Below the pieces are notes generated by a model. The model saw only the letters and a program-made list of their open reading frames with translations. It ran no database searches and was not told the origin of the DNA. DNA of 40,420 bases from Bacteroidales bacterium (lineage in GTDB: Bacteria; Bacteroidota; Bacteroidia; Bacteroidales; UBA12170). A program made the position numbers and the translations under genes. Shown here one piece after another: positions 1 to 40,420 of the stretch. The stretch's first letter is position 1, and each line of letters starts with the position of its first letter. The stretch covers positions 1-40,420 of the forward strand of contig JAGGUP010000109.1 in NCBI GenBank assembly GCA_021158405.1. The letters are read 5' to 3'.

Positions 1-126
1 GTATTTGGTTATGAAAATATGTATGTCTTTGATGGTTCGGCAATTTCGGCAAATCCTGGTGTTAATCCTTCCTTGAGTATTACTGCAATGACAGAGAGAG
101 GGATGAGTTTTATCGCTAAGAAGTAG
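1..126 (+). CDS. GMC-family oxidoreductase, C-terminal fragment (5' end outside window)
   Basis: The open frame enters from the left edge and ends at TAG 124-126. The 41 visible residues contain [13 protein letters not shown], then [11 protein letters not shown], then TAMTERGM. This is the C-terminal signature of GMC oxidoreductases (cholesterol oxidase/glucose dehydrogenase type), where the Asn of the NP pair and the preceding Gly-rich turn close the FAD site. Family knowledge: such flavoenzymes oxidise alcohol groups. The substrate cannot be told from this fragment. It is cut by the window edge and shows no internal damage. It is followed by about 210 bp without a gene that holds one palindrome, then tRNA-Ser. 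Confidence 0.8.
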
Positions 127-211
127 TCTAAAGTTTCTGTTTCAGGCTGTCAAGTTATACCATTTCTTTTTGGATGGCTGGAAATAAATATTTAAAATTG
201 GGATAATGCTG

Positions 212-231
212 ATCCCGATAGCTATTGGGAT
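212..231. repeat. REP-like 10+10 bp palindrome
   Basis: ATCCCGATAG (212-221) abuts CTATTGGGAT (222-231). The arms are complementary except for one G-T wobble. There is no T-tract after it, so it is more likely a REP-like palindrome than a terminator for the upstream GMC gene. Nothing else gene-like is visible in 127-300. Confidence 0.5.
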
Positions 232-300
232 ATTGAGTTATTCAAAGTTTGAGAGCTCAGATCCTAAAGATTTTGACACTCCTATTTTACATTTAAATTG

Positions 301-330
301 CTTGTAAATTAATATGATTTATTACTTTTG
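301..330 (+). promoter_or_regulatory. Bacteroidota-type promoter of tRNA-Ser
   Basis: A perfect -7 box TACTTTTG lies at 323-330, 7 bp before the mature tRNA start. A CTTG element at 301-304, 18 bp upstream, fits a weak -33 box (consensus TTTG). The TAnnTTTG box is the primary sigma signature known for Bacteroidota. Confidence 0.65.
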
Positions 331-337
331 CAATCTT

Positions 338-424
338 GGAGAGATGCCAGAGTGGTTGAATGGGGCGGTCTCGAAAACCGTTGTCCGAGCAATTGGACCC
401 AGGGTTCGAATCCCTGTCTCTCCG
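338..424 (+). tRNA. tRNA-Ser (anticodon CGA)
   Basis: Acceptor stem GGAGAGA (338-344) pairs with TCTCTCC (417-423), with discriminator G at 424. The anticodon loop CTCGAAA lies between GCGGT and ACCGT, giving CGA at 372-374, which reads UCG. A long variable arm (TTGTCCGAGCAATTGGAC region) and the T-loop GGTTCGAATCC are as expected for a class II serine tRNA. CCA is not encoded. The T-run at 426-431 may help termination. An 18-base 3' piece is duplicated downstream. Confidence 0.95.
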
Positions 425-492
425 CTTTTTTATTTATTTTAACTTGTTCGTGCAATGGGACACAAGGTTCTCCCAAGGGGATGCCTTCGGCA

Positions 493-516
493 GAATCCCT
501 GTCTCTCCGCTTTTTT
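493..516 (+). repeat. Second copy of tRNA-Ser 3' end (24-bp direct repeat)
   Basis: Bases 493-516 repeat 408-431 exactly: the last 17 tRNA bases, the next C and six T's, 85 bp apart. Just before it, GGGATGCCTTCGGCAGAATCCC can fold as a hairpin that takes the place of the T arm. No acceptor 5' strand, D arm or anticodon arm is present, so this is not a second tRNA. It could be an att-like scar of past tRNA-targeted integration, or a processed or terminator duplication. Confidence 0.7.
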
Positions 517-522
517 TTATAA

Positions 523-587
523 GCCACGAACGCCATCACCATAGGTAATGCACGAATCACTTATTTTTTTATTCGTGAATTAGTGGC
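523..587. repeat. Dispersed inverted repeat, CCACGAAT family (copy 1)
   Basis: GCCACGAA (523-530) and an inner GCACGAAT face ATTCGTGAATTAGTGGC (571-587) as inverted arms. Two related copies occur at 29529-29602 and 33458-33538, always between genes. This looks like a non-coding, MITE- or REP-like intergenic element. Confidence 0.7.
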
Positions 588-691
588 CATTTAATTTTTC
601 CATTTGCATACCCCCGCTATGCTTAATCTCAGATTAAGCTTTATTTAATATGTGGTATCAAGACCATATTCATAAACTAATTTCACAAAAA

Positions 692-790
692 AACAACTCT
701 CATTTCGATTCGTCGACTTTGACGGAGAGAAATCTTATTCTAATCAGGTAATTATATTTTCAGGAGATCCCTCGCTACACTCGGGATGAC
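692..790. repeat. Composite intergenic repeat with GATCCCTCG...CGGGAT hairpin
   Basis: The 425-849 intergenic stretch holds no convincing gene. Its second half contains ATTTCGATTCGTCGAC, GGAGAGAAATCT and then a hairpin AGATCCCTCGCTACACTCGG-GAT (766-787). A sibling hairpin occurs at 7496-7520. I recognise this kind of element as common between Bacteroidota genes, but that is a recollection and not a search result. It has no coding potential. Confidence 0.5.
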
Positions 791-849
791 GAACAAGATA
801 TTTTCAAAACACTTCTGTTTTAAAAAAAACCAAAATCAGCACATTAACT

Positions 850-1737
850 TCATTTTTCATAGGCATCCAAAGCCATAGCTGTTTTCTCTACACCTATTTG
901 GATAATTTCTTCTGTTTTATAAAAATCAAAAACGCCAAAAGATTCATGCGGAATATTAACCAAAATATCGGGTTTTCCGGTTTCAATAGCCATTTGTGAA
1001 ATTTGATGCACCATTAAACTGGTTGTTCTATTCATAATATTAAAATAACCTAGCTTATCCTTTTCACTTTTAGGAACTAGCGAATTGAACTTATGGCTTA
1101 AAAGGTTTACATATTTACTAAATCGCTTATCCTTAGCGAATTTTTTTTCTTCCGTAATTTCATAACTTTTCTTAATCCGCTTAAAAGGGATAGTGGCATT
1201 TACATCAACCACAACAAGAATATCATTTTGAGAACGAGCAACTCTATTAATCGGAACAGGGTTTACAACACCTCCATCAACCAATTTCAAGCCTTGGTGT
1301 TCAAAAGGAGTAAAAACCGTTGGAATAGAAACCGAAGCTCGGATAGCATCATACAAACTCCCTTTATCAAAAACAATTTCTTTTCCGTTAATAATATCAG
1401 TGGAAATAGCTGAATAAGGGATATTCAAATCTTCAATATTCTTATCAGGAATGATCTTTTTCATTTCCTTTAAAACCTTCTCTCCTTTCACCAATCCTCG
1501 ACCACTGATGGTAAAATCGACTAAACTAAATACGTCCATTTTATCGAGCGTAAGCATCCACTCTTTATACAGTTTTAAACCGCCCGCAGCATAAATCCCA
1601 CCAACCAAAGCACCCATAGAAGTCCCAGAAACTGAAGCAATAGTATATCCCCGTCTTTCTAATTCTTCAATAACACCAATATGAGCAATACCTCGAGCAC
1701 CACCACTCGACAATACCAATGAAACTTTTTTACTCAT
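850..1737 (-). CDS. Patatin-like phospholipase family protein (RssA-like)
   Basis: This 295-residue protein has the patatin layout. A glycine-rich oxyanion motif SSGGARG lies near the start, followed by the nucleophile elbow GTSMG about 35 residues later. The catalytic Asp sits in DGGVVNPVP in the middle. These form the Ser-Asp dyad of patatin/cPLA2-type lipid acyl hydrolases. There is no signal peptide, so it is probably cytoplasmic or membrane-associated. The ATG at 1737 (MSKKVSLVLSS) is preferred over a TTG ten codons upstream, because the patatin fold starts immediately after it. It follows ppdK on the same strand, 67 bp downstream, but a terminator-like hairpin lies between them. The physiological lipid substrate is not evident. 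Confidence 0.85.
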   Translation of the reverse strand: MSKKVSLVLSSGGARGIAHIGVIEELERRGYTIASVSGTSMGALVGGIYAAGGLKLYKEWMLTLDKMDVFSLVDFTISGRGLVKGEKVLKEMKKIIPDKNIEDLNIPYSAISTDIINGKEIVFDKGSLYDAIRASVSIPTVFTPFEHQGLKLVDGGVVNPVPINRVARSQNDILVVVDVNATIPFKRIKKSYEITEEKKFAKDKRFSKYVNLLSHKFNSLVPKSEKDKLGYFNIMNRTTSLMVHQISQMAIETGKPDILVNIPHESFGVFDFYKTEEIIQIGVEKTAMALDAYEK

Positions 1738-1752
1738 AGCTAACAAATTAAT

Positions 1753-1784
1753 AAAAGAAAGGGACAACTTTCGCCATCCCTTTC
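1753..1784 (-). terminator. Intrinsic terminator after ppdK
   Basis: On the minus strand AAAGGGA (1783-1777) pairs with TCCCTTT (1764-1758), followed by CTTTTATT. It sits between the ppdK stop and the patatin gene start, so ppdK transcripts probably end or are reduced here. Confidence 0.6.
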
Positions 1785-1804
1785 AAATGAATTAGGAACT
1801 TATA

Positions 1805-4741
1805 CTATTTTTTGAAATTTTTCAACTCTTTTTTTAGTTTTTTCAATACTTCCTTTGCTTCCGACTTTAAACGTTTTATTTCGTTTTCAGCCTCTTTGCG
1901 TAGAATTTTCGACGCTTTTTCAGCTTCTTTTTCAAGCTCTGTAAATTCGGTACCTAAAACATCACCAACATTTTTGGCACTGTCTTTAAGTTGATCTGTT
2001 GCTTTATCTCTATCCCAAGAACCTTGCTTAATATTGGCTTGAGAAGCTGCTAAACGAGCGATAGGCACACGGAATGGAGAGCAACTTACATAATTGAATC
2101 CTAATGTATTACAGAATTCAACTGAACTTGGTTCACCCCCGTGTTCACCGCAAATACCAATCTTGATATTTGGACGAGTTTTACGTCCTTTCTCAACAGC
2201 AATTCTCATCAAACTACCAACACCAACTTGATCTAATACTTGGAAAGGCTCAGCATCTAGTAATCCTTTATCTAAATAGATAGGTAAGAATTTACCAGCA
2301 TCATCACGAGAATAACCAAAAGTCATTTGTGTTAAGTCGTTTGTTCCGAAAGAGAAAAACTCAGCAGATTCAGCCATTTCATCAGCTGTTAAAGCAGCAC
2401 GAGGAACTTCAATCATAGTACCAACTAAATAATCGATACTCTCATTTCTTTCTTCAAATACTTTCTCAATGGTAGCACGAACAATTTGTTCTTGCATTTT
2501 CATCTCTGCTTTAGTTCCAGTTAATGGAACCATAATTTCAGGTTTAGCTGTAATGCCTTTTTCTTTCAAATTAAGACTAGCTTCAATAATGGCACGAGCT
2601 TGCATTTCAGTGATCTCAGGATAAGTATTGCCTAAACGACAACCACGGTGGCCAAGCATTGGGTTAAATTCGTGAAGATCTTCAACTTTTTGCTTGATAG
2701 CTTCAACAGAAATACCCATTTCTTTAGCCATTTCGGCCTGATTAGCATCTTCATGAGGAATGAACTCATGCAAAGGTGGATCGAGCAAACGCACAGTTAC
2801 AGGAAGATCGTGCATAGCAGCAAAAATACCTTCAAAGTCGGTACGTTGCAATGGCAACAATTTTTCTAAGGCTTCGCGACGACCAGCTTCGTCAGAAGCA
2901 AGAATCATTTCGCGCATAGGACGAATTTTATCTTCTTCGAAAAACATATGTTCTGTACGGCAAAGGCCTATTCCTTGAGCACCAAAATCGCGAGCTACTT
3001 GAGCATCGTGAGGCGTATCAGCATTGGTACGAACCAACATTACAGAATTTTTATCGGCCAGAGTCATTAATTCACCAAAATCACCACTCAATTCAGGTTT
3101 GATAGTATCAATTTTCCCTTCATAAACTTCTCCAGTTGATCCGTTTAAGGAAATCCAATCACCTTCTTTAAAGTTTTTACCTTCGGCAATCATCGTTCTG
3201 GTTTTGTAATTAATTTTAGCAGCACCTGCACCAGAAACACAACATTTACCCATTCCACGAGCAACAACAGCAGCGTGAGAAGTCATACCTCCACGAGCAG
3301 TTAAAATACCGTTAGCAATATTCATTCCTTCTAAATCTTCAGGAGATGTTTCTATACGAACCAAGATAGAGTTTTCAAATTTATCACACTCATCTGCAAA
3401 GAAAACAATCTGACCTGTTGCTGCTCCTGGAGAAGCAGGTAATCCTTTAGAAATAACATTTGCTTTGCTGATGGCAGCTTTTTCAAATACATTGTGCAAT
3501 AATTCATCCAAGCGGTTAGGATCAACACGTAACAAGGCTTCTTTTTCTGTAAGCATACCTTCTCTATGCATGTCAATAGCAATTTTCACCATTGCAGGTC
3601 CGGTACGTTTTCCATTACGTGTTTGCAACATCCATAATTTACCATCTTGAATAGTAAATTCCATGTCTTGCATATCTCTGTAATGCAATTCCAGATTTTT
3701 CTGTGTTTCGTTGAGTTCTTTAAATATTTTAGGCATTGTTTCTTCCAGAGAAGGATATTTTGATGCCCGAACTTCTTCCGTAGCACCAGCTAATACAGCC
3801 CAACGTTTAGATCCTTCCAAAGTAATTTCTTGAGGTGTACGAATACCGGCCACCACATCTTCACCTTGAGCATCAATTAAATATTCTCCATTAAAAATAT
3901 TCTCTCCAGTTCCTGCATCTCTTGTAAATGCAACTCCGGTAGCCGAATTAGAACCCATATTACCAAAAACCATGGCTTGAACACTAACAGCAGTTCCCCA
4001 TGCAGCAGGAATATTTTCAAGTTTGCGATAGAGGATAGCACGATCATTCATCCAACTATCAAATACAGCCATAATAGCACCCCATAATTGTTCCCAAGGA
4101 TTATCGGGGAAATTTTTTCCGGTTTGTTCTTTAACAGCTGCTTTAAATCGTTTAACTAATTGTTTTAAGTCATCAACACTTAAATCGTTATCATTTATAA
4201 TTCCTTTTTCTTTTTTTACCGTTTCAATAATTTCTTCAAAAGGATCGATATCTTCTTTAGATTTAGGTTTCAAATCCATAACAACATCGCCATACATTTG
4301 AACAAAACGACGGTAGGAATCCCAAGCAAAACGATCGTTTCCCGATTTTTTTGCAATGCCTTCAACAGCATCGTCATTTAAACCTAGGTTTAAAACAGTA
4401 TCCATCATACCGGGCATAGAAGCACGTGCACCAGAGCGAACAGAAACCAAACATGGATTTTCTCTATCTCCAAACTTAGTTCCCATAATATCTTCAATAG
4501 ACTTTACGCCGGCAATTACCTCATCCTTAATCATTTCAACTGCATATTCTTTACCTTTTTCATTGTATGCAGTACAAACTTCAGTTGTAATGGTGAATCC
4601 CGGAGGTACCGGAACACCAATTAAATTCATTTCGGCAAGGTTTGCGCCTTTACCACCTAAAAGGTTTTTCATGCTTGCATTTCCTTCGGCTTTTTTATCG
4701 CCAAATAGATATACATTTTTCTGATTGTTGTCTTTAGCCAT
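1805..4741 (-). CDS. ppdK: Pyruvate, phosphate dikinase with C-terminal Lys/Glu-rich extension
   Basis: PPDK interconverts pyruvate + ATP + Pi with PEP + AMP + PPi, using PPi-linked glycolysis or gluconeogenesis in anaerobes. The order is N-terminal nucleotide-binding domain (LGGKGANLAEM at the start), central phosphohistidine domain with GGMTSHAAVVARGMG (catalytic His near residue 489), and C-terminal PEP-binding TIM barrel with GTNDLTQMTFGYSRDD and GICGEHGGEP (active-site Cys near residue 864). At 978 residues it is longer than the usual roughly 880-910. The extra part is a tail of about 70 residues, almost entirely Glu/Lys/Ala/Leu, with the heptad look of a coiled coil. A start ATG at 4741 and a -7 box at 4868-4861 fit. 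It is transcribed alone or with weak read-through into the patatin gene. Confidence 0.97.
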   Translation of the reverse strand: MAKDNNQKNVYLFGDKKAEGNASMKNLLGGKGANLAEMNLIGVPVPPGFTITTEVCTAYNEKGKEYAVEMIKDEVIAGVKSIEDIMGTKFGDRENPCLVSVRSGARASMPGMMDTVLNLGLNDDAVEGIAKKSGNDRFAWDSYRRFVQMYGDVVMDLKPKSKEDIDPFEEIIETVKKEKGIINDNDLSVDDLKQLVKRFKAAVKEQTGKNFPDNPWEQLWGAIMAVFDSWMNDRAILYRKLENIPAAWGTAVSVQAMVFGNMGSNSATGVAFTRDAGTGENIFNGEYLIDAQGEDVVAGIRTPQEITLEGSKRWAVLAGATEEVRASKYPSLEETMPKIFKELNETQKNLELHYRDMQDMEFTIQDGKLWMLQTRNGKRTGPAMVKIAIDMHREGMLTEKEALLRVDPNRLDELLHNVFEKAAISKANVISKGLPASPGAATGQIVFFADECDKFENSILVRIETSPEDLEGMNIANGILTARGGMTSHAAVVARGMGKCCVSGAGAAKINYKTRTMIAEGKNFKEGDWISLNGSTGEVYEGKIDTIKPELSGDFGELMTLADKNSVMLVRTNADTPHDAQVARDFGAQGIGLCRTEHMFFEEDKIRPMREMILASDEAGRREALEKLLPLQRTDFEGIFAAMHDLPVTVRLLDPPLHEFIPHEDANQAEMAKEMGISVEAIKQKVEDLHEFNPMLGHRGCRLGNTYPEITEMQARAIIEASLNLKEKGITAKPEIMVPLTGTKAEMKMQEQIVRATIEKVFEERNESIDYLVGTMIEVPRAALTADEMAESAEFFSFGTNDLTQMTFGYSRDDAGKFLPIYLDKGLLDAEPFQVLDQVGVGSLMRIAVEKGRKTRPNIKIGICGEHGGEPSSVEFCNTLGFNYVSCSPFRVPIARLAASQANIKQGSWDRDKATDQLKDSAKNVGDVLGTEFTELEKEAEKASKILRKEAENEIKRLKSEAKEVLKKLKKELKNFKK

Positions 4742-4860
4742 TTTACTAAATTTTATATTAAATTTTTAAGTTAATGTCTGATTTTCAACTATATTATTCT
4801 GTTTTATTTTCTGAAAATCGACAAATTTTTCTACTAAATTTATTCTTTTTTTTGGAAGGA

Positions 4861-4868
4861 CAAATTTA
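4861..4868 (-). promoter_or_regulatory. -7 box upstream of ppdK
   Basis: On the minus strand the bases read TAAATTTG, an exact TAnnTTTG, about 120 bp before the ppdK ATG. No good -33 TTTG is seen at the usual distance. The divergent intergenic region 4742-5104 (363 bp) is AT-rich, and I see no gene, RNA or strong hairpin in it. Confidence 0.45.
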
Positions 4869-5104
4869 CAAATTTTATCGCATTTATTAAAAAAATCTTT
4901 CTATTTGATTACTCTTAATTCCGCCTTAAATCAAAATAATAGTTATGTCTTAATATCAGCTATTTACAAAATTAGAGTATAACAGAAGTCAGCTGTTTTC
5001 TGCAGACTTATTCAAATTTTATTGTTAATAAAAAAAATAGCACTAGGTATTGCTCGATTTGAAATAGAGTAATTTAACTTGTTGAAAATAAGATTTTAAT
5101 TGGC

Positions 5105-6769
5105 ATGATAAATACATTAGGCATTCTTCTCATTATTTTAATTATAATAATTGCTATTCTTGGTTTTGTGATTCTGCTCTTGCAACAAAAAGTAAAAAGA
5201 CACAAAATCAATAGCTCAGATACTATGGACACCCTAAATATCAGTAAATCTGAATTTTGGTCTTCTATTTCCCATAGCATACGGACACCTATGAATGGCA
5301 TTGTTGGAATGATTGACCTATTGAAAAAAACAGAAATATCAAGTGAGCAAACCGAATACATGGACGATTTAATTATATCTTCAAACAACCTCTTAACTGT
5401 TGTTAACAACCTGCTGGATAGAAGTCGATTAGCTTCTGATAATATTGAGTTAGACAATGTACCTTTTAATGTACACGATGTAATTTACGGCATTGGCGAT
5501 CTTGTAAATAATGATATAAACAAAAAAGGACTTGAATTAGCCATTTATGTTGAACCAAAAATTCCCCAGACTTTATTAGGTGATCCTATAAGAATCAAAG
5601 AAATTTTACTCAACATGATAAACAATGCCATTCGATATACTGAACAAGGCCAGATAGTTATTTTTGTTGAGCGGATTGAAAATGCTGTTGATAAAGTAAC
5701 TTTAAAATTCAAAGTAGAAGATACCGGTATCGGTATGAGTATGTCTAAACAAAAGGCATTATACAATACAATTACACGTATCGATCGTTTACGTTTCCTC
5801 GATTCCAATGAACCCGGAATTACCTTAGCTGTTACTCGTAAAATTTGTGAGTTAATGAATGGCAAAATGGGCTTCAATAGTACAGAAGGAGAAGGAAGTT
5901 CGTTTTGGTTTACTGCTACTCTTGTAAAAACAACTAGTCGACTTGATATTACCAAACAAGATCTTAATATTTCCTTTAGCGGAATGTCTGCTGTTGTAAT
6001 TGAAGCAAATGAGATTAGCCGTAAAATTATGGTGAAATACTTACAAAGTCTTAGCATTACTGTAAGAGATTTTGCTGATCCGGCTGAAACCTACAATTAT
6101 TTTGCAGAAAATGGTGTAGAATCAACTATTTACGATCTAATATTACTGGATAGAGAATATCGGGACACTTTAGATATGGTTGTTTTACAGAAACTTAAAG
6201 TCAGTCAGCAATTAAGTAAAGCTAACCTAATATTGGTATCTACCACGGCAAGTCTCTTCCCAATTAAAAAGCTTAAAGATATTGGCTATGCGGGTTATCT
6301 AAACAAACCCGTAAAATTAGCCCATCTTGCCAATGAAATCAGCTCCTTAGTTCCAGCAAAATATATAGAAAAAAAAGAGATTGGAATAAGCTCCACTCCC
6401 AAAGATTTAAGGATATTGCTTGTTGAAGATAATCTGATCAATGAAAAAATAGCCAAAACTAGTTTAAGTCGCCTTGGATACAATGTAGAAGTTTCCAGAA
6501 CAGGAAAGGATGCGATATCTAAATACCGAAGAATGGAATTTGATTTGATATTAATGGATTTAAAAATGCCGGAATTAGATGGTTTTCAGGTTAGTGAAGC
6601 CATGCGAAGCTTAGACAAGGAGTTAAAAACACTAATTCCTCCAAAAATTATTGCTTTAACCGCTGAGGACTATCCGGGAATTCGACAAAAATGTAATTTG
6701 GCAGGAATGAACGGCTTATTAAGAAAACCTTTCAACTTCAATGAATTATCTCTTATTTTAGAATTATAA
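5105..6769 (+). CDS. Membrane-anchored hybrid histidine kinase with two receiver domains
   Basis: One N-terminal membrane helix (residues about 5-26) is followed by a HisKA domain with the phospho-acceptor His57 in ISHSIRTPMNG. A HATPase domain follows (N-box LLNMINNAIRYT, G1 box VEDTGIGM), then two receivers. The first receiver is degenerate: it has Glu-Ala-Asn where the acidic pair is expected, but keeps an Asp in ILLDREY and a Lys in LNKPVK. The second is intact: LLVEDN, phospho-acceptor Asp485 in LILMDLKMPE, ALTAE and Lys541 in RKPF. The G2 box, usually GLGLAI, reads GITLAV. There is no extracytoplasmic sensor domain and no adjacent DNA-binding regulator, so signal and output are unknown. 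It converges on the DUF4294 gene with a 6-bp overlap. Confidence 0.9.
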   Translation: MINTLGILLIILIIIIAILGFVILLLQQKVKRHKINSSDTMDTLNISKSEFWSSISHSIRTPMNGIVGMIDLLKKTEISSEQTEYMDDLIISSNNLLTVVNNLLDRSRLASDNIELDNVPFNVHDVIYGIGDLVNNDINKKGLELAIYVEPKIPQTLLGDPIRIKEILLNMINNAIRYTEQGQIVIFVERIENAVDKVTLKFKVEDTGIGMSMSKQKALYNTITRIDRLRFLDSNEPGITLAVTRKICELMNGKMGFNSTEGEGSSFWFTATLVKTTSRLDITKQDLNISFSGMSAVVIEANEISRKIMVKYLQSLSITVRDFADPAETYNYFAENGVESTIYDLILLDREYRDTLDMVVLQKLKVSQQLSKANLILVSTTASLFPIKKLKDIGYAGYLNKPVKLAHLANEISSLVPAKYIEKKEIGISSTPKDLRILLVEDNLINEKIAKTSLSRLGYNVEVSRTGKDAISKYRRMEFDLILMDLKMPELDGFQVSEAMRSLDKELKTLIPPKIIALTAEDYPGIRQKCNLAGMNGLLRKPFNFNELSLILEL

Positions 6770-7354
6770 GCGATTTGTTTCAATTAAGTGAACGATATAT
6801 TCTATCTGTTTGTCGTACTCATTTTCTTCAGGATTGTAGCGCTCTTTTAAATTGAATCCGAAAATGCGCGCGAAAGACTGATAAAAAAAAGCTCGAAAAC
6901 GGCCTCTAAATTCTTTCACCAATTCATAAGACGATTCACCGGTTTGTCTATCTATTAGCTTTAGTAAAATACCTCCTTGCAAAAAGGTCAGCTCTTTTAG
7001 ATCGCCTTCCCATTCCGCATAAATTTCTTCTTCAATCTGCTTCATTAGTTTGCGCTGCATTGAAGGTTCGGGAGTATTTACCAAAATTTGCTCATATTCC
7101 TCCATTTTCACGGCTGCAATTTGCGCATACGGATATACTTTTTTGACATAACGAACCAATCTATTGTAACGTCTTGTCTGGTATGCGTATCGAAATTTTG
7201 GAAAAACAACGACTTCCTTTAGCTCCTTAACCATTAATGTATCTCCTGAATCTATTTCGGCTTGAATAATTAAAGTATCCAACTGCTGAGGATAAACAGC
7301 AAGGCTAAACAAACTGAAAAATAAAGAAATTAGAAGCGTCTTCATACCAATCAT
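6764..7354 (-). CDS. DUF4294 domain-containing exported protein
   Basis: This 196-residue protein matches my memory of the Bacteroidota-specific DUF4294 family. A signal peptide (LLISLFFSLFSLAVYPQQ) is followed by a segment rich in aromatic and basic residues (FRYAYQTRRYNRLVRYVKK, YPYAQIAAVKMEEYE) and a C-terminal part with LTFLQGGILLKLIDRQTGE and FRAFFYQSFARIFGFNLK. It is probably periplasmic. No catalytic motif is recognisable and no function is assigned. Two ATGs (7354 and 7345) are possible, and the second gives a slightly shorter n-region (MKTLLIS). Its 3' end overlaps the convergent histidine kinase by 6 bp, so the two mRNAs are antisense to each other at the ends. Confidence 0.8.
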   Translation of the reverse strand: MIGMKTLLISLFFSLFSLAVYPQQLDTLIIQAEIDSGDTLMVKELKEVVVFPKFRYAYQTRRYNRLVRYVKKVYPYAQIAAVKMEEYEQILVNTPEPSMQRKLMKQIEEEIYAEWEGDLKELTFLQGGILLKLIDRQTGESSYELVKEFRGRFRAFFYQSFARIFGFNLKERYNPEENEYDKQIEYIVHLIETNRL

Positions 7355-7495
7355 GTCACAAAAATAAGACCAAAATCAAGATCAGCTATAATTTAATCTC
7401 TATCGAATAAAACTCCTCGCAGCAAGCTGACGAGGTATCTCAATTGAATCTTGATTTTTTAATACGCATCAAGATGCAGAGAATAAAACCCATGA

Positions 7496-7520
7496 GATCC
7501 CTCGACTATCGCTCGGGATC
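7496..7520. repeat. GATCCCTCG...CTCGGGATC hairpin
   Basis: Inverted ends GATCCC and GGGATC surround CTCG/CTCG in the gap between the DUF4294 gene and clpX. It resembles the hairpin at 766-787. It has no T-tract facing the clpX end, so a terminator role is doubtful. Confidence 0.45.
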
Positions 7521-7570
7521 AGTTCGGCTAAATGATTTTGAAAAACAAAATCATAGTCTCACTGAATTAA

Positions 7571-8815
7571 TTAGGCTACTTTTTGTTTGTCGTGTTTGTC
7601 AATGTCTAATTTTCCTTCGGCATATTTTCTATCCACTTTCAAGACTTTAACATTTTTCTTAGAAGGAATTTCAAACATAGCATCCGACATAATGGCTTCC
7701 ATAATGGAACGCAACCCTCGGGCTCCAATTTTAGAAACCAAAGCTCTTTCTACAACAAATTCTACAGCACTTTTCGCAAAATCAAGCTGAATATTGTCCA
7801 TTTCAAACAACTTAGCATATTGCTTTACTAATGCATTCTTTGGCTCGGTTAAGATTCGTCTTAAAGCATCTTCATCCAAGGGATTTAAAAAGGTAACAAT
7901 CGGAAGTCGACCCACAATCTCCGGAATAAGTCCGTAAGATTTTAAGTCACCGGGTGTAATATATTGTAACAAGTTTTTCTTATCTATTTGTCCCGTTGCC
8001 TTTTTAGCACCATAGCCTAACATATTGGCTTTCAATCGAGAACCAATTTTACGATTAATACCATCGAAAGCACCTCCGGCAATAAATAAAATATTCTTGG
8101 TATCCACCTGAATCATTTTTTGCTCGGGATGTTTTCTTCCACCTTGAGGCGGAACATTTACGATTGTTCCTTCAAGCAATTTCAAAAGTGCCTGTTGAAC
8201 GCCTTCTCCGGAAACATCACGCGTAATGCTTGGATTATCACTTTTACGAGCAATTTTATCCAATTCATCGATAAAAATGATGCCTCGCTCGGCTGCCTTT
8301 ACATCAAAATCGGCTGCTTGCAATAGCTTTGATAAAATACTTTCCACATCTTCGCCAACATAACCTGCTTCTGTTAAAACAGTAGCATCCACAATAGCAA
8401 ATGGCACATGCAAAATACGCGCAATCGTTCTGGCAAGCAAAGTCTTTCCTGTTCCAGTCTCTCCCACCACGATCATATTCGATTTTTCAATCTCGACATC
8501 AGCAAATTTTTTACTTTCAGGCTGAGTAAGACGCTTATAGTGATTATAAACGGCCACCGACAACATTCTTTTAGCGGCATCCTGACCAATAACATATTCG
8601 TCTAAATGTGCTTTTATTTCAATCGGCTTCATTAAAATGCCAGAACTTAAATCAGTAGAATCACTTTGGCCTTGAAGTTCTTCTTTTAAGACCAAATAGG
8701 CTTGATCGATACAAGCATCACAAATATGAGCATTAAATCCAGCTATTAATAATTGAACCTCATCTTTTGAACGCCCACAAAATGAACATGAATCGGTAAT
8801 ATTTTTTTTTGCCAT
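7571..8815 (-). CDS. clpX: ATP-dependent Clp protease ATP-binding subunit ClpX
   Basis: ClpX unfolds substrates and threads them into ClpP. The protein has 414 residues, the family length. The N-terminal zinc-binding domain shows [11 protein letters not shown] and CDACIDQA. The AAA+ module carries Walker A GETGTGKT, Walker [12 protein letters not shown], and pore and hinge segments such as GYVGEDVE. The sensor 2 GARGLR lies near the C-terminus. It follows clpP after 68 bp. That gap contains a terminator-like hairpin, so read-through, or an unseen promoter inside clpP, must set its level relative to clpP. Confidence 0.98.
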
Positions 8816-8831
8816 CCTTATAATATCTTAT

Positions 8832-8870
8832 AAAAAACTACCTCAAAAACAGTATCTTCAAGGTAGTTTT
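8832..8870 (-). terminator. Terminator/attenuator-like hairpin between clpP and clpX
   Basis: On the minus strand AAAACTACCT (8870-8861) can pair with AGGTAGTTTT (8843-8834) across a 17-nt loop, followed directly by more T's. It lies after the clpP stop and before the clpX start. No TAnnTTTG box follows it before clpX. Confidence 0.6.
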
Positions 8871-8883
8871 CTAATTTTATATA

Positions 8884-9552
8884 TTATTTCATTCCTAAGA
8901 CTTCATCGATCATACCGTATTCTTTTGCTTCTGTTGAAGTCATCCAGTAATCCCGATCGCTATCTTTTTCTATTTTCTTAAACGTTTGACCACTATGACT
9001 AGAAATGATTTCGTAAAGTTCCTTTTTTAATTTAAGGATTTCGCGAGCTGTTATTTCTATATCAGAAGCCTGTCCGGATGCGCCACCCATAGGTTGATGT
9101 ATCAAAACACGTGAATGTTTAAGGGCTGTTCTTTTTCCTTTGGTACCGGCGCACAATAAAATGGCACCCATAGAAGCTGCCATTCCAGTACAAATAGTAG
9201 CTACATCGGGAGTGATATATTGCATAGTATCGTATATTCCCAAACCAGCATAAACCGATCCTCCGGGTGTATTCAAATAAATTTGAATATCCTTCTCAGC
9301 ATCAGCACTTTCCAAGAAAAGCAATTGGGCTTGGATAACATTAGACACATAATCATCGATAGGAACTCCTAAAAAGATGATACGATCCATCATCAAGCGT
9401 GAAAAAACGTCCATCTGTGCTACATTCATTTGACGTTCTTCAATGATAGTTGGTGAAAGATAATTCTGAGTCATTGACGAATAGCGATCTAGTGTTAAAG
9501 AACTGATCCCTAAATGTTTGGTTGCGTATTTTCTAAATTCATTGACTTCCAT
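8884..9552 (-). CDS. clpP: ATP-dependent Clp protease proteolytic subunit ClpP
   Basis: This 222-residue serine protease has the catalytic Ser in CTGMAASMGAILL, the His in SRVLIHQPMGG and the Asp in KDSDRDYWM. The oxyanion glycine motif YLNTPGGSVYAGLGIYD precedes them. ClpP forms the tetradecameric chamber used by ClpX and other Clp ATPases. The N-terminal stretch of about 25 residues before YLSPTIIEERQ is longer than in E. coli ClpP after processing, and may include a propeptide. It starts only 5 bp after the tig stop, so the two genes are translationally close and surely cotranscribed. Confidence 0.98.
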   Translation of the reverse strand: MEVNEFRKYATKHLGISSLTLDRYSSMTQNYLSPTIIEERQMNVAQMDVFSRLMMDRIIFLGVPIDDYVSNVIQAQLLFLESADAEKDIQIYLNTPGGSVYAGLGIYDTMQYITPDVATICTGMAASMGAILLCAGTKGKRTALKHSRVLIHQPMGGASGQASDIEITAREILKLKKELYEIISSHSGQTFKKIEKDSDRDYWMTSTEAKEYGMIDEVLGMK

Positions 9553-9557
9553 AATCT

Positions 9558-10925
9558 TTATGCTTTTGGTGCTTGACTCGCTTTTGTTATAAAATCTTCC
9601 AATGAAACAGATTTATTTTTTAAAGATAGTTTTTCTTTGAATAAATCGAGCATTTTTTTATCGTAAAGCTGATCATAAATTTTATTTACTTCTTCCTTAT
9701 TTTGCATCACTGTATCGACAATACCATCCATTTGGCTCATAAGAGCTTCATTTTCAGTTTGACCACCAAAATATTGGCCGCCAATAAATCCTTTGATATG
9801 CTCACGAACTTCAGGTTGTTCCACCTTAATTTCGTTTTCTTTAAACAATTTCTCTTGTAACAGTTGCCATTTTAAAGAATGCTCATAACTTACCCATTCC
9901 ACATCAATTTGTTCTGCGGTTAATTTACCTTCACTATTGGCTAATACCCAACGTTTCATAAAATCGGCAGGAATCTGAATATTCGCTTTTTCGATCAACA
10001 TATCTACCGTTTCCGATAAAAATAATTTATCACTCTCGCCCACAAACTGTTTAGAAGCATCTTCTTTAATCTTAGCTCTAAACTCCTCTACTGTCTTCAT
10101 CTCCTCTGTAGGATATGCTTTCTTATAAAGATCTTCATTGATTTCGGCGGGAATAGTTAAATGAATCTCCACGATTTCAGCTTCAAAGTCAGCTTTTAAA
10201 TCTTCTATCATTTCCTTAGCAACAGCTAACATTGCAGCTACTTTATCATTATCTTTAAAGACTTTCATCGGATCTAAAACTACTTTATCGCCTTTGGCTT
10301 TGCCTAAAAATTTACTTGTAGCAGTTTTTAGTTTTATATCGTCAATTTTGAATTTTCCTTTATGAGAAATACCACCTTCAAGAACATTCGCATCAGCATC
10401 CAACTGTTTAAATTCAGCTTCAACTTCCATACCTTCAGCTACAACTTCAGGATGAGAATGCTCACCAAAACGATTTTGAATATCTAATACATAATCATCA
10501 ATCATTTTATCGCTTATTTCAATATCTAAATAGTTGGCTTTAATTTTATCGTTTAACTCCAATTCAACTTCAGGAGCTAAAGCAATATCAAAATAAAAGG
10601 TGAAATCCTTCTCATTTTCTAAATCAACTTTGTCTTCTTTTGTAAGAGAAGGCAAGGGATTTCCCAATAAAGCTAGCTTATTATCAGTAATATAGGAATT
10701 CAATTTCTCAGAAAGTATTTTATTCACTTCCTCGCCCAGTACGCCTTTGCCATACATTTTGTTTACGATACCAAAAGGTACTTTACCAACTCTAAAACCC
10801 GGAATACTTGCCTTTTTACGATATTCGTTTAAGGCACTTTTTACCTTTTCGGCATAATCATTTTCATTTATTTCAACAGTAATCAGTGCTGTTAAATCCC
10901 CTGTGCTTTCTTTTGTAATATTCAT
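9558..10925 (-). CDS. tig: Trigger factor (ribosome-associated chaperone)
   Basis: At 455 residues this has the trigger factor layout. The N-terminal ribosome-binding domain includes the signature region IPGFRVGKVPFGIVNKMYG (family G-F-R-x-G-x-x-P). A PPIase-like domain follows, with a divergent, acidic sequence. A helical C-terminal chaperone domain ends near KNKSVSLEDFITKA. As is common in Bacteroidota, the PPIase part is poorly conserved and may lack isomerase activity (inference). It is the first gene of tig-clpP-clpX, with an exact -7 box at 10994-10987. The gene order is the widely conserved protein-quality-control operon. Confidence 0.93.
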   Translation of the reverse strand: MNITKESTGDLTALITVEINENDYAEKVKSALNEYRKKASIPGFRVGKVPFGIVNKMYGKGVLGEEVNKILSEKLNSYITDNKLALLGNPLPSLTKEDKVDLENEKDFTFYFDIALAPEVELELNDKIKANYLDIEISDKMIDDYVLDIQNRFGEHSHPEVVAEGMEVEAEFKQLDADANVLEGGISHKGKFKIDDIKLKTATSKFLGKAKGDKVVLDPMKVFKDNDKVAAMLAVAKEMIEDLKADFEAEIVEIHLTIPAEINEDLYKKAYPTEEMKTVEEFRAKIKEDASKQFVGESDKLFLSETVDMLIEKANIQIPADFMKRWVLANSEGKLTAEQIDVEWVSYEHSLKWQLLQEKLFKENEIKVEQPEVREHIKGFIGGQYFGGQTENEALMSQMDGIVDTVMQNKEEVNKIYDQLYDKKMLDLFKEKLSLKNKSVSLEDFITKASQAPKA

Positions 10926-10986
10926 TGATAAATTGAATTATTAATAGATTAAAAATCAATTGCTTTTACCTAGTTTTTAAGGGCTG

Positions 10987-10994
10987 CAAATATA
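10987..10994 (-). promoter_or_regulatory. -7 box of the tig-clpP operon
   Basis: The minus strand reads TATATTTG followed by CAGC, about 60 bp before the tig ATG. The -33 element is not clear in the A/T run upstream. Confidence 0.55.
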
Positions 10995-11114
10995 CGTATT
11001 TTTTTAAAAAAAGAAGGCTTTATTTATCTAAAAATTCTTGCTTAAGTCAGCATATCGATCAACAAAATTTACAATTGTTTTTCATAAAGATATTATACCA
11101 ACAAAAAAATAGTG

Positions 11115-11122
11115 TATTTTTG
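11115..11122 (+). promoter_or_regulatory. -7 box of the S9-like peptidase gene
   Basis: TATTTTTG is an exact TAnnTTTG 31 bp before the ATG at 11154. No TTTG is seen at the expected -33 distance. Confidence 0.5.
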
Positions 11123-11153
11123 ATGAAATAGAAATTTTAAAACTATCAAACCA

Positions 11154-12242
11154 ATGCAAAACCTTTTTCGATTAATCCTTGTTTTTGTGTTTATAGCAGG
11201 AAGCTTCCACGTTCAAGCACAAGATAAATCAGATGAAATTTTAAACAAATTAAACAGACTTGAAAAAGCCAATGAAAACCTTAACCATCAATTGGATAAA
11301 CTTTCCAAACAAAATGATGATCTTTTATGGTTTGAACGAGTGGGCGATATTGCTTTTGTAGACAAAATATTTATTACCGGGCCACCTGCCACAAATATGA
11401 CAAATCCAACAGCCATGGGATTCAACAATCCTTTAAAGTTTTGGACTTATATTTTTATTCCTAGAAATGTTAATCCCGAGAAGAAATATCCTTTAATTGT
11501 TTTAGCTCATGGCGGAGTGCATTCTAATTTAAGCACTTATTATACTCATATTATTCGTGAGTTAATGGCTCAAGGTTATATTGTTGTAGCTCCTGAATAT
11601 AGAGGAAGCACAGGCTATGGAAAATCCTATTATGAAAATATTGATTATGGAGGATTAGAGACAGAAGATGTTTACGCAGCCCGTAATCATATGATTAAAA
11701 ATTATGATATCGTTGACAAACATCGGGTTGGAATTATTGGATGGAGTCATGGTGGCTTAATTACCTTATTCAATATTTTTGATCATCCAGACGATTATCA
11801 AGTGGCTTTTGCCGGTGTTCCTGTTAGTGATTTAATTGCCCGAATGGGTTATCACAAAAAAAGTTATCTCGATTTGTATTCAGCTGATTATCATATTGGC
11901 AAAACCGTAAATGAAGACGTTGCTGAATACCGTCGTCGTTCGCCGGCGTGGAATACGCATCGTATGGGAAACACACCTCTGCTAATCCATTCCAATACCA
12001 TTGATGATGATGTAAACGTGCTGGAAGTAGAACATTTAATTAAGTCGTTAAAAGCCGATGGAAAGAAATTTGAATATGAAATTTATCAAGCAATTCCGGG
12101 TGGACATTCTTTCGATAGAATTGACACGAAAAAAGCAAATCAAATTCGGGTGAAAATTTATAAATTTTTAGCTGATAAATTAAGGCCTCCAACTCCTATT
12201 CGAAATGTACGTGGACTTAGAAAAGCAGCTTATCGCTATTAA
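11154..12242 (+). CDS. Exported alpha/beta hydrolase, prolyl oligopeptidase (S9)-like
   Basis: A signal peptide (MQNLFRLILVFVFIAGSFHVQAQ) is followed by a short coiled-coil segment (residues about 28-56) and a single alpha/beta-hydrolase domain. The catalytic triad is visible: Ser198 in GWSHGG, Asp in the IDDDVN turn (284-286) and His318 in IPGGHSF. The oxyanion segment VLAHGGVHSN and the S9 phrase APEYRGSTGYG support the prolyl-oligopeptidase superfamily. There is no N-terminal beta-propeller, so at 362 residues it is a compact form, more like dienelactone hydrolase/S9 single-domain enzymes. It probably acts in the periplasm. The substrate (peptide or ester) cannot be told. It is monocistronic: own -7 box upstream, terminator downstream. 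Confidence 0.85.
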   Translation: MQNLFRLILVFVFIAGSFHVQAQDKSDEILNKLNRLEKANENLNHQLDKLSKQNDDLLWFERVGDIAFVDKIFITGPPATNMTNPTAMGFNNPLKFWTYIFIPRNVNPEKKYPLIVLAHGGVHSNLSTYYTHIIRELMAQGYIVVAPEYRGSTGYGKSYYENIDYGGLETEDVYAARNHMIKNYDIVDKHRVGIIGWSHGGLITLFNIFDHPDDYQVAFAGVPVSDLIARMGYHKKSYLDLYSADYHIGKTVNEDVAEYRRRSPAWNTHRMGNTPLLIHSNTIDDDVNVLEVEHLIKSLKADGKKFEYEIYQAIPGGHSFDRIDTKKANQIRVKIYKFLADKLRPPTPIRNVRGLRKAAYRY

Positions 12243-12257
12243 AAGATAATCCTAAAG

Positions 12258-12294
12258 AAAAGGCTGTGATTCTCTTGAATAACAGCCTTTTTTA
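12258..12294 (+). terminator. Intrinsic terminator after the S9-like peptidase
   Basis: AAAAGGCTGT (12258-12267) pairs with ACAGCCTTTT (12282-12291) with a 14-nt loop and a T-run. It lies between two convergent genes and may serve both. Confidence 0.75.
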
Positions 12295-12309
12295 TGCATA
12301 ATAAGTTTC

Positions 12310-13527
12310 TCAATGAATATTAAAAATAGGCCATAATCTTGATCCTTTTTTATTGTTTCCTGCATAATTCAATAAGCCAATTTGGACTCCTTTTAATTTT
12401 TCTGTTGAATTAATCAGAGCAATTGAAAGACCTGTCATTTCACTGGTATTAGCATAACCTGCAATAGCAATTCCTCTATATTTTTCCGCTTTTAAATAGC
12501 CCGGAACTATGCTTATTCCGTTAATACGATTATCGCTTCTGATGAAAGCTGTTGTTATTTGCACTCCTTTTATTTCTTCTTTTGCACGAATTCCTATTCC
12601 TGCAATACTAATGCCTTTCACTTGATTGCCTGCCCCTAAACCAATTCCTGCAATTTGAATTCCACTCAAATTTTCTCCAGCTCCAATTCCTATACCCGAG
12701 AATGAAAGTCCACGAACATCTTCACCTGCTCCAATACCAATTCCACTAATCGTTATCCCACGAATAGTACCTCCGGCTCCTACACCAAATCCACCAATAA
12801 ATATGCCCTTTATATCTCTACCACCACCAATTCCCACACCAGCAATTGCGATTCCACGAATATCTCTTCCGGCACCAACACCCAATCCCCCAATAGCAAT
12901 TCCACGAATGTCATTTCCAGCACCCAAACCAAGGCCAGCAATAGAAATCCCATCCAAATTATTTCCGGCACCAACACCAAAACCTCCAATAACCATTCCA
13001 TTAATATCCGCACCAGACCCTACACCTAATCCACCTAAAAAAAGACCATTCATGTCAGCACCAGAGCCTAAACCTAAACCTGAAACCGCCAGGCCATTCA
13101 TTTGATTTCCACTACCTAAACCAAATCCTGCAATTGATATTCCATTTAAATTACGTCCAGCACCTAAACCCAATCCGGCAATATTAATTCCGCTAAGATT
13201 ATCATGAGCAACAAGTCCCACGGCACCAACATTCAAACTTCTCATTATTCCTGCCGTCGGTAAAATACCTACAGAAATACCGTTAACGACGGCTTCTGTA
13301 TTTTCCTTCTGCTTCCAAAAAGTAATATTAATTCCGTTGATTTCACTCACATGTTTGTCAGCAAAATTGATGCGAATACCACTAAATTTTGGCGAATTAC
13401 CAAAACCTATACCTACAGTTTTTGTTGGAATACCGAAATAAAAATTAAATTCTGAATTTGTTTGAGCATTCAGACTAGAAATGGACAACAAACAAATAAG
13501 GATAAAAGACATCTCTATTTTTCTCAT
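12310..13527 (-). CDS. LA_2272-type surface repeat protein with tandem 16-residue repeats
   Basis: A signal peptide (ATG at 13527, MRKIEMSFILICLLSISSLNAQ) leads into about 90 residues, then at least 13 tandem 16-residue units with the pattern G-[ILF]-G-[LVI]-G-[AS]-G-x-x-[ILM]-x-G-[ILM]-x-[IVF]-[AGS]. Degenerate units run on to the C-terminus. The regular G/A/I/V spacing suggests a stacked beta structure such as a beta-helix or beta-roll. It matches what I recall as the LA_2272 surface-repeat family, known in Leptospira and Bacteroidota. Function unknown; probably in the cell envelope. An ATG 6 codons upstream (13545) is an alternative start. A Pro-rich antisense frame is only its shadow. It converges with the S9-like gene. 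Confidence 0.75.
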   Translation of the reverse strand: MRKIEMSFILICLLSISSLNAQTNSEFNFYFGIPTKTVGIGFGNSPKFSGIRINFADKHVSEINGINITFWKQKENTEAVVNGISVGILPTAGIMRSLNVGAVGLVAHDNLSGINIAGLGLGAGRNLNGISIAGFGLGSGNQMNGLAVSGLGLGSGADMNGLFLGGLGVGSGADINGMVIGGFGVGAGNNLDGISIAGLGLGAGNDIRGIAIGGLGVGAGRDIRGIAIAGVGIGGGRDIKGIFIGGFGVGAGGTIRGITISGIGIGAGEDVRGLSFSGIGIGAGENLSGIQIAGIGLGAGNQVKGISIAGIGIRAKEEIKGVQITTAFIRSDNRINGISIVPGYLKAEKYRGIAIAGYANTSEMTGLSIALINSTEKLKGVQIGLLNYAGNNKKGSRLWPIFNIH

Positions 13528-13592
13528 AATACTTGAATTTGACATTTGGTTTTAATAGGACGAAAGTCAAAGGAAAGAGTTACAGTTTGGGC

Positions 13593-13624
13593 ATTAAAAA
13601 AACCGTTGAAAATTTCAACGGTTT
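13593..13624 (-). terminator. Terminator of tRNA-Leu
   Basis: AAACCGTTGAAA (13600-13611) and TTTCAACGGTTT (13613-13624) are perfect 12-bp inverted arms around one base. On the minus strand a run of T's follows (13602-13596 reversed). It begins 2 bp past the tRNA-Leu 3' end. Confidence 0.85.
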
Positions 13625-13626
13625 AG

Positions 13627-13708
13627 TGCGGATGAAGGGACTCGAACCCCCACGCCTCACGGCACTAGATCCTAAGTCTAGCGCGGCTACCAATTACGCC
13701 ACATCCGC
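13627..13708 (-). tRNA. tRNA-Leu (anticodon TAG)
   Basis: On the minus strand the acceptor GCGGATG (13708-13702) pairs with CATCCGC, with discriminator A at 13627, typical of leucine tRNA. The anticodon stem CTAGA/TCTAG closes loop CTTAGGA, giving TAG at 13674-13672 (reads CUA/CUN). A class II variable arm TGCCGTGAGGCG and T-loop GGTTCGAGTCC are present. CCA is not encoded. Confidence 0.95.
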
Positions 13709-13783
13709 AATTGTTTTAAAGCGCTGCAAAGATATAAACATTTTAATACCTCCAAAGAATTTTTTAGAAATAAATAGGGTTTT

Positions 13784-14887
13784 TCAAAAACCAACTAACA
13801 GCCCAATTCCACCTGCAATTAAGCCAACGGCCACATTGATAGCTTTCATAACCAAAAAACTCTTCCTAGATTCGGCAAGTAAAGGCAAAGCGCCATGACC
13901 ATCCTGAACAATCGAACTCGCAAGTAAAATACTAAAAGGAATCATTCCCTGAAAGAAAAGGATAATAAACACAAAATGCGGCCCTGATTCTGGAATTATT
14001 CCAATAAGAACAGCCGCTAATAATATCAGCCATAAATTATCACTAATCCAAACATTTACATCGTAAAACTGACTTAGTGTTTGTACAAACAAAAGTGCTG
14101 CAAATGTCCATAATAAAATCTTAAAGAAATGTTTTTTGATAACATGACCCCAAAGATGATCTTCCAAAAAGTGATCGCTTGAAAATAAAAAGATAAACAA
14201 TGCAATAACCGATATGAGTAAGAAAGTAGCTTTTACCCAATCAATTTCATGATGACCAACTGCTTCCAAATCTTTATGAATCTGTCCTTCAACAATGCTA
14301 AAACTAGAATGATCGTGACCTAAGACACCCGTTAATAAAGCAAAAAGAAATAAGACAATCCCGCTGATTAACAAGGCACGTGTAAATGTCATATTTCGAA
14401 GATTTTGCCAGATACTGCGTGGTTTAATCACAGCGGTTTCTACTTCATGTTCGTGAATAACCATATGACTCGCAGGAACACAAAAGAATTCAAATCGTTT
14501 ACCAAAAATCATTAAAAGCCAGCCAACAGCAATGGCAATAATAAAAATAATGCCATTTAACCAAAGAGCGGCTTCCGGAATTATAGAAAACATAACAAAA
14601 GCCTCATCCCCTGAAGTAGCAATCATTACAGTTACTAAAGCAGCAAACTTAACAATGCCGTGTGCATAAAGTGAAACCACCGTATAGGCACCTAAACATC
14701 CAGGAATAATACCCATAAAAGCAGCAAAAACCAATTGCAAAAAGGGAGAGTTTTTTAAATGCTTGGCCCAATTTCCACGCGATTTAACATTCAATAATTC
14801 AATAATCAACATCATTACCAGAACAAAACTGGTAATCATAATAGATTGTTTAATAATAGGAATTAAACTGGCAATAAATGTTTCCAT
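13784..14887 (-). CDS. Putative 10-TM heavy-metal/manganese exporter (ArsP_2-like)
   Basis: This 367-residue protein is almost entirely hydrophobic helices: five before and about five after a cytoplasmic or periplasmic His-rich link. The conserved-looking segments FMGIIPGCLGAYTVVSLYAHG and VTVMIATSGDEAFVMFSIIPE match my memory of the ArsP_2 ('putative 10TM heavy-metal exporter', also named putative manganese transporter) family. A second half repeat with IGIIPESGPHFVFIILFFQG suggests internal duplication with inverted topology. His residues (HMVIHEHEVE, LGHDHSSF, VGHHEID) could bind metal. It lies 92 bp after an Nramp-family gene on the same strand. It has its own -7 box 4 bp before the ATG. 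Metal and direction of transport are inferred from family only. Confidence 0.7.
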   Translation of the reverse strand: METFIASLIPIIKQSIMITSFVLVMMLIIELLNVKSRGNWAKHLKNSPFLQLVFAAFMGIIPGCLGAYTVVSLYAHGIVKFAALVTVMIATSGDEAFVMFSIIPEAALWLNGIIFIIAIAVGWLLMIFGKRFEFFCVPASHMVIHEHEVETAVIKPRSIWQNLRNMTFTRALLISGIVLFLFALLTGVLGHDHSSFSIVEGQIHKDLEAVGHHEIDWVKATFLLISVIALFIFLFSSDHFLEDHLWGHVIKKHFFKILLWTFAALLFVQTLSQFYDVNVWISDNLWLILLAAVLIGIIPESGPHFVFIILFFQGMIPFSILLASSIVQDGHGALPLLAESRKSFLVMKAINVAVGLIAGGIGLLVGF

Positions 14888-14891
14888 AATG

Positions 14892-14899
14892 CAAAACTA
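14892..14899 (-). promoter_or_regulatory. -7 box directly before the ArsP_2-like start codon
   Basis: The minus strand reads TAGTTTTG, then 4 bases, then ATG (14887). With the usual -7 position the transcript would begin at or next to the start codon, giving a leaderless or nearly leaderless mRNA. Confidence 0.45.
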
Positions 14900-14979
14900 A
14901 TCTAAAACTTATATCTAGAACTACTCCATATTTAAAATACCAAGAAATGGCGATAATAATAAATGAATGGCTTTATGTT

Positions 14980-16224
14980 TTAAAGCATAAAACGCCAAAC
15001 CAAATAAAATACGCTAAATAAACTCAAGAAAACCATTCCTATCCAGGCATAAATTAGCAACCATTTTTTAGGTCTATATTCCTTTGGAAAATCGGCATGT
15101 GTAACTGCTTTATAATTTAAAATTGCCAATACAGGAGCTGCCACAAAAGAGATTGTGGTGGCCATATCTACAATAAATCGCATCGATCTTCCAAAATAAA
15201 CCAGTAAAGCTAAAGTACCCAAAATAGTTATCAGCATCCAAACTGTATAGGGCATCATGCTTTTCTCATTTTTCATTTTGAGCGAAGGAAACAAAAGCTC
15301 CGAAGTAGGTTGCATCACGCGTGGATAGGCATCTAAGACAGTTACTGTTGTAGAGAACATCGTAGTTAAAGCCGCAATAGCTATAATCCAATACGCCCAA
15401 TTTCCCAAAGATGAGGTGTACATTTTAATTAATTGATCAGCAAAAACAACACCATTAGCAGAGAATTCTTCCCCCGAACCATACATTACAAAAGCCCCTA
15501 ATGAAACAAAACCCATGGCGAGGAAAGCCGTTCCAATATAACCAAAATTAAAATCGAATAAAGATTCTTTTAAACTTGGTTTATGTCCGCTAGATTCCAT
15601 TTTAGCCACGGTCCAACTTGAGTGCCAGGTGGAAATATCAATGGGACCGGGCATCCATCCTACCAAGGCGATTAAAAAAGCCAAATCGACTGCGTTGCCC
15701 CAATCAAAATTTACGGCATCCACTGTTTTAGTATTAAACACAGCAATTACTGCAATTAAGGTTGAAACAGTAAGTGTAAGAATGATAACCTTAATCATTT
15801 TATCCAAAGTAGAAAACTTACCACTTAACAGGACAAACATGGTAAAAAATAAGATAATAGCCGTTATACTATTCGGACTCAGAGCGATACCAAATATATT
15901 TCCTAACAGAGCTGCCGTAACAACGGTTACTGCGGCTTGTAAAGCAAACATTGTACTAATAGTTAACAGGCCAAAAATGCTCAAAGCCCATTTTCCAGTT
16001 TTATAATAGCCATCAACCAAAGACTTTCCTGTTGCAGTTGCATATCGAGGAGCAAATTCAAAAAATGGATATTTTATTATATTGGCTACTATAACCACCC
16101 AAATTAATTCGAAACCATAGCTCGCCCCTGCTCTTGTGGACTGAACTAAGTGAGAAACTCCGACAGCCGCCCCGGCATATAACAAACCAGGACCCAAGGT
16201 CTTTAATAAACTTTTAATCTTCAT
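14980..16224 (-). CDS. Nramp-family transporter with altered metal-site motif
   Basis: This is an 11-TM protein of 414 residues in the Nramp (SLC11) superfamily. The N-terminus GPGLLYAGAAVGVSHLVQST aligns with the canonical TM1, followed by RAGASYGFEL. Classic Nramp proteins have Asp-Pro-Gly-Asn in TM1. Here the corresponding place reads Gly-Val-Ser-His (residues 22-25). In TM6 the usual Met-Pro-His is Met191-Pro192-Gly193. The metal-binding Asp and Asn are therefore missing while the Met is kept. Family knowledge: TM1 Asp and Asn coordinate Mn2+/Fe2+. The substrate here may therefore differ. It starts 30 bp after the dnaX stop, so it is probably cotranscribed with dnaX, and it precedes an exporter-like gene. 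Confidence 0.8.
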   Translation of the reverse strand: MKIKSLLKTLGPGLLYAGAAVGVSHLVQSTRAGASYGFELIWVVIVANIIKYPFFEFAPRYATATGKSLVDGYYKTGKWALSIFGLLTISTMFALQAAVTVVTAALLGNIFGIALSPNSITAIILFFTMFVLLSGKFSTLDKMIKVIILTLTVSTLIAVIAVFNTKTVDAVNFDWGNAVDLAFLIALVGWMPGPIDISTWHSSWTVAKMESSGHKPSLKESLFDFNFGYIGTAFLAMGFVSLGAFVMYGSGEEFSANGVVFADQLIKMYTSSLGNWAYWIIAIAALTTMFSTTVTVLDAYPRVMQPTSELLFPSLKMKNEKSMMPYTVWMLITILGTLALLVYFGRSMRFIVDMATTISFVAAPVLAILNYKAVTHADFPKEYRPKKWLLIYAWIGMVFLSLFSVFYLVWRFML

Positions 16225-16254
16225 ACTTAAATCACCCTTTAATTATATAGTAAA

Positions 16255-18057
16255 TTAGAATTCCAGTTCAAGATTTAGATCGTCTTTCAATTTTTTTAAG
16301 TTAGGGTTTTTCTCCACCATAGCGTTGTATTTTTCAACAGGACTCATCGACTTTTTCGCTTTTTCGCCTTCAATTATATTTATAATGGCTTTTAATTTAT
16401 AATTGTTTAATCGAATCCTTAACAGCTTAACTAAATCGAATAATTTTTCGCCTAGAGCACTTTTTTGCACCTCATTATACACTTGTAATTCCACTACAAA
16501 ACCTTCCGCAATCTTCGCTCTATTACTCTTTAATGTGGCATATAAACTCTGATGTTGCTTAATATTTTCTAAAAATTCATCGCAAATTTTATTTACATCC
16601 TCTTGACTAAATTCATCAGCAATATTCTCTTTACCAATCATATATGCATCAGGATTAATCTCTTCTTCCTTAGCGTTTTCCTCCTCCTTAATAGAAACGC
16701 CTAAACCCATTCCTCTAGGAATTCGTTGAGGCCGTGCAGGAGATTCGACCTCCTCCATCGTTTTTTGCTCTGGCGGTGTTTGCATTTTTTGTTCCGGCTC
16801 CGAAACTTTTGGAATCGTTGGAGCTTCTTCTGTCGTCTTTTTTTCCTCAATAACTACCGGAATCGGTTTTACAACTTCTTCCACTATAGCAATTTTCTTA
16901 ACGGGAGGCAAAGTTGAAGGAGTCTCCTTAGGAACAAAATCTGAAATTCCACTTCCCAAAGCTACCATTTGCATAAGCGTCAGCTCTATTAAAAGTCGCT
17001 TATTGTTACTGCTCTTATAATTGACATCGCATTGCGTATTCAAATCAAGTGCTTTTAATAAAAATGCGGGTGGAAATTTGGTCGCATTCTCCATATAGCG
17101 TTTCTTAATGGAAGAAGATGTTTCGAGGAGTGCAATCGTTTTTACATCTCTACTAATTAATAAATTGCGCAAATGTTCACCTAATCCAATTAGAAAATGT
17201 TGTCCATCAAATCCCCGTTCTAAAATATCGTTTAAAATAACCAAAACCGAAGTAATATTCCCGCTCAAAAACTGATCCGAAATCTGGAAGAAATAATCAT
17301 AATCGAGCACGTGCAAGTTCTCTACCACATTTTGATACATGACCTTAGCATTTGTAAAACTTACTAACTGATCAAAAATACTCAGAGCATCACGCATTCC
17401 GCCATCTGCTTTTTGTGCAATCAAGTGTAGCGCTTCATCATCAGCTTTTACATGTTCACTCTCCGCAACAAAACGCAAATATTTCACAATATCATCAACA
17501 CTTATTCGCTTAAAATCGAAAACCTGACAGCGGGATAAAATTGTTGGAATAATTTTATGCTTTTCAGTAGTTGCCAAAATAAATTTCACATAAGGAGGTG
17601 GTTCTTCGAGCGTTTTTAAAAACGCATTGAAAGCCGCCTGAGAAAGCATATGAACCTCATCGATAATATATACCTTGTATTTTCCAACCTGAGGGGGAAT
17701 TCGAACCTGATCAACCAAGCGCCGAATATCATCCACCGAATTATTCGATGCCGCATCCAATTCCATAATATTGAAAGACGCATTCTGATTAAACGAACGG
17801 CAAGATTCACATTCGTTACAAGGCTCAATAACATCCGGATTATTTTCCAAATCGATATTTAAGCAATTAATTGTTTTAGCAAAAATACGTGCCGAAGTGG
17901 TCTTTCCTACTCCACGTGGCCCCGTAAACAAATAAGCCTGTGCTAAATAATGATTTTTTATGGCGTTCTTTAATGTATTTGTAATCGTTTTTTGTCCCAC
18001 AATAGTATCAAAAGTTGCAGGTCTGTATTTTCGCGCAGAAACGATAAAATTTTCCAT
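16255..18057 (-). CDS. dnaX: DNA polymerase III subunit gamma/tau
   Basis: This 600-residue clamp-loader ATPase has Walker A TGPRGVGKTTSARIFAK, the four-Cys zinc module (CLNI...CNECESCRSF), DAASNNSVDDIRRL, Walker B/DEVH-type YIIDEVHMLSQAAFNAFLK, and the SRC motif ILSRCQVFDFKRI. Domains I-III end near residue 370. A low-complexity Glu/Pro/Lys linker (about 370-470) follows, then a tau-type C-terminal domain. In the linker, codons 405-407 (GAA AAA AAG) form the slippery heptamer A-AAA-AAG. The -1 frame ends at TAG 16717-16715, which would give a gamma-like 447-residue form. A -7 box lies 34 bp upstream of the ATG. Confidence 0.97.
   Translation of the reverse strand: MENFIVSARKYRPATFDTIVGQKTITNTLKNAIKNHYLAQAYLFTGPRGVGKTTSARIFAKTINCLNIDLENNPDVIEPCNECESCRSFNQNASFNIMELDAASNNSVDDIRRLVDQVRIPPQVGKYKVYIIDEVHMLSQAAFNAFLKTLEEPPPYVKFILATTEKHKIIPTILSRCQVFDFKRISVDDIVKYLRFVAESEHVKADDEALHLIAQKADGGMRDALSIFDQLVSFTNAKVMYQNVVENLHVLDYDYFFQISDQFLSGNITSVLVILNDILERGFDGQHFLIGLGEHLRNLLISRDVKTIALLETSSSIKKRYMENATKFPPAFLLKALDLNTQCDVNYKSSNNKRLLIELTLMQMVALGSGISDFVPKETPSTLPPVKKIAIVEEVVKPIPVVIEEKKTTEEAPTIPKVSEPEQKMQTPPEQKTMEEVESPARPQRIPRGMGLGVSIKEEENAKEEEINPDAYMIGKENIADEFSQEDVNKICDEFLENIKQHQSLYATLKSNRAKIAEGFVVELQVYNEVQKSALGEKLFDLVKLLRIRLNNYKLKAIINIIEGEKAKKSMSPVEKYNAMVEKNPNLKKLKDDLNLELEF
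16797..16843 (-). promoter_or_regulatory. Candidate programmed -1 frameshift site in dnaX
   Basis: On the coding (minus) strand A-AAA-AAG (16843-16837) is in the zero frame. After a 12-nt spacer comes a possible hairpin: GCTCC-AAC pairs with GTT-(TC bulge)-GGAGC (16824-16797). The heptamer is identical to that of E. coli dnaX. The site sits just after the clamp-loader core, where gamma should end. There is no SD-like stimulator. Confidence 0.5.
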
Positions 18058-18091
18058 AAAAATCTTTTATATTTTAAACCGATTTAATCTT

Positions 18092-18099
18092 CAAAAATA
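18092..18099 (-). promoter_or_regulatory. -7 box of dnaX
   Basis: The minus strand reads TATTTTTG, 34 bp before the dnaX ATG. A -33 box is not obvious. Confidence 0.45.
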
Positions 18100-18224
18100 A
18101 GAAAAAATATGCTTCCATCATTGATTCGAAACAATTTATCATAAAAGATGAAGCAAGGTTAAATCACTTCTCTTGCTTACCTATTTCGATATGTTAAATA
18201 AAACATATTGCTTTCACAATTGTC

Positions 18225-18254
18225 TTTGAAATCTTTACATTATCGCTACTTTTG
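18225..18254 (+). promoter_or_regulatory. Promoter of the moeA-moaA operon
   Basis: TTTG (18225-18228), an 18-bp spacer and TACTTTTG (18247-18254) make a complete -33/-7 Bacteroidota promoter. The ATG of moeA follows at 18272. No Moco-riboswitch-like structure is apparent in the short leader. Confidence 0.7.
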
Positions 18255-18271
18255 CAGTCAATTTTAAACCT

Positions 18272-19444
18272 ATGATTCAACAAGAAGAAGCATTTAAAAT
18301 TATTAAGGAATCTGTTATTACACTTGGAACAGAATTCGTTCCTTTCCAAAACAGCTTAGGAAGAATTTTAGCGGAGAATGTCTATTCAGATATGGATATG
18401 CCTCCTTTTAATAAATCGGCTGTGGATGGATTTGCTTGTCGGAAACAAGATTTAAACAACGATCTGGTACTCTTAGAAGTGATTCCTGCAGGTGTTGCTC
18501 CAACGAAAACTGTGGGAGCTAATCAATGTTCTCAAATTATGACCGGAGCTGCTGTTCCTGAAGGCGCGGACACTATCATTATGGTGGAGCATACCGAAAA
18601 AATAGAAGGAAAAATCAGATTTATTCAATCCAAAACCAATTCAAATATCTGTGCTATTGCTGAAGACTTAAAAAAAGGCGATTTAGTACTCGCAAAAGGA
18701 ACACTTTTAAAGGCTCAACAAATCCCTGTTTTAGCTTCAGTTGGGAATACGTTTATCCAAGTTTATCGTCAAGCAAAGGTTGTTGTTATTTCTACCGGCG
18801 ATGAATTGGTTGAACCACACCAAACGCCACAAACCTCACAAATAAGAAACAGTAATGCCGTACAAATGATGGCGCAACTTCAACAATTGGGAATTAAAGG
18901 ACGTTATATCGGCATTGCCAAAGACAGTCCTGAATCTACAAGGGAAATGTTGGAAGAAGCTCTTGATAGTAGTGATATGGTTTTGCTTTCAGGTGGTGTT
19001 TCTATGGGTGAATTTGATTTTGTTCCGGAAATTCTGGAAGAAAAAGGAATAGAAATCTTATTTAAAAGTATAGCTGTTCAGCCCGGTCGACCAACGGTTT
19101 TTGGAAAAAAAGACAAGCAGTTCTTTTTTGGACTTCCGGGTAATCCGGTTTCATCTTTTGTTCAATTCGAACTTTTGGTAAAACCATTACTTTACAATAT
19201 GATGGGTTTTGATTTTAAAGCCTTGCCGTTGAAGATGCCTATGGGAATTGAATTTAGTCGTAAAAAGGCAAAACGCAAATCCTATATTCCGGTCTACTTT
19301 AATCAAGATGGCGAAGTAATGCCCGTCGATTATAACGGATCTGCACATATCCATTCCTATGTTTATGCAGATGGAATGATTTCAATTAATATTGGCGAAA
19401 GCACGCTAAAAAAAGGACAAGTTGTTGATGTACGACAGATTTAA
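18272..19444 (+). CDS. moeA: Molybdopterin molybdenumtransferase MoeA
   Basis: MoeA inserts molybdate into adenylylated molybdopterin to complete the molybdenum cofactor. The 390-residue protein has the family order: N-terminal domain with MPPFNKSAVDGFACRK, then GAAVPEGADTIIMVEHTE, the MPT-binding domain with ISTGDELVEP and LLSGGVSMGEFDFVPE, then QPGRPTVFGKKDKQFFFGLP and GNPVSSFVQFE, and a C-terminal beta barrel. It overlaps the next gene, moaA, by 17 bp, which suggests coupled translation. It has its own complete promoter upstream. Confidence 0.97.
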   Translation: MIQQEEAFKIIKESVITLGTEFVPFQNSLGRILAENVYSDMDMPPFNKSAVDGFACRKQDLNNDLVLLEVIPAGVAPTKTVGANQCSQIMTGAAVPEGADTIIMVEHTEKIEGKIRFIQSKTNSNICAIAEDLKKGDLVLAKGTLLKAQQIPVLASVGNTFIQVYRQAKVVVISTGDELVEPHQTPQTSQIRNSNAVQMMAQLQQLGIKGRYIGIAKDSPESTREMLEEALDSSDMVLLSGGVSMGEFDFVPEILEEKGIEILFKSIAVQPGRPTVFGKKDKQFFFGLPGNPVSSFVQFELLVKPLLYNMMGFDFKALPLKMPMGIEFSRKKAKRKSYIPVYFNQDGEVMPVDYNGSAHIHSYVYADGMISINIGESTLKKGQVVDVRQI

Positions 19445-20228
19445 TAGAAAAATTAATTATTTACGCATTTCGGTTACCGACCGTTGTAATTTGCGTTGTG
19501 TTTATTGCATGCCTGCCGAAGGCGTGGAGTTGATGCCTCATAAGGCTATTTTAAGCTTTGAAGAAATTGTAGAATTTACTAAAAAAGCAGTCGCCGATGG
19601 CGTAGATAAAGTACGAATTACAGGAGGCGAACCCCTCGTACGACACGATATTATCAAGCTTATAAAGAGCCTTGGCGAAATTGAAGGCATTCTGGATTTT
19701 GGCATGACAACCAATGGAATATTACTTCCAAAATACGCTCAACAATTGAAAGCGGTGGGTTTGATGCGTGTAAATATCAGTTTAGACACCATGGATCCAA
19801 AACGTTATCGGGAAATTACTCGATTGGGGAATATTGAGGATGTTTTTATGGGAATTGAAGCCGCCAAAGAAGCAGGATTATTTCCTATTAAAATAAATTG
19901 CGTGATTAAAAAATCGCGTTTTGAACCGGATGCTGTTGAAGTTGCAAAATTTTGCGAAGAAAACGATTTAAAAATTCGCTATATCCACGAAATGAATCTA
20001 GAAACAGGTGAATTTTCGGTGGTAGAAGGTGGTGAAGGCGGCGATTGCAAAATTTGTAACCGCTTACGATTAACAGCCAATGGCGATGTAATGCCTTGCC
20101 TTTTTTCTGACTTATCTTTTAATGTTAGAGAACTTGGTATTGAAAAGTCGATAAAAGAAAGTTTGGATAATAAGCCGAGAAGTGGAACCAGCAATCACTC
20201 CAGTAAGTTTAGTAATATTGGAGGATGA
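19428..20228 (+). CDS. moaA: Short GTP 3',8-cyclase MoaA
   Basis: This radical SAM enzyme makes 3',8-cH2GTP in the first step of Moco synthesis. The N-terminal cluster motif is CNLRCVYC (Cys20, 24, 27), followed by TGGEPLVRHD. The second, GTP-side cluster is C207-x2-C210-x13-C224 in CKICNRLRLTANGDVMPC, and the C-terminus keeps the Gly-Gly tail (KFSNIGG). At 266 residues it is about 60 shorter than typical MoaA (about 330). The missing part is the segment between YIHEMNL and the second cluster, not an end. No frameshift explains it, so it is probably a natural compact form. ATG 19428 is preferred to a TTG two codons upstream. It overlaps moeA, and moaC follows after 132 bp. Confidence 0.88.
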   Translation: MYDRFNRKINYLRISVTDRCNLRCVYCMPAEGVELMPHKAILSFEEIVEFTKKAVADGVDKVRITGGEPLVRHDIIKLIKSLGEIEGILDFGMTTNGILLPKYAQQLKAVGLMRVNISLDTMDPKRYREITRLGNIEDVFMGIEAAKEAGLFPIKINCVIKKSRFEPDAVEVAKFCEENDLKIRYIHEMNLETGEFSVVEGGEGGDCKICNRLRLTANGDVMPCLFSDLSFNVRELGIEKSIKESLDNKPRSGTSNHSSKFSNIGG

Positions 20229-20360
20229 GGGTTTAGTTTAAGATTTAAGAAATGAGATTTAAGAGTTAAAAGTTATTAAGATAAGCATTGGAAATTAATG
20301 GTAGAGGGCTAAAAATTCGGCTTGAATTTTAAGATCAAAAAAATATAGTAAATTTAGCGT

Positions 20361-20810
20361 ATGGAACTATCGCATATCAATAAAGAGGGCAAAGCCAATA
20401 TGGTTGATGTAGCCAATAAGCCAGATCAAAGTCGGACAGCTAGAGCTCAAGGATTTATACGCTTGCAGAAAGAAACCTTGGCTTTAATTGCCGAAAATGG
20501 CATGAAAAAAGGCGACGTTTTGACTATTGCAGAAATAGCAGGAATTCAGGGCGGAAAAAAAACAAATGAGCTTATTCCTTTATGTCATCCTCTAATGATA
20601 ACCAAGTTAGATGTAAAAACCAAAGTAGTTTCAGACGGCGTGCGTGTAGAAAGTTTTGCAAAATGTATTGGCAAAACCGGAATTGAAATGGAAGCTTTGA
20701 CCGCTGTAAATATCGCCTTGCTAACTATTTATGATATGTGTAAAGCGGTGGACAAGCAAATGACCATGGACGGTATTGAGCTCCTTGAAAAGAAAAAAGA
20801 AGATATTTAG
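20361..20810 (+). CDS. moaC: Cyclic pyranopterin monophosphate synthase MoaC
   Basis: MoaC converts 3',8-cH2GTP into cyclic pyranopterin monophosphate, the step directly after MoaA. The 149-residue length and all main motifs fit: MVDVANKPDQSRTARAQG near the N-terminus, IPLCHPLMI (active-site His), GKTGIEMEALTAVN and TIYDMCKAVDKQM (with the catalytic Lys). A weak -7-like sequence TAAATTTA lies 6 bp before the ATG, so it may also be started separately from moeA-moaA. No moaD, moaE or mogA is in the window, so the rest of the pathway must be elsewhere. Confidence 0.96.
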   Translation: MELSHINKEGKANMVDVANKPDQSRTARAQGFIRLQKETLALIAENGMKKGDVLTIAEIAGIQGGKKTNELIPLCHPLMITKLDVKTKVVSDGVRVESFAKCIGKTGIEMEALTAVNIALLTIYDMCKAVDKQMTMDGIELLEKKKEDI

Positions 20811-20822
20811 CGTGTAAAATTG

Positions 20823-20872
20823 TTGAGTGATTGAGTGATTGAGTGGTTGAGTGGTTGAGATTGAGTGGTTGA
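20823..20872. repeat. Short tandem repeat (TTGAGTGR)
   Basis: Four perfect or near-perfect 8-bp units TTGAGTGA/TTGAGTGG, a shortened unit TTGAGA, then one more unit and TTGA. It lies in the 112-bp gap between convergent moaC and the SpoU gene. It looks like a slippage-prone microsatellite, not a CRISPR. Confidence 0.85.
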
Positions 20873-20922
20873 TTTCCCTACTTACCTATTTCCCAATATG
20901 CTCACTTACCGATATAATCCCA

Positions 20923-21456
20923 TTACAATAACTCTAATCCCAAATGCTGTCTCCCCCACTCAAAAGCTGCAATAGCTGCAGCGTGCGAAACATTCATAGA
21001 TAAAGTTTTTCCTACAAGAGGAATATAAACTGTTTTGAAACATTTATCGAGACATTTTTGAGCGATTCCAAAACGCTCATTACCAACGAGTAGAACACAT
21101 TTATCAGGCAGATTAGTTTTATAGATATTGCTTGCTTTATCGCTAGTTTCTACAGCTACCATTTCAAAGTCCTCTGGAATTAAAGCACTAAAATCTTCGG
21201 GTTTACAAAAGGAATAATCTACAAGCTTTAAACTAGAATGTGCTACACGAGCAATTTTCTTTGCTTTAAACACCGTTTCGCTTTGAATAAATAAAATTTT
21301 GGGAATACCTAAATTTCCTGCCAAGCGAATAAGAGCTCCTACATTCTCTGGAGTTCTTAACTCAAAGGCTGCCAATATTAAATTCGAGGCATCGCCTAAC
21401 GTAGTTTTTGGCTTTGCATTAAAGAAATCGACGGAATTGGCATATTTATTCTCCAT
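20923..21456 (-). CDS. SpoU/TrmH-family RNA 2'-O-methyltransferase
   Basis: This 177-residue SPOUT enzyme uses S-adenosylmethionine in a trefoil knot. The three SpoU motifs are visible: motif 1 ELRTPENVGALIRLAGNLG (catalytic Arg in the N-x-G-A-x-x-R pattern), motif 2 VLLVGNERFGI and motif 3 YIPLVGKTLSMNVSHAAAIA. It lacks the N-terminal substrate-binding domain of longer RlmB-type enzymes, so a tRNA target (TrmH/TrmL-like) is plausible, but the exact nucleotide cannot be told. It is transcribed convergently to moaC and lies 119 bp after rpmH on the same strand. Confidence 0.9.
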   Translation of the reverse strand: MENKYANSVDFFNAKPKTTLGDASNLILAAFELRTPENVGALIRLAGNLGIPKILFIQSETVFKAKKIARVAHSSLKLVDYSFCKPEDFSALIPEDFEMVAVETSDKASNIYKTNLPDKCVLLVGNERFGIAQKCLDKCFKTVYIPLVGKTLSMNVSHAAAIAAFEWGRQHLGLELL

Positions 21457-21575
21457 TTGAGATAATCTATAGATTTAGCACAAAAGTAAAAAACCCATCG
21501 TGATGACAGGTATATAAACAAAAAAAGAAGACATCAACCAATGCCTCCTAACTCTTTTCAAAAGAAGTGAGCGAA

Positions 21576-21737
21576 TTATTTTCTTCCAATAAACTCGTCA
21601 GAAACAGTTAATTGTGATCTTCCTTTAGCTCTTCTACGAGCTAAAATTTTACGACCATTTTTAGAAGCCATACGCTCTCTAAAACCGTGTTTATTTTTTC
21701 TTTTGCGAACTGAAGGTTGATATGTTCTCTTGCTCAT
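21576..21737 (-). CDS. rpmH: 50S ribosomal protein L34
   Basis: The 53-residue basic protein starts [20 protein letters not shown], continues with [20 protein letters not shown], and ends with a short extension [13 protein letters not shown], common in Bacteroidota. The ATG at 21737 is the start. Any longer in-frame reading would run into the promoter -7 box (21769-21762). It is expressed from its own strong promoter. It is not next to rnpA or dnaA, unlike the arrangement in many other bacteria. Confidence 0.97.
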
Positions 21738-21761
21738 AGCTAATTTTATTTTTTCGGACTG

Positions 21762-21792
21762 CAAAAATACAGCCTTTTTTCAGAATTACAAA
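21762..21792 (-). promoter_or_regulatory. Promoter of rpmH
   Basis: On the minus strand TTTG (21792-21789), a 19-bp spacer and TATTTTTG (21769-21762) form a complete Bacteroidota promoter. The leader to the ATG is about 20 nt. Confidence 0.75.
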
Positions 21793-21859
21793 TCTTTCTG
21801 TCTATTTTTTGAGAAAAGATCAGCTTGACATAAAAATGACAAGCTGATCTTAACTAAAA

Positions 21860-23320
21860 TTATTTTTTAGGTATATTTTTCAAGGTTTCCACAGTGAAAT
21901 CCCAAAATTTTTGCACGCTTTCAATATTTACTTTTTCATCGGGAGAATGAGGAAAACGAATAGTAGGACCAAATGAAATCATATCCCAATTTGGATAAAC
22001 ACCACCTAAAAGTCCACATTCTAAACCTGCATGAATGGCAGTCACTTTTGGAACAATACCATATTTATTATTGTAAATATCGCTCATAGCCTTCAAGATT
22101 GGAGAATCCGTATTTGGTTTCCATCCTGGATATTGACCATCAAAATGAATCTTAGCCCCTGCCGACTGAAAAACACTTTCAATCATATTTTCCAAATCTT
22201 CTTTGGCAGAGTCAACAGAACTACGGATTAAAGTAAGCACTTTAATTGTTCCATTTCCCGATTTAACAATAGCTAAATTATTTGATGTTTCAACTAAACC
22301 TTCCATTGAATCACTCCAACGCATCACACCATTAGGGCATGCATATACCGCATTCATCAACGCCATTTGAGTTGTTTGATCAATAAGTTTTTCCGGAAGA
22401 TTAGTTTCTTCCACTTTAAACGTCATAAAAGGCTCTGTTTTTTCAAGTTCTGCTTTGAAAACAGCAAAACAAGCAGGCACTGCAGCTTCGAATTCAGCAG
22501 CTTTATCGGTTGGAACCACAACAGTTGCAAATGATTCGCGAGGAATCGCATTTCTTAAACTACCTCCTTCGACAGAAGCAAGACGCAAATTAAACTTCGC
22601 AGTGGCAGAGCGTAAAAAACGATTTAATAATTTATTTGAATTTCCACGTTGGAGAGGAATATCAACACCGGAATGACCGCCTTTTAAACCTGTTAGTGAA
22701 AGATTATACGCTTTAAGGCCAGCTGGAACAGCTTCTGGTGTATAAGTAAATTCGGCATTCGCATTTGTTCCACCGGCACAACCGATATACAATTCACCTT
22801 CATCTTCCGAATCCATATTAATTAAAATATCGCCCTTCAAAACATCGGCTTTCAAGCCAAAAGCACCTGTCATTCCAGTTTCTTCGTCGCAAGTAAACAA
22901 GGCTTCAACTGGTCCGTGGACCATATTCTTAGCTTCTAAAACAGACATAGTAGCAGCAACACCCATTCCGTTATCAGCTCCTAAAGTTGTTCCGTCAGCG
23001 GTTACCCATTCACCATCAATAAGAGCATCAATTGGATCCTTAGTCCAATCGTGTTTTTTATCTGAATTTTTTTGAGGAACCATATCCAAATGGCCTTGTA
23101 AAACAACACCTTTACGGTTTTCCATACCCGGAGTAGCCGGCTTACGAATGATAACGTTTCCTACTTCATCCTTAAAAGTTTCTAATCCAAGACTATTACC
23201 AAAATTCACCATAAATTCCTGAATTTTGTCTTCGTGTTTCGAGGGACGTGGAATTTGTGTTAAACTATAAAAATGTTTCCAAATTACTTTTGGTTCTAAA
23301 TTTAAAATCTCTTTACTCAT
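21860..23320 (-). CDS. pepD: Aminoacyl-histidine dipeptidase (M20 family)
   Basis: This cytoplasmic di-zinc peptidase cleaves Xaa-His and related dipeptides. The 486 residues match PepD length. The metal and catalytic residues are visible: His and Asp in VLQGHLDMVPQ, bridging Asp in LGADNGMGVA, Glu-Glu in CDEETGMTGAFG, Asp in NMDSEDEGELYIGCAGG and a late His in VTAIHAGLECGLLGG. The lid-domain segment GLKGGHSGVDIPLQRGN is typical. There is no signal peptide. It is monocistronic: over 120 bp separates it from rpmH and over 140 bp from the next gene upstream. The weak box TAACTTAG about 45 bp upstream may be its -7. Confidence 0.96.
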   Translation of the reverse strand: MSKEILNLEPKVIWKHFYSLTQIPRPSKHEDKIQEFMVNFGNSLGLETFKDEVGNVIIRKPATPGMENRKGVVLQGHLDMVPQKNSDKKHDWTKDPIDALIDGEWVTADGTTLGADNGMGVAATMSVLEAKNMVHGPVEALFTCDEETGMTGAFGLKADVLKGDILINMDSEDEGELYIGCAGGTNANAEFTYTPEAVPAGLKAYNLSLTGLKGGHSGVDIPLQRGNSNKLLNRFLRSATAKFNLRLASVEGGSLRNAIPRESFATVVVPTDKAAEFEAAVPACFAVFKAELEKTEPFMTFKVEETNLPEKLIDQTTQMALMNAVYACPNGVMRWSDSMEGLVETSNNLAIVKSGNGTIKVLTLIRSSVDSAKEDLENMIESVFQSAGAKIHFDGQYPGWKPNTDSPILKAMSDIYNNKYGIVPKVTAIHAGLECGLLGGVYPNWDMISFGPTIRFPHSPDEKVNIESVQKFWDFTVETLKNIPKK

Positions 23321-23466
23321 GAGTTTATGTTCTTTAAATTTTATCTATTATTATTGAGCTGCTAAGTTAGCCTTTTATTTAGGAATGGGAAAAAGTTATC
23401 GCCCTAAAACTACCCATTTAACGTTTTTTAAAATACGCTTTTATCTGATTAGCCGAAATATGTAAT

Positions 23467-24189
23467 TTACAATCGAATATTTAAATATTCAATCTCGACA
23501 CCCAAAGAAACTTGTCGTAATTTTTTCTCACGCACAAGGGCTTTAATAATGAAAAAACTCAGAAAAAGACCAATATGACACATAATGGAAGGCATAGATC
23601 CATTATACTGTGGAATAAATGCGGTGATAAGAATACTTGGAATTATAAATACGATAGATCCTATCAGAAAATCACCAATCAATTTACGTTTGATTAGTTC
23701 TTCGGTAAAAATTAAATTATATACAGTCATTAAAAGCATAGAGAACAAACCTAATTGATAATAAAGGCCATAATATTTATACACCTCACCCGAATGATTA
23801 TATGTAGCAAAAAATTGCTGACAACTTAACAATAAAGCTGATGATGGTCTTGAAAGAAAGTACGTAATAAAAAAGAGAGCACTTCCCAGAAAAACGAAGG
23901 TGATATACCTTTGAGTTTTCGATTCTTTAGGAGCACTTAAATAGCCAAAATATACACCCAAAGCCGGCAACATAGTAATATCGGCAAAAGACAAGCGAAC
24001 TAAAAAGGAATTTCCGGGAAACATACAATTATAAGCTTCGAACAATTGATAACCTGCAAGAAATAATAAAATGGCTACTAAACTTTTCAAAAGGCTTTCA
24101 CTCTGCTTGAAAAGCAAGAAAAAATAGACAAATGCAAACAATTCTACAAAACCAGTAAAAAGAGCTAAATATGGAGAATAGGCGTTCAT
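23467..24189 (-). CDS. Unknown multi-pass membrane protein (about 7 TM)
   Basis: I do not recognise this family. The 240 residues form about seven hydrophobic helices with short loops, starting MNAYSPYLALFTGFVELFAF and ending with a short charged tail (VREKKLRQVSLGVEIEYLNIRL). The arrangement resembles the 7TM sensor modules found in front of histidine kinases or adenylate cyclases, but no output domain is present. Possible conserved-looking points are FEAYNCMFPGN and PALGVYFGYLSAP. Function unknown. It is flanked by pepD downstream and a 291-bp gap upstream that contains only a possible small ORF and a terminator. Confidence 0.75.
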   Translation of the reverse strand: MNAYSPYLALFTGFVELFAFVYFFLLFKQSESLLKSLVAILLFLAGYQLFEAYNCMFPGNSFLVRLSFADITMLPALGVYFGYLSAPKESKTQRYITFVFLGSALFFITYFLSRPSSALLLSCQQFFATYNHSGEVYKYYGLYYQLGLFSMLLMTVYNLIFTEELIKRKLIGDFLIGSIVFIIPSILITAFIPQYNGSMPSIMCHIGLFLSFFIIKALVREKKLRQVSLGVEIEYLNIRL

Positions 24190-24243
24190 TATTCAATAGA
24201 TATTAAATCGTATTATTTGACGAAATTACAATTTTGTTATGAA

Positions 24244-24408
24244 TTACAATAAAAATTCACACTTGATTTTATCCTCACAGAATGGTTGAGATTTTATGGA
24301 GTTATTTTTCCGAAATTCTGCTTTCAACGCCTCTTGAATAGATGCTCTTAATACAATAACCTTATTTTCTTCTTCCTTTATATGTATATTTTTCGTTCGG
24401 ACGAACAT
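24244..24408 (-). CDS. Possible small ORF, 54 residues
   Basis: In the 24190-24480 gap a minus-strand frame runs from ATG 24408 to TAA 24246-24244. The product starts MFVRTKNIHIKEEENKVIVL, continues RASIQEALKAEFRKNN and contains two Cys near the end. It has a soluble, charged composition like a real protein rather than random AT-rich translation. No TAnnTTTG box or family is recognised. It may be a real small protein, a remnant of a longer gene, or chance. Confidence 0.35.
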   Translation of the reverse strand: MFVRTKNIHIKEEENKVIVLRASIQEALKAEFRKNNSIKSQPFCEDKIKCEFLL

Positions 24409-24428
24409 TATTTCTCATCTAAGTTAAT

Positions 24429-24461
24429 AGAAAAAGGTCGACCTATTGCTAAGTCGACCTT
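24429..24461 (-). terminator. Terminator of the MFS transporter gene
   Basis: On the minus strand AAGGTCGAC (24461-24453) pairs with GTCGACCTT (24442-24434), with a 10-nt loop and following T's. It lies 19 bp after the MFS stop. Confidence 0.85.
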
Positions 24462-24480
24462 CCTTTAATATTGTTTTAAA

Positions 24481-26169
24481 TTACTTTTTAATATTGGGTA
24501 ATTCGAGTCCATAACCTTTCTTTTTGTCTTCTGCTTTCAATAAGAAGGCAAAGAGTAAAGAACTAATCGAAAGTCCCACGAAAATCAACATATCATAAAA
24601 ATAATCGTATTTGATATTTAATTTTTCTTCGGTTATGACTTGATAAGCTGCATCCTGTCCACTTTTCACAACGGCTTGTAATGCAGCGTCTTTATCTGCT
24701 GATAAATCAATCCCTGCAATATTTTTTGAAATCGTGGTATAGATTAAATTTTCTACTTTTTTAGTGTCTGCATTTTCGGCGGAAATAGCCTGATAATTGG
24801 CATATTGAACCACGGAATCCACAGCCGAACCCGTTGCCGATTCGATAGCTTTACCAATTTCCTTAGCCGTAAATGTATTTACAGTCAACTTCTCGTTAAA
24901 GGCTTTTTCAATGGCGTGTTTGACTACTTTTTTATTAGGAGAGACATCTGGATTTGTAGAACTTAAAACAAAACCAAGAATCAAAGGGACAAATAAAAGA
25001 CCGATGTTTTGTATCCAGAAAATAACAGCATAGGCAGTACCCAATTGTTTTTCGGGGATAATTTTTGGAACGGAAGGCCACATGGCAGAAGGAACCAGTG
25101 AAAACCCAACTCCCAAAATAATAACCATAATAGCAGCAATCCACCACGAATTTAGAGCTGGAATTGCTAGTATCCCATGTACAAAAATTAATATTAACGA
25201 GCCGATAATCATAATCGTTGACCCTTTACCAAATTTATCATAAATACCTCCAAAAACAGGAGTCAAAATAATTGTTCCAAAAGGTAATAACATAGTAATT
25301 GTTCCAGCTAAACTCGGGTCAACATTATATTTGTTAACCATCAGGTCGTTGGCATAAAATAAGAACGGAAAGACTGCGGAATAAAACAAAACACATAAAA
25401 CTGCAATATACCAGAAGCCACGATTTCCAATAATAAGCAAAATATCTTTCACTTTAAACTCATCAGCAGGATCGATACCTTGGTTTGTAAAATCTTCAGA
25501 CTTATCCAATTTAATATCCAGTACTGAGAACAAAATAAATGAAACCATACCCAATAACATTACAACAAGAGCAAACAAGATGGGCGTTGTTACCGAAAAA
25601 TTTGTAGCAAGAGGGATAGAAATACCAATTGCCAGAGCTGTTCCCAAGCGAGCAATAGCCATCTGCATACCCATAGCAAGTGCCATCTCTTTTCCTTTAA
25701 ACCAGCGAACTACAGCTTTTGAAATGGTAATTCCAATCGCCTCAGTACCTACTCCAAAAATGGCAAAACCTAAGGATGACCAAAAGACCTGAGCTTTCAT
25801 CGCTCCCAACAAAGGAATCTGAATAGATGCTCCTTCGGCAAATTGATGTTTTATAGCCCAATAATTAATCGCCGTACCGACAAACATAATAATAGTAGCA
25901 CCCAATCCGGTCTTTCTTACACCTAACTTATCGAGAATTAGCCCACTGAAAATAAGCATAAAAAGAAAAACATTAAACCAGCCATAAGCCGAAGTATAAG
26001 TTCCGAAATCTTCACTATTCCATCCCAGAATGCTTTCCAGTATAGGTTTAATTGACGAAAGAGCATAATTAAAATAATATGCGCCAAAAATGGAAAGTGA
26101 AGCAAGAACCAAAGCAGTCCAACGCATTGCAGTGGATTCTCGTAATGATTTTTTTATTATCTCAGTCAT
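24481..26169 (-). CDS. MFS transporter with large extracytoplasmic loop before the last helix
   Basis: This is a 12-TM major facilitator superfamily protein of 562 residues. MFS motif A-like segments are seen after TM2 (LILDKLGVRKTGLG) and in the second half (GGIYDKFGKGS). The overall style resembles OFA/NNP-type anion antiporters. Unusually, about 123 residues (404-526) sit between TM11 and TM12. This loop is hydrophilic and Ala/Lys/Glu-rich, predicted to be helical and outside the inner membrane, starting STNPDVSPNKKVVK and ending KYDYFYD. Standard MFS proteins have only a short loop there. Substrate unknown. The gene is followed by a strong terminator. Upstream TACTTTAG resembles a -7 box. 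It may bind something in the periplasm (inference). Confidence 0.85.
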   Translation of the reverse strand: MTEIIKKSLRESTAMRWTALVLASLSIFGAYYFNYALSSIKPILESILGWNSEDFGTYTSAYGWFNVFLFMLIFSGLILDKLGVRKTGLGATIIMFVGTAINYWAIKHQFAEGASIQIPLLGAMKAQVFWSSLGFAIFGVGTEAIGITISKAVVRWFKGKEMALAMGMQMAIARLGTALAIGISIPLATNFSVTTPILFALVVMLLGMVSFILFSVLDIKLDKSEDFTNQGIDPADEFKVKDILLIIGNRGFWYIAVLCVLFYSAVFPFLFYANDLMVNKYNVDPSLAGTITMLLPFGTIILTPVFGGIYDKFGKGSTIMIIGSLILIFVHGILAIPALNSWWIAAIMVIILGVGFSLVPSAMWPSVPKIIPEKQLGTAYAVIFWIQNIGLLFVPLILGFVLSSTNPDVSPNKKVVKHAIEKAFNEKLTVNTFTAKEIGKAIESATGSAVDSVVQYANYQAISAENADTKKVENLIYTTISKNIAGIDLSADKDAALQAVVKSGQDAAYQVITEEKLNIKYDYFYDMLIFVGLSISSLLFAFLLKAEDKKKGYGLELPNIKK

Positions 26170-26257
26170 ATTCTAATTTTTTTTAGATTTTTATGCGGCT
26201 AAAGTAAGGTTTTTTTTGAAAGAGCAGATTGCTATTTTGCAATTAACAGAGAAACAA

Positions 26258-26890
26258 TCAAAACAAATGAATCACTTTTTTTGTTTCAAAGAACTTCTCT
26301 TCAAAGACTTTTGAAAGTTCAAAAACGCTATACTTTTTATGTGTTTTCGCGATTTCTTCTAAAACATCCCCTCCTTTAATATACAGTATTCCATTTCGAA
26401 GTTTGTTTTTTTGTTTAGAGGTAATGTTATGTTCTACCCAAGTAATAAACTCAGGTAAGTTAGTAACAGCACGACTAATAATAAAGTCAAAACGAACTTT
26501 TTTTACATTCTTAGCCCGCTTTTGTTCTGCTCTTACATTTTTCAATCCCAATTGTTGAGCGATATCTTGAACCACTTTAATTTTCTTTCCAATAGTATCG
26601 ATCAAATAAAAATCGACCTGTGGGAAAAGAATGGCTAAGGGAATACCCGGAAATCCACCTCCTGTTCCAACATCCATCACTTTTGTTCCAGGAGCAAATT
26701 TTATGACTTTTGCAATGGACAAGGAATGCAAAAAATGACGTTCTATCAAATTATCCATATCCGTTCGGCTGATCAAATTAATTTTCGAATTCCAGTCGCG
26801 GTATAAATCTATGGCTCTTTCAAAAGTCATTATTTGTGCTTCGCTTAAATCTGGAAAATATTTCAGTAAAAGTTCAATGTCGTGTTGCAT
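26258..26890 (-). CDS. rsmG: 16S rRNA (guanine-N7)-methyltransferase RsmG
   Basis: This 210-residue SAM-dependent methyltransferase modifies G527 of 16S rRNA. Landmarks are LLLKYFPDLSEAQ at the N-terminus, DWNSKINLISRTD, RHFLHSL, the SAM-binding VMDVGTGGGFPGIPLA and FIISRAVTNLPEF, with a basic patch AEQKRAKNVKK. Length is normal. The ATG at 26890 is supported by the family N-terminus. An exact -7 box ends only 4 bp before it, so the mRNA may be leaderless. In many bacteria the gene (gidB) sits with gidA near oriC. Here it stands alone. Confidence 0.96.
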   Translation of the reverse strand: MQHDIELLLKYFPDLSEAQIMTFERAIDLYRDWNSKINLISRTDMDNLIERHFLHSLSIAKVIKFAPGTKVMDVGTGGGFPGIPLAILFPQVDFYLIDTIGKKIKVVQDIAQQLGLKNVRAEQKRAKNVKKVRFDFIISRAVTNLPEFITWVEHNITSKQKNKLRNGILYIKGGDVLEEIAKTHKKYSVFELSKVFEEKFFETKKVIHLF

Positions 26891-26894
26891 CGAG

Positions 26895-26902
26895 CAAAGA
26901 TA
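26895..26902 (-). promoter_or_regulatory. -7 box directly before rsmG
   Basis: The minus strand reads TATCTTTG, 4 bases, then ATG. Spacing equals that seen at the ArsP_2-like gene (14892-14899). A start site at the usual distance would coincide with the start codon. Confidence 0.45.
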
Positions 26903-26906
26903 ATAT

Positions 26907-27039
26907 TAATGTGCTAATTCGGTAATAGGCTAATTAGAGAATCCGATTCACTGTTTTTAGTTTACTTTTACTGTAAACTTATTTCAGGACAAGACAAACA
27001 AGACATTTCAGGACAAGACATTACCACATTAGCACATTA
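26907..27039. repeat. Intergenic inverted repeat with internal 16-bp direct repeat
   Basis: TAATGTGCTAAT (26907-26918) is inverted as ATTAGCACATTA (27028-27039). Inside, ATTTCAGGACAAGACA occurs twice (26981-26996 and 27005-27020). The arms CACATTAGCACATTA resemble common Bacteroidota intergenic repeats. No gene fits here. Confidence 0.6.
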
Positions 27040-27126
27040 TTAACATACTCACATTAATATCTTTCTCTATTCAATGTAAAAAGGAGACTTAAATTGATTT
27101 ATTTTGCATTATCAAGACACAGACTT

Positions 27127-28080
27127 ATGCGAAAAATTATATCCACTCTTTTTTTGTTGTTTTTATCTTTTTCCCTTTTCGCGCAAAATGATAGGGAAGC
27201 CTATATTGAAAAATACAAAGCCATCGCTATAAAGAAAATGAAACAGCATGGAATACCTGCCAGTATCACTTTAGCTCAAGGGATTCTGGAATCTGGAGCC
27301 GGAAAAAGTAAGCTTACCATTAAGGCAAAAAATCATTTTGGTATTAAATGCCATAATGAATGGACTGGCAGAACCTATAAAATGGACGATGATAAAAAGA
27401 AAGAATGTTTTCGGAAATATAAAACAGCCGAACAAAGTTTTGAAGATCATTCCCGATTTTTAACTTCACGCGATCGTTATGCTTTTTTATTCGAATATGA
27501 TGTAACAGATTATAAAAAATGGGCAATTGGATTAAAAAAAGCAGGCTATGCCACCAATCCGCAATATGCTAAATTACTTATTAAAGTGATTGAGGAAAAT
27601 CATTTAGATCGTTTTGATAGAATGAAACGAATTAAACAAACAAAGAGTGTCAAACCAATTTTCGCTCAAACAAAAAAGTCTTCAAAATATCCGGAATACT
27701 TAGATAAAAACGCGGCAGATTTCAATCCAATTTCGGTTTCTAAAACAAATAGGATGATCTACAAAACCAATAAGGTGGAATATGTATTGGCTTTACAAAA
27801 TGACAGTTGGAAATTAATTGCAAAAGAATTCGACCTGTATACTAAACAAATTCTCGACTTTAATTCTGCCACCAGAAAGACGCCTTTAAATCCCGGCGAT
27901 CGCGTTTATATCGAAAAAAAGAAAAAGAAAGCAAAAGTAATGTTTCATATTGTAGGCAATAATGAAACATTACAGAGTATCAGTCAGATTTATGCTGTAC
28001 GCACTTCTTGGATTAAACGCATCAATAATATAAAACGAAAAAATAAATTAACTGCCGGTCAACGACTTAGACTTAGATAG
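27127..28080 (+). CDS. Exported N-acetylglucosaminidase with two LysM domains
   Basis: A peptidoglycan hydrolase of 317 residues. A signal peptide (MRKIISTLFLLFLSFSLFAQ) is followed by a FlgJ/LytG-type glucosaminidase domain (residues about 25-165). It has the catalytic Glu in ITLAQGILESGAGKS and the conserved NHFGIKCH, then YKTAEQSFEDHSRFL and GLKKAGYATNPQYAKLL. Two C-terminal LysM peptidoglycan-binding repeats follow (about 220-270 and 275-317, with LNPGDRVYI and LTAGQRLRL). The ATG at 27127 places the signal peptide first. A TTG 33 bp upstream is unlikely. Role inferred: cell wall remodelling or daughter cell separation. It converges with gatD, 10 bp apart. Confidence 0.93.
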   Translation: MRKIISTLFLLFLSFSLFAQNDREAYIEKYKAIAIKKMKQHGIPASITLAQGILESGAGKSKLTIKAKNHFGIKCHNEWTGRTYKMDDDKKKECFRKYKTAEQSFEDHSRFLTSRDRYAFLFEYDVTDYKKWAIGLKKAGYATNPQYAKLLIKVIEENHLDRFDRMKRIKQTKSVKPIFAQTKKSSKYPEYLDKNAADFNPISVSKTNRMIYKTNKVEYVLALQNDSWKLIAKEFDLYTKQILDFNSATRKTPLNPGDRVYIEKKKKKAKVMFHIVGNNETLQSISQIYAVRTSWIKRINNIKRKNKLTAGQRLRLR

Positions 28081-28090
28081 AATTCAATTT

Positions 28091-29476
28091 CTATTTCCTT
28101 ACTTTCTTAATAAAATCTTCAACTTCTGGAACTCCACCCTGAAAAATCAAATAGCCATTATAAGGTTCACGTTTGGTAATTTCATCGTTAATAGGTGTTA
28201 GCATTAACCTATTTACTTCTTCCGGATCGTCTGTTTGACCAAGCACCCAACCCAATTTTATATATGCCACTTCGGGCAACATATTTCCGGCAGGAATGAT
28301 TCCTTTAGCCATCATATCACGGCCTGTATCATACACAAACATATTCACATAACCCCAAAGCGTTTGAAGTGTCATAAACATGTGAACACCTTTTTTATGT
28401 GCTCTTTCGATGGCCGGATATAGCTCTTTATTTACGTGCCCTAATCCGGTTCCTACTATAATAATTCCTTTGTAACCTGCATCCACCATAGCATCCAAAA
28501 TATCGGGTTTCATGGCTGGATAATAATACATCATGGTTACTTTATCACTGAAATAAGGTAATATTTTTACATTTTTATCTTTGCGCCTGTGATTGTATTC
28601 CTTTTTAATGGTCTTAATCTCTCCCCTTCTAACGGAAGCTAAAGGCGTATCACCAATTGTGCGAAAAGTAGAGCGATAAGAAGAATGCATTTTCCTTACA
28701 CGCGTTCCTTTATGCAACAAGCCATAATCGTCGGAAGTGGGACCAAACATACAAATCATGACTTCTGCGATATCGCTGTGTCCGGCGGTATACATTGCAT
28801 GCATCAAATTAAGCGCAGCATCAGAGCTGGGTCTATCGGATGACCGTTGAGAACCCACCAAAACAATCGGAATCGGCGAATTTTGAATCATAAAAGTTAA
28901 GGCTGCACCTGTATGATGCAAGGTATCTGTTCCATGTCCAATGACGATTCCATCCACTCCATTTTCAATTTCACGACCAATAGCTTTTGCTAAGGCGATA
29001 TATTGCTTCGGCCCCATATTTTCGGAAAATACAGCAAATACTTTTTCTGTTTCAAGATTACATATATCAGCTAATTCAGGAACAGCGCCATATAATTCAC
29101 CCGGTGAGAAGGCAGGGATTACCGCTCCAGTTCTATAATCCAATCGAGAAGCAATGGTCCCTCCTGTGCCTAATAACTTTACTCTAGGGAATCCGGGAGT
29201 GGTTGGAAATTCTTTTTCTGGAATTTTATAATTGGCCTTTTTATAACCCGTTTCCTTCATTTTAACAATTGTCTGAATATCAATGCCAATATTGTATCCA
29301 GTAACAATTTTCATAACGATATGTTGGTCATCGTCGTTTTCGGCTCGCGGCAATATTGTTCCAACAAAAACTCCTCTACTAGTCTCCACATTGGCCTGAC
29401 CCCAAACACGAACCTGAAATTTTTTCAAAATGTTTAGAGCATCTCCTTTGTATCCTTGAAATATATCGTCTGTCAT
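28091..29476 (-). CDS. gatD: Archaeal-type Glu-tRNA(Gln) amidotransferase subunit D
   Basis: GatD is the asparaginase-like subunit that releases ammonia from glutamine (or asparagine) for GatE. This 461-residue form has the GatD-specific N-terminal barrel (residues 1-90, including GVFVGTILPRAENDDDQHIV and TGYNIGI) that simple L-asparaginases lack. The catalytic core shows Thr107 in LLGTGGTIAS, Thr183-Asp184 in GHGTDTLHHTG and Lys262 in GTRVRKMHSSYRS, the full Thr-Thr-Asp-Lys set. ATG 29476 is chosen. A GTG 19 codons upstream would place the start inside a dispersed repeat. It lies 150 bp downstream of gatE on the same strand. In Bacteria the usual enzyme is GatCAB, so this pair is unexpected. 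Confidence 0.9.
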   Translation of the reverse strand: MTDDIFQGYKGDALNILKKFQVRVWGQANVETSRGVFVGTILPRAENDDDQHIVMKIVTGYNIGIDIQTIVKMKETGYKKANYKIPEKEFPTTPGFPRVKLLGTGGTIASRLDYRTGAVIPAFSPGELYGAVPELADICNLETEKVFAVFSENMGPKQYIALAKAIGREIENGVDGIVIGHGTDTLHHTGAALTFMIQNSPIPIVLVGSQRSSDRPSSDAALNLMHAMYTAGHSDIAEVMICMFGPTSDDYGLLHKGTRVRKMHSSYRSTFRTIGDTPLASVRRGEIKTIKKEYNHRRKDKNVKILPYFSDKVTMMYYYPAMKPDILDAMVDAGYKGIIIVGTGLGHVNKELYPAIERAHKKGVHMFMTLQTLWGYVNMFVYDTGRDMMAKGIIPAGNMLPEVAYIKLGWVLGQTDDPEEVNRLMLTPINDEITKREPYNGYLIFQGGVPEVEDFIKKVRK

Positions 29477-29528
29477 TTTTTTTGGTTTTGCTATTCTTCT
29501 TGTTGAATTTTCAATAATGTAAAAGTTG

Positions 29529-29602
29529 GCCACGAATAAAAGAACTATTTATACGCTCCTCTTTGATTCAAATTTGAATCCTATAATTCGTGCATTAGTG
29601 TC
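29529..29602. repeat. Dispersed inverted repeat, CCACGAAT family (copy 2)
   Basis: GGCCACGAAT (29529-29537 region) faces ATTCGTGCATTAGTGTC (29586-29602). It sits in the gatE-gatD gap. A central palindrome GATTCAAATTTGAATC lies within. Confidence 0.6.
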
Positions 29603-29626
29603 ATTATTTATTTTTTCACATACATT

Positions 29627-31612
29627 TTAATCGTTTTCCAATTTCTCAGAAGCCGCCTTAACTTCTTTTTTCAAATCAGTTAGCGCCATATTCCCTAAAG
29701 CCAATTTTCGTATCTGACCCATTACCCAATTTTGAGTATTTAGTTCATTTACATTTCTACCAATTTGTTTGAATTTTTCAATCAGAAACAGAACCTGATC
29801 CAAAATTTGACTTCTTTTTACTTTTTTAAATTTAATGGTAGTCAAGACCGAATCGAACTGCATTTTAGGGTGTTCATACAACTGTTTCAACATCTCTTCA
29901 GCAATATCGAATTCAAGCTTATTATCCTTCAGATATTTAAATAAATTATAAAGCTGCTTATATTTAAAATTGGCGGCACGCCTATAATGACCTTCTATAT
30001 ATTTTAATCGATGACCCAGGAAATTACCCATATACTTCGGGTCAATCTTCAACTTTTCTTTGATATCGAGAATGAGCGGGAACAGGTTATTACTGAGTAT
30101 ATAATTATAAGTATCAACAGAAACTCCCCAAGCTCTAAGCTGATTATATCTATCAATTACATCGGTTGGTAAACCTTTGCCCAGATTATCAATATAATCG
30201 TTTGCCAATGGGATAGGCGCAGAATCCGTGTCCGGATACATACGATCAGCACCCGGCAATACCCGTTCAAAAATTGTAGTTCCATTCTCAAACGATTTTC
30301 GAGTTTCTTCAGGAACACCCTCAAAAGCCATCAAACATCTTTCTTCTATCGTTTCCAAAGCCGTTTTAATATCCTCTTTTGGACCCCAAAAAATCAATTG
30401 AGCATCGTCTTTTTCTGCTTGTAAAAGCGTTTTGATTTTCTCAAAATCCTCATCAGAAATACTTTGCTCCAAATCTTCCGAATTAGTCATGTTTGGCTTT
30501 TCCAAACAAGCAATTACTTTTAATCTATCGGCTATTTCATCGGCAAAAACTTTTCCCGGTTGTGTAAAATGTGATAGCAATTGTCCAAATTTCGGCAAAT
30601 TTGCAGCCCATATTTCAAAACCATTTTCTTTTGCAAATTCGATTTCTTTAGTCGGAAACTGAAACAAATAATAGTTCAGCTCTTTGGAATTCATTTTCCA
30701 ATCTGCCTTAGCCATTCTTTCTTTTAATACTTTGCGAATCTGTAATAAAGACCATTGCCTATACACCTCCACATGAGTAAGTTCCGGAATCCAACGTGTA
30801 TGTGCTACGCCTTTAATTTCGACACGAGTTCCACCTTTACAACTTACGTTTACATCCTGACGACCTGCACCCATACCTATTCTGACCAATCCGGTTGATC
30901 TATTTAAAAAACGAATATAATCACAAGCTTCTTTCACCTCATCGGGATTTACCATTTCGGGATACGTTACCGTTTCAATAAGCGGCATTCCTAGTCGGTC
31001 GGTCTTGTAAATTCGTTTATGACCAATATCAGAAACCTCCCGACAGCTATCCTCTTCAATACTCAGCTGTATCAGTTTTACTGTTTTGTTTTTAAGTGGA
31101 ATCTCCCCTTCTACTCCCAAAATTGCTGTTCTCTGAAAACCTGTAGGGATACTTCCATCGAGATATTGTTTGCGCGTAATATGTACTTCTCCAACAATGT
31201 TCAATCGCGATAGCAAAGAAATCTTTAAGGCAATTTCTAATGCATCTCTATTGATAGGAAATGGCGGCGTATCATCTACTTCATAAGTGCAGGCCGTTTC
31301 GTTTTTAAGCCGATAGGTAATCTCTTTTCGAGTTTTGAATTCCATCAAAGCGGTTCCATCGTATTCACCTAATTCACTTAATGTTGGGCGCATATGTCGA
31401 ATGACTTCCGCATCATACTCATTATGCTTTTGAAACTGACCGGCAGGGCAATGACAAAACAATTTTTCTTTGGTGAGCAATTGCTGATGAACTTCTAGTC
31501 CCGACATAAAACCAATACGGTCGTAATCGGCTTGCACAGCCTTTTTACGTTTTATATACCCTATGATTTTTTTTGTGTTTTGGTAGTTCTTGAGAGGATC
31601 AAACTTCTTCAT
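29627..31612 (-). CDS. gatE: Archaeal-type Glu-tRNA(Gln) amidotransferase subunit E
   Basis: GatE activates and amidates Glu-tRNA(Gln) using ammonia from GatD. The 661 residues follow the GatE plan. A GatB-like kinase fold shows FMSGLEVHQQLL, KLFCHCPA, DDTPPFPINRD, QYLDGSIPTGFQRT, YKTDRLGMPLIETVT and RQDVNVSCKGGTRVEIKGV. A GatE-specific AspRS-like inserted domain follows (about 395-500; PEETRKSFENG, LPGADRMYPDTDSAPIPL). A C-terminal helical and YqeY-like tail binds tRNA. The inserted domain separates it from bacterial GatB (about 480 residues). A -7 box lies 84 bp upstream. Order is gatE then gatD. Codon usage looks like its neighbours, so any transfer was not recent. Confidence 0.92.
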   Translation of the reverse strand: MKKFDPLKNYQNTKKIIGYIKRKKAVQADYDRIGFMSGLEVHQQLLTKEKLFCHCPAGQFQKHNEYDAEVIRHMRPTLSELGEYDGTALMEFKTRKEITYRLKNETACTYEVDDTPPFPINRDALEIALKISLLSRLNIVGEVHITRKQYLDGSIPTGFQRTAILGVEGEIPLKNKTVKLIQLSIEEDSCREVSDIGHKRIYKTDRLGMPLIETVTYPEMVNPDEVKEACDYIRFLNRSTGLVRIGMGAGRQDVNVSCKGGTRVEIKGVAHTRWIPELTHVEVYRQWSLLQIRKVLKERMAKADWKMNSKELNYYLFQFPTKEIEFAKENGFEIWAANLPKFGQLLSHFTQPGKVFADEIADRLKVIACLEKPNMTNSEDLEQSISDEDFEKIKTLLQAEKDDAQLIFWGPKEDIKTALETIEERCLMAFEGVPEETRKSFENGTTIFERVLPGADRMYPDTDSAPIPLANDYIDNLGKGLPTDVIDRYNQLRAWGVSVDTYNYILSNNLFPLILDIKEKLKIDPKYMGNFLGHRLKYIEGHYRRAANFKYKQLYNLFKYLKDNKLEFDIAEEMLKQLYEHPKMQFDSVLTTIKFKKVKRSQILDQVLFLIEKFKQIGRNVNELNTQNWVMGQIRKLALGNMALTDLKKEVKAASEKLEND

Positions 31613-31695
31613 TAGATTCAGTATTTTTACAAGAATGTCGTTTATAAAACGAAATTATCCGACTATTTTCGGGTTTGATTCATGTTTATGCGGCT

Positions 31696-31703
31696 CAAAT
31701 GTA
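31696..31703 (-). promoter_or_regulatory. -7 box of gatE
   Basis: The minus strand reads TACATTTG, exact TAnnTTTG, 84 bp before the gatE ATG. No clear -33. Confidence 0.5.
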
Positions 31704-31783
31704 GGGAATTTTATTCAGTTTTAATCATCATAATCATCAGGAAAGAAAATTAACTACAAAGTCGCACAAAGTATATGCACTAA

Positions 31784-31941
31784 GGGCTTGTTGCGAAATA
31801 ACTACTCCGTTTATGCTCGTTCTTTTGCCCGCTAACTTTGTTAAAAAGCCTCGCCGTAGCTCTGCTATGTCTGCGTTTTTTGCCTCGTTACCGAACAAAA
31901 TAACTTCGCCTGATTCAGAGAACTTATTTCGTAACAAGCCC
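31784..31941. mobile_element. MITE-like element with 18-bp terminal inverted repeats
   Basis: The left end GGGCTTGTTGCGAAATAA (31784-31801) and right end TTATTTCGTAACAAGCCC (31924-31941) are inverted with one mismatch. The element is 158 bp, flanked by TAA on both sides (31781-31783 and 31942-31944), as for a 3-bp target duplication. It encodes no transposase. The 66-residue frame inside is a chance ORF. The flanks (ACAAAGTCGCACAAAG ... GTAACACAAAG) resemble the repeat at 34203-34279, so it appears inserted into another repeat. It fills most of the 31613-32078 intergenic stretch, which holds no gene. Confidence 0.8.
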
Positions 31942-32055
31942 TAAGTAACACAAAGAAAAAATTGGAAAATAAATTTATTTGTTCTTTATGATATTCCCAG
32001 AGTTACTTTCGTTATAATATTCTTAAAAAGCAAAATACAGTAATTTGTTTTTTCA

Positions 32056-32063
32056 TACTTTTG
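32056..32063 (+). promoter_or_regulatory. -7 box of the DnaQ/GIY-YIG gene
   Basis: TACTTTTG is exact, 15 bp before the ATG at 32079. The nearest TTTG (32044) is too close to be the -33 box. Confidence 0.55.
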
Positions 32064-32078
32064 ACGAAAGTCTATTTT

Positions 32079-33428
32079 ATGTTTGCCATCATCGATGTTG
32101 AAACAACCGGAGTAAATGCAAAAACCGATCGTATAACCGAAATCGCAATTGTTCTTTTTGATGGTGAGAAAATCATCAAAGAATTCTCCAGCCTAATTAA
32201 TCCGGAAAGAAAAATCTCCTATCACATCACCCAATTGACAGGGATTAATAATAAAATGGTTGAATCAGCTCCCAAATTTTATGAGCTGGCTAAAGAGATT
32301 GTGGAAATGACCGAAGACTGCCCTTTCGTGGGTCATAATGTGGCTTTTGATTACCGTTTTATTCGCGCCGAATTCGAAAGTTTAGGCTATAATTACGAAC
32401 GTAAAACATTAGATACACTTAGACTGGCTCGCAAATTTATTCCCGGACTCAGAAGTTATAGTCTGGGTAGATTATGCGAATCTATCGGGATAGAAATTAA
32501 CAATCGGCATCGTGCTCTAGGAGATGCTCGTGCAACCGTCGAGCTTTTTAAACGCATTTATCAATTTCAACCCGAGTTAGAAAGCGTTTCTTTAAAAGGT
32601 TTGCATTCTAATTTGAAGCAAGAAAAAATCGACTCTCTTCCTCAGGAAACCGGCGTATATTATTTCTACAACGATGCTAAAGAGTTGATTTATGTAGGGA
32701 AAAGCACAAATATCCACAGCCGCATGCTTCAGCATTTAAGCAATACTACGACAAAAAAAGCGCTTGAAATGAAAAATCGCATTGCCGATGTGGACTATGA
32801 ATTATGCGGAAGCGAATTGGTTGCTTTATTGCTCGAATCGGATGAAATAAAAAAAAACCTTCCGCTCTATAATCGTTCTCAAAGAAGAAGTTTGCACACC
32901 TGGGGATTGTATAGTTATGAAAACGAACAAGGCTACAATTGTTTAACTATTGAACGCACAAAAAACTCTACAGACACGCCCTTGACTTTATTCTCATCAA
33001 AGATGCAAGCCCAGGAACAATTGTTTCAGATTACCGAAACCTATCAACTTTGCCAAAAATTAAATGGTTTGTATCATAGTTCGGGAGCGTGTTTTCAATA
33101 TGGGATTAAACTTTGTAAGGGAGCTTGCATCGGCGAAGAAAATGCAGAAGACTACAATTTAAGAGTCCGTCAGCTAAAAGATTATTTCTCCCTCGATCAC
33201 AACAATATGATATTAGTAGATAAAGGTCGTTCAAAAGAAGAAAAAGCCATTGTTATGATTGAAAACGGTAGTTATTGTGGCTTTGGTTATATTGACGAAA
33301 ATATTTTAAATGATTCACCGGAAGATATCAAATCCTCTATAAGAAACTATGTTAACAATAGGGATACACAAAGCATTATCCGTTCATATTTGAGGCGTAA
33401 AAAAGTTGAACGAATTATTTATTTTTAG
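32079..33428 (+). CDS. DnaQ-like 3'-5' exonuclease fused to GIY-YIG (UvrC/Cho-like) nuclease
   Basis: A two-nuclease fusion of 449 residues. Residues 1-165 form a DEDDh exonuclease like the Pol III epsilon subunit: IIDVETTG (ExoI), GHNVAFDYRFI (ExoII) and HRALGDARATVEL (ExoIII, with the catalytic His). Residues about 190-290 form a GIY-YIG endonuclease: TGVYYFYN, ELIYVGKSTNIHSRMLQHL and the Glu in LLLESDEIKK. The C-terminal part has a Cys cluster (CFQYGIKLCKGACIG) as in Cho/UvrC N-terminal proteins. Family knowledge: similar fusions occur in Bacteroidota and Actinobacteria, and a role in DNA repair is inferred. ATG 32079 is preferred to a TTG at 32061, because IIDVETTG needs few residues before it and the promoter box overlaps the longer form. 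Confidence 0.9.
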   Translation: MFAIIDVETTGVNAKTDRITEIAIVLFDGEKIIKEFSSLINPERKISYHITQLTGINNKMVESAPKFYELAKEIVEMTEDCPFVGHNVAFDYRFIRAEFESLGYNYERKTLDTLRLARKFIPGLRSYSLGRLCESIGIEINNRHRALGDARATVELFKRIYQFQPELESVSLKGLHSNLKQEKIDSLPQETGVYYFYNDAKELIYVGKSTNIHSRMLQHLSNTTTKKALEMKNRIADVDYELCGSELVALLLESDEIKKNLPLYNRSQRRSLHTWGLYSYENEQGYNCLTIERTKNSTDTPLTLFSSKMQAQEQLFQITETYQLCQKLNGLYHSSGACFQYGIKLCKGACIGEENAEDYNLRVRQLKDYFSLDHNNMILVDKGRSKEEKAIVMIENGSYCGFGYIDENILNDSPEDIKSSIRNYVNNRDTQSIIRSYLRRKKVERIIYF

Positions 33429-33457
33429 GATAGCGTTTTCACAAAAAAATAAAAAAT

Positions 33458-33538
33458 GCCACGAATGCACGAATAAATAAAATTGTATTATTGTGAAATC
33501 GGGATTTTTATCGGTTTTGCCATTCGTGAATTCGTGGC
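33458..33538. repeat. Dispersed inverted repeat, CCACGAAT family (copy 3)
   Basis: GCCACGAATGCACGAATAA (33458-33476) and ATTCGTGAATTCGTGGC (33522-33538) are the best-preserved inverted arms of the family seen at 523-587 and 29529-29602. The copy fills the gap before the cyclophilin gene. Confidence 0.75.
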
Positions 33539-33571
33539 TGTTAAATTAAATTGAAATAAAATTACATACAA

Positions 33572-34174
33572 ATGAAAAAAACTGTCCTTATATTATTAGC
33601 AATTTTTGTATTTATTTTAGTCATTATTGGATCCTTTATTAGTTTTGATAAGAAAACTGATAATCCAAGCATCGTATTTAGTACCAAAATTGGCGATATT
33701 ATTGTTGAGCTTTACCCAGAAAAAGCACCAATTACAGTAAATAATTTTCTTAGATATATAGATGAAAATAGATTGGGAGACGCTACTTTTTATCGTACAG
33801 TAAGAGACGATAATCAGCCCAATAGCGAAGTTAAAATCGCTGTTATTCAAGGAGGATTATACGAAGATAATCATCCGATGATGTTGGCTCCAATTATTCA
33901 CGAAAATACTGATCAAACTGGAATAAAACATTTGGACGGAGTTATTTCGATGGCACGTTATAGTCCCGGAACTGCGACTTCAGAATTCTTTATTTGTCTT
34001 GGCGATCAACCTTCGCTCGATTTTGGCGGAAAACGAAATGGTGATGGCGCGGGTTTTGCTGCTTTTGGAAAAGTGATTAAAGGAATGGATATTGTTCATC
34101 TGATTCATCAATCAGCAGCGGAAGCACAGTATTTGAATCCTCGAATTAAAATTCTATCCATCAAACGGATATAA
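33572..34174 (+). CDS. Membrane-anchored cyclophilin-type peptidyl-prolyl isomerase
   Basis: This 200-residue protein begins with a transmembrane helix (residues 5-24) without a lipobox Cys, so it is probably anchored in the inner membrane with the enzyme in the periplasm. The cyclophilin domain shows TKIGDIIVELYPEKAPITV, FYRTVRD (active-site Arg), VIQGG, GVISMARYSPGTATSEFFI, LDFGGKR and FAAFGKVIKGMDIV. It assists folding of exported proteins by isomerising proline bonds. It is flanked on both sides by dispersed repeats, and no partner gene is in the same operon. Confidence 0.92.
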   Translation: MKKTVLILLAIFVFILVIIGSFISFDKKTDNPSIVFSTKIGDIIVELYPEKAPITVNNFLRYIDENRLGDATFYRTVRDDNQPNSEVKIAVIQGGLYEDNHPMMLAPIIHENTDQTGIKHLDGVISMARYSPGTATSEFFICLGDQPSLDFGGKRNGDGAGFAAFGKVIKGMDIVHLIHQSAAEAQYLNPRIKILSIKRI

Positions 34175-34202
34175 AAAGTATCTTTCAGAATTACTTTGGG
34201 TA

Positions 34203-34279
34203 CTTTGTGAAACCCTTAGTGCGCCTTTGTGGTAAATAATAATACGTTTAACCACGAAGGCTCACAAAGTTGCACAAAG
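34203..34279. repeat. Intergenic inverted repeat, CTTTGTG...CACAAAG family
   Basis: CTTTGTGAAACCC with CCTTTGTGGT (34203-34233) faces ACCACGAAGG with CACAAAGTTGCACAAAG (34251-34279). A related sequence surrounds the MITE at 31784-31941. It lies downstream of the cyclophilin gene and is non-coding. Confidence 0.6.
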
Positions 34280-34345
34280 AAAAATATTTTTTTTATGAAT
34301 ACTTCATAAAAAAAGCCACAGATTTTAAAGCTAAACAAGTACTTT

Positions 34346-35356
34346 TTAAATCACAGACTTTAGTTTAAACACATCCGATTTCATCAAAATATCCACATAT
34401 TGTGCACGCTTATATGCGTAGGGATCGTTAATTTTTTCACGAGAAAGTTTTCCTCTAAATTCATCCACCGATGCATAATTATTCTTATCCATCCAAGCTT
34501 GAACATCGCCTAACATTTTAGTAATATGATCTATTCCATTTTTATAAAGTGTAGTTACAACTTGAACAACATCAGCACCAGCCAAAAGCATTTTTATCAT
34601 ATCCTCTCCTTCCATGATACCCGTGTTAGCAGCAAGACTCATATTAACCTGTCCGGCCAGCAGCCCCACATAACGCAAAGGTAAACGGTTTTCATCCGAA
34701 GTGGAGAAATTATAAGGGAAATGCATCTTTTGGTGATTGATATCAATATCAGGTTGAAATAATTTATTGAACATCACCACAGCATCAGCACCAGAGCCTT
34801 CAATCATATTTACCATACGAAGTGTATTGGTATAGAATGGACTAATTTTGACTGCTATAGGAATATTAACAGCTTCTTTTACATCGTGAATAATATTTAA
34901 TTGCTCTTCTAAAACAGCATGTCCGCTTAAACCAAAGGATTTTGGAGTAGAGAAAAAATTCAACTCAATACCATCAACACCCGTCTTTTCTATCTCTTTA
35001 GCATAGTCAACCCAGGTATATTTATACACACAATTTAAACTTGCAAAAACAGGAATATTTACCGCTTGTTTGGCTTTACGTAGATTTTCCAAAAACTCGT
35101 CAGGCCCAATCTCACCCATATCTGGGAATAAAGAAATCATCTCTGCATTCCTTTCGTTGTATGCATTTAAATCTTCATCTGCTTCGAAATTCTCCATTTG
35201 AATTTGCTCTTCAAACAAAGATTTATACACAATTGCTCCGGCACCTGCGGATTCCGTTTTTTTTATGTTTTCAATATCTGCTACCAAATTGCTGGCGCCT
35301 ACAATTAAAGGATTCTTTAATTCGATGCCCATATAGGTTGTTTTTAACTCGGCCAT
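34346..35356 (-). CDS. Dihydroorotate dehydrogenase-like flavoprotein
   Basis: A 336-residue FMN-binding TIM barrel of the DHOD superfamily. Typical parts: YMGIELKNPLIVGASNL at the start, VASLN-type strand (PVFASLNCVYKYTW), IPIAVKISPFYTN (Lys near the FMN) and the phosphate-binding end (NTGIMEGEDMIKMLLAGADV). In true DHODs the N-[IL]-S-C-P-N motif binds orotate. Here the matching place reads LNFFSTPKS, so orotate as substrate is doubtful. The annotation 'dihydroorotate dehydrogenase-like' is the family name I recall. It is divergent from the pyruvate:ferredoxin oxidoreductase gene, with a shared 321-bp intergenic region. A link to that redox system is only suggested by position. Confidence 0.85.
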   Translation of the reverse strand: MAELKTTYMGIELKNPLIVGASNLVADIENIKKTESAGAGAIVYKSLFEEQIQMENFEADEDLNAYNERNAEMISLFPDMGEIGPDEFLENLRKAKQAVNIPVFASLNCVYKYTWVDYAKEIEKTGVDGIELNFFSTPKSFGLSGHAVLEEQLNIIHDVKEAVNIPIAVKISPFYTNTLRMVNMIEGSGADAVVMFNKLFQPDIDINHQKMHFPYNFSTSDENRLPLRYVGLLAGQVNMSLAANTGIMEGEDMIKMLLAGADVVQVVTTLYKNGIDHITKMLGDVQAWMDKNNYASVDEFRGKLSREKINDPYAYKRAQYVDILMKSDVFKLKSVI

Positions 35357-35395
35357 ATATATATGTTTTTATTGATTTGTTTTTTAGATTGACTT

Positions 35396-35403
35396 CAAAG
35401 ATA
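35396..35403 (-). promoter_or_regulatory. -7 box of the DHOD-like gene
   Basis: The minus strand reads TATCTTTG, 39 bp before the ATG. The divergent region 35357-35677 otherwise shows only A/T-rich sequence and the opposite promoter. Confidence 0.5.
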
Positions 35404-35608
35404 CAAAATATAGTTTCAAATATTTATATTTAGGTATTTAATGTCCTAATTATTTTAGACTTAGTCTTTTTTTTAAAAAATTAAAGAATTTAAAGCTCCA
35501 ATTCTACGCAAACGATTGAATAAAAACACTTAATTCATATCCTTTCTAAATTATCTGTTTTACATCAATCTAAGACGCTTATTCCAAACTCAAACAGATT
35601 AAAATTTG

Positions 35609-35616
35609 TACTTTTG
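35609..35616 (+). promoter_or_regulatory. -7 box of the pyruvate:ferredoxin oxidoreductase gene
   Basis: TACTTTTG is exact, 61 bp before the ATG at 35678, leaving a leader of roughly 55 nt. The sequence TTTGTACTTTTGTAC overlaps it, a small inverted repeat GTAC-TTTT-GTAC that might be an operator (inference). Confidence 0.55.
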
Positions 35617-35677
35617 TACTCCTTTTTAAAGAATATACATATTGCATTAAATATAAGATAGTTAAATTTAAAATACG

Positions 35678-38600
35678 ATGGAAAATAAGAAAAAATTTAT
35701 CACTTGTGATGGGAATTACGCAGCTGCGCATATAGCTTATATGTTTACTGAAGTTGCAGCTATTTACCCAATTACACCTTCTTCTACAATGGCTGAATAC
35801 ATTGATGAATGGGCAGCTCATGGTCGGAAAAATATTTTTGGAGAGACTGTTCATGTTTCAGAGATGCAATCTGAAGGTGGAGCTTCCGGAGCTGTTCATG
35901 GTTCTTTGCAAGCCGGTGCACTTACTGCAACCTATACTGCTTCTCAAGGATTGTTATTAATGATTCCAAATATGTATAAAATCGCAGGTGAACTTTTACC
36001 CGGCGTTTTTCATGTTAGTGCACGTAGCTTAGCTGCTCAAGCACTTTCTATTTTTGGAGATCATTCCGATGTTATGTCAGCTCGTCAAACCGGATTTGCT
36101 TTTCTAGCTACCGGTGGTGTACAAGAAGTAATGGATTTAGCTGGCGTTGCTCACTTGGCAGCAATTAAAACCAGAGTGCCTTTTGTTCACTTCTTCGATG
36201 GATTCCGTACTTCTCACGAAATTCAAAAAATAGAATATTTCGATAATGACGATTTGTCTGATTTGATAGATCAAGAAGCTTTACAAAAATTCAGAGACTC
36301 TGCTTTAAATCCTGAAAATCCTGTAACTAGAGGTACAGCTCAAAACCCTGATATTTATTTCCAATCTCGTGAAGCTGCTAATAAATTTTACGATTCCATT
36401 CCTGATGTCGTCGAAGAATATATGCAAGAAATCACCAAAAGAACAGGCCGTGAATATCATCCTTTCACTTATTATGGTGCCGAAGATGCTACGGATATTA
36501 TTATTGCTATGGGTTCTGTTACGGAAACCATTAAAGAAGTGATTGACTACAGACTTGCACAAGGCGAGAAAGTTGGTTTAGTTTCTGTTCATTTATATCG
36601 TCCATTCTCTGCTAAATATTTCTTTAAAGTATTACCAAAATCGGTAAAACGTATTGCCGTTTTAGATCGCACTAAAGAATTGGGCGCCAATGGCGAGCCT
36701 TTGTATCTTGATATACGCGATTTATTCTATGGTAAAGAAAATGCCCCTGTAGTTATTGGTGGTCGTTATGGTTTATCTTCAAAAGATACTACTCCTGCTC
36801 AAATCATTGGTGTTTATGAAAACCTACAATTGCCTGAACCTAAAAATGGGTTTACCATTGGTATTGTTGATGATGTTACTTTCTTATCTCTTCCTAAAAA
36901 AGAAGAAGTAAGTATTGTTCCTAAAGGAACTTTCGAAGCTAAATTTTATGGTTTAGGTGCTGATGGAACTGTTGGAGCAAATAAAAACTCCATCAAAATT
37001 ATAGGCGATTCTACAGATAAATTTGTTCAGGCTTATTTTTCTTATGACTCGAAAAAATCAGGAGGTATTACCATTTCTCACTTACGTTTTGGCGATACTC
37101 CTATCCGTTCTATTTATTTGGTTGGCACACCAAACTTCGTTGCTTGTCATGTACCCGCTTATTTAACTAAATACGATATGCTGAAAGGCATTAAAGAAAA
37201 CGGTACTTTCTTAATGAATAGCAGTTGGGATGCAGCTACTACTTTGGAGCATCTTCCTGCTAAAATCAGAAAAACGCTTGCCGAGAAAAACATTTCTATG
37301 TACATTATCGACGCTACCCGAATAGCCAATGAAATAGGCTTAGGTAATCGTACAAATACCATTATGCAATCTGCATTCTTTAAAGTATCAGAAGTAATTC
37401 CTTACAAATTAGCTGTCGAAAAAATGAAGTCTTTTATCGTAAAATCTTACGGTATGAAAGGTGAGGAAATTGTAGCTATGAACTTTGCAGCTGTTGACAG
37501 AGGTGGTACTGTTACAAAAGTAGAAATACCTAAAGAATGGGCTACTATTGATGTTGAAGTTGAGCAAGAAAAAGCAGATGCTTCAATTCCTGACTTTATA
37601 AAAAACTTCGTTAATCCTGTAAATGCTCAGGATGGCGACGATCTTCCTGTAAGTGCTTTTACTAATCGCGAAGATGGAACTTTCCCAGCAGGAACAACAG
37701 CTTACGAAAAACGTGGTGTTGCAGTAACTATTCCTGAATGGCAAATGGAAAGCTGCATTCAGTGTAACCAATGTTCTTATGTTTGTCCTCACGCTGCTAT
37801 TCGTCCTTTCTTATTGGATGAAAAAGAATTGGCTAATGCTCCTGAAGGAACTCAAAGCAAGAAAGCCATTGGAAAAGCTTTGGCTGGATTGGAATTCCGC
37901 ATTCAAGTTTCTGCCCTAGACTGTACAGGTTGCGGTAACTGTGCCGAAGTTTGTCCTTCTAAAGAGAAATCATTGATTATGAAACCTCTTGAAAGCCAAA
38001 TGGCCGAAGCCGATCGTTGGGATTATTTCGCTAAAAACGTTACTTATAAAGATACTTTGGTTGACAAAACCAAAACGGTTAAAAATTCTCAGTTTGCTCA
38101 ACCATTATTTGAGTTCTCCGGAGCTTGTGCCGGATGTGGTGAAACACCTTATATTAAAACTGTCACTCAATTATTTGGTGAGAATATGATGGTTGCAAAT
38201 GCTACCGGATGTTCTTCCATTTACGGTGGCTCTGCTCCTTCTACACCTTATTGCAAAAATGCAAATGGCGAAGGACCAGCTTGGGCAAACTCTTTATTCG
38301 AAGACAATGCCGAATATGGTTACGGAATGTTTATCGGTGTTGAAAAAATCAGAGACCGTGTTCAACTGCGCTTAGAAGATGCCATAAATAATGGCGCAAC
38401 TGATGAGCAAAAAGAAGTATTCGCAAATTGGATTGCCACTCGTGAAGATAGTGATAAATCAAAAGAGGCTTCTGTACAATTGAAAGCTGTTTTGACTAAG
38501 ATGGATACCGAATATGCTAAAGAATTAATGGGTATTAATCATTATTTCGCAAAACGTTCTCAATGGATCTTTGGTGGTGACGGTTGGGCTTACGATATTG

Positions 38601-39226
38601 GATACGGAGGACTTGACCATGTATTGGCTGCTGGTAAAAATGTTAATGTTTTAGTCTTAGATACTGAAGTTTATTCCAATACTGGTGGACAATCATCTAA
38701 AGCGACTCCGGTTGCTGCCGTTGCAAAATTCGCCTCTGCAGGAAAACGTATTCGCAAAAAGGACTTAGGCGTTATGGCGATGTCTTATGGTTATGTTTAT
38801 GTTGCTCAAGTTGCAATGGGAGCCAGCAATACTCAGTATTTCAAAGCAATTAAGGAAGCTGAAGCTTATCCGGGACCATCCATCGTTATTGCTTATTCTC
38901 CTTGTATTGCTCACGGTATTCGCTCTGGAATGGGAACGACACAGCTCGAACAAAAACATGCTGTTGAATCAGGTTATTGGAGCACTTATCGTTTCGATCC
39001 AAGATTGGAAAAAGAAGGAAAAAATCCTTTCCAATTGGATTCTAAAGCACCAGACTGGACTAAATTCAAACCTTTCTTAATGAATGAAGTTCGTTTTACT
39101 TCTTTGAAAAAAGCATTTCCAAAAGAAGCTGATGAGTTATTCCAAGCTGCTGAAGACAATGCAAAATGGAGATATAATAGTTATAAACGATTAGCTGCTG
39201 CCGATTATTCTTTAGATCAAGAATAA
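35678..39226 (+). CDS. nifJ: Pyruvate:ferredoxin (flavodoxin) oxidoreductase, single-chain
   Basis: Pyruvate + CoA + oxidised ferredoxin gives acetyl-CoA + CO2 + reduced ferredoxin in anaerobes. The 1182 residues carry all subunits fused. The domain I substrate/TPP region has IYPITPSSTMAEYIDEW. The gamma-like domain has ADGTVGANKNSIKIIG. The ferredoxin domain holds two 4Fe-4S motifs, CIQCNQCSYVCPHA and CTGCGNCAEVCPS. The TPP domain has GACAGCGETPY (third-cluster Cys), GDGWAYDIGYGGLDHVLA and DTEVYSNTGGQSSKATP. Length is the usual 1170-1200. With ppdK in the same window it fits PPi-linked fermentation. It is monocistronic: own -7 box and a strong terminator. The symbol nifJ is the family name; por is also used. 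Confidence 0.97.
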   Translation: MENKKKFITCDGNYAAAHIAYMFTEVAAIYPITPSSTMAEYIDEWAAHGRKNIFGETVHVSEMQSEGGASGAVHGSLQAGALTATYTASQGLLLMIPNMYKIAGELLPGVFHVSARSLAAQALSIFGDHSDVMSARQTGFAFLATGGVQEVMDLAGVAHLAAIKTRVPFVHFFDGFRTSHEIQKIEYFDNDDLSDLIDQEALQKFRDSALNPENPVTRGTAQNPDIYFQSREAANKFYDSIPDVVEEYMQEITKRTGREYHPFTYYGAEDATDIIIAMGSVTETIKEVIDYRLAQGEKVGLVSVHLYRPFSAKYFFKVLPKSVKRIAVLDRTKELGANGEPLYLDIRDLFYGKENAPVVIGGRYGLSSKDTTPAQIIGVYENLQLPEPKNGFTIGIVDDVTFLSLPKKEEVSIVPKGTFEAKFYGLGADGTVGANKNSIKIIGDSTDKFVQAYFSYDSKKSGGITISHLRFGDTPIRSIYLVGTPNFVACHVPAYLTKYDMLKGIKENGTFLMNSSWDAATTLEHLPAKIRKTLAEKNISMYIIDATRIANEIGLGNRTNTIMQSAFFKVSEVIPYKLAVEKMKSFIVKSYGMKGEEIVAMNFAAVDRGGTVTKVEIPKEWATIDVEVEQEKADASIPDFIKNFVNPVNAQDGDDLPVSAFTNREDGTFPAGTTAYEKRGVAVTIPEWQMESCIQCNQCSYVCPHAAIRPFLLDEKELANAPEGTQSKKAIGKALAGLEFRIQVSALDCTGCGNCAEVCPSKEKSLIMKPLESQMAEADRWDYFAKNVTYKDTLVDKTKTVKNSQFAQPLFEFSGACAGCGETPYIKTVTQLFGENMMVANATGCSSIYGGSAPSTPYCKNANGEGPAWANSLFEDNAEYGYGMFIGVEKIRDRVQLRLEDAINNGATDEQKEVFANWIATREDSDKSKEASVQLKAVLTKMDTEYAKELMGINHYFAKRSQWIFGGDGWAYDIGYGGLDHVLAAGKNVNVLVLDTEVYSNTGGQSSKATPVAAVAKFASAGKRIRKKDLGVMAMSYGYVYVAQVAMGASNTQYFKAIKEAEAYPGPSIVIAYSPCIAHGIRSGMGTTQLEQKHAVESGYWSTYRFDPRLEKEGKNPFQLDSKAPDWTKFKPFLMNEVRFTSLKKAFPKEADELFQAAEDNAKWRYNSYKRLAAADYSLDQE

Positions 39227-39247
39227 TAGCAAAACAATCAATCTAAA

Positions 39248-39277
39248 AACCGGAAACAAAAGTTTCCGGTTTTTTTT
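39248..39277 (+). terminator. Intrinsic terminator of the pyruvate:ferredoxin oxidoreductase gene
   Basis: AACCGGAAAC (39248-39257), loop AAAA and GTTTCCGGTT (39262-39271) form a perfect 10-bp stem followed by T's to 39277, 22 bp after the stop. Confidence 0.93.
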
Positions 39278-39287
39278 GTTAGAGTCC

Positions 39288-39320
39288 AACTCTACGAGGG
39301 TTTTAAACCCTCGTAGAGTT
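39288..39320. repeat. Perfect 16+1+16 palindrome
   Basis: AACTCTACGAGGGTTT (39288-39303) and AAACCCTCGTAGAGTT (39305-39320) are exact inverse complements around one T. It follows the terminator by 10 bp. It has a short T-run after it but looks like a REP-type repeat. Confidence 0.7.
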
Positions 39321-39427
39321 TTCTATTAAAACAGTAGATTTCTATTTGTCAAGCAATCTAAAAATAACTCAAACTTTTTTGAGCTTGCTTTAGTGTCATT
39401 TCTTCTTATTTTTACAAAAAAAATAAA

Positions 39428-40213
39428 ATGAAAAAATACATCTTCATTCTTTTATCCGCAATACTATTTGGCTTCACTTCTTGTCAGCCAAAAGTTGAGC
39501 AACAAACAAACGATAAAAACGAAAAACTTGTTTTTGCTACCCTTTTCGTTCAGCAAGCCGCTGAATTCAAAGCCTTGAATCATCAAGCTTATAATATTGG
39601 CAAATTACGTTTAGACCAGATTTTGAGCACCAATAAAAGCGTTAAGAAATTAGCTGTTGTGGTAGATATCGACGAAACCGTTTTAGACAATTCCCCTTTT
39701 GAAGCAAAGAGTATTCTTGAAAAATCGAGCTATCCCATGTATTGGGCAGAATGGTGCAATCTTGCCCAAGCAGAATCGATTGCAGGTGCTCAGGAATTTC
39801 TTTCTTATGCAGCGAAAAAAGACGTAGAAACTTTTTATATTTCCAACCGAAAAGTAGAGTTCTACGATGCAACCATAGCCAATTTAATCAGCAATGGATT
39901 TCCTTATGCAGATTCTATCCACGTTCTTCTAAGAACCACGCAATCTGACAAAGAACCACGCAGAAGTTTGGTAAAAGAAAATTACGATATCGTGTTGCTT
40001 TTTGGTGATAATTTGGGCGATTTCTCAAGTATTTTCGATGGCAAAAGCACTGCCGATCGCTATGCTTTGGTGGAGGAAAACAAAGACGAATTCGGCTCAA
40101 AATTTATTGTATTGCCCAATCCTATATATGGCGCTTGGGATGCTGCAATGTTTTTTGATTTAGTGGTGGATAATAAAGATTCTGTTTATAAAGCACGATT
40201 GAAAAGCTTTTAA
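39428..40213 (+). CDS. 5'-nucleotidase, lipoprotein e(P4) family (class C acid phosphatase)
   Basis: A lipoprotein of 261 residues. Signal peptide MKKYIFILLSAILFGFTSC with lipobox FTSC, so Cys19 is lipidated. The HAD-fold phosphatase motif is VVVDIDETVLDNSP (nucleophile Asp and acid Asp), followed by YWAEWCN, FYISNRK (motif 2 Ser) and LLFGDNLGDFS (motif 3 Asp pair). Haemophilus e(P4) dephosphorylates nucleotides such as NMN to allow uptake of the nucleoside. An outer-membrane or periplasmic nucleotide phosphatase role is the family inference here. Length is normal. The downstream hairpin ends the gene. Upstream TATTTTTA is a weak -7. Confidence 0.93.
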   Translation: MKKYIFILLSAILFGFTSCQPKVEQQTNDKNEKLVFATLFVQQAAEFKALNHQAYNIGKLRLDQILSTNKSVKKLAVVVDIDETVLDNSPFEAKSILEKSSYPMYWAEWCNLAQAESIAGAQEFLSYAAKKDVETFYISNRKVEFYDATIANLISNGFPYADSIHVLLRTTQSDKEPRRSLVKENYDIVLLFGDNLGDFSSIFDGKSTADRYALVEENKDEFGSKFIVLPNPIYGAWDAAMFFDLVVDNKDSVYKARLKSF

Positions 40214-40264
40214 GCTCAACCAGAACGGGGAATACCATTTTACACCTGCCGCCTTTTCGGCTTA

Positions 40265-40303
40265 AAAGCACCTCTAAAAAATAAATTTTAGAGGTGCTTT
40301 TTT
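40265..40303 (+). terminator. Intrinsic terminator after the acid phosphatase gene
   Basis: AAAGCACCTCTAAAA (40265-40279) and TTTTAGAGGTGCTTT (40286-40300) form a perfect 15-bp stem with a 6-nt loop and T's. Being symmetric with A's before it, it may act in both directions. Confidence 0.9.
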
Positions 40304-40304
40304 G

Positions 40305-40420
40305 CCTTTATATAATTTGAAACACAAAATGGCTTTGAGCACTATTTACGGAATGGGTTTGCGCCGTAGCGAATTATTATCGGGACTATAGGCCGAAAGA
40401 ATTTTTATATAGAAAGCGCA
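40305..40420 (+). pseudogene. Tyrosine recombinase (integrase) remnant, cut by window end
   Basis: Directly after the terminator a frame with no start of its own reads LYNLKHKMALSTIYGMGLRR then SELLSGL and stops at TAG 40389-40391. The A-x-x-T-x-x-Y-G-x-G-L-R-R-S-E-L-L pattern is the box I region of XerC/D-type tyrosine recombinases, with the catalytic Arg in GLRR. There is no N-terminal core-binding domain upstream. The following bases stay rich in integrase-like codons in another frame, so a frameshift is likely. It is a decayed piece of a mobile element. More may follow beyond the window. Confidence 0.65.

Follow-up and report, generated by a model that had tools for sequence, protein, structure and literature searches.

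A complete GatE-GatD pair in a Bacteroidales genome

A complete GatE-GatD pair is encoded at positions 28,091 to 31,612 of the window (the whole 40,420-nucleotide stretch analysed, from a draft Bacteroidales genome), which confirms the observation of an earlier sequence-only reading, whose interpretation is supported in part. On balance, we lean towards a working bacterial GatDE that amidates Glu-tRNA(Gln) as a backup, or in repair of mischarging, beside glutaminyl-tRNA synthetase (GlnRS). The features of the pair are as follows:

29627..31612, minus strand: gatE (Glu-tRNA(Gln) amidotransferase subunit GatE), 661 aa
30728..31528, minus strand: GatB/GatE catalytic cradle, residues 29-295 (PF02934, 162 bits, residues 37-314)
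30317..30709, minus strand: AspRS-like inserted domain, residues about 302-432 (predicted model against AspRS structures)
29630..30217, minus strand: helical and YqeY-like tail, residues 466-661 (model helices, mostly confident; TIGR00134; GatB alignments)
28091..29476, minus strand: gatD, asparaginase-type subunit, 461 aa (ATG start common to relatives)
29261..29389, minus strand: GatD N-terminal barrel (PF18195 match)
29156..29158, minus strand: codon of GatD T107 (invariant in 26/26; codon checked)
28925..28930, minus strand: codons of GatD T183 and D184, HGTDT motif (invariant in 26/26; codons checked)
28691..28693, minus strand: codon of GatD K262, RVRKMHSS motif (invariant in 26/26; codon checked)

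Both subunits scored above their NCBIfam cut-offs. The gatE product reached 402.6 bits on TIGR00134 (cut-off 319.55; profile positions 3-619 of 622, up to residue 652) and 463.6 bits on PRK04028 (cut-off 456), and matched chain 2d6f_C with an E-value of 5.4e-85. We rejected its assignment as the GatB of GatCAB, given that it missed the gatB cut-off (114 vs 314.8 bits) and that GatE is separate from GatB in the tree; tree, structure comparison and closest sequence match thus all place the 661-residue protein outside GatB, as had been proposed. The gatD product, whose mechanical open reading frame starts at GTG 29533 (480 aa) and which has 461 aa from the ATG shared with relatives, scored 498 bits on TIGR02153 (cut-off 324) and 501.6 bits on NF003217, and matched 2d6f_A at E 9.7e-116. 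It also passed the asnASE_I cut-off (371 vs 260.5 bits), yet the GatD score is higher, a barrel and a GatE partner are present, and the protein does not group with the plain asparaginase tested; a stand-alone L-asparaginase was therefore rejected. The barrel (39.7 bits, cut-off 25.7) and the Thr-Thr-Asp-Lys set described in the sequence-only reading were both recovered: T107, T183, D184 and K262 (461-aa numbering) are unchanged in all the bacterial GatD sequences chosen for alignment. We take T107 to be the first catalytic Thr and the other three to be asparaginase-type catalytic residues.

The GatB-like core, AspRS-like insert and tail claimed for GatE were also found, the core by Pfam and the other two in the AlphaFold model (pLDDT 90.1). 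In the window's GatE, Pfam detected only GatB_N, and neither the GAD insert nor the GatB_Yqey tail, the latter being present in 11 of the 16 members of group A1. The closest solved structures to the pair are archaeal GatDE, with GatB behind; the best match of the GatE model is archaeal GatE 2d6f_D (Z 36.3). Residues 302-432 matched AspRS (Z 9.1-10.8), and GatB chains align as far as residues 655-661, i.e., into the tail. Residues 482-661 additionally matched the N-terminal part of human GlnRS (Z 8.5), which may reflect merely a common arrangement of the helical part in the model. Known relatives bind tRNA through their AspRS-like insert and GatB-type tail, and tRNA contact is expected of the tail here (residues 466-661). 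Across 54 rows (51 bacterial, 3 archaeal), 68 GatE positions carried the same letter in all filled rows with at most two rows gapped, and 55 of these lie in the cradle.

Linkage, selection and distribution of GatDE

In 100 of 110 loci (including L061, which ends inside gatD), gatD lies downstream of gatE and is read from the same strand. It was not seen beside gatE in the other 10, five of which end within about 130 bases; downstream DNA extends for 0.7 kb in L047, 1.3 kb in L111 and about 5 kb in L055, L056 and L069. The pair is not accompanied by a third gene, the best other neighbour occurring in 12 of 81 loci. Among the estimable ones of nine pairs of relatives, none of which includes the window's genes, dN/dS was 0.003-0.037 for the cradle, 0.005-0.037 for GatD and 0.08-0.14 for the tail, and this strong purifying selection indicates that the pair is in use. 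Codon use (log-odds per codon) was 0.094 for gatE and 0.145 for gatD, inside the span of 0.092-0.266 given by the 23 other genes scored in the window, in agreement with the settled pair that had been suggested.

GatE was detected in 30 of the 395 sampled genomes of the phylum, in 1 of 98 from the window's class and, over the cut-off, in none of five further genomes sampled from its order. Of the 80 close relatives retained by a named scan, 75 are titled as Bacteroidota, and cultured Marinifilum, Labilibaculum and Perlabentimonas are represented; GatE also lies on three single-contig genomes (G132, G294 and G124). GatDE in the phylum is thus neither contamination nor unique, but patchy. Family f18 has it in 12 of 25 genomes and family f36 in 5 of 13, with GlnRS nearly constant in both, and this pattern fits an accessory rather than an essential function. 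No relative was found among 19 pattern matches in viral contigs, and plasmids yielded one archaeal record only (Natrinema, with GatE frameshifted).

Three reviews, in the portions available, describe GatDE as exclusive to Archaea, and archaea are reported there to lack GlnRS. The hosts found here are bacterial, and 92 of 99 distinct GatDE genomes have GlnRS over the cut-off. What departs from the published description is distribution, not structure, so membership of the family by descent and architecture stands.

Coexistence with GlnRS and the host tRNA-Gln

The window's own genome contains GlnRS, GluRS, AsnRS and AspRS, of which AsnRS and AspRS, the latter of bacterial type, pass their cut-offs, and GlnRS matches its profile from position 1 to the last, 524, with 733 bits against a cut-off of 425.8. 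GatB was not found in this 187-contig draft, and the sole amidase found (L036) scored 211, below the GatA cut-off of 481. Coexistence with GlnRS, one of the options in the sequence-only reading, is therefore what the own genome and most GatDE genomes display. Replacement of GatCAB, another option, is unsupported as a general story, because both direct synthetases are encoded in the own genome and GatB is kept in 22 of the 50 GatDE genomes (of 99) searched for it. Three of the GatDE genomes without GlnRS over the cut-off have GatB (G314, G287 and G251); G399 has GlnRS in pieces, G438 and G450 gave zero match to the GlnRS model, and in the 1.4 Mb G411 (L084) GatDE and GluRS were found, and GlnRS and GatB were not. 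Outside the own class, GlnRS occurred in 26 of 29 GatDE genomes compared with 77 of 268 others (Fisher 1.5e-10, confounded by kinship), and GatDE in 7 of 25 families with GlnRS and 0 of 18 without (p 0.03). These association counts use the cut-off criterion (total 196; G392 counted as present, G310 below cut-off). We further compared GluRS at Thermus position 358, where Arg was taken as a possible sign of specificity, relaxed (non-discriminating) or not. All 21 Bacteroidota GluRS compared have Arg, including those of G314, G287 and G411, in which GlnRS was not found, and the residue thus says nothing on relaxed specificity.

The own genome holds a single tRNA-Gln (anticodon UUG) with a U1-A72 pair, read by eye; a further tRNA-Gln, for which a separate way of charging would be required, was not seen. 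The tRNAs were RF00005 matches named with ARAGORN (39 of 40 named, one cut by a contig end); tRNA-Asn was absent from the 39 in this assembly, which is rated 96.3% complete. A search for tRNA-Gln by DNA pattern was abandoned, as neither of two patterns (57 and 12 genomes) caught the own tRNA-Gln, in which the anticodon is followed by G instead of A. At seven of the loci hit by the patterns, ARAGORN returned tRNA-Gln once (L158), again with U1-A72. Archaeal GatDE is reported, in the available text of the source, to use A1-U72 tRNA-Gln, so recognition here must differ, which is a point against the favoured reading.

Proposed function and alternatives

By analogy with the archaeal enzyme, GatD would hydrolyse an amide donor, either Asn or Gln, handing the ammonia to GatE, which with ATP would activate the side-chain carboxyl of Glu on mischarged Glu-tRNA(Gln) and amidate it to Gln-tRNA(Gln). 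The Glu-tRNA(Gln) might arise by error or when glutamine is low, and GatDE would convert it to the correct product. With GlnRS in the same cell, GatDE would not be the chief source of Gln-tRNA(Gln), and we infer a backup or repair role. More tentatively, GatDE could be a quality-control amidotransferase beside GlnRS whose tRNA-contacting domains were rebuilt for the bacterial U1-A72 tRNA-Gln.

A live rival, though a less likely one, is that the chemistry stayed the same and the tRNA substrate changed, the diverged insert and tail selecting a different misacylated tRNA such as Asp-tRNA(Asn), or a Glu-tRNA that serves some purpose besides Gln codons. When the Bacteroidales type is compared with the other bacterial type, GatE identity is 65% in the cradle, but 28% in the insert and 16% in the tail; tail identity to the archaeal rows is 15%. 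The Bacteroidales-type stem branch is long in GatE (2.17 changes per column; GatB and eight near-identical GatE sequences omitted from the tree) compared with GatD (0.51; tree without L008 and L019, truncated by the locus, and L016, which has no gatD). GlnRS should, moreover, leave the ancestral substrate scarce. However, rapid evolution of the tail is common to all groups (0.37 within the other bacterial type and 0.35 among archaeal rows, two of which hold only part of the tail), so divergence alone is no proof of a switch, and the own AsnRS and bacterial AspRS already provide a direct route to Asn-tRNA(Asn).

We consider it improbable that GatDE is the main, archaeal-style route to Gln-tRNA(Gln), with GlnRS inactive or otherwise employed. 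G411 would fit such a route, but the own GlnRS covers its full profile, most GatDE genomes have the enzyme, and it is present in the genome of L076 (the nearest to G411 in the GatE tree) and in the like genomes G416-G419, which makes an assembly gap in G411 likelier. Equally doubtful is a substrate other than tRNA, whereby the GatD asparaginase would feed GatE amidation of a metabolite or protein: GlnRS is present and no conserved neighbour ties GatDE to translation, whereas the AspRS-like insert and GatB-type tail are kept in the model and are under purifying selection in relatives. A contaminated or chimeric assembly, or a wrong family assignment (GatB with an asparaginase), is of negligible probability and was rejected, archaeal contamination included, since the fragmented draft and the lack of GatE elsewhere in the order are outweighed by neighbour-like codon use, cultured isolates, single-contig genomes and the separation of GatE from GatB. 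That the pair came from Archaea by an ancient horizontal transfer is plausible; the archaeal sample comprised three GatE sequences and two of GatD.

Significance and comparison with known systems

In print, in the text available, GatDE is an archaeal signature from which arguments on the last common ancestor, and on why archaea never acquired GlnRS, have been built; bacteria in which GatDE and GlnRS coexist contradict both premises. If the repair role holds, the pair would safeguard the Glu/Gln distinction in a new way, and on the quality-control reading an archaeal marker of GlnRS absence would have turned into a proofreading partner of GlnRS. Marinifilum, Labilibaculum and Perlabentimonas offer cultured hosts for testing the role of GatDE.

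The bacterial pair shares with archaeal GatDE (solved for Methanothermobacter, 2d6f with tRNA-Gln, and Pyrococcus abyssi, 1zq1) both subunits, the domain order, the GatE fold (Z 36.3 and 32.5, respectively), the one-letter GatE positions and the asparaginase motif set. It differs in its bacterial host with GlnRS, the U1-A72 tRNA-Gln, the diverged insert and tail, and a conserved GatD C-terminal extension of about 18 residues (QGG.PEVE.F) that reaches past the two archaeal GatD ends. With bacterial GatCAB it has in common the GatB fold in the GatE cradle and tail (Z 26-30) and the kind of reaction, whereas GatD is an asparaginase-type rather than a GatA-type amidase, and GatB was not found in the own genome. 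According to the available text of PMC4206432, GatCAB is kept beside AsnRS and GlnRS in Bdellovibrio, Deinococcus and Thermus; 68 of 547 genera have GatCAB beside both direct synthetases, 18 of them also without Asn synthetase and with Bacteroidetes among their clades, and the proposed use is Asn made on tRNA-Asn. The Bacteroidales host likewise retains a tRNA amidotransferase despite both direct synthetases, but here the enzyme is GatDE, and there it is GatCAB.

Identity and predicted structure of the gene pair

On the minus strand of the window, gatE is followed by gatD (28091-31612), and both products exceeded the curated cut-offs of their NCBIfam models:

29627-31612, minus strand: gatE, Glu-tRNA(Gln) amidotransferase subunit, 661 aa
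28091-29476, minus strand: gatD, Glu-tRNA(Gln) amidotransferase subunit, 461 aa from the start common to its relatives

Pfam recognised the barrel and both asparaginase domains in GatD, and the GatB/E cradle in GatE. In sequence comparisons with solved proteins, GatE matched archaeal GatE first (2d6f_C of Methanothermobacter, 5.4e-85; 1zq1_C of Pyrococcus abyssi, 1.4e-77), with the best bacterial GatB at 2.1e-19, and GatD matched archaeal GatD first (2d6f_A, 9.7e-116; 1zq1_A, 1.1e-115), with the best plain asparaginase at 3.7e-40. An AlphaFold model of GatE, built on an alignment of 56 bacterial GatE (mean pLDDT 90.1, pTM 0.85), gave 2d6f_D as the top re-examined Foldseek PDB match (Z 36.3, rmsd 4.4, 509 aligned) and 1zq1_C as the second (Z 32.5, rmsd 4.1, 501 aligned), while GatB chains ranked below them (Z 26-30). 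AspRS structures matched model residues 302-432 (Z 9.1-10.8), some GatB chains aligned to residues 655-661, and residues 482-661 matched the N-terminal part of human GlnRS (Z 8.5), a helical likeness that may be a common arrangement only. The AspRS-like insert and the tail described in the sequence-only reading are thus present in the model, although Pfam detected neither in this protein. It is near certain that the pair is GatDE by descent and architecture. Divergent from gatE lies a DEDDh exonuclease fused to a GIY-YIG (UvrC/Cho-like) domain (32061-33428).

Distribution and linkage

GatE exceeded the cut-off in 30 of 395 genomes sampled from the phylum. The window's own genome was the sole carrier among 98 sampled genomes of its class (no carrier among five further genomes of its order), and the remaining 29 carriers fell in 7 of 43 families outside that class; G132, G294 and G124 are single-contig carriers. 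A scan of named genomes yielded at least 560 relatives among 583 candidate stretches, from which we used the best 80 to the window query (60-69% identity). Seventy-five of these were titled Bacteroidota, mostly Bacteroidales, with Marinifilum flexuosum, Labilibaculum euxinus, Labilibaculum sp. K2S and Perlabentimonas gracilis as cultured hosts; the titles of the other five do not name that phylum (Aminicenantes, L085 and L103; Chlorobiota, L097; Archangium, L107; and L115). Given the phylum sample and the named-genome scan, the pair is therefore patchy, neither rare nor general. The initial recognition of a GatDE pair in a Bacteroidota genome was right, but its apparent singularity was not, since the window pair belongs to a bacterial GatDE of scattered occurrence.

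In 100 of 110 distinct loci, gatD follows gatE in the same orientation (L061 by tblastn); of the ten others, five stop within ~130 bases of gatE. Neither phmmer nor tblastn found gatD beside gatE in the downstream sequence of L047 (0.7 kb), L111 (1.3 kb) or L055, L056 and L069 (~5 kb). No third conserved gene was found around the pair, the best neighbour occurring in 12 of 81 loci.

Near 2631.7-2632.1 kb of G132:C1 (L172, ~1480-1885), a tRNA-Pro is followed by four tandem copies, spaced 114 bases, of a stretch ending in the 3' half of tRNA-Pro. In Natrinema thermotolerans CP031304.1 (L197, labelled plasmid), a GatE coding stretch without a listed gene shifts reading frame partway along.

Phylogeny and divergence

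In the GatE tree, the window fell in a Bacteroidales type (support 100/100); the other classes formed a second type (93/96) and the archaeal proteins a group of their own (100/100), with L028 as the one outlier. The two main bacterial types joined at 95/90. In the GatD tree, 48 bacterial rows were split from the two archaeal rows (support 100, by SH-aLRT only), and the Bacteroidales type formed one nested group within bacterial GatD. The deep branching order is unsure, since the tree program flagged the meeting of long branches: L028 and archaea in both trees, archaea and GatB in a rooted quick GatE tree that included GatB. One genome of family f36 (G156; L030, G156:C73) carries a Bacteroidales-type pair, the other four sampled carriers of that family having the other type; either transfer or a stray contig would account for this.

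Across nine pairs of relatives, none including the window, dN/dS was 0.003-0.037 for the GatE cradle, 0.011-0.106 for the insert, 0.08-0.14 for the tail and 0.005-0.037 for GatD; saturated dS left no value for L050/L054 and only that of the insert for L094/L100, and dS exceeded 1 in some others. Mean GatE identity of the Bacteroidales type was 65% (cradle), 28% (insert) and 16% (tail) to the other bacterial type, and 41%, 21% and 15% to archaea, two archaeal rows having a partial tail. In these comparisons the chemistry stays fixed, and the parts expected to contact tRNA diverge.

Coexistence with GlnRS and putative role

The window's genome encodes GlnRS (733 bits; cut-off 425.8) together with bacterial GluRS, AspRS, AsnRS and LysRS. 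Searching it with gatE and gatB models returned no match besides the window GatE, and the single amidase found was under the GatA cut-off. ARAGORN named 39 of its 40 tRNA matches: there is one tRNA-Gln (anticodon UUG; U1-A72, read by eye), two tRNA-Glu genes (L265, 1290-1362 and 1500-1572) and, among those named, no tRNA-Asn. By-eye pairing gave G1-U72 instead of G1-C72 in both tRNA-Glu genes.

GlnRS exceeded the cut-off in 45 of 50 GatDE genomes of a first set and 47 of 50 of a second (one repeated from the first), or 92 of 99 distinct genomes, 11 of the best 80 named loci being outside this count. Three of the seven genomes without GlnRS over the cut-off carry GatB (G314, G287 and G251). G438 and G450 had no match whatever to GlnRS, and the 1.4-Mb G411 showed GluRS, with neither GlnRS nor GatB found. 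In G399, the genome of L054, GlnRS lies in three pieces on one contig (G399:C89, 3130-4544), through decay or sequencing error. The GatB search covered the first 50 genomes and gave 22 over the cut-off (22 of 29 other-class genomes, 0 of 20 named-scan genomes, none in the window's own). GlnRS is near-general in the window's class (93 of 98), so that coexistence there calls for no particular explanation other than GatDE being present.

What GatDE does in bacteria we infer from the archaeal enzyme: GatD would release ammonia from Asn or Gln, and GatE would activate and amidate Glu on tRNA-Gln. Given that GlnRS is present, this whole mechanism, with bacterial GatDE as a backup or repair route alongside GlnRS, seems the likeliest account, with moderate confidence. 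The main rival, a shift to another tRNA substrate, appears rather unlikely.

Comparison with archaeal GatDE

PMC9499178 (2022) and PMC8007984 (2021) restrict GatDE to archaea, PMC8762117 (2022) does so while terming it an archaeal signature protein, and a review describes archaea as lacking GlnRS. Titles and abstract openings, in a search with most subscription journals outside its coverage, gave no report of bacterial GatDE; automated annotation that relies on the same NCBIfam models probably names these proteins already. The window pair is one of the scattered bacterial GatDE that sit beside GlnRS, for which the literature searched yielded no discussion.

Four GatD (L076, L084, L101 and L113) have a ~24-residue insert after the R-R motif near position 298, and three of the four record titles name rumen or reticulum projects. 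Bacterial GatD, in the window (28091-28150) and its relatives, ends in a conserved extension of ~18 residues (QGG.PEVE.F), whose named positions are invariant in 26 of 26 aligned bacterial sequences; both archaeal GatD of known structure stop short of it.
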